A DNA stretch of 50,115 nt. Origin: Bacteroidales bacterium (GTDB lineage: Bacteria > Bacteroidota > Bacteroidia > Bacteroidales > UBA932). A program made the position numbers and the translations under genes. Positions 1 to 50,115 of the stretch are shown in pieces. Numbering within the stretch: the stretch's first letter is position 1; each line of letters starts with the position of its first letter. Location: assembly GCA_017429765.1 (NCBI GenBank), contig JAFROJ010000060.1, positions 1 through 50,115 on the forward strand, in the 5' to 3' direction. Below the pieces are notes generated by a model. The model worked only from the letters and a program-made list of their open reading frames with translations, was not told the origin of the DNA and made no database searches.

Positions 1-16
1 TCGGTACCATCTGATT
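1..16. repeat. Half copy of a dispersed palindrome at the window edge
   Basis: The first 16 bases are identical to the reverse complement of 44745-44760, one arm plus centre of a full palindrome there; a related full copy is at 31350-31385. It lies downstream of metK (minus strand), so the complete element may act as that gene's terminator. The other arm is outside the window. Confidence 0.7.
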
Positions 17-62
17 TAGGAATTGTTTGTTATTCAACTGTTTGCGTACCAGCCGTCGTCAG

Positions 63-1313
63 TCAGCGTATTCCGAAATCGGCCTTGATGGCGTCGACGG
101 CGTCGAGCTTTTCCCAGCCGAAGAACTGGACTTCTTTCTCGACAGGCTGGCCGTCCTGGAAGACGGTGACTTTCTTGACGTAGGGATCGCGGCCGAAATG
201 GCCGTAGGCGGCTGTCGGGGAATAGATGGGGTTCTTGAGCCCGAACTTGCGTGTGATGGCCGCGGGACGGAGATCGAACAACCGGCCGATCTTGTGGGCG
301 ATCTCGGCGTCGGGGATTATTCCGGTCCCCCAGGTGTTCACGAATATGCTCACGGGTCTGGCGACGCCGATGGCGTACGCGACCTGGACCATCATCTTGT
401 CGGCCACGCCGGCGGCCACCATATTCTTGGCTATGTACCTGGCTGCATAGGCGGCGCTGCGGTCCACCTTGGAAGGATCCTTCCCGGAGAAGGCCCCGCC
501 GCCGTGAGCGGAATGACCCCCGTAGGTGTCCACGATTATCTTCCTGCCGGTCAGGCCGGTGTCCCCGGCCGGGCCACCGATCACGAACTTGCCGGTGGGG
601 TTGACATGCAGGATGAAATCCCCCTTGAACAGCGAGGCCGCGGCGGGGTCGAGCTGGGCTATCACCTTGGGCAGCAGGATATTCCTGACATCTGACTCAA
701 TCTTGGAGCGCATAGCCTCGTCGGTGTCGAACTCGTCGTGCTGGGTGGAAAGGACTATGGTGTGAACCCTCAAAGGCTTCCCGTCCTCTGAATATTCGAT
801 CGTGTACTGCGACTTGGAGTCCGGCCTCAGGTAAGGCATGAGGGAGGGCTCGTCGTGACGGATCCGGGCGAGAGTCCAGAGAGTGAGATGCGCGAGGTGA
901 AGGGCAAGGGGCATGTAGCTCTCCGTGTCCTTACAGGCGTAGCCGAACATCATGCCCTGGTCGCCGGCTCCCTGGTCCTCGGGATCCTCTCTCGAGACAC
1001 CCCGGTTGATGTCCTGGCTCTGCTCGTGGATCTCGGACAGCACCCCGCAGGAGTTGCCGTCGAACATGTACTCGGCCTTGGTGTAGCCGATGCGGTTGAT
1101 GACATCACGGACGGTGCCCTGGATGTCCACATAGGCGTCGGAACGGACCTCGCCCCCGACTATCACCAGGCCGGTGGAGCAGAAGGTCTCGCAGGCGACC
1201 TTGGACTCCGGGTCGCGGCGCAGGAACTCGTCAAGAATGGCGTCTGAAATCTGGTCGGCCACCTTGTCAGGATGGCCCTCGGAGACTGACTCCGAAGTGA
1301 AAAGATAATTCAT
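63..1313 (-). CDS. metK: S-adenosylmethionine synthetase
   Basis: Makes S-adenosylmethionine from methionine and ATP in the cytoplasm. The 416-residue product is slightly longer than the E. coli enzyme and is full length. Visible family signatures are the N-terminal [12 protein letters not shown] segment, the [12 protein letters not shown] motif near residue 120, and the glycine-rich [19 protein letters not shown] segment that forms part of the active site. The ATG lies about 65 bp downstream of a good Bacteroidota-type promoter (1379-1410), and no other gene shares the transcript. SAM made here would also be the methyl donor needed by the MetH-type activation domain encoded at 20435-21097, though that link is only metabolic. 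Identification is secure. Confidence 0.97.
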
Positions 1314-1378
1314 GTCTTTAGCATTTTTTAGACCGAGGTTGCAAGCGGTACAAATCCGTCCTCGGAAGTTTTCGGGTG

Positions 1379-1410
1379 CAAAGGTAGTTTATTTCCGGCT
1401 AATATGCAAT
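1379..1410 (-). promoter_or_regulatory. Promoter of metK
   Basis: On the minus strand the -7 element is TACCTTTG (1379-1386), a perfect TAnnTTTG. About 20 bp upstream is ATTG (1407-1410), close to the -33 TTTG. Transcription would start near 1372, giving a leader of about 60 nt. Confidence 0.7.
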
Positions 1411-1450
1411 CGGCTTGGTGTGTCGATACTTGTGGTGTTGTCCGTTGGGA

Positions 1451-1492
1451 TAAAAAACGAGAGTGACCAATGATCTCTTATCAGTCACTCTC
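1451..1492 (-). terminator. Rho-independent terminator of the left receptor operon
   Basis: Perfect 9-bp stem GAGAGTGAC / GTCACTCTC (1459-1467 and 1484-1492), followed on the minus strand by a T-rich run (complement of 1451-1458). It lies about 20 bp past the stop codon of the lipoprotein gene at 1512 and closes the receptor-lipoprotein transcript. Confidence 0.8.
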
Positions 1493-1511
1493 AAAGAATA
1501 TTAGTCTGAAC

Positions 1512-3212
1512 CTACTCGGTCTTTCCGTTGAGGGAATATATCCACGCCTTGCCTGAAGATGTTTCGTAGGTCGAGCCATACTTGGTAAGGTGGCCGCAGA
1601 GGATGACGTTGTCACCGACGGCGATCTGGGAATCAGTTTCAACCCATTTTCTGTTACCAAGCCAAAGGACACGATAGGCTTCGAAATCTATAGCTTTGTC
1701 AGAATGATATTCGCCATCATCGGAAATCCAGAAAGTACCATTGCCGTATTGTGCGCCGAACTTGTTATCTATCTGGGAGATTATACCCTTCACAAAGACA
1801 TTGTTTTCGCAACCCGCATCTATGCAAGCCTTGGCGCCGGCCACATTGAAAGGAGCGTTGACATTGCCGACTCCGTTCGCATCATCGGTCACTCCGTTTA
1901 TACTGTAGATATAGGCCTTTCCGGAAGCGGTCTCGGAGATTCCGTTGTAAAGTGTGAGGTTGCCGAGGATCAGAACCTCGTCACCGACAGCAATCTGTGC
2001 ATTGCCTGCAGCCCATTTCTGGTTACCGAGGAAGAGAATGCGATAGGCTTCGAAATCATGGGTCTTGTCGCAGTTCTTATCATTCTCTCCGAGGAACTCA
2101 CCATCATCGGAGATATAGAAGGTTGCATTGCCATAGGATCCGAACTCTCCGTTATTAGTGATCCTGGATATCTTGCCCTTGACATAGAACTGATTGACAC
2201 TTGTACCGCTGAGAGTGTTGCAATAATCGATTGCCTGAGCGACGGTAAACGGATTGGCCAAAGTTCCCAAAAGACCTGCCTGAGCAACGACAAAAGTCAA
2301 TGATGAGGAATTCGAGCCACTGTAAGAACTGAAGATAACATTCCCGGTCCTGGAATCTCCCGCATTATTATCAAGCACCTTAAATTTGAAAACGGCCGTG
2401 TCCGCAGGGTTTGTCTCATAAATGGTTGCGACACCCTTGACATACTCAACGGAAGAATACTGGATCCAATCCTTTGCATTGTCACTTACCGTAAAGAAAG
2501 CTCCATTACCCTTATATGCGACCCTGACCTCAAAGTTGCCACCGTTGCTGTCGAATGAGGCATTGTCGGAATCTATCTTCAACAAAGACTTTTTAACGCT
2601 GATAAAAGAAGCGTCACTCAACTCTACGGTACCTTGGTAGACAACCTTCGGCCCTTCAACGGTAACCACGTCTCCAACCTCAATATTGAAGGAGGACCAG
2701 TTATAGCTTCCCTGAGAATCGACTGTACCGTAGATGTAGATTTGTCCGGTACCATCATCTAAGTACCAGTTTCCGTATGAAGTGTTGGCGATAGCTGTGC
2801 AAGTTCCTGTGACCCTGAATGTTTTACCTTCCGGCCCGCTGATGACATCCGCGCAGGAAGCGGATTCCGCTTCGACGACACCCTGGGTGAGATTGAGGTA
2901 CTGAGTCTTGTCTGCACAAGAAATCAGGAGTTCTGCCTCACGACCATAATCGGCCTTCTGAGCAGAGAAAGTGATTGTACTTGTACCTGTAGTTCCTGAC
3001 GAAGGATTAACAGTAAGCCAGCCAGGAACCCCGGAGATAGACCAATTGGAAGTTGCCTCTATTGTAGTACTCGTCGAACCTCCTGATAGAGGAATCGCCA
3101 GATAAGAAGACGACAGCTTAACCTCGTCGAGATAGTGATCTTCTTCCTTTTCGCAAGCCACGGCCACAGTGGCCAAGACAACGAATGAAGCAATGATATA
3201 CTTGAATTTCAT
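1512..3212 (-). CDS. BACON-domain, OB-fold-repeat surface lipoprotein (left operon)
   Basis: A 566-residue predicted lipoprotein. The signal peptide ends in a lipobox at about residues 16-20 (VAVAC). A BACON-type Ig-like domain follows (about 30-110, with the typical SNWSISGVPGWLTVNPSSG stretch). After it come several modules that look like OB-fold repeats, recognisable by recurring YGN-x-(T/W)(F/Y)-(Y/W)(I/L)-(S/D)DDG and IAVGDEVLI/VEGP segments; the last two modules are near-duplicates of each other. It starts 20 bp after the receptor at 3233-6580 and ends at a terminator, so the two genes form one operon. The gene at 10956 is its paralogue beside the paralogous receptor. In this phylum, lipoproteins paired with TonB-dependent receptors usually capture ligand at the cell surface; that role is inferred and the ligand is unknown. 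Codon use is more A/T-ending than in the right-hand paralogue. Confidence 0.75.
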   Translation of the reverse strand: MKFKYIIASFVVLATVAVACEKEEDHYLDEVKLSSSYLAIPLSGGSTSTTIEATSNWSISGVPGWLTVNPSSGTTGTSTITFSAQKADYGREAELLISCADKTQYLNLTQGVVEAESASCADVISGPEGKTFRVTGTCTAIANTSYGNWYLDDGTGQIYIYGTVDSQGSYNWSSFNIEVGDVVTVEGPKVVYQGTVELSDASFISVKKSLLKIDSDNASFDSNGGNFEVRVAYKGNGAFFTVSDNAKDWIQYSSVEYVKGVATIYETNPADTAVFKFKVLDNNAGDSRTGNVIFSSYSGSNSSSLTFVVAQAGLLGTLANPFTVAQAIDYCNTLSGTSVNQFYVKGKISRITNNGEFGSYGNATFYISDDGEFLGENDKNCDKTHDFEAYRILFLGNQKWAAGNAQIAVGDEVLILGNLTLYNGISETASGKAYIYSINGVTDDANGVGNVNAPFNVAGAKACIDAGCENNVFVKGIISQIDNKFGAQYGNGTFWISDDGEYHSDKAIDFEAYRVLWLGNRKWVETDSQIAVGDNVILCGHLTKYGSTYETSSGKAWIYSLNGKTE

Positions 3213-3232
3213 AAGATTATATTCCTGTTAGT

Positions 3233-6200
3233 TTAGTTAAAGAAATACTTTATACCGACCGAGGCATACCAGCACTGGCCAAGAGCGTGGTAGGGAACGA
3301 AGGTCTTGGTGTTGCCACTGATGGCAGAAGGGGTAGAGAAGGTAGCATAACCTTCCGAGTCATTGCCTTCAAACTTAAGAATGCGGGCGTCTGTTCCGAT
3401 AGCGGGATTAAGGTACTTGCTGACACCCCAACTGGAGTTGAACAGGTTGAGCGCGTTCTTGAGATCGAAACCGAGTTGAAGGGTGTTCTTTGTCCCTCCG
3501 ACCTTGACAGTAAAGTCATGCTTGTAGCTGAAGTCAATCCTATGAACCCAAGGAGAATACAAGCTGTAACCTTCGGCATACTCGCCCTGATGCTTGCTCA
3601 GATACTTGTTATTGTGGACATAATCCATGAAACGGTCACGGCTGTCTGTGTTGACGAAACGGAACTGGTTGCTGGATACTTCCTGGTCAGTAGGAATGTA
3701 AAGTGCATCGTAGTTGTATCCATCACCGTTCATGTCATTCGTGGTCATGAAGGAGTAGTTGTAGCCTCCTCTCCAGGTCTCGTAAATGAAACTGAAGTGA
3801 TTGCCACTATTGTCGTGGTGGGTGAGGGACGCGACGACACGATCAGGAGTAACATACTGGGAATTGTGCAACTTGATGTAGTTCGGACCCTCAGATGTGG
3901 GGACATAGGTAAAGGCGGACTCGGCAGCTGAGCCTGGCATTCCGGTAACCTCCTTGCTGACTGTGTGAGTATAGGCAGCCATGAAGCTAAGGTTTTCAAT
4001 CGGCCTGGCGTTCAAGGTCAGGTTGCCTGACCATCCATATCCCTTGGAAGTATTCTCAAGGACAAAGGCCTTGGTGTTGTTCCTGAAGGAGGAAGGATAA
4101 ATCGGACGATTGTCGGCTCCGTTGAACCTTGCGAAACCACCCACGTCATCCATGCTCCAGTCAGAGATAGAAACCGCATTTATTGTTTTGTTGAATATCC
4201 CTTCAGCAGTGAGGCTCAACGGGAAGACAGTCGGGAAAGCGTAGTCAATTGCAAGCGATGTCTTCCAGACCTGAGGCATCTTGAATTTCGGATCCACAGC
4301 ACTTATTGAGGATGGAACGGTACCGTCTTCTGGAGATACTGTGCTGGGATAGCCCATGGAGACGAGTTTGTCGTAAAGGGCAGCTATCGTGGCTTTGCCG
4401 CTGGCATCCGTGACAAGTCCTCCGGAGAACTGTGAGAGAATCTCACTTATGCTGGAATACTTCTCCTTGACAGAGGCAGGAACAGCCTTGTTATAATTGA
4501 CAGAAGGACCGATCTGGGCCTGATACTGAACCATACCGCTGTTAGTAGGCATGTTTGTGAAGAACACTAGAGGGAGACGGCCGGAGAAGAGGCCGGTACC
4601 TCCGCGAACTTTCAAGCTCTTATCGCCCAGAACATCCCAGGAGAATCCGACTCGGGGAGAAACCGTGATCTTTGATGAAGGCCATGCGCCTGTGTCAATA
4701 TGTGTCTCCTTGTAGTCATGTGAAGCCGGATAGTAGGCAAGATCCTTGATGGCATTGTTCGTCATCAGGTCTGAATTATTGAAGAACAGGCCGTCGAGAC
4801 GAAGACCAGCGGTGAGCTTGAACTTAGGATTGACGTTCCACTCGTCCTGTCCATAGATGCCGGCCTTGTTGAAACGTACACGAGCGGCAGGCTTCTGTTC
4901 TCCGTCGTAGCCGTAGGTCAAGCAGACAACCTGAGGAGTACCACCATTGAGGAAGTCGTTCAGGGATTCATATCGATAATAGCCGGTTCCGTTCCTCATA
5001 TACTGGTTGTCAGCCATCTGGTATTCAAGGCTGACACCTGCGGTAATCTTATGTGCACCTGCATAGTAAGTCAAGTCGTCCTTGATGTTAGCAACAGTAT
5101 TGTGAACTGCATTGTTCCAGGTGAAGAGTTCGTAGCCAAGGGCCATGTAGTTGCCATTGTCCCCCCTGCCGTCAAGTATGTCTATGAAGGGGAATTCGTC
5201 AGAATTTGAACCGCGGACATCGTCCAGTTTGGAATATGTTGCCAGAAACTGGTTGGAGAGCTTGTCACTCAGGCGGCTGTTCAAGTCAACGGACCAAGTG
5301 TCCACGATGTTCTGCATAGAGTACATCGAATTGGCAAACGACATCGAATACAAAGACATACGGTTGTACGCCGAACGAGTACCCCCATCCATTGATGAGC
5401 CATTGGGTGAACTCCAGTAATTGTTCATGGTGCGGTTGTAGCGGACGGACAGATGATGCGCGTCCGTTATGTTCCAGTCGACACGGGCAAGAATCTTGGT
5501 GTTGTCCTCATTGGCAGGGAAATCTGTCCATGAGCCCGTGTCATAGCCGTACTTGCTCTTCACGTAATCAGAAACCATCTTGAGATCTGAAAGCGTGGTG
5601 CGTGAAACGTAGTTGTCCGCATCGGCATCAGCACTGTTTTCTGAGCCACTCCAACGGTTGACAACCGTAGGAATCTTAGACTGTTCAAAGTTAGCGAAGA
5701 AAAACAGCTTATTTTTGATGATCGGGCCGCCAAGGGTGAAACCATAAGTTGTATTGCGATCCTTGGTGCGTGCCCCGCTAATCTGGTCAGCCTCGATGGC
5801 ATCACCTCGCATGTTCTCATTGCGATGATAAACATATGCCGTACCCTTTAAGGTGTTGGTTCCGGACTTAGTGATGGCGTTAATACCTCCACCAATGAAG
5901 TTGGTCTGGCGAACATCATAAGGAGAGATCACGACCTGGAGCTCCTCGATAGCGTCAATCGAGATAGGGTTGCCACCACCGGGAAGGTTGGAACTCAAAC
6001 CGAAGTTGTTGTTGAAATTGGCACCATCCACAGTGAAGTTGGCAGTACGTCCGTCAGAACCGGCGAAACTCATTCCATTTCCTCCATAAGGCGAAAGCCT
6101 AGTGACATCGGTAATACTCCTGGACACGGTAGGCAGATTGGATATCTGCTGGTTGTTAATGTTGGTTGCGGCGCCTGTCTTCTCCACAGAGAACTTGCTG

Positions 6201-6580
6201 GCAGCAGACGTTGTCACAATTGCTGACTGAAGCATCTCATTGTCAGGATTTACCTGAGCATTGAGATTATAGGTCTCTGCGAGCTGAAGGGTGACATCGG
6301 TGTACTCAAGGGTCTGGTAGCCCAGGAAGGTGATGGTCACCTTGTAAGGACCTCCGACACGCATACCGTTGATCACGTAGTAACCATCCTGGTTGGCTAC
6401 TGCGGCATACTGCGTACCTGAAGGCAAATGTACAGCCACAACAGCCGCGCCGGTAAGGGGTTCGCCGTTCTCATCCTTGATGTTTCCGGCCAGACTGGAG
6501 GTAGTGACCTGCGCGAAGGCCGCGACCCCGATAAAGGCAGCCGCCAAGGCGGCTAATCCTTTTTTTAGAAAAAGAACCAT
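3233..6580 (-). CDS. Oar-like TonB-dependent outer-membrane receptor (left copy)
   Basis: An outer-membrane transporter of 1115 residues. A Sec signal peptide ends around AFAQ (residue 24). A carboxypeptidase-regulatory-like beta-sandwich follows (about 26-110, DENGEPLTGAAVVAV), then a plug domain with the conserved ISPYDVRQTNFIGGGINAIT stretch, and a long beta-barrel ending in aromatic YFFN. The Oar-type layout, with no SusD partner but with a BACON/OB-fold lipoprotein downstream, differs from the SusC at 46863. It is closely related to the receptor at 7675-10938, which runs the opposite way. The start ATG is only 5 bp from a 17-bp repeat that recurs inverted upstream of the other receptor. 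I find no TAnnTTTG promoter just upstream in the present orientation; the recombinase stop codon is 30 bp away on the same strand. It may therefore be silent, or read from the recombinase transcript. The substrate is unknown. Confidence 0.88.
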   Translation of the reverse strand: MVLFLKKGLAALAAAFIGVAAFAQVTTSSLAGNIKDENGEPLTGAAVVAVHLPSGTQYAAVANQDGYYVINGMRVGGPYKVTITFLGYQTLEYTDVTLQLAETYNLNAQVNPDNEMLQSAIVTTSAASKFSVEKTGAATNINNQQISNLPTVSRSITDVTRLSPYGGNGMSFAGSDGRTANFTVDGANFNNNFGLSSNLPGGGNPISIDAIEELQVVISPYDVRQTNFIGGGINAITKSGTNTLKGTAYVYHRNENMRGDAIEADQISGARTKDRNTTYGFTLGGPIIKNKLFFFANFEQSKIPTVVNRWSGSENSADADADNYVSRTTLSDLKMVSDYVKSKYGYDTGSWTDFPANEDNTKILARVDWNITDAHHLSVRYNRTMNNYWSSPNGSSMDGGTRSAYNRMSLYSMSFANSMYSMQNIVDTWSVDLNSRLSDKLSNQFLATYSKLDDVRGSNSDEFPFIDILDGRGDNGNYMALGYELFTWNNAVHNTVANIKDDLTYYAGAHKITAGVSLEYQMADNQYMRNGTGYYRYESLNDFLNGGTPQVVCLTYGYDGEQKPAARVRFNKAGIYGQDEWNVNPKFKLTAGLRLDGLFFNNSDLMTNNAIKDLAYYPASHDYKETHIDTGAWPSSKITVSPRVGFSWDVLGDKSLKVRGGTGLFSGRLPLVFFTNMPTNSGMVQYQAQIGPSVNYNKAVPASVKEKYSSISEILSQFSGGLVTDASGKATIAALYDKLVSMGYPSTVSPEDGTVPSSISAVDPKFKMPQVWKTSLAIDYAFPTVFPLSLTAEGIFNKTINAVSISDWSMDDVGGFARFNGADNRPIYPSSFRNNTKAFVLENTSKGYGWSGNLTLNARPIENLSFMAAYTHTVSKEVTGMPGSAAESAFTYVPTSEGPNYIKLHNSQYVTPDRVVASLTHHDNSGNHFSFIYETWRGGYNYSFMTTNDMNGDGYNYDALYIPTDQEVSSNQFRFVNTDSRDRFMDYVHNNKYLSKHQGEYAEGYSLYSPWVHRIDFSYKHDFTVKVGGTKNTLQLGFDLKNALNLFNSSWGVSKYLNPAIGTDARILKFEGNDSEGYATFSTPSAISGNTKTFVPYHALGQCWYASVGIKYFFN

Positions 6581-6585
6581 AATAA

Positions 6586-6602
6586 ACTAAAGTGAAGATT
6601 TA
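6586..6602 (-). repeat. Left inverted repeat (candidate recombination site)
   Basis: 17 bases reading TAAATCTTCACTTTAGT on the minus strand, identical to 7652-7668 on the plus strand. It sits 5 bp before the left receptor start codon and 8 bp past the recombinase stop codon. After a short unequal spacer, both copies run into ATGGTTC of the receptor gene. Confidence 0.85.
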
Positions 6603-6610
6603 GTCTTTCT

Positions 6611-7531
6611 TCAGAGTAATCCCATCATTTCTTCCACGCATGAGCGTTTCTGCTCCAATCCTGGATGGACATAAAGGTTAAGAGTGGTGCTGACGTCAGA
6701 GTGTCCGAGCAGCGCACTGAGTGTCTTGACGTCACATTTGCTCTCCATGCAACGAGTGGCGAATGTGTGCCGCAGGCTATGTACTCTTATGGAATGGAGC
6801 CCCAGCATAGTGGTGGCCTTATACAGAAGTCTGCGAATAGTCTGGGGATCTGTGGGTTTATCGCTGCAAGAAGTGAAGAACAGTTCTTCGCCTTTTCCCA
6901 TGCGTATGCGGATAAGTTTGTCAACCAAGCCGGACGGAATTGGCACTTCTCTGGCTGAATCCAATGTTTTTGGAGAGCCTACAACCAGCCTTGTCTTGTT
7001 CATTTTCTCGTAAGGCAGGTAAATCCTGTAAACGGTCCTGACGATATGGATCGCATGATTAAACAAGTCGATATCTTTCCATTTCAACCCGCAGACCTCC
7101 CCAATCCGCATCCCTGCCAGCACACATAGCATCAGGCCCATGTTCATAGGGTTAGGGTTGGAATCGAGATATCTGATCAGCTGTCTCTCTTCCTCAATTG
7201 GCATTACCTGCGGCAGACGACTTAGCTTCCTTGAGGGCGAAGCGATTTTTACAGGAAGGATGTCCATTAATCCCTCTTTGGCAATAAACTCCAGGATCAT
7301 CTTTGTCACAGTTAGTATTCCCCTGATCGTAGACCCGCTCATGCCGCTTCTATCCAAGCATCCGACAAATTCACGAACAGTCTGACTGGAGATTTCTCCT
7401 CTCTTCTCGAAAAATGGCCTGATGTGGGTGCGGACCGTGAGGGAATAAGCGGCCATTGACGAAGGCTTGACATGTAGGGCTTTCTCAGCCTCCCATAGTC
7501 TGAAGGCGTCTGCTATACTTCTTTGTGACAT
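6611..7531 (-). CDS. Tyrosine site-specific recombinase (integrase family)
   Basis: A 306-residue lambda-integrase-family recombinase that breaks and rejoins DNA through a covalent 3'-phosphotyrosine. The N-terminal SAM-like core-binding domain covers about residues 5-90. The catalytic domain has the full set of active-site residues: Arg142 (GMRIGEVCGLKW), Lys188 (SPKT), His251 and Arg254 (HSLRHT), His277 (LLGHSD) and nucleophile Tyr287 (LNLYVHP). It lies alone between two divergent receptor operons, inside a pair of inverted repeats, with no phage or transposition genes nearby. This is the setting of the tyrosine recombinases that invert surface-protein promoters in Bacteroides. Its DNA is clearly more AT-rich than the right-hand receptor operon, which suggests acquisition. 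No clear TAnnTTTG promoter was found upstream. Function as a DNA invertase rather than an integrase is inferred from context. Confidence 0.9.
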   Translation of the reverse strand: MSQRSIADAFRLWEAEKALHVKPSSMAAYSLTVRTHIRPFFEKRGEISSQTVREFVGCLDRSGMSGSTIRGILTVTKMILEFIAKEGLMDILPVKIASPSRKLSRLPQVMPIEEERQLIRYLDSNPNPMNMGLMLCVLAGMRIGEVCGLKWKDIDLFNHAIHIVRTVYRIYLPYEKMNKTRLVVGSPKTLDSAREVPIPSGLVDKLIRIRMGKGEELFFTSCSDKPTDPQTIRRLLYKATTMLGLHSIRVHSLRHTFATRCMESKCDVKTLSALLGHSDVSTTLNLYVHPGLEQKRSCVEEMMGLL

Positions 7532-7569
7532 GGTTAAATAGATTTAAGAATTAAAGAGATTAAGGAATA

Positions 7570-7601
7570 TTTTAGCATTTCGATTATTTGTTTTAATTTT
7601 G
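7570..7601 (+). promoter_or_regulatory. Promoter inside the invertible segment, facing the right receptor
   Basis: The -7 element is TAATTTTG (7594-7601), a match to TAnnTTTG. The -33 position has TTTTA (7570-7574), a 3/4 match to TTTG with 19-bp spacing. Predicted start is near 7608, giving a 67-nt leader that includes the inverted repeat. It is the only such element I find within the bounded segment in either direction. Confidence 0.6.
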
Positions 7602-7651
7602 TAGGATAATGCTCATGAATAGTGAGTTTTTTTGGTTGGACAGAGTAAAAT

Positions 7652-7668
7652 TAAATCTTCACTTTAGT
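7652..7668 (+). repeat. Right inverted repeat (candidate recombination site)
   Basis: TAAATCTTCACTTTAGT on the plus strand, the exact inverted partner of 6586-6602. It lies 6 bp before the right receptor ATG at 7675, within the leader transcribed from the promoter at 7570-7601. Confidence 0.85.
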
Positions 7669-7674
7669 ATAATT

Positions 7675-10600
7675 ATGGTTCATCTTATGAAAAAAGGATC
7701 AGCCACCTTGGTGGCGATCTTTGCGGGATTGGCGGCCTTCGCGCAGGTCACCACATCCAGCTTAGCCGGAAACATCAAGGATGAGACCGGTGAGCCATTG
7801 ACCGGCGCCGCCGTCGTGGCCATCCACACTCCTTCCGGCACCCAGTACGCCGCCGTGGCCAACGCGGACGGTAACTACATGATCAACGGTATGCGTGTCG
7901 GTGGTCCCTACAGGGTAGAGATCTCCTTCCTGGGTTACCAGTCGATTCTCTACACCGATGTGACTCTCCAGCTCGCCGAGACTTTCAACCTCAACGCCCA
8001 GCTCAAACCCGACAACGAGCAGCTTGAGTCGGCCGTCGTCATCGCCGCCCCGACATCCAAGTTCACCGCTGTCGTGAAGACCGGAGCGTCCACCAACATC
8101 TCGACCACCCAGATCACGGAGATGCCTACCGTCAGCAGGAGCCTGACCGATGTCGCCAAGCTCTCCCCTTACGGTGGTAACGGAATGAACTTCTCCGGCT
8201 CGTCCGGCCGTTCCGCCAACTTCACCGTTGACGGCGCTAACGTGAACAATAACTTTGGTCTTAGCACAGCCCTCCCCGGCGGTGGCAACCCTATCTCGAT
8301 CGACGCTATCGAGGAGGTCCAGATCGTGGTGTCCCCGTATGATGTGCGTCAGTCCAACTTCATCGGTGGAGGTATCAACGCTATCACCAAGTCCGGTACC
8401 AACACCCTGAAGGGTTCGGCTTACATCTATCACCAGAACGAGAACCTCCACGGAAGCAGGGTCGACGGGATAGACCTCGAGAGGAGCAAGGATCGCCAGA
8501 GCACCTACGGATTCACCCTGGGCGGCCCTATCATCAAGAACAAGCTCTTCTTCTTCGTCAACGCCGAGAAGTCCCCGAGCCCGTCCGAGATCATCAGGTG
8601 GAGGCCTTCCACCGACGGTGTGGCCGATGAGGAGAGGATGATCACCCGTGTCAAGAAGAGTGAGGCCGATCAGATGATCAGCTTCCTGAAGAGCAACTAC
8701 GGCTACGATCCCGGTTCCTACGACAACTACAACAAGAGCAACGGAAACGTCAAGCTCTTGGCCAGGATCGACTGGAACATCAGCCAGAAGCACAAGCTCG
8801 CCCTCAGGTACAACTACACCAACTCCAACCAGTGGAAGACCCCTTCCACCTCGCGTGATGTCCCTACCCTGAGCAACGGCATGGTCAGCAAGGACGGTCT
8901 TGTGTTCAGCAACTCCCTGTACAACCAGAACAACCAGATCTACACTCTCTCCGCCGATTTCAACAGCCGTCTCGGCGACAACCTGTCCAACCAGCTGCTT
9001 GTCACTTATTCCAACATCCAGGACGTGCGTGACAACGACGAGGACAACTTCTTCCCCTTCGTGGAGATCGCCGCGGGTGACCTCGGTGACAGCGGCAGCC
9101 CTTACATGGACTTCGGTACCGAGCTCTTCACCTACAGGAACAATGTCCAGAACACCGTTCTCAACATAAAGGACGATCTCACCTGGTACAAGGGAGCCCA
9201 CAAGATCACCGCTGGTCTCAGCTACGAGGCCCAGATGGCTCTCAACACCTACATGCGTAATGGTACCGGCACCTTCCAGTTCGCCAGCCTGAGCGACTTC
9301 TACAACGGGAACGCTCCTGTCTCCATGGCTTTCGACTGGGGATTCGATGGAGAAGAGTATCCTTCCGCCAAGGTCCGTTTCTACCAGATCGGCGCCTATG
9401 CCCAGGACGAGTGGAACGTGAACGACAAGTTCAAGCTCACCTACGGACTCCGTCTTGACAACCTGTCGTTCAACAACAACGACATCATGACCAACAACGC
9501 CGCCCTCGCGATCGACTACGGCGGACGCAGCGTCGACACCGGCAAATGGCCCAAGACCAGCATCCAGTTCAGCCCCCGCGTCGGGTTCTCATGGGATGTC
9601 CTTGGTGACAGGAGGCTCAAGATCCGCGGCGGCACAGGTCTCTTCGCCGGACGTATCCCTCTCGTGTTCTTCACCAATATGCCGACCAACGCCGGTATCG
9701 TGAAGGGCCGTCTGACCCAGATGAAGGATCCGGCCGTCCTGGGCAAGATGATCCAGAACGGCAAGCTTGTCACCGACCGCTGGGAGATCCTGAATATTCT
9801 CAACGGGATCAACTCCTCCAAGTACCCCAAGACCATCACTCCTGAGACCGCTCCCGCTCCCAGCGAGATCGCCGGTGTGGACTACAATTTCAAGATGCCT
9901 CAGGTCTGGAAGAGCTCAATCGCTGTCGACTACACCCTGCCTGTCGCCTTCCCTCTCACCTTCACCGCCGAGTACATCTTCAACAAGACCATCAACGGCG
10001 TGATGCTCAACAACTACAACATCACCGACGACAACTCTGGCTGGGCCACCTTCAACGGCGCCGACAGCCGTCACATCTATCCCGCCAGCTACAAGTACAG
10101 CAAGGTCGACGCCTATGTCCTGTCCAACACCAATAAGGGTTACGGCTCGATCGCCACTGTCTCCGTCAACTCCGAGCCTGTGAAGGGGCTGTTCCTTACC
10201 GCTTCCTACACCCACACCGTGAGCAAGGAAATCACCGGTATGCCCGGTTCGAACGCCTCCGCCGCCTGGAAATATATTCCTTCCGTGGACGGCCCGAACT
10301 TCAACATCCTTCACAACTCCTCTTACAACCTGCCTGACCGTATCATGGGTTCCGTCTCTTACACCGACAAGGCCCACAACCACTGGAGCCTCCTCTATGA
10401 GGGACTCCGCTATGGCGGCAACAGCTTCATCTATTCCAACGACATCAACGGCGACGGTAACGCCTACGACCTGATGTACATCCCCGCTGACAAGAGCGAG
10501 ATCCGCTTCATCGACTCCGACAACGAGGCCCGTTTCTGGGAGTTCCTCGAGCAGGACAAGTATCTCAGCGGCCACAAGGGCCAGTACGCCGAGGCCTATG

Positions 10601-10938
10601 CCACGACCCAGCCCTTCCGTCATGTCTTCGACTTCCGCTACGCCCACGACTTCACAGTCAAGATCGGCAGCACCAAGAACACTCTCCAGCTCAGCCTCGA
10701 TGTCCAGAACGCCGGCAACTTGTTCAACTCCCAGTGGGGTGTGGCCAAGACCTGGAGCCCCGACGTGCCCAAGGACACCAACGGCAACGGCAAGATCCTG
10801 AAGTACGAGCGTACCGATCCTGACGGAGTCCCTGTGTTCTCCACCACTGTTCCTTCGGGAGCCAAGACCTGGGACTATTCCCACACTCTCTCCAACTGCT
10901 GGTACATGCAGATCGGTGTCAAATATCTGTTCAACTAA
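7675..10938 (+). CDS. Oar-like TonB-dependent outer-membrane receptor (right copy)
   Basis: Outer-membrane transporter of 1087 residues from the ATG at 7675. The frame stays open back to 7609, but that stretch overlaps the promoter start region and the inverted repeat, and the signal peptide (MKKGSATLVAIFAGLAAFAQ) begins just after 7675; ATG 7687 is an alternative. The order is signal peptide, carboxypeptidase-regulatory-like domain (to about residue 110), plug with VSPYDVRQSNFIGGGINAIT, and a barrel ending in YLFN. It is paralogous to 3233-6580 along its whole length: N-terminus, plug and many barrel strands match, while several barrel segments that probably face outside differ, as expected for different ligands. 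Codons are almost all C- or G-ending, typical of highly expressed genes and unlike the left copy. The lipoprotein gene follows after 17 bp. The predicted promoter faces this gene, so it should be the expressed copy. Confidence 0.9.
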   Translation: MVHLMKKGSATLVAIFAGLAAFAQVTTSSLAGNIKDETGEPLTGAAVVAIHTPSGTQYAAVANADGNYMINGMRVGGPYRVEISFLGYQSILYTDVTLQLAETFNLNAQLKPDNEQLESAVVIAAPTSKFTAVVKTGASTNISTTQITEMPTVSRSLTDVAKLSPYGGNGMNFSGSSGRSANFTVDGANVNNNFGLSTALPGGGNPISIDAIEEVQIVVSPYDVRQSNFIGGGINAITKSGTNTLKGSAYIYHQNENLHGSRVDGIDLERSKDRQSTYGFTLGGPIIKNKLFFFVNAEKSPSPSEIIRWRPSTDGVADEERMITRVKKSEADQMISFLKSNYGYDPGSYDNYNKSNGNVKLLARIDWNISQKHKLALRYNYTNSNQWKTPSTSRDVPTLSNGMVSKDGLVFSNSLYNQNNQIYTLSADFNSRLGDNLSNQLLVTYSNIQDVRDNDEDNFFPFVEIAAGDLGDSGSPYMDFGTELFTYRNNVQNTVLNIKDDLTWYKGAHKITAGLSYEAQMALNTYMRNGTGTFQFASLSDFYNGNAPVSMAFDWGFDGEEYPSAKVRFYQIGAYAQDEWNVNDKFKLTYGLRLDNLSFNNNDIMTNNAALAIDYGGRSVDTGKWPKTSIQFSPRVGFSWDVLGDRRLKIRGGTGLFAGRIPLVFFTNMPTNAGIVKGRLTQMKDPAVLGKMIQNGKLVTDRWEILNILNGINSSKYPKTITPETAPAPSEIAGVDYNFKMPQVWKSSIAVDYTLPVAFPLTFTAEYIFNKTINGVMLNNYNITDDNSGWATFNGADSRHIYPASYKYSKVDAYVLSNTNKGYGSIATVSVNSEPVKGLFLTASYTHTVSKEITGMPGSNASAAWKYIPSVDGPNFNILHNSSYNLPDRIMGSVSYTDKAHNHWSLLYEGLRYGGNSFIYSNDINGDGNAYDLMYIPADKSEIRFIDSDNEARFWEFLEQDKYLSGHKGQYAEAYATTQPFRHVFDFRYAHDFTVKIGSTKNTLQLSLDVQNAGNLFNSQWGVAKTWSPDVPKDTNGNGKILKYERTDPDGVPVFSTTVPSGAKTWDYSHTLSNCWYMQIGVKYLFN

Positions 10939-10955
10939 TCTAACACAGGCACGAT

Positions 10956-13124
10956 ATGAAACTCAATAATATTCTCGCTTCATTATTCGCCGCGGCCGCT
11001 GTTCTTGTCGGTTGTACCGTGGATGAGCCTGTTTCCAAGCTCACAGGCTTGGAGGTCTCCAACGACTATGTCACTGTCGAGGCCGACACACAGACCAGCG
11101 CCACCATCACGGTGGTAGGTGACGAGTCCTGGACCGCCACACCTCAGGCGGACTGGGTCACTGTCAGCCCCGCCAATGGTTCCGCCGGCCAGAACGTCAC
11201 GATGACTATCACCGCCACTCCGGCCACCGCCGCGAGGAACACCGAGGTCCACATCAAGATGGGTGCGAAGACCAAGATCATCAGCTTCAACCAGAAAGCG
11301 CCGGCTGGAGTTGACACTCCTCCTTCCACCTGCGCCGAGGTCATCGCCGGTGAGAACATAACCTACAAGGTCGTCGGAACGGTCACCTCGATCGCCAACA
11401 CCCAGTACGGTAACTGGTATCTCGCCGATGACACCGGAGAGATCTACATCTACGGCACGTTCAACTCCAAGGGTGCCTATCCTAAGGATTCTGATGGCGG
11501 TTGGGACGCTTTCGGCATCGAGGTGGGTGACAAGGTCATGGTCGAGGGTCCCAAGACTGTCTATAACGGGACTGTCGAGCTTGTCGACGTCTCCTACACG
11601 ATTGTCCAGAAGTCCCTCATCGACGCCAGCCTCACAACGGAAGTCCTTACTCCCGAGGCCGGCACCGACACCCTGATCGTCAGCTCCAAGGTCCAGCCTG
11701 TCCTGGTCTCTGTCGACGCCGACTGGATCTCGGTCTCCGACCTGACTTCCGACGGCAACTATCTCCTTGTGTACAAGGCCAACAACCGTACCGCCGAGCG
11801 TAAGGCCACCATCACGATCAAGGCACCCGGCGCCGTCAAGGCTCTCACGATCACCCAGGAGGGTGTCGAGCCCACCGGACTCACCGTGACCGAGATCGTG
11901 GCTGAGGAGGACAACTCCATAGTCGAGACCCTCGAGTGCACCACAGTGGCCAAGACCACCAGGGGAATCGTCGTCTCCGACGGCACCACCGCCCTCTATG
12001 TCTACGGCAATAAGGTCGATGATGTCAAGGTTGGCGACAACCTCAAGATCTGGGCTAAGAAGACCACCTACAACGGTGTGCCCGAGCTTACCGACATCAC
12101 CGCCGTCGACGTGATCTCCAGCGGCAACGCCGTCAAGCATCCGGACGCCAAGGACATCACAGCCACCGCCACTGAGTACACCGCCGCTGTCGCTGAATAT
12201 GTCAGGCTCTCCGGGACCCTCACCGTCTCCGGCAACTACTACAACATCGCCCTTGACGGGGTCGACACGGGCACCAAGCAGGGAAGCATAGTCTATCCGA
12301 CCGACGATCTCAACGCCAAGAGCTTCGACGGCAAGAAGATCACCGTGACCGGTTACTACAACGGCCTTTCCGGCGGCGGCAAGTTCCTCAACATCGTCGC
12401 CACCAAGGTCGCCGAGTTTGTTGACAATCCCAAGGGTACCCTGAAGAACCCTTATGACGCCACAGAGCTCGCCAACCTGCTGAAGGGCGGCGCCACCTTT
12501 GATGAGCCCGTCTACGCCAGGGGAATCATCAACAAGATCGACAATGTCAACACCAGCTACGGCAACGCCCAGTACTGGCTCTCCACTGACGGCTCAGCCG
12601 CCGATCTTGAGGTCTATCGCGGCTTCTATTATGGCGGCGAGAAATTCACCTCCGAGGATCAGATCGCGGTCGGTGACGAGGTCGTTGTCTACGGCAAGGT
12701 GAAGGTCTATAAGGAGACCGCCGAGTTCGACGCCAACAACTACCTTGTGACGATCAACGGCAAGGCCGCTCCCGCCGGGACCGGCACGGCCGACGATCCT
12801 TACAACGTCACGAAGCTTGCCGGAATGCTTCTCGCCGGTGAGACTATCGAGGGTGAGGTTTACGCCAAGGGAATCATCTCCCAGATCGACAACGTGAACC
12901 TCCAGTACGGCAACGCCCAGTACTGGATCTCCGACGACGGCGGCAAGCTCTTCCAGATGGAGGTCTACCGCGGCTTCTGGTTCGGTGGCGAGAAATTCAC
13001 CTCCGAGGACCAGATCGCCCTCGGCGACGAGGTTGTCGTCTGCGGCAAGGTGAAGGTCTATAAGGAGACCCCCGAGTTCGACGCCAACAACAAGATCATC
13101 TCCCTCAACGGAAAGACTGAGTAG
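10956..13124 (+). CDS. BACON-domain, OB-fold-repeat surface lipoprotein (right operon)
   Basis: A 722-residue predicted lipoprotein with lipobox VLVGC near residue 20. A BACON-like domain (about 30-115) has DESWTATPQADWVTVSPANGSAGQ. A first OB-fold-like module (VVGTVTSIANTQYGNWYLADDTGEIYIYG) matches the left-operon lipoprotein closely. Then come a second Ig/BACON-like segment, a middle OB-like module (TTRGIVVSDGTTALYVYGNK) and two nearly identical C-terminal modules, each with a YGNAQYW(L/I)S(T/D)DG segment, a YRGF(Y/W)(Y/F)GGEKFTSEDQIA(V/L)GDEVVV segment and a C-terminal NGK. The extra modules make it about 155 residues longer than its paralogue at 1512-3212. It is cotranscribed with the receptor (17-bp gap) and closed by a terminator at 13146. 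It is probably the surface-exposed partner of the receptor; the ligand is unknown. Confidence 0.78.
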   Translation: MKLNNILASLFAAAAVLVGCTVDEPVSKLTGLEVSNDYVTVEADTQTSATITVVGDESWTATPQADWVTVSPANGSAGQNVTMTITATPATAARNTEVHIKMGAKTKIISFNQKAPAGVDTPPSTCAEVIAGENITYKVVGTVTSIANTQYGNWYLADDTGEIYIYGTFNSKGAYPKDSDGGWDAFGIEVGDKVMVEGPKTVYNGTVELVDVSYTIVQKSLIDASLTTEVLTPEAGTDTLIVSSKVQPVLVSVDADWISVSDLTSDGNYLLVYKANNRTAERKATITIKAPGAVKALTITQEGVEPTGLTVTEIVAEEDNSIVETLECTTVAKTTRGIVVSDGTTALYVYGNKVDDVKVGDNLKIWAKKTTYNGVPELTDITAVDVISSGNAVKHPDAKDITATATEYTAAVAEYVRLSGTLTVSGNYYNIALDGVDTGTKQGSIVYPTDDLNAKSFDGKKITVTGYYNGLSGGGKFLNIVATKVAEFVDNPKGTLKNPYDATELANLLKGGATFDEPVYARGIINKIDNVNTSYGNAQYWLSTDGSAADLEVYRGFYYGGEKFTSEDQIAVGDEVVVYGKVKVYKETAEFDANNYLVTINGKAAPAGTGTADDPYNVTKLAGMLLAGETIEGEVYAKGIISQIDNVNLQYGNAQYWISDDGGKLFQMEVYRGFWFGGEKFTSEDQIALGDEVVVCGKVKVYKETPEFDANNKIISLNGKTE

Positions 13125-13145
13125 GGGTGTAGAGACTCTTAAAAT

Positions 13146-13189
13146 GAAGGGAGGCCGGCCAGGAATGACCGGCTTCTCTTCTTTTTTTC
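13146..13189 (+). terminator. Rho-independent terminator of the right receptor operon
   Basis: An imperfect GC-rich hairpin (GCCGG / CCGGC core, extended by GAAG / CTTC pairs) ends in a run of seven T (13182-13188), about 20 bp after the lipoprotein stop codon. Confidence 0.75.
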
Positions 13190-13209
13190 ATATATTTACG
13201 AGTCAATAA

Positions 13210-16185
13210 ATGATTCCCGTGAATATGAGAAAAGCGTTTCTTCCCGTTCTGGCTGGAGTGGCTCTTATGATCGCTGGTTGCGGCCAGTTGTTCGAGCCGG
13301 TCGATTACGTCAATCCCTATGCCGGCAACATCAGCCACCTGCTGGTCCCGACCTACCCGACAGTGCAGCTTCCCAACTCGATGCTGCGGGTCTATCCCGA
13401 GCGTTCGGACTTCACTTCCGAATATCTTAACGGCCTGCCGGTCATAGTGACCAACCATAGGGAGCGCTCGGCCTTCAAGCTGTCGGTTGATGCCGGCCCT
13501 TCGACCCCTTCGACAGGCTCAGGGACCGGACCGGTCATCCCCGTGTCCTACGACAACGAGCGGCTGACGCCATATTCATTCGACGTGACCCTCGCGGACG
13601 GGAAGATCGAGGCGAGGTACGCCCTGTCCCATCAGAGCGCCGTGTATTCCCTGGAGAGCGACACCCCGCTCAAGATAATCCTTTCCAGCAGGGGAGGAGA
13701 GGTCACTTGGAACGGCGAGGCCCTTGAAGGTTGGCAGACTGTCGAGGACGAGACAAAGGTCTATGTGTTCATGGAGCCGGAGGTCGCCCCGGTCGCCATC
13801 GACACCGCCAGCGACAGGAGAAACAATTGGGTAACACTGAGTTTCAACGTGCCGTCGATAAAGCTCCGTTACGGGGTGTCGTTCATCGACGTCGCCCAGG
13901 CCAAGGCCAATCTCCGCAGGGAGATCGATGGCTTCGATGTTGACGCTGTGGCCGCGGAGGGCCGCAAGGTCTGGAACGAGACCCTCGGAAGAATCTCCGT
14001 GAAAGGGCCCGAGAAACGCAAGAGGGTGCTTTACACCTCCTACTACAGGACCTTCGAGAGGCCGGTCTGCCTGAGCGAGGACGGCCGTTATTGGAGCGCC
14101 TACGACAACGCCATCCACGAGGATGGCGGCACCCCCTTCTACACAGACGACTGGATCTGGGACACTTACAGGGCCGCCCACCCGCTCCGCACTCTGCTTG
14201 ACCAGCCTCTGGAGGAGAATATCCTAGCATCTTACCTTAGGATGGCCGACCAGATGGGGACGGGTTGGATGCCCACCTTCCCGGAGATCACCGGAGACTC
14301 GAGGAGGATGAACTCCAACCACGCCATCCCTTCCTTCGCCGACGCTGTCGCGAAAGGGATGAAAGTGGACGCCGCCGCGGCTTTCGAGGCCGGGCGCAAG
14401 GCGTTGAGGGAGAAGACGTTGGCCCCATGGTGCGGTAATCCCGCCGGCTTGATTGACGAGTTCTACTGGGAGAACGGCTACATCCCCGCCCTCCGGGAGG
14501 GTGAGGAGGAGACCGACCCTAATGTCCACGGTTTCGAGAAGCGCCAGCCGGTCGCCGTGAGCCTCGGGACCGCCTACGACTCCTGGGCCCTCTCCAAACT
14601 GGCCGAGGCCGCCGGGAAGCCCGAGGAGGCGGAATTCTACAGGAACTGGTCGTCCAACTACAGCCTGCTGTTCAATCCCGAGACCCTCTTCTTCCATCCC
14701 AAGGATTCCGAGGGGAATTTCATCCCCGACATCGACTACAACTTCCCCGGAGGCATGGGCGCCCGGGAATATTACGACGAGAACAACGCGTGGGTCTATC
14801 GCTGGGATGTCCAGCATGATATTCCCGGACTGGTCACTTTGATGGGCGGTCCCGATCGCTTCGTCAGGGAGCTGGACCGCATGTTCGCCACACCGCTGGG
14901 GAGAAGCAAATATTCATTCTACCAGAAGCTTCCGGATCACACCGGGAACGTCGGCCAGTTCTCGATGGCCAACGAGCCTTCGCTGCATGTGCCTTATCTC
15001 TACAATTACGCCGGAGCGCCCTGGAAGACACAGAAGAGAGCCCGTCAGATGCTTGACACTTGGTTCAGGGACGATTTGATGGGGGTCCCCGGTGACGAGG
15101 ACGGCGGCGGAATGACCTCATTCGTGGTCTTCACCTCCCTCGGTCTCTATCCCGTGACACCCGGCGATCCGGTTTATACCATCGGTAGCCCGGTCTTCCC
15201 CGAAGCTGAGATGAGGCTTTCTAACGGCAAGACATTCAAGATTATAGCCAAGGATGTCTCGGACGCCAACAAGTACATCCAGAGCGCGACTCATAACGGT
15301 GAGCCGCTGAATGGTCCTTGGATCACCCACGAGGAGATCATGGCGGGAGGGACCTTGACCCTTGAGATGGGTTCTCTGCCGAATAAGGAATGGGGAGCGG
15401 TCACGCCCCAGGACTCGAAGGAATGGAACGCCGCCGGTTGGGAATGGAAAGAGGCCGGCGACGGGATTGAATATTCCTACGCCCAGTTCCCGTTCAGGGG
15501 CAAGACACAGAGCGTCAGCATCGCCCGTTATCCCGCCTCAAAGTTTGAGACTTCACTGGTGCACGCCCCGGGCGACTCCGCCAACACCACCGACTCCCTC
15601 GCCCGCAGGATCGGAGCCCGTATCGCGTTGAACGGCAGTTATTTCAACATGAGAAGGCTTATTCCCCACACCTTCTTCGCGATCGACGGGGAGGTGCTTG
15701 GGGAGACTCCCAAGACGGAGCTGCTCCGCTCCAACGGAGTGCTCGCCATAAAGGATCGTGAGGGCCATAACCTCTCGATCGTGCCTTATGACTCAACCAA
15801 GAGGGAGACTTACAGGACTGAATATTATTCCTCCCTGGCCTCCGGCCCTATTCTCAGGCTGGACGGCAAGGTTCCCGACTTCCCCCATGACAAGTCCTTC
15901 TTCGACATGCGCCACCCCAGGACCTTTATCGGATGGGATGAGAAGGGAATGGTCTACATGATCGTGGTCGACGGGCGCTTCCCCGGCCAGGCCGACGGGA
16001 TGAGCGTTCCCGAGCTCGCCGCGGTTTGCAGGCTCCTCGGTCTTAAGGACGCCATGAATCTGGACGGGGGAGGCTCCTCCACCCTTTGGACTGAGAAGAC
16101 AGGGATCATCAACTTCCCCTATGACAACCGGAAGTTCGACCACGAGGGAGCCCGCAAGGTACCTAACATAGTAGCTGTCAGGTAG
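13210..16185 (+). CDS. Lipoprotein fusion: GH92 alpha-mannosidase + phosphodiester glycosidase (NAGPA)
   Basis: A 991-residue lipoprotein (lipobox IAGC near residue 23; ATG 13225 is an alternative start). Residues about 30-745 are a GH92-type exo-alpha-mannosidase: opening DYVNPYAG, WDTYRAAHPL, Glu524 in the YDENNAWVYRW motif at the family's catalytic-acid position, the acidic cluster Asp629-Glu630-Asp631 in GDEDGGGM that matches the general-base region, and LYPVTPGDPVYTIGSP. Residues about 760-991 are a phosphodiester glycosidase domain with the hallmark NLDGGGSST (950-958), the family of the eukaryotic uncovering enzyme that removes GlcNAc from GlcNAc-phospho-mannose. Some GH92 members cleave mannose-phospho-mannose, so this fusion may act on phosphorylated mannans; that is inference. 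A repeat-derived insert lies at about residues 95-107. A lone gene with at best a weak promoter-like TATATTTA at 13191-13198. Confidence 0.85.
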   Translation: MIPVNMRKAFLPVLAGVALMIAGCGQLFEPVDYVNPYAGNISHLLVPTYPTVQLPNSMLRVYPERSDFTSEYLNGLPVIVTNHRERSAFKLSVDAGPSTPSTGSGTGPVIPVSYDNERLTPYSFDVTLADGKIEARYALSHQSAVYSLESDTPLKIILSSRGGEVTWNGEALEGWQTVEDETKVYVFMEPEVAPVAIDTASDRRNNWVTLSFNVPSIKLRYGVSFIDVAQAKANLRREIDGFDVDAVAAEGRKVWNETLGRISVKGPEKRKRVLYTSYYRTFERPVCLSEDGRYWSAYDNAIHEDGGTPFYTDDWIWDTYRAAHPLRTLLDQPLEENILASYLRMADQMGTGWMPTFPEITGDSRRMNSNHAIPSFADAVAKGMKVDAAAAFEAGRKALREKTLAPWCGNPAGLIDEFYWENGYIPALREGEEETDPNVHGFEKRQPVAVSLGTAYDSWALSKLAEAAGKPEEAEFYRNWSSNYSLLFNPETLFFHPKDSEGNFIPDIDYNFPGGMGAREYYDENNAWVYRWDVQHDIPGLVTLMGGPDRFVRELDRMFATPLGRSKYSFYQKLPDHTGNVGQFSMANEPSLHVPYLYNYAGAPWKTQKRARQMLDTWFRDDLMGVPGDEDGGGMTSFVVFTSLGLYPVTPGDPVYTIGSPVFPEAEMRLSNGKTFKIIAKDVSDANKYIQSATHNGEPLNGPWITHEEIMAGGTLTLEMGSLPNKEWGAVTPQDSKEWNAAGWEWKEAGDGIEYSYAQFPFRGKTQSVSIARYPASKFETSLVHAPGDSANTTDSLARRIGARIALNGSYFNMRRLIPHTFFAIDGEVLGETPKTELLRSNGVLAIKDREGHNLSIVPYDSTKRETYRTEYYSSLASGPILRLDGKVPDFPHDKSFFDMRHPRTFIGWDEKGMVYMIVVDGRFPGQADGMSVPELAAVCRLLGLKDAMNLDGGGSSTLWTEKTGIINFPYDNRKFDHEGARKVPNIVAVR
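13493..13529 (+). repeat. In-frame repeat insert within the GH92 coding sequence
   Basis: The stretch contains CCCTTCGAC and then CCCTTCGACAGGCTCAGGG, bounded by CCGGCCCT and AGGGACCGG, which pair as an imperfect stem. It encodes a low-complexity PSTPSTGSGTGP segment in a loop of the mannosidase N-terminal domain. Sequence of this type looks like a dispersed repeat rather than enzyme core. Confidence 0.5.
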
Positions 16186-16212
16186 CGGAGAATCAACTAT
16201 TAATCAAGGCTA

Positions 16213-17790
16213 TTACCCTATGGTCCACTCGGCCCCGTCCTTGGTGTCCTTGACGGTGATGCCGAGAGCTTTGAGATGGTCGCGGATGGCGTCGCTCGTG
16301 GTCCAGTCCTTAGCGGCCTTGGCTTTCGCCCGCTCCTCGAGGATCATGTCCATAAGGCCGGAGACAACCTCCTGACCCTTGCCGGAGTCGCCCGCTGACT
16401 CATCCCTGAGACCGAGGACACCGAACACGATGTCGTTGAATACCTGTACCAGCGTCTCGATGTCACCCTTTGTCAGTTTCGCCTGACCGATCTTCGCCGA
16501 ATTGATCATCTTGACCGCCTCGAAGATGTGAGCGAGCGCGACCGGGGTGTTAAGGTCGTCGCAAAGGGCGTCATAGACGCCGTCGAAGATCGCCTTCACC
16601 TCCGCCGAGTCGGCCGGGCAGGTGTCGGGGGCGACGGCGTCGCTAAGTTGGCCGTAAGGGAGATCCTTCGCTTCGCTGAGATCCTTCGCTTCGCCGAGAT
16701 CCTTCGCTTCGCTCAGGATGACATTATCGCGGAAGGCCAGCAGGTCCTTGTACGCCTGCATCACCCTCTTGAGGGCCTTCTCGGCAGCCTGCAGGGCCTC
16801 GTTGCTGAAGTCCAGGGTGCCGCGGTAGTGGGCCTGGAGGATGAAGAAGCGGACCGTCATCGGGGAATAGGCTTGGTCGAGTTTCGGATGGTTGCCGGAG
16901 AACAACTCGGGAAGAGTAATGAAATTCCCCAGCGATTTGCCCATCTTCTGCCCGTTGATGGTGATCATGTTGTTATGAACCCAGTACTTGACGCCCCGGG
17001 TACCTCTCCAAGCCACATTCTGGGCGATCTCGCACTCATGGTGAGGGAACAGCAGATCCATTCCGCCTCCATGAATATCGAACTCCTCTCCGAGATATTT
17101 CTCTCCCATCACCGAGCACTCAAGGTGCCAGCCGGGGAAACCCTCGCTCCAAGGGCTGGGCCAATGCATGATGTGCTCAGGCTCCGCCTTCTTCCAGAGC
17201 GCGAAATCGAAAGGAGCCCTCTTGTCGCTCTGGCCGTCCAGGTTCCGGGTTCCCTCAAGGGTGTCGTCCAGGTTGCGTCCGGAGAGTACCCCGTAGTGGT
17301 GGCTCTCGTTGTATTTCTGGACATCGAAATAGACGGAACCATTTGATATGTAGGCGTATCCGGCCTCGAGAATCTTCTTGATGGTCTCTATCTGCTCGAT
17401 GATATGCCCCGAGGCCCTCGGCTCGATGGAAGGAGGGGCCACGTTTAGAAGCCTCATGGCCTCATGGTAGCGGAAGGTGTAGTTCTGAACCACTTCCATA
17501 GGCTCAAGCTGCTCCAGACGGGCCTTCTTGCTGATCTTGTCCTCCCCCTCGTCGGCGTCATGTTCCAGATGGCCCACGTCGGTGATGTTGCGGACATACC
17601 GCACCTTATAACCCAGATGCCTGAGCAGTTTGAACAGCACGTCGTAGGTCACTCCGGGACGCGCGTGTCCCAGATGGGCCTCGCCATAGACCGTCGGCCC
17701 GCAGACATACATTCCCACATGACCTTCGTGAACCGGCATGAAAAGCTCCTTGTTCTTGGTCAGTGTGTTAGTCAGATATAGATTCCTCAT
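16213..17790 (-). CDS. cysS: Cysteinyl-tRNA synthetase
   Basis: Charges tRNA-Cys with cysteine; cytoplasmic class I synthetase. The HIGH-type motif is HLGHA (residues 39-43), the KMSKS-type motif is KMGKS near residue 281, and the zinc-site [14 protein letters not shown] segment is intact. The 525-residue product is longer than the roughly 460-490 usual for the family. Part of the excess is a repeat-derived insert, [20 protein letters not shown], near residues 355-376 between the catalytic and anticodon-binding regions. The rubredoxin gene lies 28 bp upstream on the same strand, so the two are probably cotranscribed from the promoter at 18012. It converges on the GH92 gene with only 27 bp between stop codons. 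Confidence 0.96.
16661..16714 (-). repeat. Three tandem 18-bp units inside cysS
   Basis: Plus-strand units agatccttcgcttcgctg, agatccttcgcttcgccg and agatccttcgcttcgctc, preceded on the coding strand by GTCATCCTGAGC. Each encodes (S/G)EAKDL in frame. The same GTCATtCTGA-ac-GAAG...GAATCT pattern recurs between pheA and the aminotransferase at 41338-41391. Confidence 0.9.
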
Positions 17791-17818
17791 CTTGAAAAAA
17801 ATCTGTCCGTGAGGGCTC

Positions 17819-17980
17819 TTATTCCGCCGGGGAGAATTCCTCTTTCCCTACTCCGCAGAGCGGGCATACCCAATCCTCGGGGAGATCCTCGAAGGCTGTT
17901 CCGGGGGCGATTCCGTTGTCCGGATCGCCGGCTGCGGGATCATATTCATAGCCGCAGACATCGCAAGTGTATTTTTTCAT
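17819..17980 (-). CDS. Rubredoxin
   Basis: A 53-residue one-electron carrier with a single iron bound by four cysteines. Both knuckles are intact: Cys6-x-x-Cys9 ([12 protein letters not shown]) and Cys39-x-x-Cys42 ([12 protein letters not shown]). The conserved WVCP, Tyr and Phe core residues are present, and the length matches classic rubredoxins. It starts at ATG 17978-17980 and ends in TAA. Its own promoter overlaps the 3' end of the MFS gene (18012-18019), and cysS follows 28 bp downstream. In anaerobes rubredoxin usually feeds electrons to peroxide- or superoxide-detoxifying enzymes; none is encoded beside it. The corrinoid cassette just upstream needs a low-potential reductant, but a link to rubredoxin is speculation. 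Confidence 0.95.
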
Positions 17981-18011
17981 GTCGCTAGATGATTTGTTTG
18001 TTTGACCAGCC

Positions 18012-18019
18012 CAAATTTA
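18012..18019 (-). promoter_or_regulatory. -7 promoter element for rubredoxin-cysS
   Basis: TAAATTTG on the minus strand, a perfect TAnnTTTG, with a T-rich but not consensus -33 region. Predicted start is near 18005, leaving a leader of about 25 nt. It overlaps the stop codon of the MFS transporter gene. Confidence 0.55.
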
Positions 18020-19504
18020 CATCTTTTCGTTTAAAAAAGAATACTTGACCGGCTTGTATTTCGGAACCAGGGACTTCATGACCGTCCAGGAGATCAGGTA
18101 GGCGAGGCCGCAGTAGCAGAAGATGATGAAGTAACCGGCCGGCTTACCCTCGAATCCCAGGAAGCGGAAGGCGCTTCCGGCCCCTTCGGCGTAAGTGAAA
18201 AGATTCCCCGCGATCTTCTGGAGCGCCATGGTGGAGATGCCGCCGGCGAGGGAACTAAGTCCGGTCATCGTGGCGATAGTGCTCTTCGGGAACAGGTCGC
18301 TGATGACACTGTACTGGTTGGCGGCCCAGGCGGAGTGGCCTGCGGCGGCCAAGCCGATCAGGATGGCCGGCCACCAAGGGCTGCCGAACCTGGCTCCCAT
18401 AGGCTGAGCCAGCAGGGAGAACAGCGGGAACAGCGCGAAGATGAACATCGACCTCATCCTGGCGTCGTAGGGGTGCATGTCCTTCTTCTCGACGAAATAT
18501 TTCGGGACATATCCTCCGAAGATCGAGAGGATGGAGCAGATGGCGTAGAGCGTGATCAGCAATAACTTACCTGTCGTAGAGCTGGCTTTCGCCCCGAACT
18601 GCGTGTCGAAATAGGACGGGGCCCAGAAGAGGAAAAACCACCAGACGCAGTCTGAGATGAACTTGCCGAGGATGACGCACCAGGCCTGGCGGTACTTGAG
18701 GCATTCCCTGAGGGGGATGCTCTTCTCGGAGGCCAAGGCGGCCCTTCGGGCCTCTTCCTCGGCGTCATCTTGATGAATATATTCAAGCTCCTTCTCGTTG
18801 ACACGCCTGCTCTCCTCGGGCTTGTCGTAGAGGAACACCCAGAAGAACACCCAGACGAAACCGATGGCGCCGATGATGATGAAGGCCATCTCCCAGCCGT
18901 AGTTCTTCGCGAGGGCCGGGATGCAGAGCGGGGCCGCCAGCGCTCCCACGGAGGCTCCGGCGTTGAATATGGTGGTGGCGAAAGCCCTGTCTTTCTTCGG
19001 GAAATACTCCGCCGTGACCTTGATGGCTGAGGGGAAGTTGCCGGCCTCACCGAGGGCCAGCACACCGCGGCAGAACATGAACAGATAGACGGAAGTAGTT
19101 GACACAGCGAGCGCGACGTTGCTCCCCGCCTCCAAGGCCTTGAGGGCTGAGGCGGACTCGAGCCCGGTCAGGGAGGCGGTCATCCAACCGGTGGCGGCGT
19201 GGAGGCAGGCTCCGGCCGACCAGACTATGATGGAGATCAGGTAGCCCCTCTTGACTCCGATCCAGTCGATGAACTTTCCGGCGAACAGGCAGCAGACGGC
19301 GTAGAAAATCGAGAAGAATCCCGTGACGGTGCCATATTCGGCGTCGGTCCAGTGGAACTCCGGCTTGATGAACTCCTCGTAGGTGAGCGACAGGACCTGA
19401 CGGTCCAGGTAGTTGACGGTCGTGGCGAAGAATAGGAGCGCGCACATCCACCAACGGAACGATGTCATTGTCGAGGAATAATCAATCTTTCTCATTGAAA
19501 TCAT
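18017..19504 (-). CDS. MFS transporter, anion:cation symporter (hexuronate/galactonate-like)
   Basis: A 495-residue inner-membrane transporter with about 12 hydrophobic helices. The N-terminal region (RWWMCALLFFATTVNYLDRQVLS, then the GKFIDWIGVKRGYL loop) resembles the ACS family of the major facilitator superfamily, which carries sugar acids such as hexuronates and galactonate. A second Met (residue 4, 19495) is an equally plausible start. The 5' end overlaps the upstream UroD-family gene by about 14-23 bp, so the transporter belongs to the corrinoid methyltransferase operon and probably imports its substrate or exports its product. A methylated sugar acid is a reasonable but unproven guess. 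Confidence 0.85.
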   Translation of the reverse strand: MISMRKIDYSSTMTSFRWWMCALLFFATTVNYLDRQVLSLTYEEFIKPEFHWTDAEYGTVTGFFSIFYAVCCLFAGKFIDWIGVKRGYLISIIVWSAGACLHAATGWMTASLTGLESASALKALEAGSNVALAVSTTSVYLFMFCRGVLALGEAGNFPSAIKVTAEYFPKKDRAFATTIFNAGASVGALAAPLCIPALAKNYGWEMAFIIIGAIGFVWVFFWVFLYDKPEESRRVNEKELEYIHQDDAEEEARRAALASEKSIPLRECLKYRQAWCVILGKFISDCVWWFFLFWAPSYFDTQFGAKASSTTGKLLLITLYAICSILSIFGGYVPKYFVEKKDMHPYDARMRSMFIFALFPLFSLLAQPMGARFGSPWWPAILIGLAAAGHSAWAANQYSVISDLFPKSTIATMTGLSSLAGGISTMALQKIAGNLFTYAEGAGSAFRFLGFEGKPAGYFIIFCYCGLAYLISWTVMKSLVPKYKPVKYSFLNEKM

Positions 19505-20459
19505 TTAAAGCCTGGTAGAAAGCCTGAATATTCTCAAAAGGCGTGCGGGGCGGCACGTCGCATCCGGTGGAAAGGATGAAGTTGTCATAAGCGGCAGTCC
19601 TCTCAAGCAACTCGCTGACAGCGGAATAAACCTTCTCGGGAGTGCCCTGGCGCATCACTCCGGCCGGGTCGATGTTCCCCATCACGGGAAGGTCGGGAGG
19701 GCAGGTCTCCAGGGCCTCCACCATGTCCGCGCGGTTCCCGAAATGGAGCGCCGACGCCCCTGAGCGCAGCATCGCCCCGGTGCAATGCCCGGTGTTGCCG
19801 CAGTTGTGCAGCACGACAGAGAAAGTCTCGTCCTGGACGGCCTCGACAATCTTCCGGACATAGACTGATGAATAGTTGTAACAGTCGTCGCCGGACACGA
19901 GTCCGGCCGCCGGCTCGGCCATTATCACCCCGTCGATCCCGGTCTCTTTCATCGCCTGGACGTAGGTAGTGATGAAGGCGGCGCACTTGTCCAAAAGCAT
20001 GGTCACCGTCTCAGGCTCGATGTACATCGCCATCATCAACTCGGACATGTCGTAAAGCCTTCCGGCCAGGGAGAAGGGGCCGATGCAGCCGCCGAACACT
20101 TTCTTGTCCTTGATGGAGGAAGCAACTATCTTATTGGCTTTCAGATATTCCCGAACCCTGCCCTTGTCGAGGGAGGGGATCCCAAGGGCGGCGACCCCGT
20201 CCGCGTCTTCCACAAGGCGTCCGATTACATTCGGGATGTCGTTCTCCGAGAAGCGGATTGCGGCGCCGAACGCCTCGGCCTCCACGGTGAGATCCATGAT
20301 GGCCGTCACGGCGTCGGCTGGGAAGCGCTCGTTAAGGGCGAGAATCGCGTCGGCGTGCGCCTGCCCGTCGGTCACCGCCTTAAAGACTGTGCTCCCGCGA
20401 AGCTCGATCCCCGGATGGGTCATGATGGGGATGACTAGGCGTTTCTTCTTTTGAAGCAT
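19482..20459 (-). CDS. UroD-superfamily corrinoid methyltransferase, MtaA-like
   Basis: A 325-residue TIM-barrel protein of the uroporphyrinogen decarboxylase superfamily, in the subgroup that moves methyl groups to or from corrinoid proteins. Numbered from ATG 20459 it has the zinc-site pattern of MtaA/MtbA: His218-x-Cys220 (LHNCGNTG) and Cys300 (STGCDVPP). That pattern binds and activates a thiol methyl acceptor in the methanogen enzymes. The frame is open for 60 more codons upstream, but that stretch lies over the preceding gene and shows no family similarity, so the later ATG was chosen; it still overlaps the activation-domain gene by 25 bp. Heme synthesis is unlikely because the gene sits with a corrinoid protein, an activation domain and a second UroD paralogue. 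It is the likelier partner passing the methyl group onward; the acceptor is unknown. Confidence 0.85.
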   Translation of the reverse strand: MLQKKKRLVIPIMTHPGIELRGSTVFKAVTDGQAHADAILALNERFPADAVTAIMDLTVEAEAFGAAIRFSENDIPNVIGRLVEDADGVAALGIPSLDKGRVREYLKANKIVASSIKDKKVFGGCIGPFSLAGRLYDMSELMMAMYIEPETVTMLLDKCAAFITTYVQAMKETGIDGVIMAEPAAGLVSGDDCYNYSSVYVRKIVEAVQDETFSVVLHNCGNTGHCTGAMLRSGASALHFGNRADMVEALETCPPDLPVMGNIDPAGVMRQGTPEKVYSAVSELLERTAAYDNFILSTGCDVPPRTPFENIQAFYQALNDFNEKD

Positions 20460-21097
20460 CTTGAGTTCTTGCAGATTTGGCAATGGTAGGGCTGGCGTTG
20501 CAATGTCTCCCCGAGGGCGAAGAAGCCGCTGACAGATTTCTCGGGGGCCATCAAGGAAGTCTCTGAGAGAATCACTCCGCAGGGCCGCTCCGGGAAGAGG
20601 GAGAACAGCAGGTGCTGCTCCCGGATATTCCAATCGCAATAGCCTGGACTGTAGGGCATTGACAGGGTGTGGGGCCCGTCATAGTCTTTCTCGATCTGGG
20701 CCACTGTCATCTCGGCTAGGACGGACCCGATGGAGTCCGCGATGAAATCGGCCACTATGTCGCCTTCGGCTTTCAGGGCCTCCTTAGCCCTGTCGTACTC
20801 CCATCCGGCGGTGCCGATGAACAGGAGGGCGTGGGTCATCCCTTTAAGGTAAGAGCAGATGATTCCCTCCGGGGTGAAGGTCTTTCCGGCGAAGCGGACT
20901 TGCCTTGGGGATATTTTCTCGGCCTCGACAATCTGGTAGGTGTAGCGGAGCGTGGCCTTAGGGACAAGCTCGCCGATGAGCCCGCGGGCCATCTCCTGAA
21001 TCCGCTCCTCCGGCACGGAGTCCCTGTAGCCCATGGCGAACCACACCTCTTTCTCCGGCAGTTCGGCTGGGCTTACCTTGAAAGCCCTCTCAACCAT
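20435..21097 (-). CDS. Stand-alone MetH-type activation-domain protein
   Basis: A 220-residue protein resembling the C-terminal SAM-binding activation domain of cobalamin-dependent methionine synthase, encoded here without the rest of MetH. Key segments are SPGYCDW (150-156), which forms part of the SAM site, and LMAPEKSVSG (182-191). The C-terminus carries a Cys-rich tail, CQICKNSRC (206-214). In MetH this domain restores inactive cob(II)alamin by reductive methylation with SAM. Here it probably does the same for the corrinoid protein of the adjacent gene; start and stop codons overlap (ATG and TGA share one base at 21097). No RamA-type ATP-dependent iron-sulfur activase is encoded nearby, so this domain may replace it. 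The electron donor is not evident. Confidence 0.85.
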   Translation of the reverse strand: MVERAFKVSPAELPEKEVWFAMGYRDSVPEERIQEMARGLIGELVPKATLRYTYQIVEAEKISPRQVRFAGKTFTPEGIICSYLKGMTHALLFIGTAGWEYDRAKEALKAEGDIVADFIADSIGSVLAEMTVAQIEKDYDGPHTLSMPYSPGYCDWNIREQHLLFSLFPERPCGVILSETSLMAPEKSVSGFFALGETLQRQPYHCQICKNSRCFKRRNA

Positions 21098-21714
21098 CAG
21101 GAAAGCAGTTTTTTTGCCACCACGACGGCCTCGTTGGCGTTGGAGCTGTAGCCGTCGGCGCCGATCGTGTCCGCGAACTCCTGGTTGAGGGGAGCCCCGC
21201 CGACCATGACCTTGACGTTCAGCCCGTCCGCCTTGACGGCGTCCACGACCTCCTTCATGTAGTCCATGGTGGTCGTCAGGAGGGCCGAAAGGCAGATGAT
21301 GTCGGCGTCGTTCTCCTTGGCGGCCTCGATGAAACGCTCCTTGGAGACGTCCGTCCCGAGGTTGATCACCTTGAAGCCCCGGCCCTCGAGCATCGAGGCC
21401 ACGAGGTTCTTGCCGATGTCGTGGAGGTCTCCCTTGACAGTGCCGATGACCACGGTGCCCACTGTCGTGGTCTGCCCGGCCAGCATCAGGGGCTTCAGGA
21501 TGTCAAGGGCCATTTTCATCGCCCTGGCGCTGAGGAGGAGGTTGGGGACGAACACCCTGCCCGCCTCGAACTCCTGCCCGATAGCCTCCATCGCGGGAAT
21601 CATGGACTCGTCGATGATATCCTGGGGAGTCTTGCCGTTGTCCAGGGATTCCTTGACGGCGGTTTTGGCCAGGGGAGCGAGTCCTTTGAATATGGCCTGA
21701 TAAAGATTATCCAT
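21097..21714 (-). CDS. Corrinoid (B12-binding) protein of a methyltransferase system
   Basis: A 205-residue shuttle protein that carries a methyl group on cobalt. The N-terminal helical cap spans about residues 1-85. The Rossmann-like B12 domain follows, with DLHDIG (96-101) supplying the lower-ligand His98, then the GRGFKVINLGTDV, LSALLTTTM and VGGAPLN segments typical of MtaC/MtbC/MttC-like proteins and MetH. It is full length with no fused catalytic domain. It lies 1 bp after a UroD-type methyltransferase gene and overlaps the activation-domain gene, so all are translated from one message. The true substrate depends on the partner methyltransferases and cannot be read from this protein. 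Confidence 0.93.
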   Translation of the reverse strand: MDNLYQAIFKGLAPLAKTAVKESLDNGKTPQDIIDESMIPAMEAIGQEFEAGRVFVPNLLLSARAMKMALDILKPLMLAGQTTTVGTVVIGTVKGDLHDIGKNLVASMLEGRGFKVINLGTDVSKERFIEAAKENDADIICLSALLTTTMDYMKEVVDAVKADGLNVKVMVGGAPLNQEFADTIGADGYSSNANEAVVVAKKLLS

Positions 21715-21715
21715 G

Positions 21716-22975
21716 TTATGAGCGTATTTCTTTCAATGTGTCCATAAGGGCGACCACGTTCTCCACCGGCACGTTCGCCTGGATGTTGTGGACGGTGTTG
21801 TAGACGAAGCCGCCGCCTTTACCGAATATCTCGCAAAGCCTCAGGACCTCGTCATGGACTTGCTCCGGAGTCCCGAAGGGAAGGGTCCTCTGAGTGTCCA
21901 CTCCTCCGCCCCAGAAAGTGACCCTGTCGCCGAACTCGTCCTTGAGACGCTGGGGATCCATGTCCTTGGCGGCTATCTGGACAGGGTTGATGATGTCGAA
22001 ACCGGCGCCTATCAGGCTGTCCATCAGCGGATAGATGGCCCCGCAGCAATGCTTGAAGGTCTTCCAGGGGGTGTGCCCGTGGATCCAGTCGTTCATCCGC
22101 TTGTAGTAGGGGACGAAAAGCTCGTTGAGGGTCTCCACCGACATGAACTGGCTAGTCTGGGTGCCGAAATCCGCGCCGCAGACATAGACCACGTCCACAT
22201 TGTCCCCCACGACTGAATAGATCTTCTCAAGGTTCCTCACCGCGAGGGCGGAGATCCTGTCGAAGAGTTCCATGATGTAGTCCGGGCGGCACACGGTCGA
22301 CATGTACCACTCGGCCACGCTGCGGATGCCCCTCGGCTCACGGATGGCCGGCGAAATGATCCTGGCCACATCGCCAAGGGCCATGCCCCCGAAGCAGGCC
22401 ACGACAGTCCTTCCGGTCTTGGCGGCCCTGTCGGTCACTGTCTTCCAGTAGGCCAGGGTCTCATCGTCTATCTCGCCGAACTCCTGGAGGTTGTCCTCGA
22501 CGTTGAGGTTGTCGTCGTCGATCTCACCCTGCTGGCGCTCGATCGAGTCGAAGAAATAGCAGCGCTCGGGCATATGGCAGGAAGGGGGAAGGGACTTGTC
22601 ACCCTCGGGATAGGAATAGAGGCCGCCGTCCTTCTCGGTGAACGAGTCCACCATCCTCGCCGGCAGCATCACGACCTGCCCCCAGGGCATCCTGTATTCC
22701 TTCCAGTCCTTGTTCCAGACCCCGATGGAGTTTTTCGGGCCGAAGCACCCGGCGGTGTCGGTCCCGAGGGCCTCGGCCAGGTCGTTCTCGATGTAGCCGA
22801 GCATCTGCCCGGGCTCATGGACAAAAACGGGATGATCGTCCAGACCGTAATGCCTCCTGAGTGCCTCGACCACCTTGCAATGGATCCCGGTCACGGGGGT
22901 CGTTCCGAAATCCACCGCGATCCTGTCGGCCTCACGATGCTCCAGCACGGTCCTAACTCTCTCCCTCGCGGTCAT
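21716..22975 (-). CDS. UroD-superfamily methyltransferase, substrate-side candidate
   Basis: A 419-residue UroD-superfamily protein, longer than the 325-residue paralogue at 19482. The N-terminus TARERVRTVLEHREADRIAVDF is typical of the large UroD-like methyltransferases found beside corrinoid proteins. A His309-Cys310-Cys311 motif (KHCCG) sits where MtaA has HxC. The third ligand position holds a VHNIQ segment (395-399, His396) followed by ANVPVENV, in place of the cysteine of MtaA. This VHNIQ-type subgroup is commonly encoded with corrinoid proteins in anaerobes, and several members take methyl groups from O-methyl or similar substrates. It starts 6 bp after purL and 1 bp before the corrinoid gene. 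Assignment as the substrate demethylase, with the other paralogue as the onward transferase, is inference. Confidence 0.82.
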   Translation of the reverse strand: MTARERVRTVLEHREADRIAVDFGTTPVTGIHCKVVEALRRHYGLDDHPVFVHEPGQMLGYIENDLAEALGTDTAGCFGPKNSIGVWNKDWKEYRMPWGQVVMLPARMVDSFTEKDGGLYSYPEGDKSLPPSCHMPERCYFFDSIERQQGEIDDDNLNVEDNLQEFGEIDDETLAYWKTVTDRAAKTGRTVVACFGGMALGDVARIISPAIREPRGIRSVAEWYMSTVCRPDYIMELFDRISALAVRNLEKIYSVVGDNVDVVYVCGADFGTQTSQFMSVETLNELFVPYYKRMNDWIHGHTPWKTFKHCCGAIYPLMDSLIGAGFDIINPVQIAAKDMDPQRLKDEFGDRVTFWGGGVDTQRTLPFGTPEQVHDEVLRLCEIFGKGGGFVYNTVHNIQANVPVENVVALMDTLKEIRS

Positions 22976-22981
22976 CGCCTT

Positions 22982-25900
22982 TTATTTTTTGAAATATCTC
23001 ACCGCGTTCTCGAACAGCGGCTGCTCGAGGTCGGCCTCGATATTCTTGAAAAGCCCGTTCTCATAGCGCTCGGAGTGACCCATCTTGCCGAGGATGCGTC
23101 CGCTCCTGTCGATGATGCCCTCGATGGCGTAATACGACCCGTTGGGGTTGTAGGGCGACTCCATGGTGGGCTCGTCAGTGATAGGGTCTACATATTGGAA
23201 GGCCACCTGGCCGTTCGCGAAGAGCTCCCTGGCGAGCTCCTCGCTCACGACGAACTTGCCCTCTCCGTGGCTGACCGGGATGGTGTGCTCCTCGCCGATG
23301 GTCATTCCCCTCAGCCAAGGGGAGTTGGTCGTGGCGACCCTTGTCGTGACCATCTGGGAGATGTGCCTGTTGATGTCGTTGCGGAAGAGGGTGGGGGAGT
23401 CCTTGGTGACTTTCCCGAGCTCCCCGTAAGGCAGCAGGCCGGATTTCACGAGGGCCTGGAAGCCGTTGCATATTCCGAGAATCAAACCGCCTCTGTCGAG
23501 GAGCCTGCCTATGGCCGAGGCCACCTTGCTGTTGTTCAGCACGTTGGCTATGAACTTGCCGCTGCCGTCGGGCTCGTCTCCGGCCGAGAAACCGCCGGAG
23601 AGCATCAGGATCTGGCAATTGTCGATCTTGTCGCTCATCTCGTCGATGGACTCGAAGACATCCTTGTCGGTGAGGTTGCGGAAGACGCTTGTGACGATCT
23701 CCGCGCCGGCCTTGCGGAAAGCCTTGGCGGAGTCGTAGTCGCAGTTGGTGCCGGGGAACACGGGGATGTAGGTGATGACCTTGTCGACCGCGGGTCCCTT
23801 GTATTCAAGGTCGGCCTTCTTGGCCTTGAAAGGCTTGACTCCTTCCATGCCTCTGGGCAGGAGCCTCGGGTGGGAGGACTCGCTGACGGCGGGATAAACC
23901 TTCTCGAACAGTGAGCCGTTGAAGTCCATCAGCTCGAAGACAGAAATCGGCGTGCCGTTGACGCGGACGTTCCCGTCCTCGCCGGAGGTCACCTCGCCGA
24001 TCAGCGCGGCGTTCTCGAAATCCACCTCCCCGTCGGTCTCGATCAGGATCGAGCCATAGTTGAGGTCGAAGAGGGTTCTCTCGTCGAGCTTGACGTCGAA
24101 GCCGAAGGCGTTGCCGAAACTCATCTTGCACAAGGCCTCGGCCACTCCGCCGAACCCGACCGACCATGCGGCCACGATGGTCCCGTCCTGGATCTTCTCA
24201 TGGATGTTGTCCCAGTTCCTCTTGAGCTGGGCGACATCCGGCATCTTGTTCTCCAGGGGAGTGTGTTTGACGAGGTAGAGCTTGTCTCCCTCCCATTTGA
24301 ACTCCGTGGAGATCACGTCGCTGGCCTTGACAGGGGTGATTCCGAAGGCGATGAGGGTGGGAGGGACATGGATAGGGCCATGCTCGGTCTCGAAGGATCC
24401 GCTCATCGAGTCCTTGCCTCCGATGGAGGGAAGGCCGAGAGCCTCTTGCATCTTGAGCGCGCCTAGCAGGGCGGCCGTGGGTTTGCCCCAGGTGTGGTGG
24501 TCCGAGGTCATCCTCTCGAAATATTCCTGGCAGGAGAATCTCATGGTTCTCCAGTCGCCGCCGGCGGCCACGATCTTCGAGCAGGCCTCGACGAATGAAT
24601 ATGCCGCCCCGTGGTAGGGACTCCACTCGCAAAGGTCGGGATTGAAGCCGAAAGCCATCATGCTGGCCGTGTCGGTGAAACCCTCGACAGGCAGTTTCTG
24701 GACTGAGACCTGGGTCTCGGTCGTCTGCAACTCTCCGCCGAAAGGCATCAGCACCGTCGAGCGCCCGATGGTCGAGTCGAACATCTCGACAAGACCCTTC
24801 TGGCTCGTGACGTTGGGATCCTGAAGATTGGCGAACATCCTCTCTTTCAGGTTCTTCCCGGGAATCTCCCGGTAGAACGGGTCGGTGTTCTCGACCGCCC
24901 CGACAATGGACTTGGAATAATGCTTGGCGCCGGCGCTGTCGATGAAGTCACGCCTGAGATCGACCACCAGCTCGCCTTTGTTGTACATCCTCATCCTCTC
25001 TGTGTCCGTCACGTCGGCCACATGGGTCACCTCGATGTTCTCCGAGTGGCAATACTCCTTGAACCTCTCCTCGTCGCCCGCCTCGATCACGACGGCCATC
25101 CTCTCCTGGGACTCGCTGATGGCGAGCTCGGTGGAGTTCATGCCGCTGTATTTCACGGGAACCCTGTCGAGGTAGATGTCCAGTCCGGCGGTGAGCTCGC
25201 CGATCGCGACGCTCACTCCTCCGGCCCCGAAGTCGTTGGATTTCTTGATCAGTGAGGTCACCTCCGGACGGCGGAACAGCCTCTCAAGCTTCCTCTCCTC
25301 CGGTGGATTACCCTTCTGGACCTCGCTGCCGCAGGTCTCGAGCGACTCCTCGGTGTGCTCCTTCGAGGAACCGGTGGCGCCTCCTATGCCGTCACGGCCG
25401 GTGCGGCCTCCGAGCATCAGCACCACGTCGCCGGGAGCGGGGCTCTCGCGCCTGACGTTGGCGGCCTTGACCGCCCCGACCACGGCGCCGACCTCCATTC
25501 TCTTGGCGGTGTAGCCCTCGTGGAAGATCTCCCTGACATGGGTGGTCGCGAGTCCGATCTGGTTGCCGTAGCTTGAATATCCGGCGGCGGCCTTGCGGGT
25601 TATGACCTTCTGGGGGAGTTTGCCGGGGATGGTCTCGGCGACTGGTTTGTAGATGTCTCCGGCGCCGGTGACCCTCATCGCCTGATAGACGTAGGACCTT
25701 CCGGATAGAGGGTCCCTGATCGCCCCGCCGAGGCAGGTCGCGGCCCCTCCGAACGGCTCGATCTCCGTCGGGTGGTTGTGCGTCTCGTTCTTGAACATCA
25801 GCAGCCACCGTTCGGTGTTCGCTGATGTTCCATCCACCCCCCTGCGCCCCCCGGGGGGACTGAGGGGCGTTCCCCTCAGACTCCCTGCGTCGCTTCGCTC

Positions 25901-26833
25901 CGAGTCGCCTGAATCGAAGGGAGTGACATCCACATCGATGTAGACGCTGCACGCGTTGTTCTCCTCGCTGACCTCCATGTCGTCCAGCTTGCCGGCTTTC
26001 CGCAGCCATCTCGCCCCGATGGTGGCCATGTCCATGAGATTCAGGCCCTTGCCCTCACGGCCGAGATCCTTCCTCATCTTGAGGTAGAGAGCGAGAGTCC
26101 CGTCGATGTCCTCCTTGATGAAGGACTCCTCGACGGTTATGTCCTCAAGCTCGGTTGTGAATGTGGTGTGGCGGCAATGGTCGCTCCAATAAGTGTCCAG
26201 GATCCTGAGCTCGGTCTCGTTGGGATCCCGGCCCTCGGCGGTGAAATAATTCCTGACCTCTCTCAGGTCATCCTCATTCATCGCCAGCCCCATCTTCTTG
26301 CAAAAGGCTCCGAGATCCTCCTCTTTGAGTTCCCTAAAGCCTTTAAGGACAGGTACTTCCTTGACCGCCGCATGTTCCGTGTCGGAAAGTTTCCCGAGAT
26401 CCTTCGCCCTGGACTCCACAGGATTGATCACATAGTGGCGGATCTTCCCGAGGGTCTCCTCCGTGGCGTCGTCGTCAACAATTATGAGTTTCGAGCTCTT
26501 GATGTTGATCTTGGCCTTGGGGTCGATCAGGTGCACGCAGTCCACGGCCGAGGCCGCCCTTTGGTCGAACTGTCCGGGCAGGTACTCCACGGCGATGTAC
26601 TTGGCGCCTTCAAGGTCGAGGCTGTCGGTGACCTTGTCGGTGACGATCTCCCCGAACACACTGTAACGGCTTCTCTCCAGAAGCTCGGGTGTGAATCCGA
26701 AAAGATCGTACACATTGAGGAGCCTCAGGCTCCGCAGCTTGAGACGGAGATTCTCATTCAACTCCGCGAGAAGGCCGCTCGCCTCCACCTGGAACTCAGG
26801 ATATTTCTCAACGAATATACGGTAGTCGCTCAT
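22982..26833 (-). CDS. purL: Phosphoribosylformylglycinamidine synthase, one-chain form
   Basis: Fourth step of purine synthesis: FGAR + glutamine + ATP gives FGAM. The 1283-residue chain contains the N-terminal domain, two synthase halves (SDHCRHTTF near residue 215; LLMFKNETHNHPTEIEPFGGAATC near 345) and a C-terminal glutaminase with the nucleophile-elbow GICNGFQ and the PVSHGEGKF histidine segment. No separate PurQ or PurS is needed. A low-complexity insert of about 35 residues (SERSDAGSLRG, SPPGGRRG) interrupts the chain near residues 305-340, just before the conserved WLLMFKNETHNHP. At DNA level it is a set of strong hairpins (25841-25906). The gene sits inside a minus-strand run with the secreted protein at 26867 upstream and the corrinoid cassette 6 bp downstream. 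No clear promoter was found just before it. Confidence 0.96.
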   Translation of the reverse strand: MSDYRIFVEKYPEFQVEASGLLAELNENLRLKLRSLRLLNVYDLFGFTPELLERSRYSVFGEIVTDKVTDSLDLEGAKYIAVEYLPGQFDQRAASAVDCVHLIDPKAKINIKSSKLIIVDDDATEETLGKIRHYVINPVESRAKDLGKLSDTEHAAVKEVPVLKGFRELKEEDLGAFCKKMGLAMNEDDLREVRNYFTAEGRDPNETELRILDTYWSDHCRHTTFTTELEDITVEESFIKEDIDGTLALYLKMRKDLGREGKGLNLMDMATIGARWLRKAGKLDDMEVSEENNACSVYIDVDVTPFDSGDSERSDAGSLRGTPLSPPGGRRGVDGTSANTERWLLMFKNETHNHPTEIEPFGGAATCLGGAIRDPLSGRSYVYQAMRVTGAGDIYKPVAETIPGKLPQKVITRKAAAGYSSYGNQIGLATTHVREIFHEGYTAKRMEVGAVVGAVKAANVRRESPAPGDVVLMLGGRTGRDGIGGATGSSKEHTEESLETCGSEVQKGNPPEERKLERLFRRPEVTSLIKKSNDFGAGGVSVAIGELTAGLDIYLDRVPVKYSGMNSTELAISESQERMAVVIEAGDEERFKEYCHSENIEVTHVADVTDTERMRMYNKGELVVDLRRDFIDSAGAKHYSKSIVGAVENTDPFYREIPGKNLKERMFANLQDPNVTSQKGLVEMFDSTIGRSTVLMPFGGELQTTETQVSVQKLPVEGFTDTASMMAFGFNPDLCEWSPYHGAAYSFVEACSKIVAAGGDWRTMRFSCQEYFERMTSDHHTWGKPTAALLGALKMQEALGLPSIGGKDSMSGSFETEHGPIHVPPTLIAFGITPVKASDVISTEFKWEGDKLYLVKHTPLENKMPDVAQLKRNWDNIHEKIQDGTIVAAWSVGFGGVAEALCKMSFGNAFGFDVKLDERTLFDLNYGSILIETDGEVDFENAALIGEVTSGEDGNVRVNGTPISVFELMDFNGSLFEKVYPAVSESSHPRLLPRGMEGVKPFKAKKADLEYKGPAVDKVITYIPVFPGTNCDYDSAKAFRKAGAEIVTSVFRNLTDKDVFESIDEMSDKIDNCQILMLSGGFSAGDEPDGSGKFIANVLNNSKVASAIGRLLDRGGLILGICNGFQALVKSGLLPYGELGKVTKDSPTLFRNDINRHISQMVTTRVATTNSPWLRGMTIGEEHTIPVSHGEGKFVVSEELARELFANGQVAFQYVDPITDEPTMESPYNPNGSYYAIEGIIDRSGRILGKMGHSERYENGLFKNIEADLEQPLFENAVRYFKK
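25841..25906 (-). repeat. Hairpin-rich in-frame insert within purL
   Basis: Contains the palindrome CCCCCCGGGGGG (25847-25858), a perfect 8-bp stem CTGAGGGG / CCCCTCAG with a 4-nt loop (25860-25879), and GACTC / GAGTC arms (25879-25906) around a GCGTCGCTTCGCTCC core. The reading frame stays open. The GGAGCGAAGCGACG piece on the coding strand resembles the cysS and aminotransferase inserts. Confidence 0.8.
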
Positions 26834-26866
26834 TCTTGAATATAAAGATTAATGAAACAGTACTTG

Positions 26867-27454
26867 TCAGTACTTGGGAACGTCGAACACCTGGGGGAGA
26901 ACAACGGCGTTCTCCTTGAACTCGACGGGAGTGACAGTGATTGTCATGCCGGCGGCCTCGGTCTCCGATTTGAGGGTCATTCCCTTATAGATCCAGCCCT
27001 TGATTTTCGCCTTGACTCCCTGGGCCTCGTTCTCCAAGGTGTACACCTGGCACTCCAAGTCGAGAACTTTTTCGACACCAGCCTCCTGGATGTTGTATTT
27101 CTTCCTTATCTCGTCAGTAAGCTCGAGGAAGTTGAGTTTGTCGCTGGCGCTCATGTCCACTTCCTGGACCTGCTTCATGGTGTAGTTGACAGACCAGGCC
27201 TTGCCGTCTTTGGCGATGGTGGCGGTCTCTATATCTCCCATCCCGGGGATGGACACCTTGACTTTCTGGCACTCCTTGGCGCCGTAGTCGTCGATGTAGA
27301 CGGTGGACTCGACAGCTTGTCCCATCACATCGCTGGAGAGTTTGATGATAGCGGACTTGAACCCGTATTTCTTGACAGGTTCCTTCTCTTCCTGGGCGAA
27401 GAGGGAGAATGTGGCCAGCGTCAAAAGGCTGGCGAGAATAAGTCTCGTTTTCAT
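26867..27454 (-). CDS. Small exported protein of unknown function
   Basis: A 195-residue protein with a clear signal peptide (MKTRLILASLLTLATFSLFAQ, cleavage after about residue 20) and no lipobox or later membrane segment, so probably periplasmic or secreted. The mature part is rich in beta-strand-like alternation (VESTVYIDDYGAKECQKVKVSI; WIYKGMTLKSETEAAGMTITVTPVEF), suggesting a lipocalin- or LolA-like sandwich, but I do not recognise a named family. It lies 13 bp after nagB and 33 bp before purL, with no promoter or terminator visible between, so it may be cotranscribed with both. No function is proposed. Confidence 0.7.
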   Translation of the reverse strand: MKTRLILASLLTLATFSLFAQEEKEPVKKYGFKSAIIKLSSDVMGQAVESTVYIDDYGAKECQKVKVSIPGMGDIETATIAKDGKAWSVNYTMKQVQEVDMSASDKLNFLELTDEIRKKYNIQEAGVEKVLDLECQVYTLENEAQGVKAKIKGWIYKGMTLKSETEAAGMTITVTPVEFKENAVVLPQVFDVPKY

Positions 27455-27467
27455 GGTTGGGGAATAT

Positions 27468-28262
27468 TTATTTGTTTTCCGCCGCCTCGACGGCCTTGAA
27501 ATAGCGATAGGAGTTGACCTTCAATTCCCCTGCGGCGGGCTCGTCGAGGACGACGATCCCGTTCTCGTGGAGCTGCAGGGCGGACAGGGTCACATAGTGG
27601 CTGACAGAGCCTTCCACTGCCTGGGCCACGACCCTGGCCTTCTTGCTCCCGAAAGCGAGGATGAGAACCTCGGCCGCGCCGCAAACGGTCGCGACTCCGA
27701 CAGACATGGCCTGCCTGGGAACCTGGCTGGTGTCCCCGCCGAAGAAGCGGGAGTTGACCTCGATGGTGTCCTGGGTCAGGGTGACGACCCTGGTCCTCGA
27801 GTTGATCGAGGAGAACGGCTCGTTGAAAGCGAGGTGGCCGTCCTCACCGACTCCACCGAGGAACAGGTCGATACCTCCGGCCTGGACAATGGCCTTCTCG
27901 TAGTCCTCGCACTCCTTCTGGAGATCGGGGGCGTTGCCGTTGAGGATGTGGATGTTCCCGGCGGGAATATCGATCTTGTCGAACAGGTTCTTGTACATGA
28001 AGCTGTGGTAGCTCTCCGGGTGATTCTCCGGGATCCCCACATATTCATCCATGTTGAAGGTGATCACGTTCTTGAACGAGACCTGTCCCGCGGCGCACAT
28101 CCTCGCCAGCTCGGCGTAGGTGTCCAAGGGGGTCGATCCGGTGGGGAGTCCCAGCACGAAGGGATCGTCGGTACGTTCGGCCTTGGCCTTGATGGCGTCG
28201 GCGATGTGGCGGGCCGCCCAGATGGAGGCCTCTTTCTTGCAGTCTCTGATTATTACTCTCAT
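27468..28262 (-). CDS. nagB: Glucosamine-6-phosphate deaminase
   Basis: Converts glucosamine 6-phosphate to fructose 6-phosphate and ammonia, the last step of amino-sugar breakdown into glycolysis. The 264-residue chain is the standard length. All catalytic residues fall at the same numbers as in the E. coli enzyme: Asp72 (FNMDEYVG), Asp141 and His143 (GVGEDGHLAFNEP) and Glu148. The phosphate-binding GLPTGSTP loop is at 38-45. It lies 10 bp downstream of the long NagB/PIG-L fusion on the same strand. The two encode one intact and one altered NagB domain, so this gene probably supplies the true deaminase activity. Confidence 0.96.
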   Translation of the reverse strand: MRVIIRDCKKEASIWAARHIADAIKAKAERTDDPFVLGLPTGSTPLDTYAELARMCAAGQVSFKNVITFNMDEYVGIPENHPESYHSFMYKNLFDKIDIPAGNIHILNGNAPDLQKECEDYEKAIVQAGGIDLFLGGVGEDGHLAFNEPFSSINSRTRVVTLTQDTIEVNSRFFGGDTSQVPRQAMSVGVATVCGAAEVLILAFGSKKARVVAQAVEGSVSHYVTLSALQLHENGIVVLDEPAAGELKVNSYRYFKAVEAAENK

Positions 28263-28272
28263 GATTGGTTGA

Positions 28273-30207
28273 TTATTTCAGTTTAAGGAACACTTCTATC
28301 GCTTGGTATTCGGCCATGCCGAGCTTGTCGTAGAGGATGGCCGTGTTCTGGGTGCGCTCCTCGGCCCTCTGCCAGAACTCCCTCGGGTCGTCGCCGGGGA
28401 AGGGGACGATGTCCTTCTGGGACAGGTGGCGGAATATGGCGTGGCGCTTCTCGATCAGCTCGTCGGGGCTGAGAGGAACTGCCATGTCGACTCTCCAGAG
28501 CTCCCATTCCATCCAGGCGCCCCTGTAGAGCCAGATCGTGGTGTTGTCGAGCCAGTCCTGGCCCTCCTCTTTCAGCTGCTCGATAGCCTCGAGGGCGGCC
28601 TCGGTGCAGACCCTGTGGGTCCCGTGAGGGTCGGCCAGGTCGCCGGCCATGTAGATCTGGTCGGGCTTGACCTCCTCGATCAAGGCCTTGATTATGTCAA
28701 GATCGACCTGGGTCCTGGGCAGCTTGGTCACTCCGCCGGACTCGTAAAAAGGCAGGTTGAGGAAGTGGACGTTGGTGTTGTCGTTGAGGCCGAAGCTGCG
28801 CACGGCCCCGCGGGCCTCGCTGCGCCGGATCGCGGCCTTGATGGCGAGCAGCTCCTTAGGCTCGGGCTCACCGGGCCTCTTCGAGGCGATGATCTTCCTC
28901 ACCTCGTCGAACTTGTCGCCGAAACCGAGCTGGCGGGCGGCGTCCATGTGCTGGAGAACCACGTCGTCATGGACGGCCAGGTCTCCCGAGGTCTCGTACG
29001 CCACGTGGACGTCGTGTCCCTGGTGGACCAGGCGGATGAAGGTTCCTCCCATGGAGATGACGTCATCGTCCGGATGGGGCGAGAAGATAAGGACCTTCTT
29101 GGGGAAGGGGGCGGACTTGACGGGCCTTGTGGTGTCGTCGGCGTCCGGTTTCCCGCCGGGCCATCCAGTGATGGTGTGCTGGAACTCGTTGAATATGTCG
29201 ATGTTAATCTTGTCGAAAGGACCGAAGAGCTCCAGAAGCTCCCCGAGTGAGTTCTCCAGGTAGTCCTTCTGGGTGAGTTTCAGGATCGGCTTGTCGACCT
29301 TCTCGCAGAGCCAGACCACGGCTTTCCGGACCAGTTTAGGGGTCCATTCGCATGGCCCGACCGTCCACGGGGCGACCACCCTGGTCAGCAGGGAGGCCGA
29401 CATCTCGTCGGTGAAGAAGCAGACATTGTCGTGCCTCTGGAGGAAAGAGGCGGGGAAGGCGGGGTCTATTTTCCCCTCCACCACGCTCTTGACCACATTG
29501 GCCTTCTTCTCTCCCCAGGCCATGAGGATGATCCTCTTGGCGCTCATGATCGTCCCGACACCGATGGTTATCGCCGACTTGGGGGTGACGGTCACGTCGC
29601 CGTTGAAGTTCTTGGCCTGCCTCTTCCTGGACTGGTAGGAGAGGGGCACGGTGCGGGTCCTGGATTTCTCCGGGGCTCCCGACTCGTTGAAGCCGATCTC
29701 GCCGCCCTCTCCGACGCCAAGCACCAGCATGTCAAGCCCCTGGGCCATCTTGTCGAACTCGGCGCAATACTCGGAAACCTTCTCCTGGGGGACGGTGCCG
29801 TCGGGGACATGGATGTTCGCGGGGTCGATGCTGACCTTGTCGAGGAACTCCTTGTAGAGGCGGTTGTTCCTCCTTTGGACCGTCTCCTCGCCGCAAGGGT
29901 AATATTCATCGATAGAGAATATCTCAACTCCGTCGAGCGGCAGGACGCCCTCGTTGTGCTTTATGACCAGCCACCTGAACAGCGACACGGGTGAGGTCCC
30001 TGTGGAGAGCCCGAGCTTGAACGGGCGGTTCGGGGAGGTTCTCCTGTGATCCTCTATCGCCTTGATGATCATCCCGACGATCCGCTCGCTGCCGGCGGTT
30101 GAGTCGATGGATATCTCAGTCGTGATTTTCTCGTGGGAGTGCAGGATGCCTTTCGGGAGATTCTCCTCGATCAGGCCCCCGTCTTTCGGTAGTGAAAAAT
30201 GCTTCAT
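28273..30207 (-). CDS. NagB-like / PIG-L (LmbE) deacetylase fusion protein
   Basis: A 644-residue cytoplasmic protein. Residues about 30-300 match the glucosamine-6-phosphate deaminase fold (GLSTGTSP loop; Asp100 in SIDEYY). The region that should read GxGEDGHIGFNEP is GVGEGGEIGFNES, so the equivalents of E. coli Asp141 and His143 are Gly168 and Glu170; the following Glu175 is kept. Residues about 365-640 are a PIG-L/LmbE zinc deacetylase domain with HPDDD at 378-382. This two-domain layout is common in Bacteroidota and is usually annotated as a NagB homologue. The deacetylase half could remove acetyl from an N-acetyl sugar or its phosphate and pass it to nagB next door. The altered NagB site suggests another reaction or a sensing role. 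It lies between the metallopeptidase gene (2-bp gap) and nagB. Confidence 0.88.
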   Translation of the reverse strand: MKHFSLPKDGGLIEENLPKGILHSHEKITTEISIDSTAGSERIVGMIIKAIEDHRRTSPNRPFKLGLSTGTSPVSLFRWLVIKHNEGVLPLDGVEIFSIDEYYPCGEETVQRRNNRLYKEFLDKVSIDPANIHVPDGTVPQEKVSEYCAEFDKMAQGLDMLVLGVGEGGEIGFNESGAPEKSRTRTVPLSYQSRKRQAKNFNGDVTVTPKSAITIGVGTIMSAKRIILMAWGEKKANVVKSVVEGKIDPAFPASFLQRHDNVCFFTDEMSASLLTRVVAPWTVGPCEWTPKLVRKAVVWLCEKVDKPILKLTQKDYLENSLGELLELFGPFDKINIDIFNEFQHTITGWPGGKPDADDTTRPVKSAPFPKKVLIFSPHPDDDVISMGGTFIRLVHQGHDVHVAYETSGDLAVHDDVVLQHMDAARQLGFGDKFDEVRKIIASKRPGEPEPKELLAIKAAIRRSEARGAVRSFGLNDNTNVHFLNLPFYESGGVTKLPRTQVDLDIIKALIEEVKPDQIYMAGDLADPHGTHRVCTEAALEAIEQLKEEGQDWLDNTTIWLYRGAWMEWELWRVDMAVPLSPDELIEKRHAIFRHLSQKDIVPFPGDDPREFWQRAEERTQNTAILYDKLGMAEYQAIEVFLKLK

Positions 30208-30209
30208 CT

Positions 30210-31064
30210 TTACAGTTTGTTATAGTCCGGTGAGAAAGTGTCGCCGTGCTCGATGTCTCCGTAAGTCATGCCCCTCTTGAGCCAGTTGTATCTCTGCTGG
30301 GCGGTGCCGTGGGTGAAGGAGTCGGAAACGACATAGCCCTGGGACTTCTTCTGGAGATAGTCGTCGCCGATCTTGGAGGCGCAGTCGAGGGCCTTCTCGA
30401 TGTCACCCTTCTCGAGGGAGCGGTACCTGGCGTTGTCGTTGTTGGCCCAGACGCCGGCGTAATAGTCAGCCTGGAGCTCCAGCCTCACGCTGTACTGGTT
30501 GGCGACAGTCTTGCTGGACCTGTTCATGATCTGATGGGCCTTGTTGAGGGTGCCGAGGAGGTACTGGACATGATGTCCGACCTCATGGGCGATGACGTAG
30601 GCGTAGGCGAGATCGCCGTCGGCGCCGATCTGCCTCTTCATGTCCTTGAAGAAACTCAGGTCGATGTAGACAGTCTGGTCGGCCGAGCAATAGAAAGGAC
30701 CGACCTGTGAGTTGGCGGTGCCGCAGCCGGAGGAGGTGACTCCGGTGTAGAGAACCATCTTGGGAGGCTGGTACTCATAGCCGTACTTGGCGAACTGGGC
30801 GGTCCAGGTGTCTTCGGTACCTGCCAGGATCTTCTTGGCGAACGAGGCCAGTTCCTGATCCTCCTGGGAGAGGGTCACCTCAGTGTTCTGTGTCGTCTGG
30901 GTTGTTCCGGCCTGCTGCAGGACAGAGGTGGGGTCTCCTCCCAACAACATGACAATAAGAGCGATAAGGAGAGCTCCTCCGCCGATGCCTCCGGCGACAG
31001 CCCCTCCGCTCACTCCGCGGCGGTCTTCGACATTTGTGCTTTCGCGTCTACCTTCGAGTCTCAT
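30210..31064 (-). CDS. YpfJ-type neutral zinc metallopeptidase
   Basis: A 284-residue membrane-anchored protein of the family that includes E. coli YpfJ. One hydrophobic segment (about residues 20-42, GGAVAGGIGGG then ALLIALIVMLL) follows a short basic N-terminus, placing the catalytic part in the periplasm. The zinc site is HEVGHHVQ (160-167), with the family segments GCGTANSQVGPFYCSADQTVYID before it and ELQADYYAGVWA after it. Its physiological substrate is unknown. It is the first gene of the long minus-strand run: a TATCTTTG promoter element lies about 40 bp upstream, and the next gene begins 2 bp after its stop codon. Confidence 0.9.
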   Translation of the reverse strand: MRLEGRRESTNVEDRRGVSGGAVAGGIGGGALLIALIVMLLGGDPTSVLQQAGTTQTTQNTEVTLSQEDQELASFAKKILAGTEDTWTAQFAKYGYEYQPPKMVLYTGVTSSGCGTANSQVGPFYCSADQTVYIDLSFFKDMKRQIGADGDLAYAYVIAHEVGHHVQYLLGTLNKAHQIMNRSSKTVANQYSVRLELQADYYAGVWANNDNARYRSLEKGDIEKALDCASKIGDDYLQKKSQGYVVSDSFTHGTAQQRYNWLKRGMTYGDIEHGDTFSPDYNKL

Positions 31065-31093
31065 ATTCTGAAAATATTAAATTAGTTCCTACT

Positions 31094-31112
31094 CTTATCT
31101 TACAAAGATAAG
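31094..31112 (-). promoter_or_regulatory. Promoter element within an inverted repeat, for the metallopeptidase operon
   Basis: On the minus strand TATCTTTG (31103-31110) matches TAnnTTTG; no clear -33 element was seen. The element lies inside a perfect 8-bp inverted repeat, CTTATCTT-ACA-AAGATAAG, which could be an operator. The divergent tRNA promoter begins 18 bp away. Confidence 0.5.
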
Positions 31113-31129
31113 TAGATTTTCGGCTACAT

Positions 31130-31160
31130 TTTGCATTTTCGAGGAAAACCGTTAAATTTG
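31130..31160 (+). promoter_or_regulatory. Promoter of tRNA-Leu
   Basis: TTTG (31130-31133), 19-bp spacer, TAAATTTG (31153-31160): a full match to the Bacteroidota housekeeping consensus. Predicted start is near 31167, about 11 nt before the tRNA. Confidence 0.85.
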
Positions 31161-31177
31161 CAGCCCATCCGTTTACT

Positions 31178-31262
31178 GCCCGAATGGCGGAATTGGTAGA
31201 CGCGTTGGACTCAAAATCCAATGTCCTTCAAAGACGTGCCGGTTCGAGCCCGGCTTTGGGCA
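31178..31262 (+). tRNA. tRNA-Leu, anticodon CAA
   Basis: Acceptor arms GCCCGAA / TTTGGGC pair over 7 bp with one G-U. The D-arm stretch ATTGGTAGAC, the anticodon stem TTGGA / TCCAA around loop CTCAAAA (anticodon CAA, reads UUG), a long class II variable arm, and the T-arm with GGTTCGAGCC are all present. Discriminator base is A; the CCA end is not encoded. Flanked by a consensus promoter and a strong terminator. Confidence 0.96.
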
Positions 31263-31272
31263 CGAGAAAAAG

Positions 31273-31298
31273 AGACTTCCGGTCGGAAGTCTTTTTTT
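31273..31298 (+). terminator. Rho-independent terminator of tRNA-Leu
   Basis: Perfect 9-bp stem AGACTTCCG-GT-CGGAAGTCT followed by seven or more T, 11 bp after the tRNA end. Confidence 0.9.
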
Positions 31299-31349
31299 GT
31301 GACACTTCTTTAGGCTGGTATGGAAGGTGTTGATTATTAGCCTATAACG

Positions 31350-31385
31350 CAATCAGATGGTGCCGATTTCGGGACCATCTGATTG
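31350..31385. repeat. Dispersed intergenic palindrome, full copy
   Basis: Twelve-base perfect arms CAATCAGATGGT / ACCATCTGATTG enclose CCGA-TT-TCGG, a near-perfect hairpin. Arms are shared with 44745-44778 and with half a copy at 1-16. It stands between tRNA-Leu and the small outer-membrane protein gene and could act as a bidirectional terminator or a REP-like element. The rest of the 31299-31515 gap shows no clear gene or promoter. Confidence 0.85.
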
Positions 31386-31515
31386 TATAAGGTTTTTATA
31401 TTCAGTCACTTCCGTACCAGCGCAAAAGAAATCGTCTTGTAAAAAAGATCCAGACTGGACGCAAGATTCCTGGAATTCGGAGTTTATATTAAGGAGCATT
31501 AACAAACACATTATT

Positions 31516-32040
31516 ATGAGAAGAACGCTGTGCGTCGTCGTCGCTATCCTTGTCACCGCAGTCATTTATGCCCAAAATGACGGCAAGGCCAGATGGTCAC
31601 CCGAGTTTTCCGCCAAGGCCTTTGTGTCTGTGTATCACGGTTCATACGACATCACAGCCGGCGCCCGTGTCAACGACAACGTCTTCGGTTTGGGTAGCGG
31701 TTATGGCTTGGAGTATTGGGACGCTTATCCGGCAAATGTCAAGAAGATCCCTGTTTACGGTTTCTATCGCCTGTACTTCCCTTTGGGACAGAAGAAACGC
31801 TTTTTGTTATTCGGGGAGGCAACCCTGGGCGGAGAGTACGTGTATAGAATCAGCGGAGGCATTTCGGATGACGCGGATCTCAAACGAGCGCCGTACTGGA
31901 TTTGGAGAGCCAGCCTTACCCCGGGGTTAGCTCTACGCCTTTTCGGGAACACAAACATTTACCTCGGCCCGACCTTGGAGGCCCTTCATCCGACAGAGTT
32001 CATGAAGGGCGTCACCGTCGGAGTCAACGTGGGCTTCTGA
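31516..32040 (+). CDS. Small outer-membrane beta-barrel-like protein
   Basis: A 174-residue product from ATG 31516, chosen because the signal peptide (MRRTLCVVVAILVTAVIYAQ) begins there; the frame is open for 53 codons upstream, but that part covers the palindrome and has no signal. The mature chain alternates aromatic and polar residues (FSAKAFVSVYHGSYDITAG, KIPVYGFYRLYFP, RFLLFGEATLGGEYVY, NTNIYLGPTLEAL) and ends VTVGVNVGF with a C-terminal Phe, as in 8-strand outer-membrane barrels. An AAGGAG stretch is about 20 bp upstream, too far to be a normal ribosome site. Family not identified; stand-alone gene. Confidence 0.65.
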   Translation: MRRTLCVVVAILVTAVIYAQNDGKARWSPEFSAKAFVSVYHGSYDITAGARVNDNVFGLGSGYGLEYWDAYPANVKKIPVYGFYRLYFPLGQKKRFLLFGEATLGGEYVYRISGGISDDADLKRAPYWIWRASLTPGLALRLFGNTNIYLGPTLEALHPTEFMKGVTVGVNVGF

Positions 32041-32076
32041 TAGTATAATTGAAGAGTAGTTAGTACCAAACACAAG

Positions 32077-32106
32077 ACAGGCATCCATCCCTAAGTGGGT
32101 GTCTGT
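32077..32106 (+). repeat. Hairpin downstream of the small barrel gene
   Basis: ACAGGCATCCA / TGGGTGTCTGT pair over 11 positions with two G-T pairs around TCCCTAAG. Sequence and shape resemble the hairpin at 32231-32263, suggesting a duplicated element. It lies 37 bp past the stop at 32040, is not followed by a long T-run, and may be a weak terminator. Confidence 0.5.
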
Positions 32107-32163
32107 TATTTAGGAACTACCGAGGGACATTAATGATTTCTACATATAACCCTATCATAGAGT

Positions 32164-32194
32164 GTTGTGGATATGAAATAATTGATTACCTTTG
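32164..32194 (+). promoter_or_regulatory. Promoter of a structured leader or small RNA
   Basis: GTTG (32164-32167), 19-bp spacer, TACCTTTG (32187-32194). Predicted transcription start is near 32201. Confidence 0.65.
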
Positions 32195-32200
32195 CAATGT

Positions 32201-32272
32201 CATTCACGGATGATTCTATAGCGAACTATGAACAAGCACTCATCCTCTAAATGGGTGCTTGTTTTCTTTTTT
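32201..32272 (+). ncRNA. Candidate small RNA or attenuated leader ending in a terminator
   Basis: From the predicted start the transcript runs into a 13-bp stem, AACAAGCACTCAT / ATGGGTGCTTGTT (32231-32263, one T-G pair), followed by TTCTTTTTT, a textbook terminator. That would release an RNA of about 70 nt. An 11-base inverted repeat, GATTCTATAGC (32212-32222) and GCTATAGAATC (32329-32339), brackets the hairpin, and a further 7-bp hairpin lies at about 32307-32323. The RNA could therefore fold in two ways and control the small gene at 32349. No known RNA family is recognised. Confidence 0.45.
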
Positions 32273-32348
32273 ACCCCGATCAGTCTAACCGAGGGGAGGT
32301 ACTTGAAACAAGGGAGCCTTGTTCTACAGCTATAGAATCGAAAACGAA

Positions 32349-32486
32349 ATGAATAAGAGAACAACAAGCCAATCTGTTCACATCTCCATCAGAGTGGAGT
32401 TGTCGAAAACTGTCAAGGTGAAAGCGTACGAACGTTTTCGCAATGGCAAAATCGAAAAGGTGCGTTCACACTATAGAAGGTATTAG
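32349..32486 (+). CDS. Small basic protein of 45 residues, unknown function
   Basis: Reads MNKRTTSQSVHISIRVELSK and continues with TVKVKAYERFRNGKIEKVRS then HYRRY before TAG. It is strongly basic and the KVKAYERFRNGKIEKVRSHYR part looks like a folded beta-hairpin/helix unit of nucleic-acid-binding type, though no family is named. The ATG lies about 150 nt from the predicted start at 32201, behind the terminator-like hairpin. The 3' end overlaps the opposite-strand pseudogene by 74 bp. Evidence is the open frame, the promoter and the composition; the gene is plausible but unproven. Confidence 0.45.
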   Translation: MNKRTTSQSVHISIRVELSKTVKVKAYERFRNGKIEKVRSHYRRY

Positions 32487-33070
32487 AGGTGCCAGCTATA
32501 TTTTGATGCAATACCTTGAGCCATAAGGCTGACACTACTCTATCCCCTCGGTTTTTATTATCATTTTCATAGTCCTTAGGATCCTCCCGTTCTATCGTCT
32601 TCCGGTTCCAGCCGTTGACCGCATCGTCGAAAGTGGCGCCCTTGTTGCTGGCGAAGAAGTCGGGGATGAACTGGTTGTACTCGAACTGTGGGCTGATTTC
32701 GGAACGATGTTTCAGGGTTGGATAGGCCTCCACGGCGTCCCTGTAAGTCTTCCCGGCGTTCCCGCGGAGCCAGGCCTGAAACTCCACCTTGAACCGGAAG
32801 CCCGGACCGAGATACCGTTGGAAGAAAGCCCGCAAGTCCTGAGAGCACACCACGTTAGGCGAGATGACATCGTCCAGGGAAGTGGGAACCTGCCTGTCAC
32901 GAGGGGCCTTTCTCTTTGTCCTCGCCTTGGAAGACTCGACCTCCGGCAGCGTCGCTTTGATCAGTATCTCAAGATAGTCCCGGTCTTCCACATCGCCGAT
33001 ATAGAGATATATCCCCGGCGCCGGAACACTGGTCGATAATAAATTGGACAAAGTCGGGATTGCTGGCCAT
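32413..33070 (-). pseudogene. Decayed TfoX-like / DUF6434-like gene
   Basis: From ATG 33070 the first 22 codons read MASNPDFVQFIIDQCSGAGD-IS, a good match to the start of TfoX N-terminal-domain proteins. The frame is then lost. In another frame (open from a TTG at 33051) comes GDVEDRDYLEILIKATLPEVE, which resembles the end of the same domain, so the middle of about 60 residues is missing and a frameshift is present. The same frame continues through a basic linker into a segment like DUF6434 (CSQDLRAFFQRYLGPGFRFKV, GKTYRDAVEAY, ISPQFEYNQFIPDFFASNKGATFDDAVNGWNRK). After about 32556 the residues look unrelated and the frame runs over the small gene at 32349. A remnant, or a composite of two neighbouring genes, is the best reading. 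Confidence 0.6.
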
Positions 33071-33078
33071 GCTCTTGA

Positions 33079-34017
33079 CTATTGGTATTCCAAAACCGCT
33101 TTAATGAGTTTGTATTTGCTGGTCATGCCCTCGTGGCCGTGGTCGTGCGAGGCGTCCCTGGTGGCGAAGGCCAGATATCTTTCCCCGCCTATGAATATGA
33201 ATCCGGGGGAGGCCAGGGCCCAGCCCTCGTTCTCCTCCACCCACCGGTTCAGCGCGCACGGCAGTTCCCTCACGAAGGCCCCGTCCGTCACGTAGCACCT
33301 GAAGGAGCATGCGTCGGTAGTGCCGCCGTGGGTGTTGTAATAGGTCGGGAAGAGGATGTCGTGACGCTCGTCAACCTTGCAGGCCGCGTTGTTGTACAGG
33401 AAATCCCCCGCCAGGATCTCGGTGACACTCAGCTGTTCCCCTTCAAGAGTGAACTCTGAGAGCGTCATCCTCCGATTCCGGTAATGCTCCTGTGTTATCC
33501 GGGAATAGAGTTTCATCCGCTTGCCCCTCGGCACAAGGACATTCTGGGTGTCGTGCTTGCTGTCGTACAGCTGTTTCTTGCCCGTGAATTCTATCCCGTC
33601 CTTGGACTTCCAGAGGAACATGCAGTGCTTCCCGTCCTCCAGCTGGTTACCGACCAGGCGGTAGGGCCACGCCTTGTCGTTCACCAGGCAAACCGACTGC
33701 TCGATGATCGAGTCCATTATCTTGCGCTTCAACTCATAATGGAAGCCATCGGCGGATTCCGCCAGATAGAGATTCTGCTGCCATTCATTCTCGGGCAACC
33801 CGCTCTCCTCGTTGCCGGAGAAATACATCCGGTAAATGCCGTCCGGAGTCTGGATGATGTTGAAATAATTGATCAGCTTCATCCCGAAATCCCCGCTGCA
33901 GGCGATCTCGACGGGAGGCTCGGGAAAACTTACCCCGATGATGGTCTTTTCCGCGCAGGCGCTGAGCGCGGCGCCGAGACACGCCGCTAACGTCAAATGA
34001 ATCCAAAAACGCTTCAT
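33079..34017 (-). CDS. Lipoprotein with glycosidase-like beta-propeller
   Basis: A 312-residue predicted lipoprotein (lipobox LSAC at about residues 18-21). The mature part has repeated blade-like motifs as in five-bladed propeller glycosidases (GH32/43/130 superfamilies): DGIYRMYFSGN, QNLYLAESADGFHYE, HCMFLWKSKDGIEFTGKKQLYDS, RMKLYSRIT and GWALASPGFIFIGGERYLAFATRD. I cannot place it in a family and no catalytic triad is certain, so it may bind or cleave a glycan at the cell surface. It starts 18 bp after leuB on the same strand and may be cotranscribed with it, with no obvious metabolic link. Confidence 0.7.
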   Translation of the reverse strand: MKRFWIHLTLAACLGAALSACAEKTIIGVSFPEPPVEIACSGDFGMKLINYFNIIQTPDGIYRMYFSGNEESGLPENEWQQNLYLAESADGFHYELKRKIMDSIIEQSVCLVNDKAWPYRLVGNQLEDGKHCMFLWKSKDGIEFTGKKQLYDSKHDTQNVLVPRGKRMKLYSRITQEHYRNRRMTLSEFTLEGEQLSVTEILAGDFLYNNAACKVDERHDILFPTYYNTHGGTTDACSFRCYVTDGAFVRELPCALNRWVEENEGWALASPGFIFIGGERYLAFATRDASHDHGHEGMTSKYKLIKAVLEYQ

Positions 34018-34035
34018 GAGGCAAAAATACTTGAT

Positions 34036-35106
34036 TTATCGATTATTAACGATCCACGCCGTTATCCAGTCCCCGACCTCAGAGGTGCCGCGGGCCTGGC
34101 CACCGTTCGCGAGATCCTCTGTGACGAAGCCGCTGTCGATCGAGGCGGTCACGGCGTCACGAATGGCCTTGCCCTCCTCCTTCAGGTCGAAGGCGTATTC
34201 GAACATCATGGCCGCCGAGAGGATAGCCGCCAGCGGGTTCGCTATGTTCTTTCCGGCCGCTTGCGGATAGGAGCCGTGGATAGGCTCGAAGAGGGAAGTG
34301 TGGGTGCCTATCGAGGCGGACGCGAGGAGACCCATCGAGCCTGAGACGCAGCTGGCCTCGTCCGTGAGTATGTCGCCGAAAGTGTTCTCTGTCACCAGGA
34401 CGTCGAAGAACTTTGGGCAACGGATGAGTTGCATCGCGGCGTTGTCCACGAACATGTAGTCAACCGTGACCTCGGGATATTCAGCCTCCATCTCTTTCGC
34501 CACCTGGCGCCACAGGCGTGAGGATTCGAGAATATTCGCCTTGTCCACCACTGTCAGATGATGTTTCCTTCGCATGGCGTACCCGAAGGCGAGGGAGAGG
34601 ATGCGCTCGATCTCCATCCTTGAATAGATGCAAGTGTCGAAGGCGGTGTTCCCGTCGTCCTTTCGCCCCCTCTCCCCGAAATACATCCCTCCGGTGAGCT
34701 CGCGGATGCAGATGAAATCAGCCCCGTCGACGAGCTCGTCCTTCAGGGGGGACTTGGGGACCAGTGACTTGAAGGTCTCCACGGGCCGGATATTGGCGAA
34801 AAGCCCAAGTCTCTTCCTGATGGCGAGCAGGCCCTGTTCCGGACGAACCTTCGAGGTCGGGTCGTTGTCGTACTTGGGTGAGCCGACGGCGCCGAACAGG
34901 ACGGCGTCGCTCTCCATGCACATCCGGTGGGTGTCCTCGGGGTAAGGGTCCCCGAGCTCCTCGATGGCGCTGGCGCCGATGTGGCCGTAGGAATACTCAG
35001 CCTTGTGGCCGAACCTGTCGCACACCGCGTCAACGGCCTTCACGGCCTGGGCCACCACTTCGGGGCCGATCCCGTCTCCGGGCAAAGTAGCGATTCTGAG
35101 TCTCAT
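34036..35106 (-). CDS. leuB: 3-Isopropylmalate dehydrogenase
   Basis: NAD-dependent oxidative decarboxylation of 3-isopropylmalate in leucine synthesis. The 356-residue chain is standard length. The N-terminal [12 protein letters not shown], the substrate-binding arginines around [16 protein letters not shown], the VDKANIL segment with the catalytic Lys, the [10 protein letters not shown] metal-site aspartates and the [12 protein letters not shown]...[19 protein letters not shown] cofactor region are all intact. No other leu genes are in the window, so the gene is separated from its pathway partners here, or the operon is dispersed. Upstream, 73 bp separate it from the GH43 gene; no clear TAnnTTTG promoter is seen there. 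A propeller lipoprotein gene follows 18 bp downstream. Confidence 0.96.
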
Positions 35107-35179
35107 GATCTGTCATTTAATTCTCTTTCATAAAGAATATGATTCTAATTATAAAAATCCCCAGCTCGGCGCCTATCTT

Positions 35180-36502
35180 TTACTCAAAGCGGAAGGAGGT
35201 GAGGCTGAAGAGGTTGGTGTCTGGCTTGCCGTGGAAGCGCATCCTGAGGGGATGGACGCCGAGGAGGTCTTTCCCGACCTCGGCCTCGAGGGTGATGACG
35301 GTCTTCCCGTCCCCGGCGGGGACTTTGAATGAGGCGACCGTGGCGCCGTAGAGATATTCGGAATAAACCTCCAAGCTCCCTCCGGCCTCCGGGCAGACTG
35401 AGATGATCATCTTCCGGGGTTGTCTCTTGAAGTCGAAATCCTTCCATGCCGCCGTGTCGTTGTCGCGGATCTCATCCAGGGCGAAGGTGGCCCCGATCCT
35501 GACGTGTCCGGTCAGGTAGCAGGCCCTGCCGGTCACGGGAACGCTCGTCTCCGCCATGAACGGATCCAGCGGAAGGCCCGCCCCGGTGGAGGTCATCTCC
35601 ACTTCTGGGATTGATCCGTCCGGGAGGATCTCGATCGGCTCCACGCAGCTCTGCCTCATGGTGTTGGAACCCCGGGAGGAACGGTGATAGAACACGTGCC
35701 ACTGATCCTTGAACTTGACCACGGAGCCGTGGTTGTTCCAGACCGCCGGGTCGCACCCGAAGTTGTCGATGATCACGCCGCGGTACTTGTAAGGCCCTGT
35801 GACGCGGTCGGATGTGGCGTACCCGAGGCAAGTGGGCATCCCCCTTCGGCTGATGTCGGCGAAGACCAGGTAATAGGTCCCGTTATTCTTGAACACCTGG
35901 ATCCCCTCATGGAAATGATGCTCCGCCTCGGTGATGATCCCGTCCTTTATGGTCGAAGGGTCGATGCTCCTCATGTCCGGGTTCAGTTTGGCGCACTTGG
36001 CCGAGAACTGGCCCCAGAACATCCAGGCCTGCCCGTCGTCGTCGATGAAGACCGAGGGATCGATCTGGTTGGCGGACTCCACCGGCCGGGCGTCCTTGAA
36101 CGGCCCGTAAGGCGAGTCGCTCACGGCCGTGCCCTCGGGGAAGGCTCCCGGCTGGGAGTAGAACAGGTAGTACTTGCCGCCTCTCTCGACGCAGTCGGGG
36201 GCGTAAAGGACCTCGTCGTTGTACTTGACATCCTCTGAAGAGAACGATCGATCTCCCTTCCAATTGATCATGTCCGTCGTCGAGAACACATCGTATATTC
36301 CTGAGCAGTAATAAGATGGACTCTCGTCCCGGGAACCGTACACGAACAGAGTCGGTTGGCCGTTCACAGTCCAGACCCTGGCCTGCGGATCCGAATTGAA
36401 GGCCTTGTCGATCAATATGGGATTCTGCGCCGCGGCTCCGGAAGCGCACGCGATGAAAGCCGCGGTGAACACGGCCTGGGGGAAGATTCTTGTCTTTTTC
36501 AT
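35180..36502 (-). CDS. Secreted GH43-family glycosidase
   Basis: A 440-residue exported enzyme from ATG 36502, where the signal peptide begins (MKKTRIFPQAVFTAAFIACA, cleavage near AAAQ); the frame is open for 40 codons further, over a GC-rich non-coding stretch. The N-terminal five-bladed propeller (about 28-330) has the GH43 triad: Asp38 (FNSDPQARV) as base, Asp148 (QIDPSVFIDDDGQAWMFWG) and Glu199 (HEGIQVFKNNGTYYL) as acid. The C-terminal part (about 335-440) is a beta-sandwich resembling carbohydrate-binding modules of family 6. Such enzymes remove arabinose or xylose from plant polysaccharides; the subfamily cannot be fixed by eye. It is alone, with leuB downstream. Confidence 0.88.
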   Translation of the reverse strand: MKKTRIFPQAVFTAAFIACASGAAAQNPILIDKAFNSDPQARVWTVNGQPTLFVYGSRDESPSYYCSGIYDVFSTTDMINWKGDRSFSSEDVKYNDEVLYAPDCVERGGKYYLFYSQPGAFPEGTAVSDSPYGPFKDARPVESANQIDPSVFIDDDGQAWMFWGQFSAKCAKLNPDMRSIDPSTIKDGIITEAEHHFHEGIQVFKNNGTYYLVFADISRRGMPTCLGYATSDRVTGPYKYRGVIIDNFGCDPAVWNNHGSVVKFKDQWHVFYHRSSRGSNTMRQSCVEPIEILPDGSIPEVEMTSTGAGLPLDPFMAETSVPVTGRACYLTGHVRIGATFALDEIRDNDTAAWKDFDFKRQPRKMIISVCPEAGGSLEVYSEYLYGATVASFKVPAGDGKTVITLEAEVGKDLLGVHPLRMRFHGKPDTNLFSLTSFRFE

Positions 36503-36565
36503 TGAAGTCATTTGAGCTGGAACCGGCCAATGGGCCGCCCTGTCAGCGAATATAGTAATTTTTCG

Positions 36566-36573
36566 TATATTTG
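36566..36573 (+). promoter_or_regulatory. -7 promoter element upstream of pfkA
   Basis: TATATTTG matches TAnnTTTG; the -33 position is not recognisable. Start would be near 36580, giving pfkA a leader of about 115 nt with a strong palindrome. Confidence 0.45.
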
Positions 36574-36622
36574 AAGATAATTCCCAGGGAGGCCAGGCGC
36601 TTCCCGGCGACCAGGGAACCAT

Positions 36623-36638
36623 GCCGGCCGCGGCCGGC
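36623..36638. repeat. GC palindrome in the pfkA leader
   Basis: GCCGGCCGCGGCCGGC is a perfect 16-bp palindrome, followed by more GCCGGC repeats. It also lies in a short open frame (36621-36659, [12 protein letters not shown] and stop) ahead of pfkA. A leader hairpin or upstream peptide is possible; it may equally be another dispersed element. Confidence 0.6.
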
Positions 36639-36694
36639 GCCGGCGTCCGCCCTGCTTAAGGGAAGTAAAAGAGAATCAAGTAATTATCAATACT

Positions 36695-37681
36695 ATGAGA
36701 GAGATAAAGACAGTGGCTGTTCTGACATCCGGAGGCGACGCCCCGGGCATGAACGCCTGCATCAGGGCCGTCACCAGGGCCGCCATATTCAATAACATGA
36801 GGGTCATCGGGGTGTACCGCGGCTATGAGGGCCTGATGAACGAGGAGTTCAAGGAGTTCACCTCCTCTTCCGTGTCCAACACAATCCAGCGCGGCGGGAC
36901 CATCCTCAAGACCGCCCGAAGCAAGGCTTTCATGGAGCCGGAAGGACGCAAGCAGGCTTACGACAACATGGTCAAACACGGCATCGACGCCTTGATCGTC
37001 ATTGGCGGAAACGGCTCATTGACAGGCGCCCAGCAGTTTGCCCGTGAATATGACATCCCGATCATCGGCCTGCCCGGGACCATCGACAACGACCTCTACG
37101 GCACCGATCACACGATCGGTTACGACACCGCCTTGAACACGATAGTGGAGTGCGTGGACAAGATCCGCGACACGGCCAACTCCCACGACCGCATATTCTT
37201 TGTCGAGGTGATGGGACGTGACGCCGGCTTCCTTGCCCAGAACAGCGCCATAGCTTCCGGGGCCGAGGCCGCCATCATCCCCGAGGACAAGACCGATGTC
37301 GACCAGCTGGCCGAGTTCATCGGCCGGGGGATGCGCAAGAGCAAGAACAGTTCGATAGTCCTGGTCTCGGAGTCGAGGAAAGACGGCCACGGAGGGGCCA
37401 TGTACTACGCCGACCGTGTGCGCCGTGAATATCCCCAGTACAACGTCCAGGTCACGATCCTGGGGCATCTCCAGAGGGGAGGGACCCCGAGCGCCTACGA
37501 CAGGATCCTCGCTTCCCGCCTCGGCTACGCCTCGATCGAGGCTCTTATGGAGGGACAGCGCAACATCATGGTGGGGATATCCAACGACCAGATAGTCTAC
37601 GTCCCCATCCAGAGGGCGGTCAAGATGGACAAGCCCATCAACAAGGAGCTGATCGATGTCCTTGCGGTTCTGTCATTGTAA
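36695..37681 (+). CDS. pfkA: 6-Phosphofructokinase
   Basis: Phosphorylates fructose 6-phosphate to the 1,6-bisphosphate in glycolysis. The 328-residue chain is the length of bacterial ATP-PFK. The nucleotide loop GGDAPGMNA (13-21), GGNGS (104-108), catalytic PGTIDND (127-133, Asp131), the GYDTALNT helix, MGRDAGFLA and [15 protein letters not shown] are in place. The second glycine loop has Asn where E. coli has Asp (GGDGS). Gly at the next position, rather than Asp, favours ATP over pyrophosphate as donor; the Asn could affect magnesium binding and is noted as a difference, not a defect. The metallophosphoesterase lipoprotein gene follows 19 bp downstream. Confidence 0.95.
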
Positions 37682-37700
37682 GATATTAATAATCAAGAAT

Positions 37701-39167
37701 ATGCTTAAGAAATCCATCCTCGCCGCGGCTCTCGCGCTGATTCTGGCCTCGTGTGGCTCGGAGAAGGAACCTGTTGTGAATTACAAACTCTACCTCGACT
37801 GGCCGGAGCGCCAGCTGCCGGATTTCTCCACCCTCGGGGAGCCGGACATCGTGGGAGTGAAGAACAATTTCGACCTCGTGGACATAGACGAGACCCTAAA
37901 CCACTACGCCCTCCTGCTGGAGACGACCCTTAAAGTCAAGAACGAGGAGGAGTACACTTTCAAGGTCTCCACGGACGACGGCTCGAAGTTCTATGTGGAC
38001 GGCGAGCTCCAGTACGACAACGACGGGGCCCACGGTCCTATCACCAAGATAGTCACGAAGACCTTGACCAAGGGGAAGCACTCGCTCCGGATGGAGTATT
38101 TCGACTTCGACAAGGGGCAGTCGATAAACTTCCTGTACAAGACCCCGACGACAGAGTGGAGGGAACTCAACAACACCCTTCTCGACAAGGAGAGGAAACT
38201 TACCGACAAGTCCGGTTTCGTGAAGCCGCAGATCGACGAGGCTTACAAGAGGTTCGCGGCCTGGAAGGGAGACGATGAGGTGATGTTGTTCCCCATCGTG
38301 ACCGATGTCCACACCTGCGGGCGTTTCACTTACAAGCACATAGGCCACGCGGTCACCGCCGCCAAGGTCTTCGGGGCCGACTTCATCGCCAACCTCGGGG
38401 ACATAGGCCTGAACGCTTATCCCGCCACCGAGAACAAGGCTTACGCCAAGGAGATTGTCGATAACACGAGAGCCCAGATGGACAAGTATGACGGGATCTG
38501 GCTCTACACCCCGGGCAACCATGACTGGGACGCCGGGGAGGGCGATTTATTCACGGATGAGGATCTCAACGAGTTCTTCCAGAATCCCTGGAAGGAGAGG
38601 GCGGGGGATAGCTACCACCTCGTGCCAGGCAAGACTTACGGCTGGTACGATGTGCCCGGCAAGAATGTCAGGGTCGTGTTCCTGAACAGCCAGGGCACCG
38701 GCACCGTGGGATCTTATTACATATTCGATGACGCGCAGATGGAATGGTTCCAGGGTCTTCTGGACAGCACTCCGGCCGATCTTCCCGTCCTTGTGATGGC
38801 CCACTATATGCCCCATCCGATCGGAAGATGGACCAATGTGGCGACCAAGGAAGACACCAAGGCCAGCAATGAGCGGATCATGGCCGTCCTTTCCGATTTC
38901 GCCAAGAGGGGGACCCTCATCGGGATGTTCTGCGGCGACAGCCACGCCAACGCCGCCGTCAAGGAGGACGGGGTCAACTATTACATCTCCCAGGGCTACG
39001 GCTGGGTGGTTCCGGACTTGATGGTGCCCGGCACGATCCACGCTTTCTATGACTATAAGACCAACATGTGCGTCGATGTCGTGGCGGTCAAAACGGCCAA
39101 GCGGGAGGTCCACACTTTCAGGATCGGAGCGGGCGGAGAGGAATATGACAGTGTCTTTGACTACTGA
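37701..39167 (+). CDS. Lipoprotein with PA14-like and metallophosphoesterase domains
   Basis: A 488-residue predicted lipoprotein from ATG 37701, which starts the signal peptide (lipobox LASC at about residue 18); upstream in-frame codons lie inside pfkA. Residues about 25-155 resemble a PA14 carbohydrate-binding domain (YTFKVSTDDGSKFYVDGELQYDNDG, KGKHSLRMEYF). Residues about 185-470 are a calcineurin-like phosphoesterase with the usual metal-binding blocks TDVHTCG, NLGDIG, PGNHDWD, MAHYMPHP and CGDSHANA. Such proteins hydrolyse phosphate esters outside the cytoplasm, and the PA14 part may hold them on a glycan. The substrate is unknown. Only 19 bp separate it from pfkA; cotranscription is likely but may be incidental. 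Confidence 0.88.
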   Translation: MLKKSILAAALALILASCGSEKEPVVNYKLYLDWPERQLPDFSTLGEPDIVGVKNNFDLVDIDETLNHYALLLETTLKVKNEEEYTFKVSTDDGSKFYVDGELQYDNDGAHGPITKIVTKTLTKGKHSLRMEYFDFDKGQSINFLYKTPTTEWRELNNTLLDKERKLTDKSGFVKPQIDEAYKRFAAWKGDDEVMLFPIVTDVHTCGRFTYKHIGHAVTAAKVFGADFIANLGDIGLNAYPATENKAYAKEIVDNTRAQMDKYDGIWLYTPGNHDWDAGEGDLFTDEDLNEFFQNPWKERAGDSYHLVPGKTYGWYDVPGKNVRVVFLNSQGTGTVGSYYIFDDAQMEWFQGLLDSTPADLPVLVMAHYMPHPIGRWTNVATKEDTKASNERIMAVLSDFAKRGTLIGMFCGDSHANAAVKEDGVNYYISQGYGWVVPDLMVPGTIHAFYDYKTNMCVDVVAVKTAKREVHTFRIGAGGEEYDSVFDY

Positions 39168-39193
39168 TTTTTCCACTTTAGCGTAAAAATCAC

Positions 39194-39201
39194 TATTTTT
39201 G
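39194..39201 (+). promoter_or_regulatory. -7 promoter element of the pyrH operon
   Basis: TATTTTTG matches TAnnTTTG; a T-rich run (39168-39172) is at about the -33 position. Transcription would start near 39208, leaving only about 9 nt before the pyrH ATG at 39217. Confidence 0.55.
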
Positions 39202-39216
39202 GCAAAATTCGTCCAA

Positions 39217-39921
39217 ATGTACAAGAGAGTCCTTTTAAAGCTCAGCGGAGAGATTCTCGGCGGTCCCGAAGGCAAGGGGCTTGAGCCGGAGTACCTCAGG
39301 AAATACGCCCGTGAGATCGCCCAGGCCGCCAAGGCCGGTCTTCAGATCGGGGTGGTCAACGGCGGCGGGAACATATTCCGCGGCCTGCAAGGTCTCGACA
39401 AGGGTTTCGACCGTGTCGGCGGAGACCGTATGGGGATGCTCGCCACCGTCATCAACTCGTTGGCCCTCAGTCAGTTCATCGAGGATGAGGGAGTCCATGC
39501 CGAGGTGTTCACCGCGACCCCTATGGAACCCTTGGTACGCTACTACAACAGGGACAACGCCGTGAGGACTCTCGAGAACGGGGGCGTGGCCCTGATCGCC
39601 GGCGGGACCGGCAACCCTTTCTTCACGACCGACTCCGGGGCCGCCCTGAGGGCTTTGGAGATCCGCGCGGACGTGATGCTCAAAGGCACGAAAGTAGACG
39701 GCGTCTACACCGCCGATCCGAAAAAGGATCCCGCCGCTGTCAAGTTCGACGAGATAACTTTCTCCGAGGCGATGTCAAGGGAACTCAGGGTGCTGGACCA
39801 GACCGCCTACGCCCTCTGCAACGACGGGAATATGCCTATCATTGTCTTTGACATCGACGCTCCGGGTGCCTTGAGGAGGATCCTGGACGGGGAGAAAGTC
39901 GGCACATTGGTACATAAGTAA
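39217..39921 (+). CDS. pyrH: UMP kinase
   Basis: Phosphorylates UMP to UDP; cytoplasmic hexamer of the amino-acid-kinase fold. 234 residues from ATG 39217. A TTG at 39199 would add six residues but overlaps the promoter element, and MYKRVLLKLSGEILGG is the normal family start. The VVNGGGNIFRG, DRMGMLATVINSLAL and GGTGNPFFTTDSGAALRALEI segments are diagnostic. frr follows after 13 bp, the arrangement seen in many bacteria. Identification is secure. Confidence 0.96.
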   Translation: MYKRVLLKLSGEILGGPEGKGLEPEYLRKYAREIAQAAKAGLQIGVVNGGGNIFRGLQGLDKGFDRVGGDRMGMLATVINSLALSQFIEDEGVHAEVFTATPMEPLVRYYNRDNAVRTLENGGVALIAGGTGNPFFTTDSGAALRALEIRADVMLKGTKVDGVYTADPKKDPAAVKFDEITFSEAMSRELRVLDQTAYALCNDGNMPIIVFDIDAPGALRRILDGEKVGTLVHK

Positions 39922-39934
39922 AAACAGAATAACG

Positions 39935-40504
39935 ATGTTATCAGAGAAAGCCAAAGAGATCCTTAAAGGTGTCGAGGCCAAGATGCAGGACACCGTGGAT
40001 TACCTTGAGGAAGACCTCAAGACCTACAGGGTGGGGAAGGCTAATCCCTCCATCCTTAACAATGTGAGTGTCAACTATTACGGCACTGAGACACCGGTGT
40101 TCCAGGTCGCGTCCGTGAATGTCCCTGACGCCCGCACGATCACCATCCAGCCCTGGGAGAGGAGTCTTATCCCCGCTATCGAGAAGGCCATCATGGCCGC
40201 TAATCTCGGTTTCACACCCCAGAACAACGGCGAGATCATCCGCTGCCCCATCCCCCCGCTCACCGAGGAGAGGCGCAAGGACCTGATCAAGAAGGCTAAG
40301 GCCGCCGGCGAGGGCGCCAAGGTGGCTGTCAGGAATATCCGCCGCGAGGGTGTCGACGCCCTGAAGAAGGCCGAGAAGGCCGGGGAGTTCTCCGAGGATG
40401 TGCGTAAAGAGGGCGAGGATGAGGTTCAGAAAGTGACCGACGCCAAGGTCAAGGCCGTTGATGTCCTCGTCGCCGCCAAGGAGAAAGAGATCCTGACGGT
40501 GTGA
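39935..40504 (+). CDS. frr: Ribosome recycling factor
   Basis: Splits post-termination ribosomes together with EF-G. The 189-residue chain has the three-helix-bundle pattern of RRF: KTYRVGKANPSILNNVSVNYYGTETPVFQVASV, then the TIQPWERSLIPAIEKAI segment and the PPLTEERRKDLIKKAK segment. It is the second gene after pyrH; its TGA overlaps the GTG start of pheA in a GTGA junction, so translation of the two is probably coupled. Confidence 0.97.
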   Translation: MLSEKAKEILKGVEAKMQDTVDYLEEDLKTYRVGKANPSILNNVSVNYYGTETPVFQVASVNVPDARTITIQPWERSLIPAIEKAIMAANLGFTPQNNGEIIRCPIPPLTEERRKDLIKKAKAAGEGAKVAVRNIRREGVDALKKAEKAGEFSEDVRKEGEDEVQKVTDAKVKAVDVLVAAKEKEILTV

Positions 40505-41331
40505 CGACCGTCGCTATCCAAGGTTATCGCGGGTGTTTCCACGAGCAGGCGGCTAGGGATTTCTATTCCGCCCGGGGGGAGGATATATCCATATTCGAGA
40601 GCCCTACTTTCGAGGGTTTGTTCAAGGCGCTTTCCTCAGGGGAGGCCGGCGCGGCGGTTATCGCCATCGAGAACACCATCTCGGGTGGTTTGCTCCCGAA
40701 TTTCGAGCTCTTGAGAGCGAATCCCTACAAGATCAAAGGCGAGCTGTATATTCCTATCCATCAGAACCTTATGGCTATTCCCGGGCAAAGGCTCGAGGAC
40801 ATCAGGGAGGTTCGGACCCACTACATGGCCATCAACCAGACCAGACGGTTCTTCGAGAAAAACTGCCCCTGGATCAAGATGGTGGAGTCGGAGGACACGG
40901 CGAAAAGCGCGATCGACATCGCGGAAGGTGGCCTGATGGGCGTCGGGGCCGTGGCCTCGACCCTGGCCGCTGAGGAGAACGGGCTGGAGATCCTCGCCCG
41001 AGGCATCGAGACCTACAAGCAGAATTTCACCCGCTTCCTTATTCTCGACGACAGCGTCACCATCCCCAGGCGTGAGATCGACAAGGCCTCGCTCTGTTTC
41101 ACCCTGCCCCACAAGCCGGGATCTCTGGCGCAGGTGCTGACAGTGCTCTCGTTCTACGACATGAACCTGACCAGGATCCAGTCCCTCCCGATTCCCGGCA
41201 AGGAGTGGCAGTATTTCTTCTACGCCGACATTAAGTTCTCGACCTACAGTCGTTACCGCCAGGCCCTGAAAGCCGTCCGCCCCTTGATGGCCGACTTTTA
41301 CATCCTCGGTGAATATAAAGGGTCATTCTGA
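40501..41331 (+). CDS. pheA: Prephenate dehydratase
   Basis: Converts prephenate to phenylpyruvate in phenylalanine synthesis. 276 residues from a GTG that overlaps the frr stop by 4 bp. The catalytic domain has GYRGCFHEQAARDF, AVIAIENTISGGL and ESEDTAKSAIDIA. The C-terminal ACT domain (about 195-276, LCFTLPHKPGSLAQVL, then LTRIQSLPIPGKEWQYFFYADI) is the phenylalanine feedback site. No chorismate mutase is fused here; that activity is on the DAHP synthase at 43587. The last codons (GGG TCA TTC TGA) coincide with the GTCATTCTGA start of the repeat that fills the next gap, so the repeat seems to supply the stop codon. Confidence 0.94.
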   Translation: MTTVAIQGYRGCFHEQAARDFYSARGEDISIFESPTFEGLFKALSSGEAGAAVIAIENTISGGLLPNFELLRANPYKIKGELYIPIHQNLMAIPGQRLEDIREVRTHYMAINQTRRFFEKNCPWIKMVESEDTAKSAIDIAEGGLMGVGAVASTLAAEENGLEILARGIETYKQNFTRFLILDDSVTIPRREIDKASLCFTLPHKPGSLAQVLTVLSFYDMNLTRIQSLPIPGKEWQYFFYADIKFSTYSRYRQALKAVRPLMADFYILGEYKGSF

Positions 41332-41337
41332 ACCATC

Positions 41338-41391
41338 TGTCATTCTGAACGAAGTGAAGAATCTAGCGAAGAATCTAGTGAAGAATCTATA
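41338..41391 (+). repeat. Intergenic repeat with three 12-bp tandem units
   Basis: Starts TGTCATTCTGAACGAAGT and continues as gaagaatctagc, gaagaatctagt, gaagaatctata (41356-41391). It is the AT-richer relative of the tandem repeat inside cysS (GTCATCCTGAGCGAAGCGAAGGATCT). A partial extra copy (GTCATTCTGAACC) begins inside the end of pheA at about 41322. Confidence 0.8.
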
Positions 41392-41404
41392 AAACGAACA
41401 AGAT

Positions 41405-42727
41405 ATGAGAATCCAACCAGCCGAAAGGACAAAAGGTGTCCAGGAGTATTATTTCTCCCGCAAGCAAAAAGATCTCGACGCGGTCTCCTCGGAAAGGGCC
41501 TCCCGCGGCGAGGGCCCTCTGATCAATCTCGGAATAGGGGCTCCCGATGGGATGCCTCCCAAGGAGGCCATTGACGCCCTGGTCCGGACCGCCGTTCTTC
41601 CCGGTGTCCATAAATATCAGAATTACAAGGGTTTGCCTGAGCTCAGGCAGGCTTTCGCCGATTGGTATGCCCGTTACTATGGGGTGACCCTTAACCCCAA
41701 TGGAGGTATTCAGCCGCTGGTCGGCTCTAAGGAGGGCATTCTGTTGATCTCGCTAGCCTTCGTGAATCCCGGCGACAAGGTTCTTGTCCCCGATCCTGGC
41801 TATCCGACCTACACGACGTCTGTCAAGCTCGTCGGCGCCGAGCCGCTGAAATATGATCTTAAGGAAGAGAACGGTTGGTTCCCCGATTTCGACGCTCTCG
41901 AGAAAATGGACCTTGAGGGAGTCAAGATGATGTGGGTCAATTATCCGAATATGCCCACCGGCGCCTCCGCCACTCCTGAGCTTTACGAGCGTGTGGTGGA
42001 ATTCGGAAGAAAGCATAATATATTGGTTGTCAACGACAACCCCTATTCGTTCATACTCACCGAGAAGCCTATCTCCATCCTGTCCGTCGAGGGTTCGATG
42101 GAATGCTGCCTGGAGCTTAATTCTTTGAGCAAGGCTCATAACATGAGTGGCTGGCGTGTCGGAATGGTAGCCGGGGATCCGGCCATGGTCAATGAGATCC
42201 TGAAGGTGAAGAGCCAGATGGACTCTGGTATGTTCAAGGCCATGCAGATGGCCGCGATCGAGGCTTTGGCCCAGGGCGATGACTGGTTCACGGAGCTTAA
42301 CGCGGAGTACAGGCGCCGCCGCGCCGCCGCCGGCCGTGTCTTCGACGCCCTCGGAGTCTCCTACAACCCGGACTCGACAGGCTTGTTCCTCTGGGGCCGT
42401 ATTCCCGACCCGGCCGGCACAGGATCGGTCGACGAGACCACTGCCACCCTCGGCACGTTAAGAGGGGGGACCGGAGCTTCGCGGAGCGAAGCGAGCGGTG
42501 GGGCCGAGCGAAGCGAGGCGGTCGAGCGACCGGATCCTGTGCCGGCCGGCGACATGACCGCCGGGGAGCGGCTGTCGGAGGCGATCCTTCACGGGACGGG
42601 CGTCTTCATCACTCCGGGTTTCGTGTTCGGCGAGAACGGCGAGAACTATGTCAGGATCTCCCTCTGCGCCCCCGTACCCGTCCTTGAGGAGGCCCTCGCT
42701 CGGATAAAGGCGTTTATTAACAAATAA
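41405..42727 (+). CDS. Class I/II aminotransferase of aromatic amino acid synthesis
   Basis: A PLP-dependent aminotransferase of 440 residues. PLP binds Lys243 (NSLSKAHNMSGWRVGM); other fold-type I signatures are VPDPGYPTY, WVNYPNMPTGA (substrate Asn), VVNDNPYSFI (PLP Asp) and the carboxylate-binding Arg in YVRISLC. Relatives are near 395 residues. The excess is an insert at about residues 336-382, between FLWGRIPDP and the final helix pair, encoded by a long inverted-repeat element (42410-42549). Its place between pheA and tyrA implies transamination of phenylpyruvate and 4-hydroxyphenylpyruvate, though LL-diaminopimelate-type aminotransferases have similar sequence. The insert lies before GVFITPGFVFGENG and may form a surface loop. 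Confidence 0.88.
   Translation: MRIQPAERTKGVQEYYFSRKQKDLDAVSSERASRGEGPLINLGIGAPDGMPPKEAIDALVRTAVLPGVHKYQNYKGLPELRQAFADWYARYYGVTLNPNGGIQPLVGSKEGILLISLAFVNPGDKVLVPDPGYPTYTTSVKLVGAEPLKYDLKEENGWFPDFDALEKMDLEGVKMMWVNYPNMPTGASATPELYERVVEFGRKHNILVVNDNPYSFILTEKPISILSVEGSMECCLELNSLSKAHNMSGWRVGMVAGDPAMVNEILKVKSQMDSGMFKAMQMAAIEALAQGDDWFTELNAEYRRRRAAAGRVFDALGVSYNPDSTGLFLWGRIPDPAGTGSVDETTATLGTLRGGTGASRSEASGGAERSEAVERPDPVPAGDMTAGERLSEAILHGTGVFITPGFVFGENGENYVRISLCAPVPVLEEALARIKAFINK
42410..42549. repeat. 140-bp inverted-repeat element inside the aminotransferase gene
   Basis: Perfect 17-bp arms CCGGCCGGCACAGGATC (42410-42426) and its reverse complement (42533-42549), each continuing into a GGTCG / CGACC pairing. 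The interior has AGCGAAGCGAGCGG and AGCGAAGCGAGGCGG direct repeats. The reading frame passes through without a stop and encodes a Gly/Ala/Ser/Glu-rich peptide (TLRGGTGASRSEASGG, AERSEAVE). Confidence 0.9.
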
Positions 42728-42729
42728 TC

Positions 42730-43584
42730 ATGACATTAGGGATAATTGGCCTCGGCCTGATCGGAGGCTCGATGGCTATCGACCTCAAGAGGAGAGGGTT
42801 CGCCGGGACGGTTCTCGGTGTCGAGTCCGATCCGGTCAACGCCACCGCCGCCCACAAGATGGGTCTCTGCGATGAGTTGGTCTCTTTTGAGGACTGCGTC
42901 CTGAAGTCGGACATGGTGGTGATAGCGGTTCCTGTCGGCTCGGCCGTCAGGATGTTGCCCCGAGTCCTTGACATATTCTCGGAAGAGGGGAACGAGGGCA
43001 AGATCGTGATCGACACCTGCTCGACAAAGAGTCAGATCGTCCGGGTCGCCCACTACCACAGGCTCCGCGGCCGCTTCGTCGCGACCCACCCGATGGCGGG
43101 AACCGAGTACTCAGGCCCCTGGGCCGCGATGCCGAACCTTTTCGACGGGAGAGCCTGCATATTCGCCAACGCCGAGGAGTCCGATCCGGACGCGCTCGAG
43201 AAGGTAGAGCTTTTGTACGACGTCTTGAATATGCGTCCGATCTACATGAACGCCGACAATCATGATGTCCACACGGCCTATGTCTCCCACATATCCCACG
43301 TCACCTCCTTCGCCCTCGCGCTCACCGTGCTTGACAAGGAGAAGGACGAGAAGCACATCTTCGACCTGGCCTCGGGAGGATTCTCCTCGACAGTCCGCCT
43401 GGCGAAGAGTTCCTCGGACATGTGGGTGCCGATCCTGACCCAGAACCGTGACAACGTGCTGAGGGTCATAGACACCTACCTTGAGAAAATGAAAGAGTTC
43501 AGGGACGCCATCGCCGTCCGCGATGAGTCCAAGATTGAGGACCTGATCCATCAGGCCAACAGGATTAAGAAGATAATCAGATAG
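42730..43584 (+). CDS. tyrA: Prephenate dehydrogenase
   Basis: Oxidises prephenate to 4-hydroxyphenylpyruvate for tyrosine. The 284-residue chain starts with the Rossmann motif LGIIGLGLIGGS and has VVIAVPVG, DTCSTKSQI, THPMAGTEYSGP and the HDVHTAYVSHISH catalytic-histidine region. There is no fused chorismate mutase or ACT domain. The ATG is 2 bp after the aminotransferase stop codon, and the DAHP synthase gene starts 2 bp after its own stop, so the last three genes of the operon are packed tightly. Confidence 0.95.
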   Translation: MTLGIIGLGLIGGSMAIDLKRRGFAGTVLGVESDPVNATAAHKMGLCDELVSFEDCVLKSDMVVIAVPVGSAVRMLPRVLDIFSEEGNEGKIVIDTCSTKSQIVRVAHYHRLRGRFVATHPMAGTEYSGPWAAMPNLFDGRACIFANAEESDPDALEKVELLYDVLNMRPIYMNADNHDVHTAYVSHISHVTSFALALTVLDKEKDEKHIFDLASGGFSSTVRLAKSSSDMWVPILTQNRDNVLRVIDTYLEKMKEFRDAIAVRDESKIEDLIHQANRIKKIIR

Positions 43585-43586
43585 TT

Positions 43587-44681
43587 ATGGAGCGAACGCT
43601 TGACACTGTTCCGGTCTCGGAATGGGGATTCTTCGACGAGAGCATACCGCCGATCGTCATCGCCGGTCCTTGCAGCGCCGAGTCGGAGTTGCAGATAATG
43701 ATGACCGCCAAGGGCCTGAGCGATTTCGGGATACACGTCTTCAGGGCGGGAATATGGAAGCCCCGCACCCATCCGGGATCCTTCGAGGGAGTCGGAGTCT
43801 CCGGGCTCAAGTGGTTGCAGAAGGTGAAGCGTGATTTCGGGATGAAGGTCTGCACCGAGGTCGCGAGCGAGAGACATGTCTACGAGTGCATGAAGTACGG
43901 GATAGACATGGTCTGGATCGGGGCCCGCACGACCGCCAATCCCTTCCTTGTCCAGGAGATAGCCGAGGCGCTCAGGGACACGGATATTCCTGTGCTCGTC
44001 AAGAACCCTGTCAATCCTGACATCGACCTCTGGGTCGGCGCCCTCGAAAGGCTCAACCGCGCCGGGATAAAGAAACTCGGTGTCATCCACCGCGGCTTCT
44101 CCACGACCCAGAAGATCCCTTACCGGAATCTTCCCGGTTGGCAGATGGCCGTCGAGCTCCGCACAATGTTCCCCCAGATCCCGTTCTTCGCCGATCCCAG
44201 CCACATGGGAGGTTCGAGGAATTATCTCAAGGAATTGTCACAGAGGGCGATGGATCTCGGGTTGGACGGCCTAATGGTCGAGTCCCACTGCGACCCTTCA
44301 TGCGCCTTGAGCGACTCAGCGCAGCAGATTGTCCCCGCTGACCTCCAGACGCTTCTTGAAAGCTTGACAGTCCGCCAGAAGAAGACAAACGACAAGGAAT
44401 ATAACGAGAACATCGAGCAGCTCCGCGCCAGGATAGATGTCATCGACGAGAACCTCCTCTTGTCGCTTGCCTCCAGGATGGAGATATCCAACAAGATAGG
44501 CGAGTTCAAGAAGGCTCACAATATCGCCATAGTCCAGGCCGCCCGATGGGACGAGATCCTTTCCGACATGATCGCCAAGGGAAGGACTTACGGCCTTCCC
44601 GAGGACTTCGTGACCGCCGTCTTCACCGCCATCCACGACGCCTCTGTCGCCGCGCAGAACCGCATCCTTGAGGGAGATTAA
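43587..44681 (+). CDS. DAHP synthase fused to chorismate mutase (AroQ type)
   Basis: Bifunctional first and branch-point enzyme of aromatic synthesis, 364 residues. Residues about 1-260 are a type I-beta-like DAHP synthase: IAGPCSAES, KPRTHPGSFEGVG, WIGARTTANPF, VKNPVNPD and ADPSHMGGSR. Residues about 270-364 are an all-helical AroQ chorismate mutase (LRARIDVIDENLLLSLASRM, then KIGEFKKAHNIAI). The fusion couples pathway entry to prephenate formation, and prephenate then meets PheA and TyrA encoded in the same operon. This C-terminal mutase arrangement is known in Bacteroidota. It is the last gene of the pyrH-frr-pheA run; the palindrome 64 bp downstream is the likely terminator. Confidence 0.95.
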   Translation: MERTLDTVPVSEWGFFDESIPPIVIAGPCSAESELQIMMTAKGLSDFGIHVFRAGIWKPRTHPGSFEGVGVSGLKWLQKVKRDFGMKVCTEVASERHVYECMKYGIDMVWIGARTTANPFLVQEIAEALRDTDIPVLVKNPVNPDIDLWVGALERLNRAGIKKLGVIHRGFSTTQKIPYRNLPGWQMAVELRTMFPQIPFFADPSHMGGSRNYLKELSQRAMDLGLDGLMVESHCDPSCALSDSAQQIVPADLQTLLESLTVRQKKTNDKEYNENIEQLRARIDVIDENLLLSLASRMEISNKIGEFKKAHNIAIVQAARWDEILSDMIAKGRTYGLPEDFVTAVFTAIHDASVAAQNRILEGD

Positions 44682-44744
44682 CGAGTCTTGCTTCTAACTC
44701 TTTGTTGGCTGGAGCGCGACTGATTGATTATCTGATAATAGACG

Positions 44745-44778
44745 AATCAGATGGTACCGAAATCGGCACCATCTGATT
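44745..44778. repeat. Dispersed intergenic palindrome, full copy
   Basis: AATCAGATGGT / ACCATCTGATT arms enclose ACCGA-AA-TCGGC. The left half is identical, in reverse complement, to bases 1-16. Located between the converging DAHP synthase and SusD genes and followed by GTTTTAT, so it probably terminates both transcripts. The 44682-44820 gap holds nothing else that I recognise. Confidence 0.88.
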
Positions 44779-44820
44779 GTTTTATGGATTAATAATCAAC
44801 GACTATTCGCGCCTATGACA

Positions 44821-46842
44821 TCATTTGCTCGGCTCGAACACGTCATAGCCGTAGTTGATTATACCCAGGTTCGCTTCTGTACCCCTGGCTCCACCTGCCC
44901 GGTAGATGACGTAGATGTACATGCAGCCATCTTCAGAATCCCATTCCCCGGCATAGCCGTTCTCTGTGTCCTGGTCAGTGTCTCTGTCGGCGATATTGAC
45001 AGGATTACCAGAATAGGAACCGCCGGCGATGATCTGGTTAGGGATATAATAGAGGTCGCCGACAAGGTTCATCATAAGCTCACCGTCACCGAACGGGGAG
45101 AACTTGTATGCTCCAGGGTGATTGATATCCTCATAGAGGGTGGTCACGAAATCGCTGGCACCCCAAAGGTCGGCTCCGACGGGCTCCTCGTTAGCCGAGC
45201 CGCCACCAAGGACATGATATGTACCGGTCACGACAGCCTCCCACTTGGCGGGCTTGCTCACGGCGGGAACACACTTCTCCTCAGGAATCACGCCTGTCCA
45301 GTTGTCGGCGACATCCCACCAGACGCGGCTCGAGCTAACGTCAGGACCGGAAAGATCCTTGATGGCCTGCTCGTAGTTCTCGGTGTTATATTTGGGACCC
45401 TGGCTGGCTGAGAAGGCAAGACGATAAGGATAGCTCAAATTACCAGCGTCAACCGCTCCTGGACCGACAGGCAGTTTGGGAATATCCAGACGTCTCCAGT
45501 CTGACCAGGCCTCTATTCCATCAGCCAGGTAGCCGGCGATCCACCTCTGGAGAGCGATCTGCTCCAGACCGCTTTCGCCACCCTTGTAGGCGATCTTCGG
45601 GGAGGAGATGTACTTGTCGGCGCCGTCAGCGCCCCACCATTCGAAGGATGACTTTATTCCAGCCTCATAAAGGGCCTTGGGATCGGCGCTGATCCATCCG
45701 CGATAAGCGGCCTCGGCCTCGGCGAAGAGGACTCGGGAAGTCGGGATCACGGGAACAGTGGCGTCCATGGCGATCATCTTGCTGTTGATGGAGCAGCAGC
45801 AGTCTACCCACGCGTTCACCGCGGCGTTGTCAACCATTCCGAAAGGAACCCCGTAGAAGGAGGTGTACTGGTCGCGGGGGAACAATTCGGGATCACGCTC
45901 ACCACGATATCCCTCGATGTCGAAGTACTTGAACATACGGGGATCCTCAAACTCCTTCATCTGGTCCACTATGAACATGTTGGGTACCCAGCAGAACCCG
46001 GCTCCGGAGTAGGCGGGGTTACACCAGTAGTACATCATGTTCCAGTTGAGGTCATCGTAGGTGAAGTCGAAGCCGTCGGCGGTCTCCTTCATGCCTCCGT
46101 CGGCATAGGCGGCCGCGAAACGGGTCTTTCCCGTGGCAGGATCGACATCACAGAGCTTGATTGCCATGAGCATGCGCAGGGAAGCGTTGAACTTCTTCCA
46201 CTTGGCGATGTCTCCACCGTAAAGGACATCGGCGGAGCCGTCGAGGGAACCGTTCGTGTCGAACTGGGCGTAGGCCTCCTTGAGCGTGTTGTCAAGAAGT
46301 GTGTACACCTCTTGCTGTGTGTCGTATTTCGGCTTCCACAGGTCTTCGCTGGCTCCCTTGAGGGCCTCGGAAATGGCGATGGGCCCGATGATGTCGGAAA
46401 TCGACATGTAGTAGAAGCTCATGAGTGTCTTCGAGGCGGCGATCTGGTTGGCGCTGGTGCCGAAACAGGCGACATTGACAGCGTCCTTCTGGTCGGGATC
46501 CTCGTTCATGTCGATGATATACTGGAGATTCTTTATGGCATAGAGATAGTAAGTGCCGACGCCGAACTCGGAAGTCACTCCAAGCACACCATACTGGTTG
46601 TTCTTTGACTCGGAAAGGTAGCCTGGCCATGCCTGCTGCCAGACATTGTAACCGTTCGTGGCGCTACCAAGCACGAAATAAGGAACGTAACGTGTGGCGT
46701 TGGTGAACAGATAAGTGGTGTAAGCGGTCGAAGGGGAGTTCGGGCTCTTGTTAATGTCACCGAAATCCGAAGGATCGCAACTCGTGAAAAGCATCGAGAC
46801 GGCGACGACGGCCGAAACAAATATAGAAAGAGTCTTTTTCAT
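44821..46842 (-). CDS. SusD/RagB-family outer-membrane lipoprotein
   Basis: Surface glycan- or peptide-binding lid of a SusC/D uptake complex. 673 residues from ATG 46842, where the lipoprotein signal begins (MKKTLSIFVSAVVAVSMLFTSC, lipobox FTSC); the frame is open for 44 codons upstream, but that part overlaps the susC-like gene. An AGGAGG (46852-46857, minus strand) sits 9 bp before this ATG, a strong ribosome site unusual in this phylum, and it supports the start. The sequence DFGDINKSPNSPSTAYTTYLFTNA resembles the SusD-like_2 group. The gene follows the SusC homologue by 20 bp. At 673 residues it is longer than typical SusD proteins (about 500-600). No glycosidase genes are in the visible part of this locus, so the ligand cannot be guessed. 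Confidence 0.9.
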   Translation of the reverse strand: MKKTLSIFVSAVVAVSMLFTSCDPSDFGDINKSPNSPSTAYTTYLFTNATRYVPYFVLGSATNGYNVWQQAWPGYLSESKNNQYGVLGVTSEFGVGTYYLYAIKNLQYIIDMNEDPDQKDAVNVACFGTSANQIAASKTLMSFYYMSISDIIGPIAISEALKGASEDLWKPKYDTQQEVYTLLDNTLKEAYAQFDTNGSLDGSADVLYGGDIAKWKKFNASLRMLMAIKLCDVDPATGKTRFAAAYADGGMKETADGFDFTYDDLNWNMMYYWCNPAYSGAGFCWVPNMFIVDQMKEFEDPRMFKYFDIEGYRGERDPELFPRDQYTSFYGVPFGMVDNAAVNAWVDCCCSINSKMIAMDATVPVIPTSRVLFAEAEAAYRGWISADPKALYEAGIKSSFEWWGADGADKYISSPKIAYKGGESGLEQIALQRWIAGYLADGIEAWSDWRRLDIPKLPVGPGAVDAGNLSYPYRLAFSASQGPKYNTENYEQAIKDLSGPDVSSSRVWWDVADNWTGVIPEEKCVPAVSKPAKWEAVVTGTYHVLGGGSANEEPVGADLWGASDFVTTLYEDINHPGAYKFSPFGDGELMMNLVGDLYYIPNQIIAGGSYSGNPVNIADRDTDQDTENGYAGEWDSEDGCMYIYVIYRAGGARGTEANLGIINYGYDVFEPSK

Positions 46843-46862
46843 AATTATTATCCTCCTGTTCT

Positions 46863-49800
46863 TTAGAATGTGAGATTGAGGGTAACACCGAAAGTGCGGG
46901 TGGACAAAGCCTGGCCGCCTTCGAGGAAGTTGTAACTGGCTCCGTCGATTTCGGAAGGATCGATGTTCGGGCAAGCGGAGTAAATCAACCAGGGGTTGGT
47001 GGCCACGAAGGCGACGCTGGCTCTCTGTATGCCCACCCCGATCTTGTCAAGGACACGCCTCGAGAAGTCATACCTCAACGAAAGCTCGCGGAGTTTGACG
47101 TAGGTCTTGTCATACACATAGCTGGCCGCGTTGTAGGTGGACTTGTAGGTGTAGTAGTAATAGGCGTCCATATAACCGTCCATGGGGTTGCCATCGGCAT
47201 CGACACCGGTAAGGTGGACACCACCTCCCTTCTGGACAGGCTCACGCACGTTCACTCCCCTGTCGTTGATAGCGGCGGTCACATCTACCAGACCGGAACC
47301 CTCACCCCAGAGGTTGGTCCAGGAGACCATCTGTCCACCGATCATGTAATCGAGAGCGGCGGAGAAAGTGAGGTTCCTGAAGCGGAGATTGGTGGAGAAA
47401 CCACCTGTGAAATCGGGCTGGACATTACCCTCGCCCTCATCCTTCATCTTATTGGTCTCCCAGGTGGGACGGACCTCTCCGGTGTTGGCTGTGCCCTCGC
47501 GGAGAATAAGATTGCCATTGTCATCCTTGAGGAAGCGGGAGACCGGACGGATGGTTCCGACAGGCTGACCCACAATAGAGTAGAGATACCAGTAACGGGT
47601 CGTGGTTCCGAATCCGTTACCATAGCTCCTGTACTCTTTCTCGTCATCGAAGTATTCAAGCAGGGTGTTGTTGTTCTTCGCGATGTTGGCGCTCAAGCTC
47701 CATTCCCAATCCCTCGAGCGGACAGGAGTCGCGCCGAGCATAACCTCGACACCCTCATTACGGACAAGACCGGCGTTGACGGTACGGGTGGAGTAGCCAG
47801 ACTCTTGGAGAACACCGGCGTTGATGATGTCGTTCCTGGTGTCTTTGCGGTAAAGGTTGATGTCACCCCAGAACCTGTTCTTGAACAGCTTGAACTCGGT
47901 ACCGACCTCGTATGATGTGGAAATGGTAGGCTTGATATGTTGGTTGACCTGGGTCGTGGGCTCATAGATGGTGACCTGTCCATGAAGCTTGGTATTGGAG
48001 GAATAGACAGGGAGAACGTTATAGGCGCCGATCGTGGAACCAACCTGTGCCACGGATCCCCTGATCTTCCAGAAGTCGAGCCAAGGAGCCTTGATAAGCT
48101 TGCTGGCCATGAAGGAAAGTGAGGCTCCACCGTAGAGGTAACCGTTGTTGTCGGCGGGGAGGCGAGAGTCGAGGTCGTAACGGATGGATCCGTCAAGGTA
48201 CACGAGATCGTCCCAACCGATAGTTGTGTTGCCGAAGAATGAACGGGTCTTGTAGTGGGTCTCGCTGTTGCTGGTGCTGTAAGTGCTCGCGGACGCGGCC
48301 AGGTTGTAGTAACCGGGCATTGAGAGACCACCGTTGGTGTTGCTGTTCAGGTACTGGTAGTCGTATCTTCTGGTCTCGGCGAAGACCGCGGCCTCGATGG
48401 AGAGGCGGTCCTCGACGAACTGGTTGCCCCAGGTCACGTAACCCTGGACAGTCATGTCGTTACTCTGGTTCTGGTAAGTGCGGAAATATGGTTCGAAATC
48501 GACTGATCCGGTACCGTTCCTCTCCTCATACAGGGAGTTTGACATGATGTCGGTGACACGGGTTCCGAGCCTGAAATTATAAGGCAGGGTGGCGTAAATG
48601 TCTCCTGAGAGGATATTTGAGCTGGATGCGGAAACATAAGTGTACTCATTCATGACAGCGAAAGGGTTGTCATGGAAGTTCGCGGTAAGGTCGTCCTTGC
48701 TCACGATGTTCCAGGTCCTCCATGATCCGTCGGGCCTCTGCCAATCCTTCAAATCCTTCAAGTTGACATTGGTGTGTCCCCACTGCTGGAAGTCGCAGAC
48801 GTAGTTACCGGTGGCGGAGTAGCCCTCCTGCTCGGCGTTCACGTTGCGGCGATAGCGATAACGGTAGCTGATGTCAGCGTTGAGCCAGCTATTGGGCTTG
48901 ATCTGCGAGGAGATACTGAACGAACGGCGGACAGCCTTGGAGTTGTAGATGATACCGGGACGGTCCACGTTGCTGAACGAGACACGGGTGTTCATTCCTT
49001 TGACGGCCTTGGTGAAGGCGACGTTGGTGTTGTTCGTCCAGGCGACACGAGTGAGGTCGCGGAGATTCAGGCGGTAGCTCCAGGTGTCGGTCTCTCCGTA
49101 GTGGGAAGATGTAGGATCCCAGGATAGGGCGGTGCGGTAGAGGGTCTTGTCGTCGAAACGTGCGCCCCAGGAAACGTCCTCACCGTAGTTGTAGACATAG
49201 GTACCGTCGCCGAGGGCGTAACCGGCCTTTTCCCATGACACAGTAGGGGAAGTGACATCAACGTCTCCCCAGCTGTTATACTTCGCGGTGGCGGAAGACA
49301 CGTCGTCTCCACCACCATAAGACTTCTGGAAATTGAAGTGATTATAAAGGACTTCGGCGGTGGTGGTGTGGGAGAACTCAACGAAACTCTGGCCGTCCTT
49401 TGCCTTCTTGGTGGTGATGATGACAGCACCGTTGGCTCCACGGGAACCGTAGAGAGCGGTCGCGGCGGGTCCTTTCAGGATGTTGACGCTCTCCACATCG
49501 TCCATATTGACCGCGCTAGAGCCGGTTATCGCGCCGTCGATCACGTAGATAGGCTCGCTGCCTTCATAGTTGTTGTAGGAAGTTGTGCCTCGGAGGATGA
49601 TCTTACCCTCATCGAAGGTTGAACCTCCACGGCCATAGGCCTGAGCGCCGGCAACCTTTCCGGCAAGAGAATTGCCAAGCGAGAAGTTGTGAGTGGTCGT
49701 CAACTCTTCTTGGCTCATTGTTTGTGCTGAATAACCGATAGCTTTCTGCTTCCTTGTCAGTCCCTGGGCAGTGACGATGACTTGGTCGAGAAGCTCAGAA

Positions 49801-50090
49801 TCCGGTGTCAGCACCACGTTAAGTGTCTGAGCGGCGGCCTTGGTCTGGTTGACGAAACCGATGCAGGAGAACACGAGCGTGCCACCGGCGGGGACATTGC
49901 GCAGGGTGTAGTTACCGGACGCGTCTGTGATGACGCCGTTGGTCGTTCCCTGCACAAAGACTGAGGCTCCGATAACGGGGAGCCCGTCCTCCGCGGAAGT
50001 GACCGTACCCGTGACGGTCATGTTCTGCGCGAATGCCATACCCACGCTAGCGCACAGGCACAGCAACAAAGAGAATAATTTTTTACCCAT
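46863..50090 (-). CDS. SusC/RagA-family TonB-linked outer-membrane transporter
   Basis: A 1075-residue beta-barrel that imports ligand captured with its SusD partner. Signal peptide ends at AFAQ (residue 22). The carboxypeptidase-regulatory-like domain (about 25-100, VTGTVTSAEDGLPVIGASVFVQGT) is followed by the plug with LDQVIVTAQGLTRKQKAIGY, the NSLAGKVAGAQ segment and GPAATALYGSRGANGAVIITTKK, all SusC hallmarks. The chain ends in an aromatic LTF. It differs in subfamily from the two Oar-like receptors at 3233 and 7675. The ATG is 25 bp from the window end, so its promoter and any upstream regulator (sigma/anti-sigma or hybrid sensor) lie outside. Converges on the aromatic operon. Confidence 0.94.
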   Translation of the reverse strand: MGKKLFSLLLCLCASVGMAFAQNMTVTGTVTSAEDGLPVIGASVFVQGTTNGVITDASGNYTLRNVPAGGTLVFSCIGFVNQTKAAAQTLNVVLTPDSELLDQVIVTAQGLTRKQKAIGYSAQTMSQEELTTTHNFSLGNSLAGKVAGAQAYGRGGSTFDEGKIILRGTTSYNNYEGSEPIYVIDGAITGSSAVNMDDVESVNILKGPAATALYGSRGANGAVIITTKKAKDGQSFVEFSHTTTAEVLYNHFNFQKSYGGGDDVSSATAKYNSWGDVDVTSPTVSWEKAGYALGDGTYVYNYGEDVSWGARFDDKTLYRTALSWDPTSSHYGETDTWSYRLNLRDLTRVAWTNNTNVAFTKAVKGMNTRVSFSNVDRPGIIYNSKAVRRSFSISSQIKPNSWLNADISYRYRYRRNVNAEQEGYSATGNYVCDFQQWGHTNVNLKDLKDWQRPDGSWRTWNIVSKDDLTANFHDNPFAVMNEYTYVSASSSNILSGDIYATLPYNFRLGTRVTDIMSNSLYEERNGTGSVDFEPYFRTYQNQSNDMTVQGYVTWGNQFVEDRLSIEAAVFAETRRYDYQYLNSNTNGGLSMPGYYNLAASASTYSTSNSETHYKTRSFFGNTTIGWDDLVYLDGSIRYDLDSRLPADNNGYLYGGASLSFMASKLIKAPWLDFWKIRGSVAQVGSTIGAYNVLPVYSSNTKLHGQVTIYEPTTQVNQHIKPTISTSYEVGTEFKLFKNRFWGDINLYRKDTRNDIINAGVLQESGYSTRTVNAGLVRNEGVEVMLGATPVRSRDWEWSLSANIAKNNNTLLEYFDDEKEYRSYGNGFGTTTRYWYLYSIVGQPVGTIRPVSRFLKDDNGNLILREGTANTGEVRPTWETNKMKDEGEGNVQPDFTGGFSTNLRFRNLTFSAALDYMIGGQMVSWTNLWGEGSGLVDVTAAINDRGVNVREPVQKGGGVHLTGVDADGNPMDGYMDAYYYYTYKSTYNAASYVYDKTYVKLRELSLRYDFSRRVLDKIGVGIQRASVAFVATNPWLIYSACPNIDPSEIDGASYNFLEGGQALSTRTFGVTLNLTF

Positions 50091-50115
50091 AAGCTTAAAC
50101 CTTAATTAAACTTAA

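What the first reader, a model, noticed from the sequence alone, without database searches (positions are those of the whole stretch)
6586..7668. Self-carried invertible switch between two paralogous receptor operons
Two Oar-like receptor + BACON lipoprotein operons point away from each other. A perfect 17-bp inverted repeat lies 5-6 bp before both start codons. The segment between carries a complete tyrosine recombinase and one TAATTTTG promoter that faces the right receptor; none was found facing the left one. Flipping would exchange which operon is expressed. Tyrosine recombinases that invert promoters or shuffle SusC-like genes are known in Bacteroides. A cassette in which the recombinase rides inside the flipped segment, toggling two receptor/lipoprotein operons, is to my knowledge not a standard case.
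Basis: partly seen in the sequence, partly recalled or inferred. Interest (0 to 1): 0.87.

Follow-up and report, generated by a model that had tools for sequence, protein, structure and literature searches.

The report
Self-carried flip switch for two receptors
A gut-type bacterium appears to carry a short DNA segment, holding its own recombinase gene and one promoter, that can flip to decide which of two surface receptor operons is switched on; some relatives carry the same layout at other receptor genes.

Summary
A perfect 17-bp inverted repeat (6586-6602 / 7652-7668) brackets an intact tyrosine recombinase (6611-7531, -) and a promoter (-7 box at 7594, +), 5 and 6 nt before the start codons of two divergent Oar-like receptors; no further copy was found in the genome at up to 3 mismatches. 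The leader is 17/17 identical between two 58%-identical receptors but 9-11/17 in seven relatives' Oar leaders. The promoter matches the native promoter of the metK-adjacent Oar gene in 11 of 15 relatives' sequences. Both receptors show low dN/dS. The recombinase lies in a supported clade of 19, 18 beside a receptor gene and one beside a receptor fragment; 4 further receptor-linked rows fall outside it. Four loci, the window included, have two full-length divergent receptors around the recombinase. At one orthologous locus the recombinase-plus-control block occurs in both orientations across species. Best reading: a Hin-like, self-carried flip-flop built on a tyrosine recombinase. Inversion is inferred: no reads, no conspecific genome. 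Invertible SusC/SusD genes are known in Bacteroides, so this is a new variant of a known kind.

The parts
6586..6602 (+). Left inverted repeat / putative crossover site; outer end 5 nt before the left receptor start codon. With two adjoining bases (to 6604) it reads as 6-bp inverted half-sites around a 7-bp spacer (ACTAAA-GTGAAGA-TTTAGT)
7652..7668 (-). Right inverted repeat, 17/17 identical in inverted orientation; outer end 6 nt before the right receptor start codon; same 7-bp spacer, one half-site differs by one base
6603..7651 (.). Putative invertible segment, 1049 bp (recombinase plus promoter)
   Evidence: inversion inferred
6611..7531 (-). Tyrosine recombinase, 306 aa, Phage_integrase family; member of a receptor-linked clade
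7566..7609 (+). Promoter region (-7 box TAATTTTG at 7594-7601), homologous to the native promoter of metK-adjacent Oar genes in relatives; faces the right receptor in the present orientation
3233..6580 (-). Left Oar-like TonB-dependent receptor (OarL, 1115 aa), same type as the metK-adjacent Oar of close relatives (85% to G033); no left-facing promoter motif seen in the present orientation
1512..3212 (-). BACON-domain partner of OarL (566 aa)
7675..10938 (+). Right Oar-like TonB-dependent receptor (OarR, 1087 aa), 58% identical to OarL; its type is the one found at the same place in G211
10956..13124 (+). BACON-domain partner of OarR (722 aa)

Best explanation
A self-carried DNA flip-flop. The 1049-bp segment between the 17-bp repeats carries a tyrosine recombinase and the receptor promoter. 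The recombinase acts on the two repeats and inverts the segment, so the single promoter faces either OarR-BACON (present state) or OarL-BACON. In each state the other receptor lies just downstream of the recombinase gene and gets at most read-through. Shown: anatomy, rarity and excess conservation of the repeat, promoter ancestry, low dN/dS of both receptors, the recurring layout in relatives, and both block orientations at an orthologous locus across species. Inferred: that the enzyme acts on these sites, that inversion is reversible in this species, and that expression is near-exclusive. The likely benefit is to alternate two surface receptor types that differ mainly outside the N-terminal ~250 residues, for example against phage or for ligand choice (inference).
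For: Repeat exact, 0 of 3000 shuffles as long, two copies in the genome. Leader 17/17 between paralogs of 58% aa identity, but 9-11/17 in all 7 relatives compared, with no excess N-terminal identity inside this genome. The 44-nt promoter region matches 30-36 of 44 bases at a constant place, 83-97 nt before the Oar start, in 11 of 15 relatives' sequences, each above all 500 shuffles; G250, G025 and both G302 copies do not match; BLAST found it independently upstream of Oar in G033 and G083 (E about 1e-4). Relatives L150, L152, L155 and L169 hold metK | Oar | BACON | GH92; G033 has an OarL-type and G211 an OarR-type receptor there. dN/dS 0.07-0.13 for OarL (three pairs) and 0.125-0.23 for OarR (two pairs) (dS 0.8-1.5, near saturation in most). 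Recombinase in a clade with support 100 of 19 rows, 18 receptor-linked, the 19th with a receptor fragment at a contig end. Of 81 recombinase loci with fetched flanks, 22 have a receptor N-terminus within 1 kb transcribed away from the recombinase (L077, fetched, makes 23); all 23 have one on the recombinase 5' side and 8 also on the 3' side. Two full-length receptors: window, L103, L105, L275; one receptor cut by a contig end: L055, L068, L102; decayed second receptor: L112. At the 'aro' locus the conserved control block precedes the Y-side receptor in 7 and the aro-side receptor in 3 of 10 genomes; L103 and L105 are anchored on both flanks and opposite.
Against: No inverted molecule was seen: no reads, and no near-identical genome in the relatives searched (10 other genomes of 150 matched, by short pieces only). 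Cross-species opposite orientation could be old rearrangement; the L103 and L105 recombinases are only 50.5% identical. At the aro locus the putative spacers are not identical on the two sides, unlike in the window. Sites at the three locus types share no obvious sequence. 15 of 23 receptor-linked loci have a receptor on one side only, and decayed second receptors are seen (L051, L077, L107, L108, L112), so the switch is often lost or absent. Four receptor-linked recombinases, among them two-receptor L275/L242, lie outside the clade. Strict TAnnTTTG counts are weak: 10 of 22 recombinase-5' sides against 5.3 expected, 0 of 7 on 3' sides against 1.0. A strict-motif scan found no promoter for the recombinase itself.
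Confidence: 0.8

Rival explanations
1. Locked relic: an inverted pair of receptors with a recombinase that once flipped but is now fixed, OarR on and OarL off or on by read-through from the recombinase.
For: One-sided or decayed loci are common in relatives: 15 of 23 one-sided; L068 recombinase split, L077 recombinase fused to a SusD C-terminus, L112 SusC N-terminus joined to a SusD remnant. No conspecific inverted state seen.
Against: In the window the recombinase, both receptors and both BACON genes are intact ORFs; both receptors have low dN/dS; the two sites are still identical while relatives' leaders are at 9-11/17.
Confidence: 0.13
2. The repeat is only leftover homology from inverted duplication of a receptor gene; the recombinase is a passer-by from a mobile element.
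For: Receptors are 76-77% inverted copies near their 5' ends and the repeat adjoins them. Distant relatives of the recombinase occur in viral contigs (up to 39% identity among the 80 loci kept of 472).
Against: Leader 17/17 against coding identity near 75% and relatives' leaders of 9-11/17; no direct repeats found in 6400-7850; recombinase clade consistently beside receptors.
Confidence: 0.05
3. Inversion occurs by general homologous recombination between the receptor 5' ends, the recombinase not being needed.
For: Arms in L055, L102, L103 and L105 are long and 91-98% identical.
Against: In the window coding identity beside the repeat is only about 75% at DNA level and shows no conversion signature.
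Confidence: 0.02

Closest known systems
Hin / H segment of Salmonella
   Same: Recombinase gene and promoter ride together inside the flipped segment; two alternative surface products result (PMC5903667 passages, name Hin as a recombinase within the segment; the rest recalled).
   Different: Hin is a serine recombinase; its second product is controlled in trans through a repressor (recalled), whereas here one promoter would face either of two adjacent operons.
Tsr0667 SusC/SusD shufflons of Bacteroides fragilis
   Same: DNA invertase controlling SusC/SusD-family outer-membrane receptors (PMC4747536 passages; tyrosine class recalled).
   Different: Tsr0667 acts on three SusC/SusD clusters and nine other regions, shufflon-type; here one recombinase and two sites, carried inside the segment, with Oar/BACON operons.
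Nutrient-receptor shufflon of Bacteroides thetaiotaomicron (BT2260-BT2268 region, numbers recalled)
   Same: Phase-variable receptor genes; PMC12548429 (passages) says one such shufflon shifted after phage exposure, though deleting the genes did not support a direct phage-receptor role.
   Different: The primary paper is not held, so whether its recombinase rides inside an inverted segment could not be checked.
Mpi-family invertase
   Same: An Mpi-family gene lies between two inverted Oar copies in relative G302.
   Different: Serine class; in B. fragilis one Mpi inverts 13 regions (PMC4747536 passages).

Membership tests
Tyrosine recombinase family | Phage_integrase domain and catalytic R-K-H-R-H-Y set | tested here: met
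   Pfam E 5.9e-27; residues invariant in 18 sequences (set recalled)
Invertible promoter segment (inverton) | Inverted repeats flanking a promoter upstream of a gene | tested here: met
Invertible promoter segment (inverton) | Both orientations present in one population | not testable with these tools
   No reads, no conspecific genome found; across species both orientations at the aro locus
Hin-type self-carried switch | Recombinase gene lies inside the inverted segment | tested here: met
   6611-7531 between the repeats
Hin-type self-carried switch | Serine recombinase | tested here: not met
   Tyrosine class: works like Hin, not a member
SusC/SusD shufflon of Bacteroides (Tsr0667 type) | Several sites and multiple inversions, recombinase acting also at distant loci | tested here: not met
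   Only two sites found in the genome at up to 3 mismatches (genome 96% complete, so a missed copy is possible)
SusC/SusD receptor pair | SusD-like partner of the receptor | tested here: not met
   Window partners are BACON proteins and receptors are Oar-like; SusD-type partners occur at the related aro and SusC2 loci (by similarity to partner genes I labelled SusD from position and recall)

The most novel reading that the evidence does not exclude
A dedicated clade of tyrosine recombinases has repeatedly settled between receptor operons in this genus (Oar next to metK, SusC/SusD next to aromatic-pathway genes, SusC/SusD in a glycoside-hydrolase locus). Each time it takes over the local promoter and leader to make a self-carried two-receptor flip switch, with a different site each time. 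The metK-Oar locus became an inverted receptor pair with an invertase a second time, independently, with an Mpi-type serine invertase in G302.
Probability: 0.35. Interest if true: 0.76.

Novelty: new variant of a known kind. Interest (0 to 1): 0.62.

Why it matters
It would show a compact one-promoter, one-enzyme, two-output design in uncultured gut bacteria, and that alternative receptor types found separately in related species can be held in one cell as a switch. It makes testable how such bacteria vary receptors against phages or for nutrients, and why related recombinases would use unrelated sites at different loci.

Tried and rejected
Simple inverted-duplication relic: judged unlikely on leader versus relatives' identity and absence of raised N-terminal identity. 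Integrated mobile element: no direct repeats in 6400-7850; viral-contig relatives only up to 39% identical among the 80 loci kept of 472. A common crossover motif for all loci: none found; the window site, and one reading of the aro site, show half-sites around 6-8 bp, but aro spacers differ between sides and the SusC2 site fits poorly (by eye). Genus-wide promoter-motif count: weak, not used as main support. Named organisms: the first genome-contig scan, with the single protein, found nothing; the second, with an alignment, kept 80 of 578 loci, mostly Bacteroidales MAGs plus flavobacteria, sphingobacteria and some MAGs labelled Clostridia or others. Recombinases near contig ends: 9 of 23 within 3 kb against 4.6 expected (the 23 are the receptor-linked loci other than the window, L107 included); only suggestive, since repeats alone break assemblies. 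Flanks were fetched for 81 of the 123 recombinase matches listed (my count; 42 not fetched). My first ORF picture lost the recombinase ORF in several of these loci, so the count was redone by domain, where all 81 carry it. Structure prediction was not run. Six papers were looked at in passages only; [quoted passage not shown]

Full report
Observation. It lies 5 and 6 nt before the aligned start codons of OarL (6580) and OarR (7675). The segment between the repeats holds a complete 306-aa tyrosine recombinase and a promoter box TAATTTTG at 7594; a second match to the motif, at 6913, lies inside the recombinase gene and also faces right; none faces left in 6560-7700. The recombinase and OarL are on one strand with 30 nt between, so the 'off' receptor may get read-through.

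Is the repeat just leftover homology? The receptors are inverted copies of about 75% DNA identity in their 5' parts and 58% identical in protein. But the leader is 17/17 between them, while the best match in the Oar leaders of seven relatives is 9-11/17, even in G033, whose receptor is 85% identical to OarL. N-terminal identity between OarL and OarR is no higher than between L-type and R-type receptors of different species, so there is no sign that general gene conversion keeps the leader alike. The leader thus looks kept as a short site. Read in context it resembles a tyrosine-recombinase core: 6-bp inverted half-sites around an identical 7-bp spacer; this reading is mine and untested.

Where the parts come from. 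OarL-like genes are widespread: 196 of 300 genus genomes match at E up to 1e-200 (only two candidates per genome were scored, so copy number is not tested). In L150, L152, L155 and L169 the order is metK, divergent Oar, BACON gene, GH92. The window's promoter region matches 30-36 of 44 bases, 83-97 nt before the Oar start, in G033, G090, G248, G221, G017, G042, G336, G083, G205, G049 and G211 (11 of 15 sequences; none of 500 shuffles as good for any of these), and not in G250, G025 or the two G302 copies. G033 has an L-type and G211 an R-type receptor at this place. The window holds both: OarR next to GH92 with the native promoter, and OarL-BACON inverted between metK and the recombinase. Both coding sequences show purifying selection (dN/dS 0.07, 0.10, 0.13 for OarL against G033, G090, G083; 0.125 and 0.23 for OarR against G211 and G276; dS near saturation in most), which fits use of both.

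The layout recurs. Homologs of the recombinase were sought in 400 genus genomes (97 with a match at E up to 1e-50); flanks of 81 of the 123 listed matches (my count) were fetched. By domain search 22 of these 81, and L077, have a receptor N-terminus within 1 kb transcribed away from the recombinase. All 23 have one on the recombinase 5' side; 8 also on the 3' side (window, L055, L068, L102, L103, L105, L112, L275). Rows were fetched because they resemble the window's recombinase, so the tree is not a random sample. Two full-length divergent receptors flank the recombinase in the window, L103, L105 and L275; L242/L275 has a 35-nt repeat spanning both receptor starts and its longer gap on the recombinase 3' side. 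L055, L068 and L102 have one receptor cut by a contig end. Outside the genus the linkage was hardly seen: 0 of 8 order-level loci, and among 80 genome-contig loci 6, of which only L215, a Prevotella-labelled MAG with one receptor, is not a contig already in the set.

Both orientations. At the 'aro' locus (DAHP-synthase gene, named from recall of its sequence, on one side and gene Y on the other) a conserved control block lies between recombinase start and receptor in all 10 genomes aligned; it precedes the Y-side receptor in 7 (L048, L049, L077, L101, L102, L104, L105) and the aro-side receptor in 3 (L068, L100, L103). L048, L077, L101, L103 and L105 are anchored on both flanks, L049 and L104 on the aro side only, L068, L100 and L102 on the Y side only. 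L103 and L105 have both flanks and two intact receptor operons each, in opposite states, but their recombinases are only 50.5% identical. L101 and L103 recombinases are 78.8% identical and opposite, but L101 has only one receptor. These are different species, so this shows that the block has turned over in evolution, not that it flips within a culture.

Against. No reads, no second genome of the species. A second receptor is not seen in 15 of 23 loci and is visibly decayed in several. Spacers differ between sides at the aro locus, and sites at the three locus types look unrelated, which is unexplained. The strict promoter motif is found on 10 of 22 recombinase-5' sides against 5.3 expected and on 0 of 7 3' sides against 1.0.

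A second invertase at the same locus. In G302 two Oar-BACON operons, 99% identical in DNA over the first 125 codons and 96% over the next 125, then 66-85%, flank metK and an Mpi-family serine invertase (NCBIfam NF009949, 326.7 bits against a cut-off of 272). Both copies keep the -7 region inside the repeat, and only the left copy has a plausible -33 element by eye; whether it switches is not known.

Known systems. Papers were seen as passages only. PMC4747536: Tsr0667 drives shufflon-type inversions at three SusC/SusD clusters and nine other regions of B. fragilis; Mpi inverts 13 regions. PMC12548429: B. thetaiotaomicron has nutrient-receptor shufflons. PMC5903667: recombinases are occasionally within the segment, as Hin. 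PMC12632263, PMC11868660 and PMC13114119: general context. In seven searches of the open library, from listings, abstract starts and these passages, I saw no description of a tyrosine recombinase carried inside a segment that toggles two divergent receptor operons; most subscription papers, including the B. thetaiotaomicron primary paper, could not be read, so this is not proof of absence.

Verdict. A self-carried flip-flop that works like Hin but uses a tyrosine recombinase and one promoter for two adjacent receptor operons: a new variant of a known kind, confidence 0.8 for the mechanism.

Noticed in passing
L151 (G302:C3) 4780-13720: Two inverted Oar-BACON operons flank metK and an Mpi-family serine invertase (9720-10370, -); arms are 299/300 identical at the inner end and identity falls with distance. 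An independent invertase at the same receptor locus.
   Followed up: partly
window 1308-1369: SAM-II riboswitch upstream of metK, in what is the metK-Oar intergenic region of relatives.
   Followed up: no
window 10956-13124: The right BACON protein has weak OB-fold matches and a partial match to an ExeM/NucH nuclease model well below its cut-off; the pair may handle nucleic acid, or this is only an OB-fold.
   Followed up: no
L077 9552-10139: Recombinase ORF whose last 35 residues match the C-terminus of the local SusD-type gene (72%), perhaps a trace of a lost second receptor operon.
   Followed up: partly
L112 2459-3244: SusC N-terminus joined to a SusD remnant on the recombinase 3' side: a decayed second receptor.
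   Followed up: partly
L150 7497-13047: G033 pairs an L-type Oar with a BACON protein closer to the right-hand one of the window: receptor and partner types seem to reassort between species.
   Followed up: no
L055, L068, L100, L102, L107, L109, L112, L133, L270: 9 of 23 receptor-linked recombinases (window not counted) lie within 3 kb of a contig end (4.6 expected), as assembly breaks at inverted repeats would give.
   Followed up: partly
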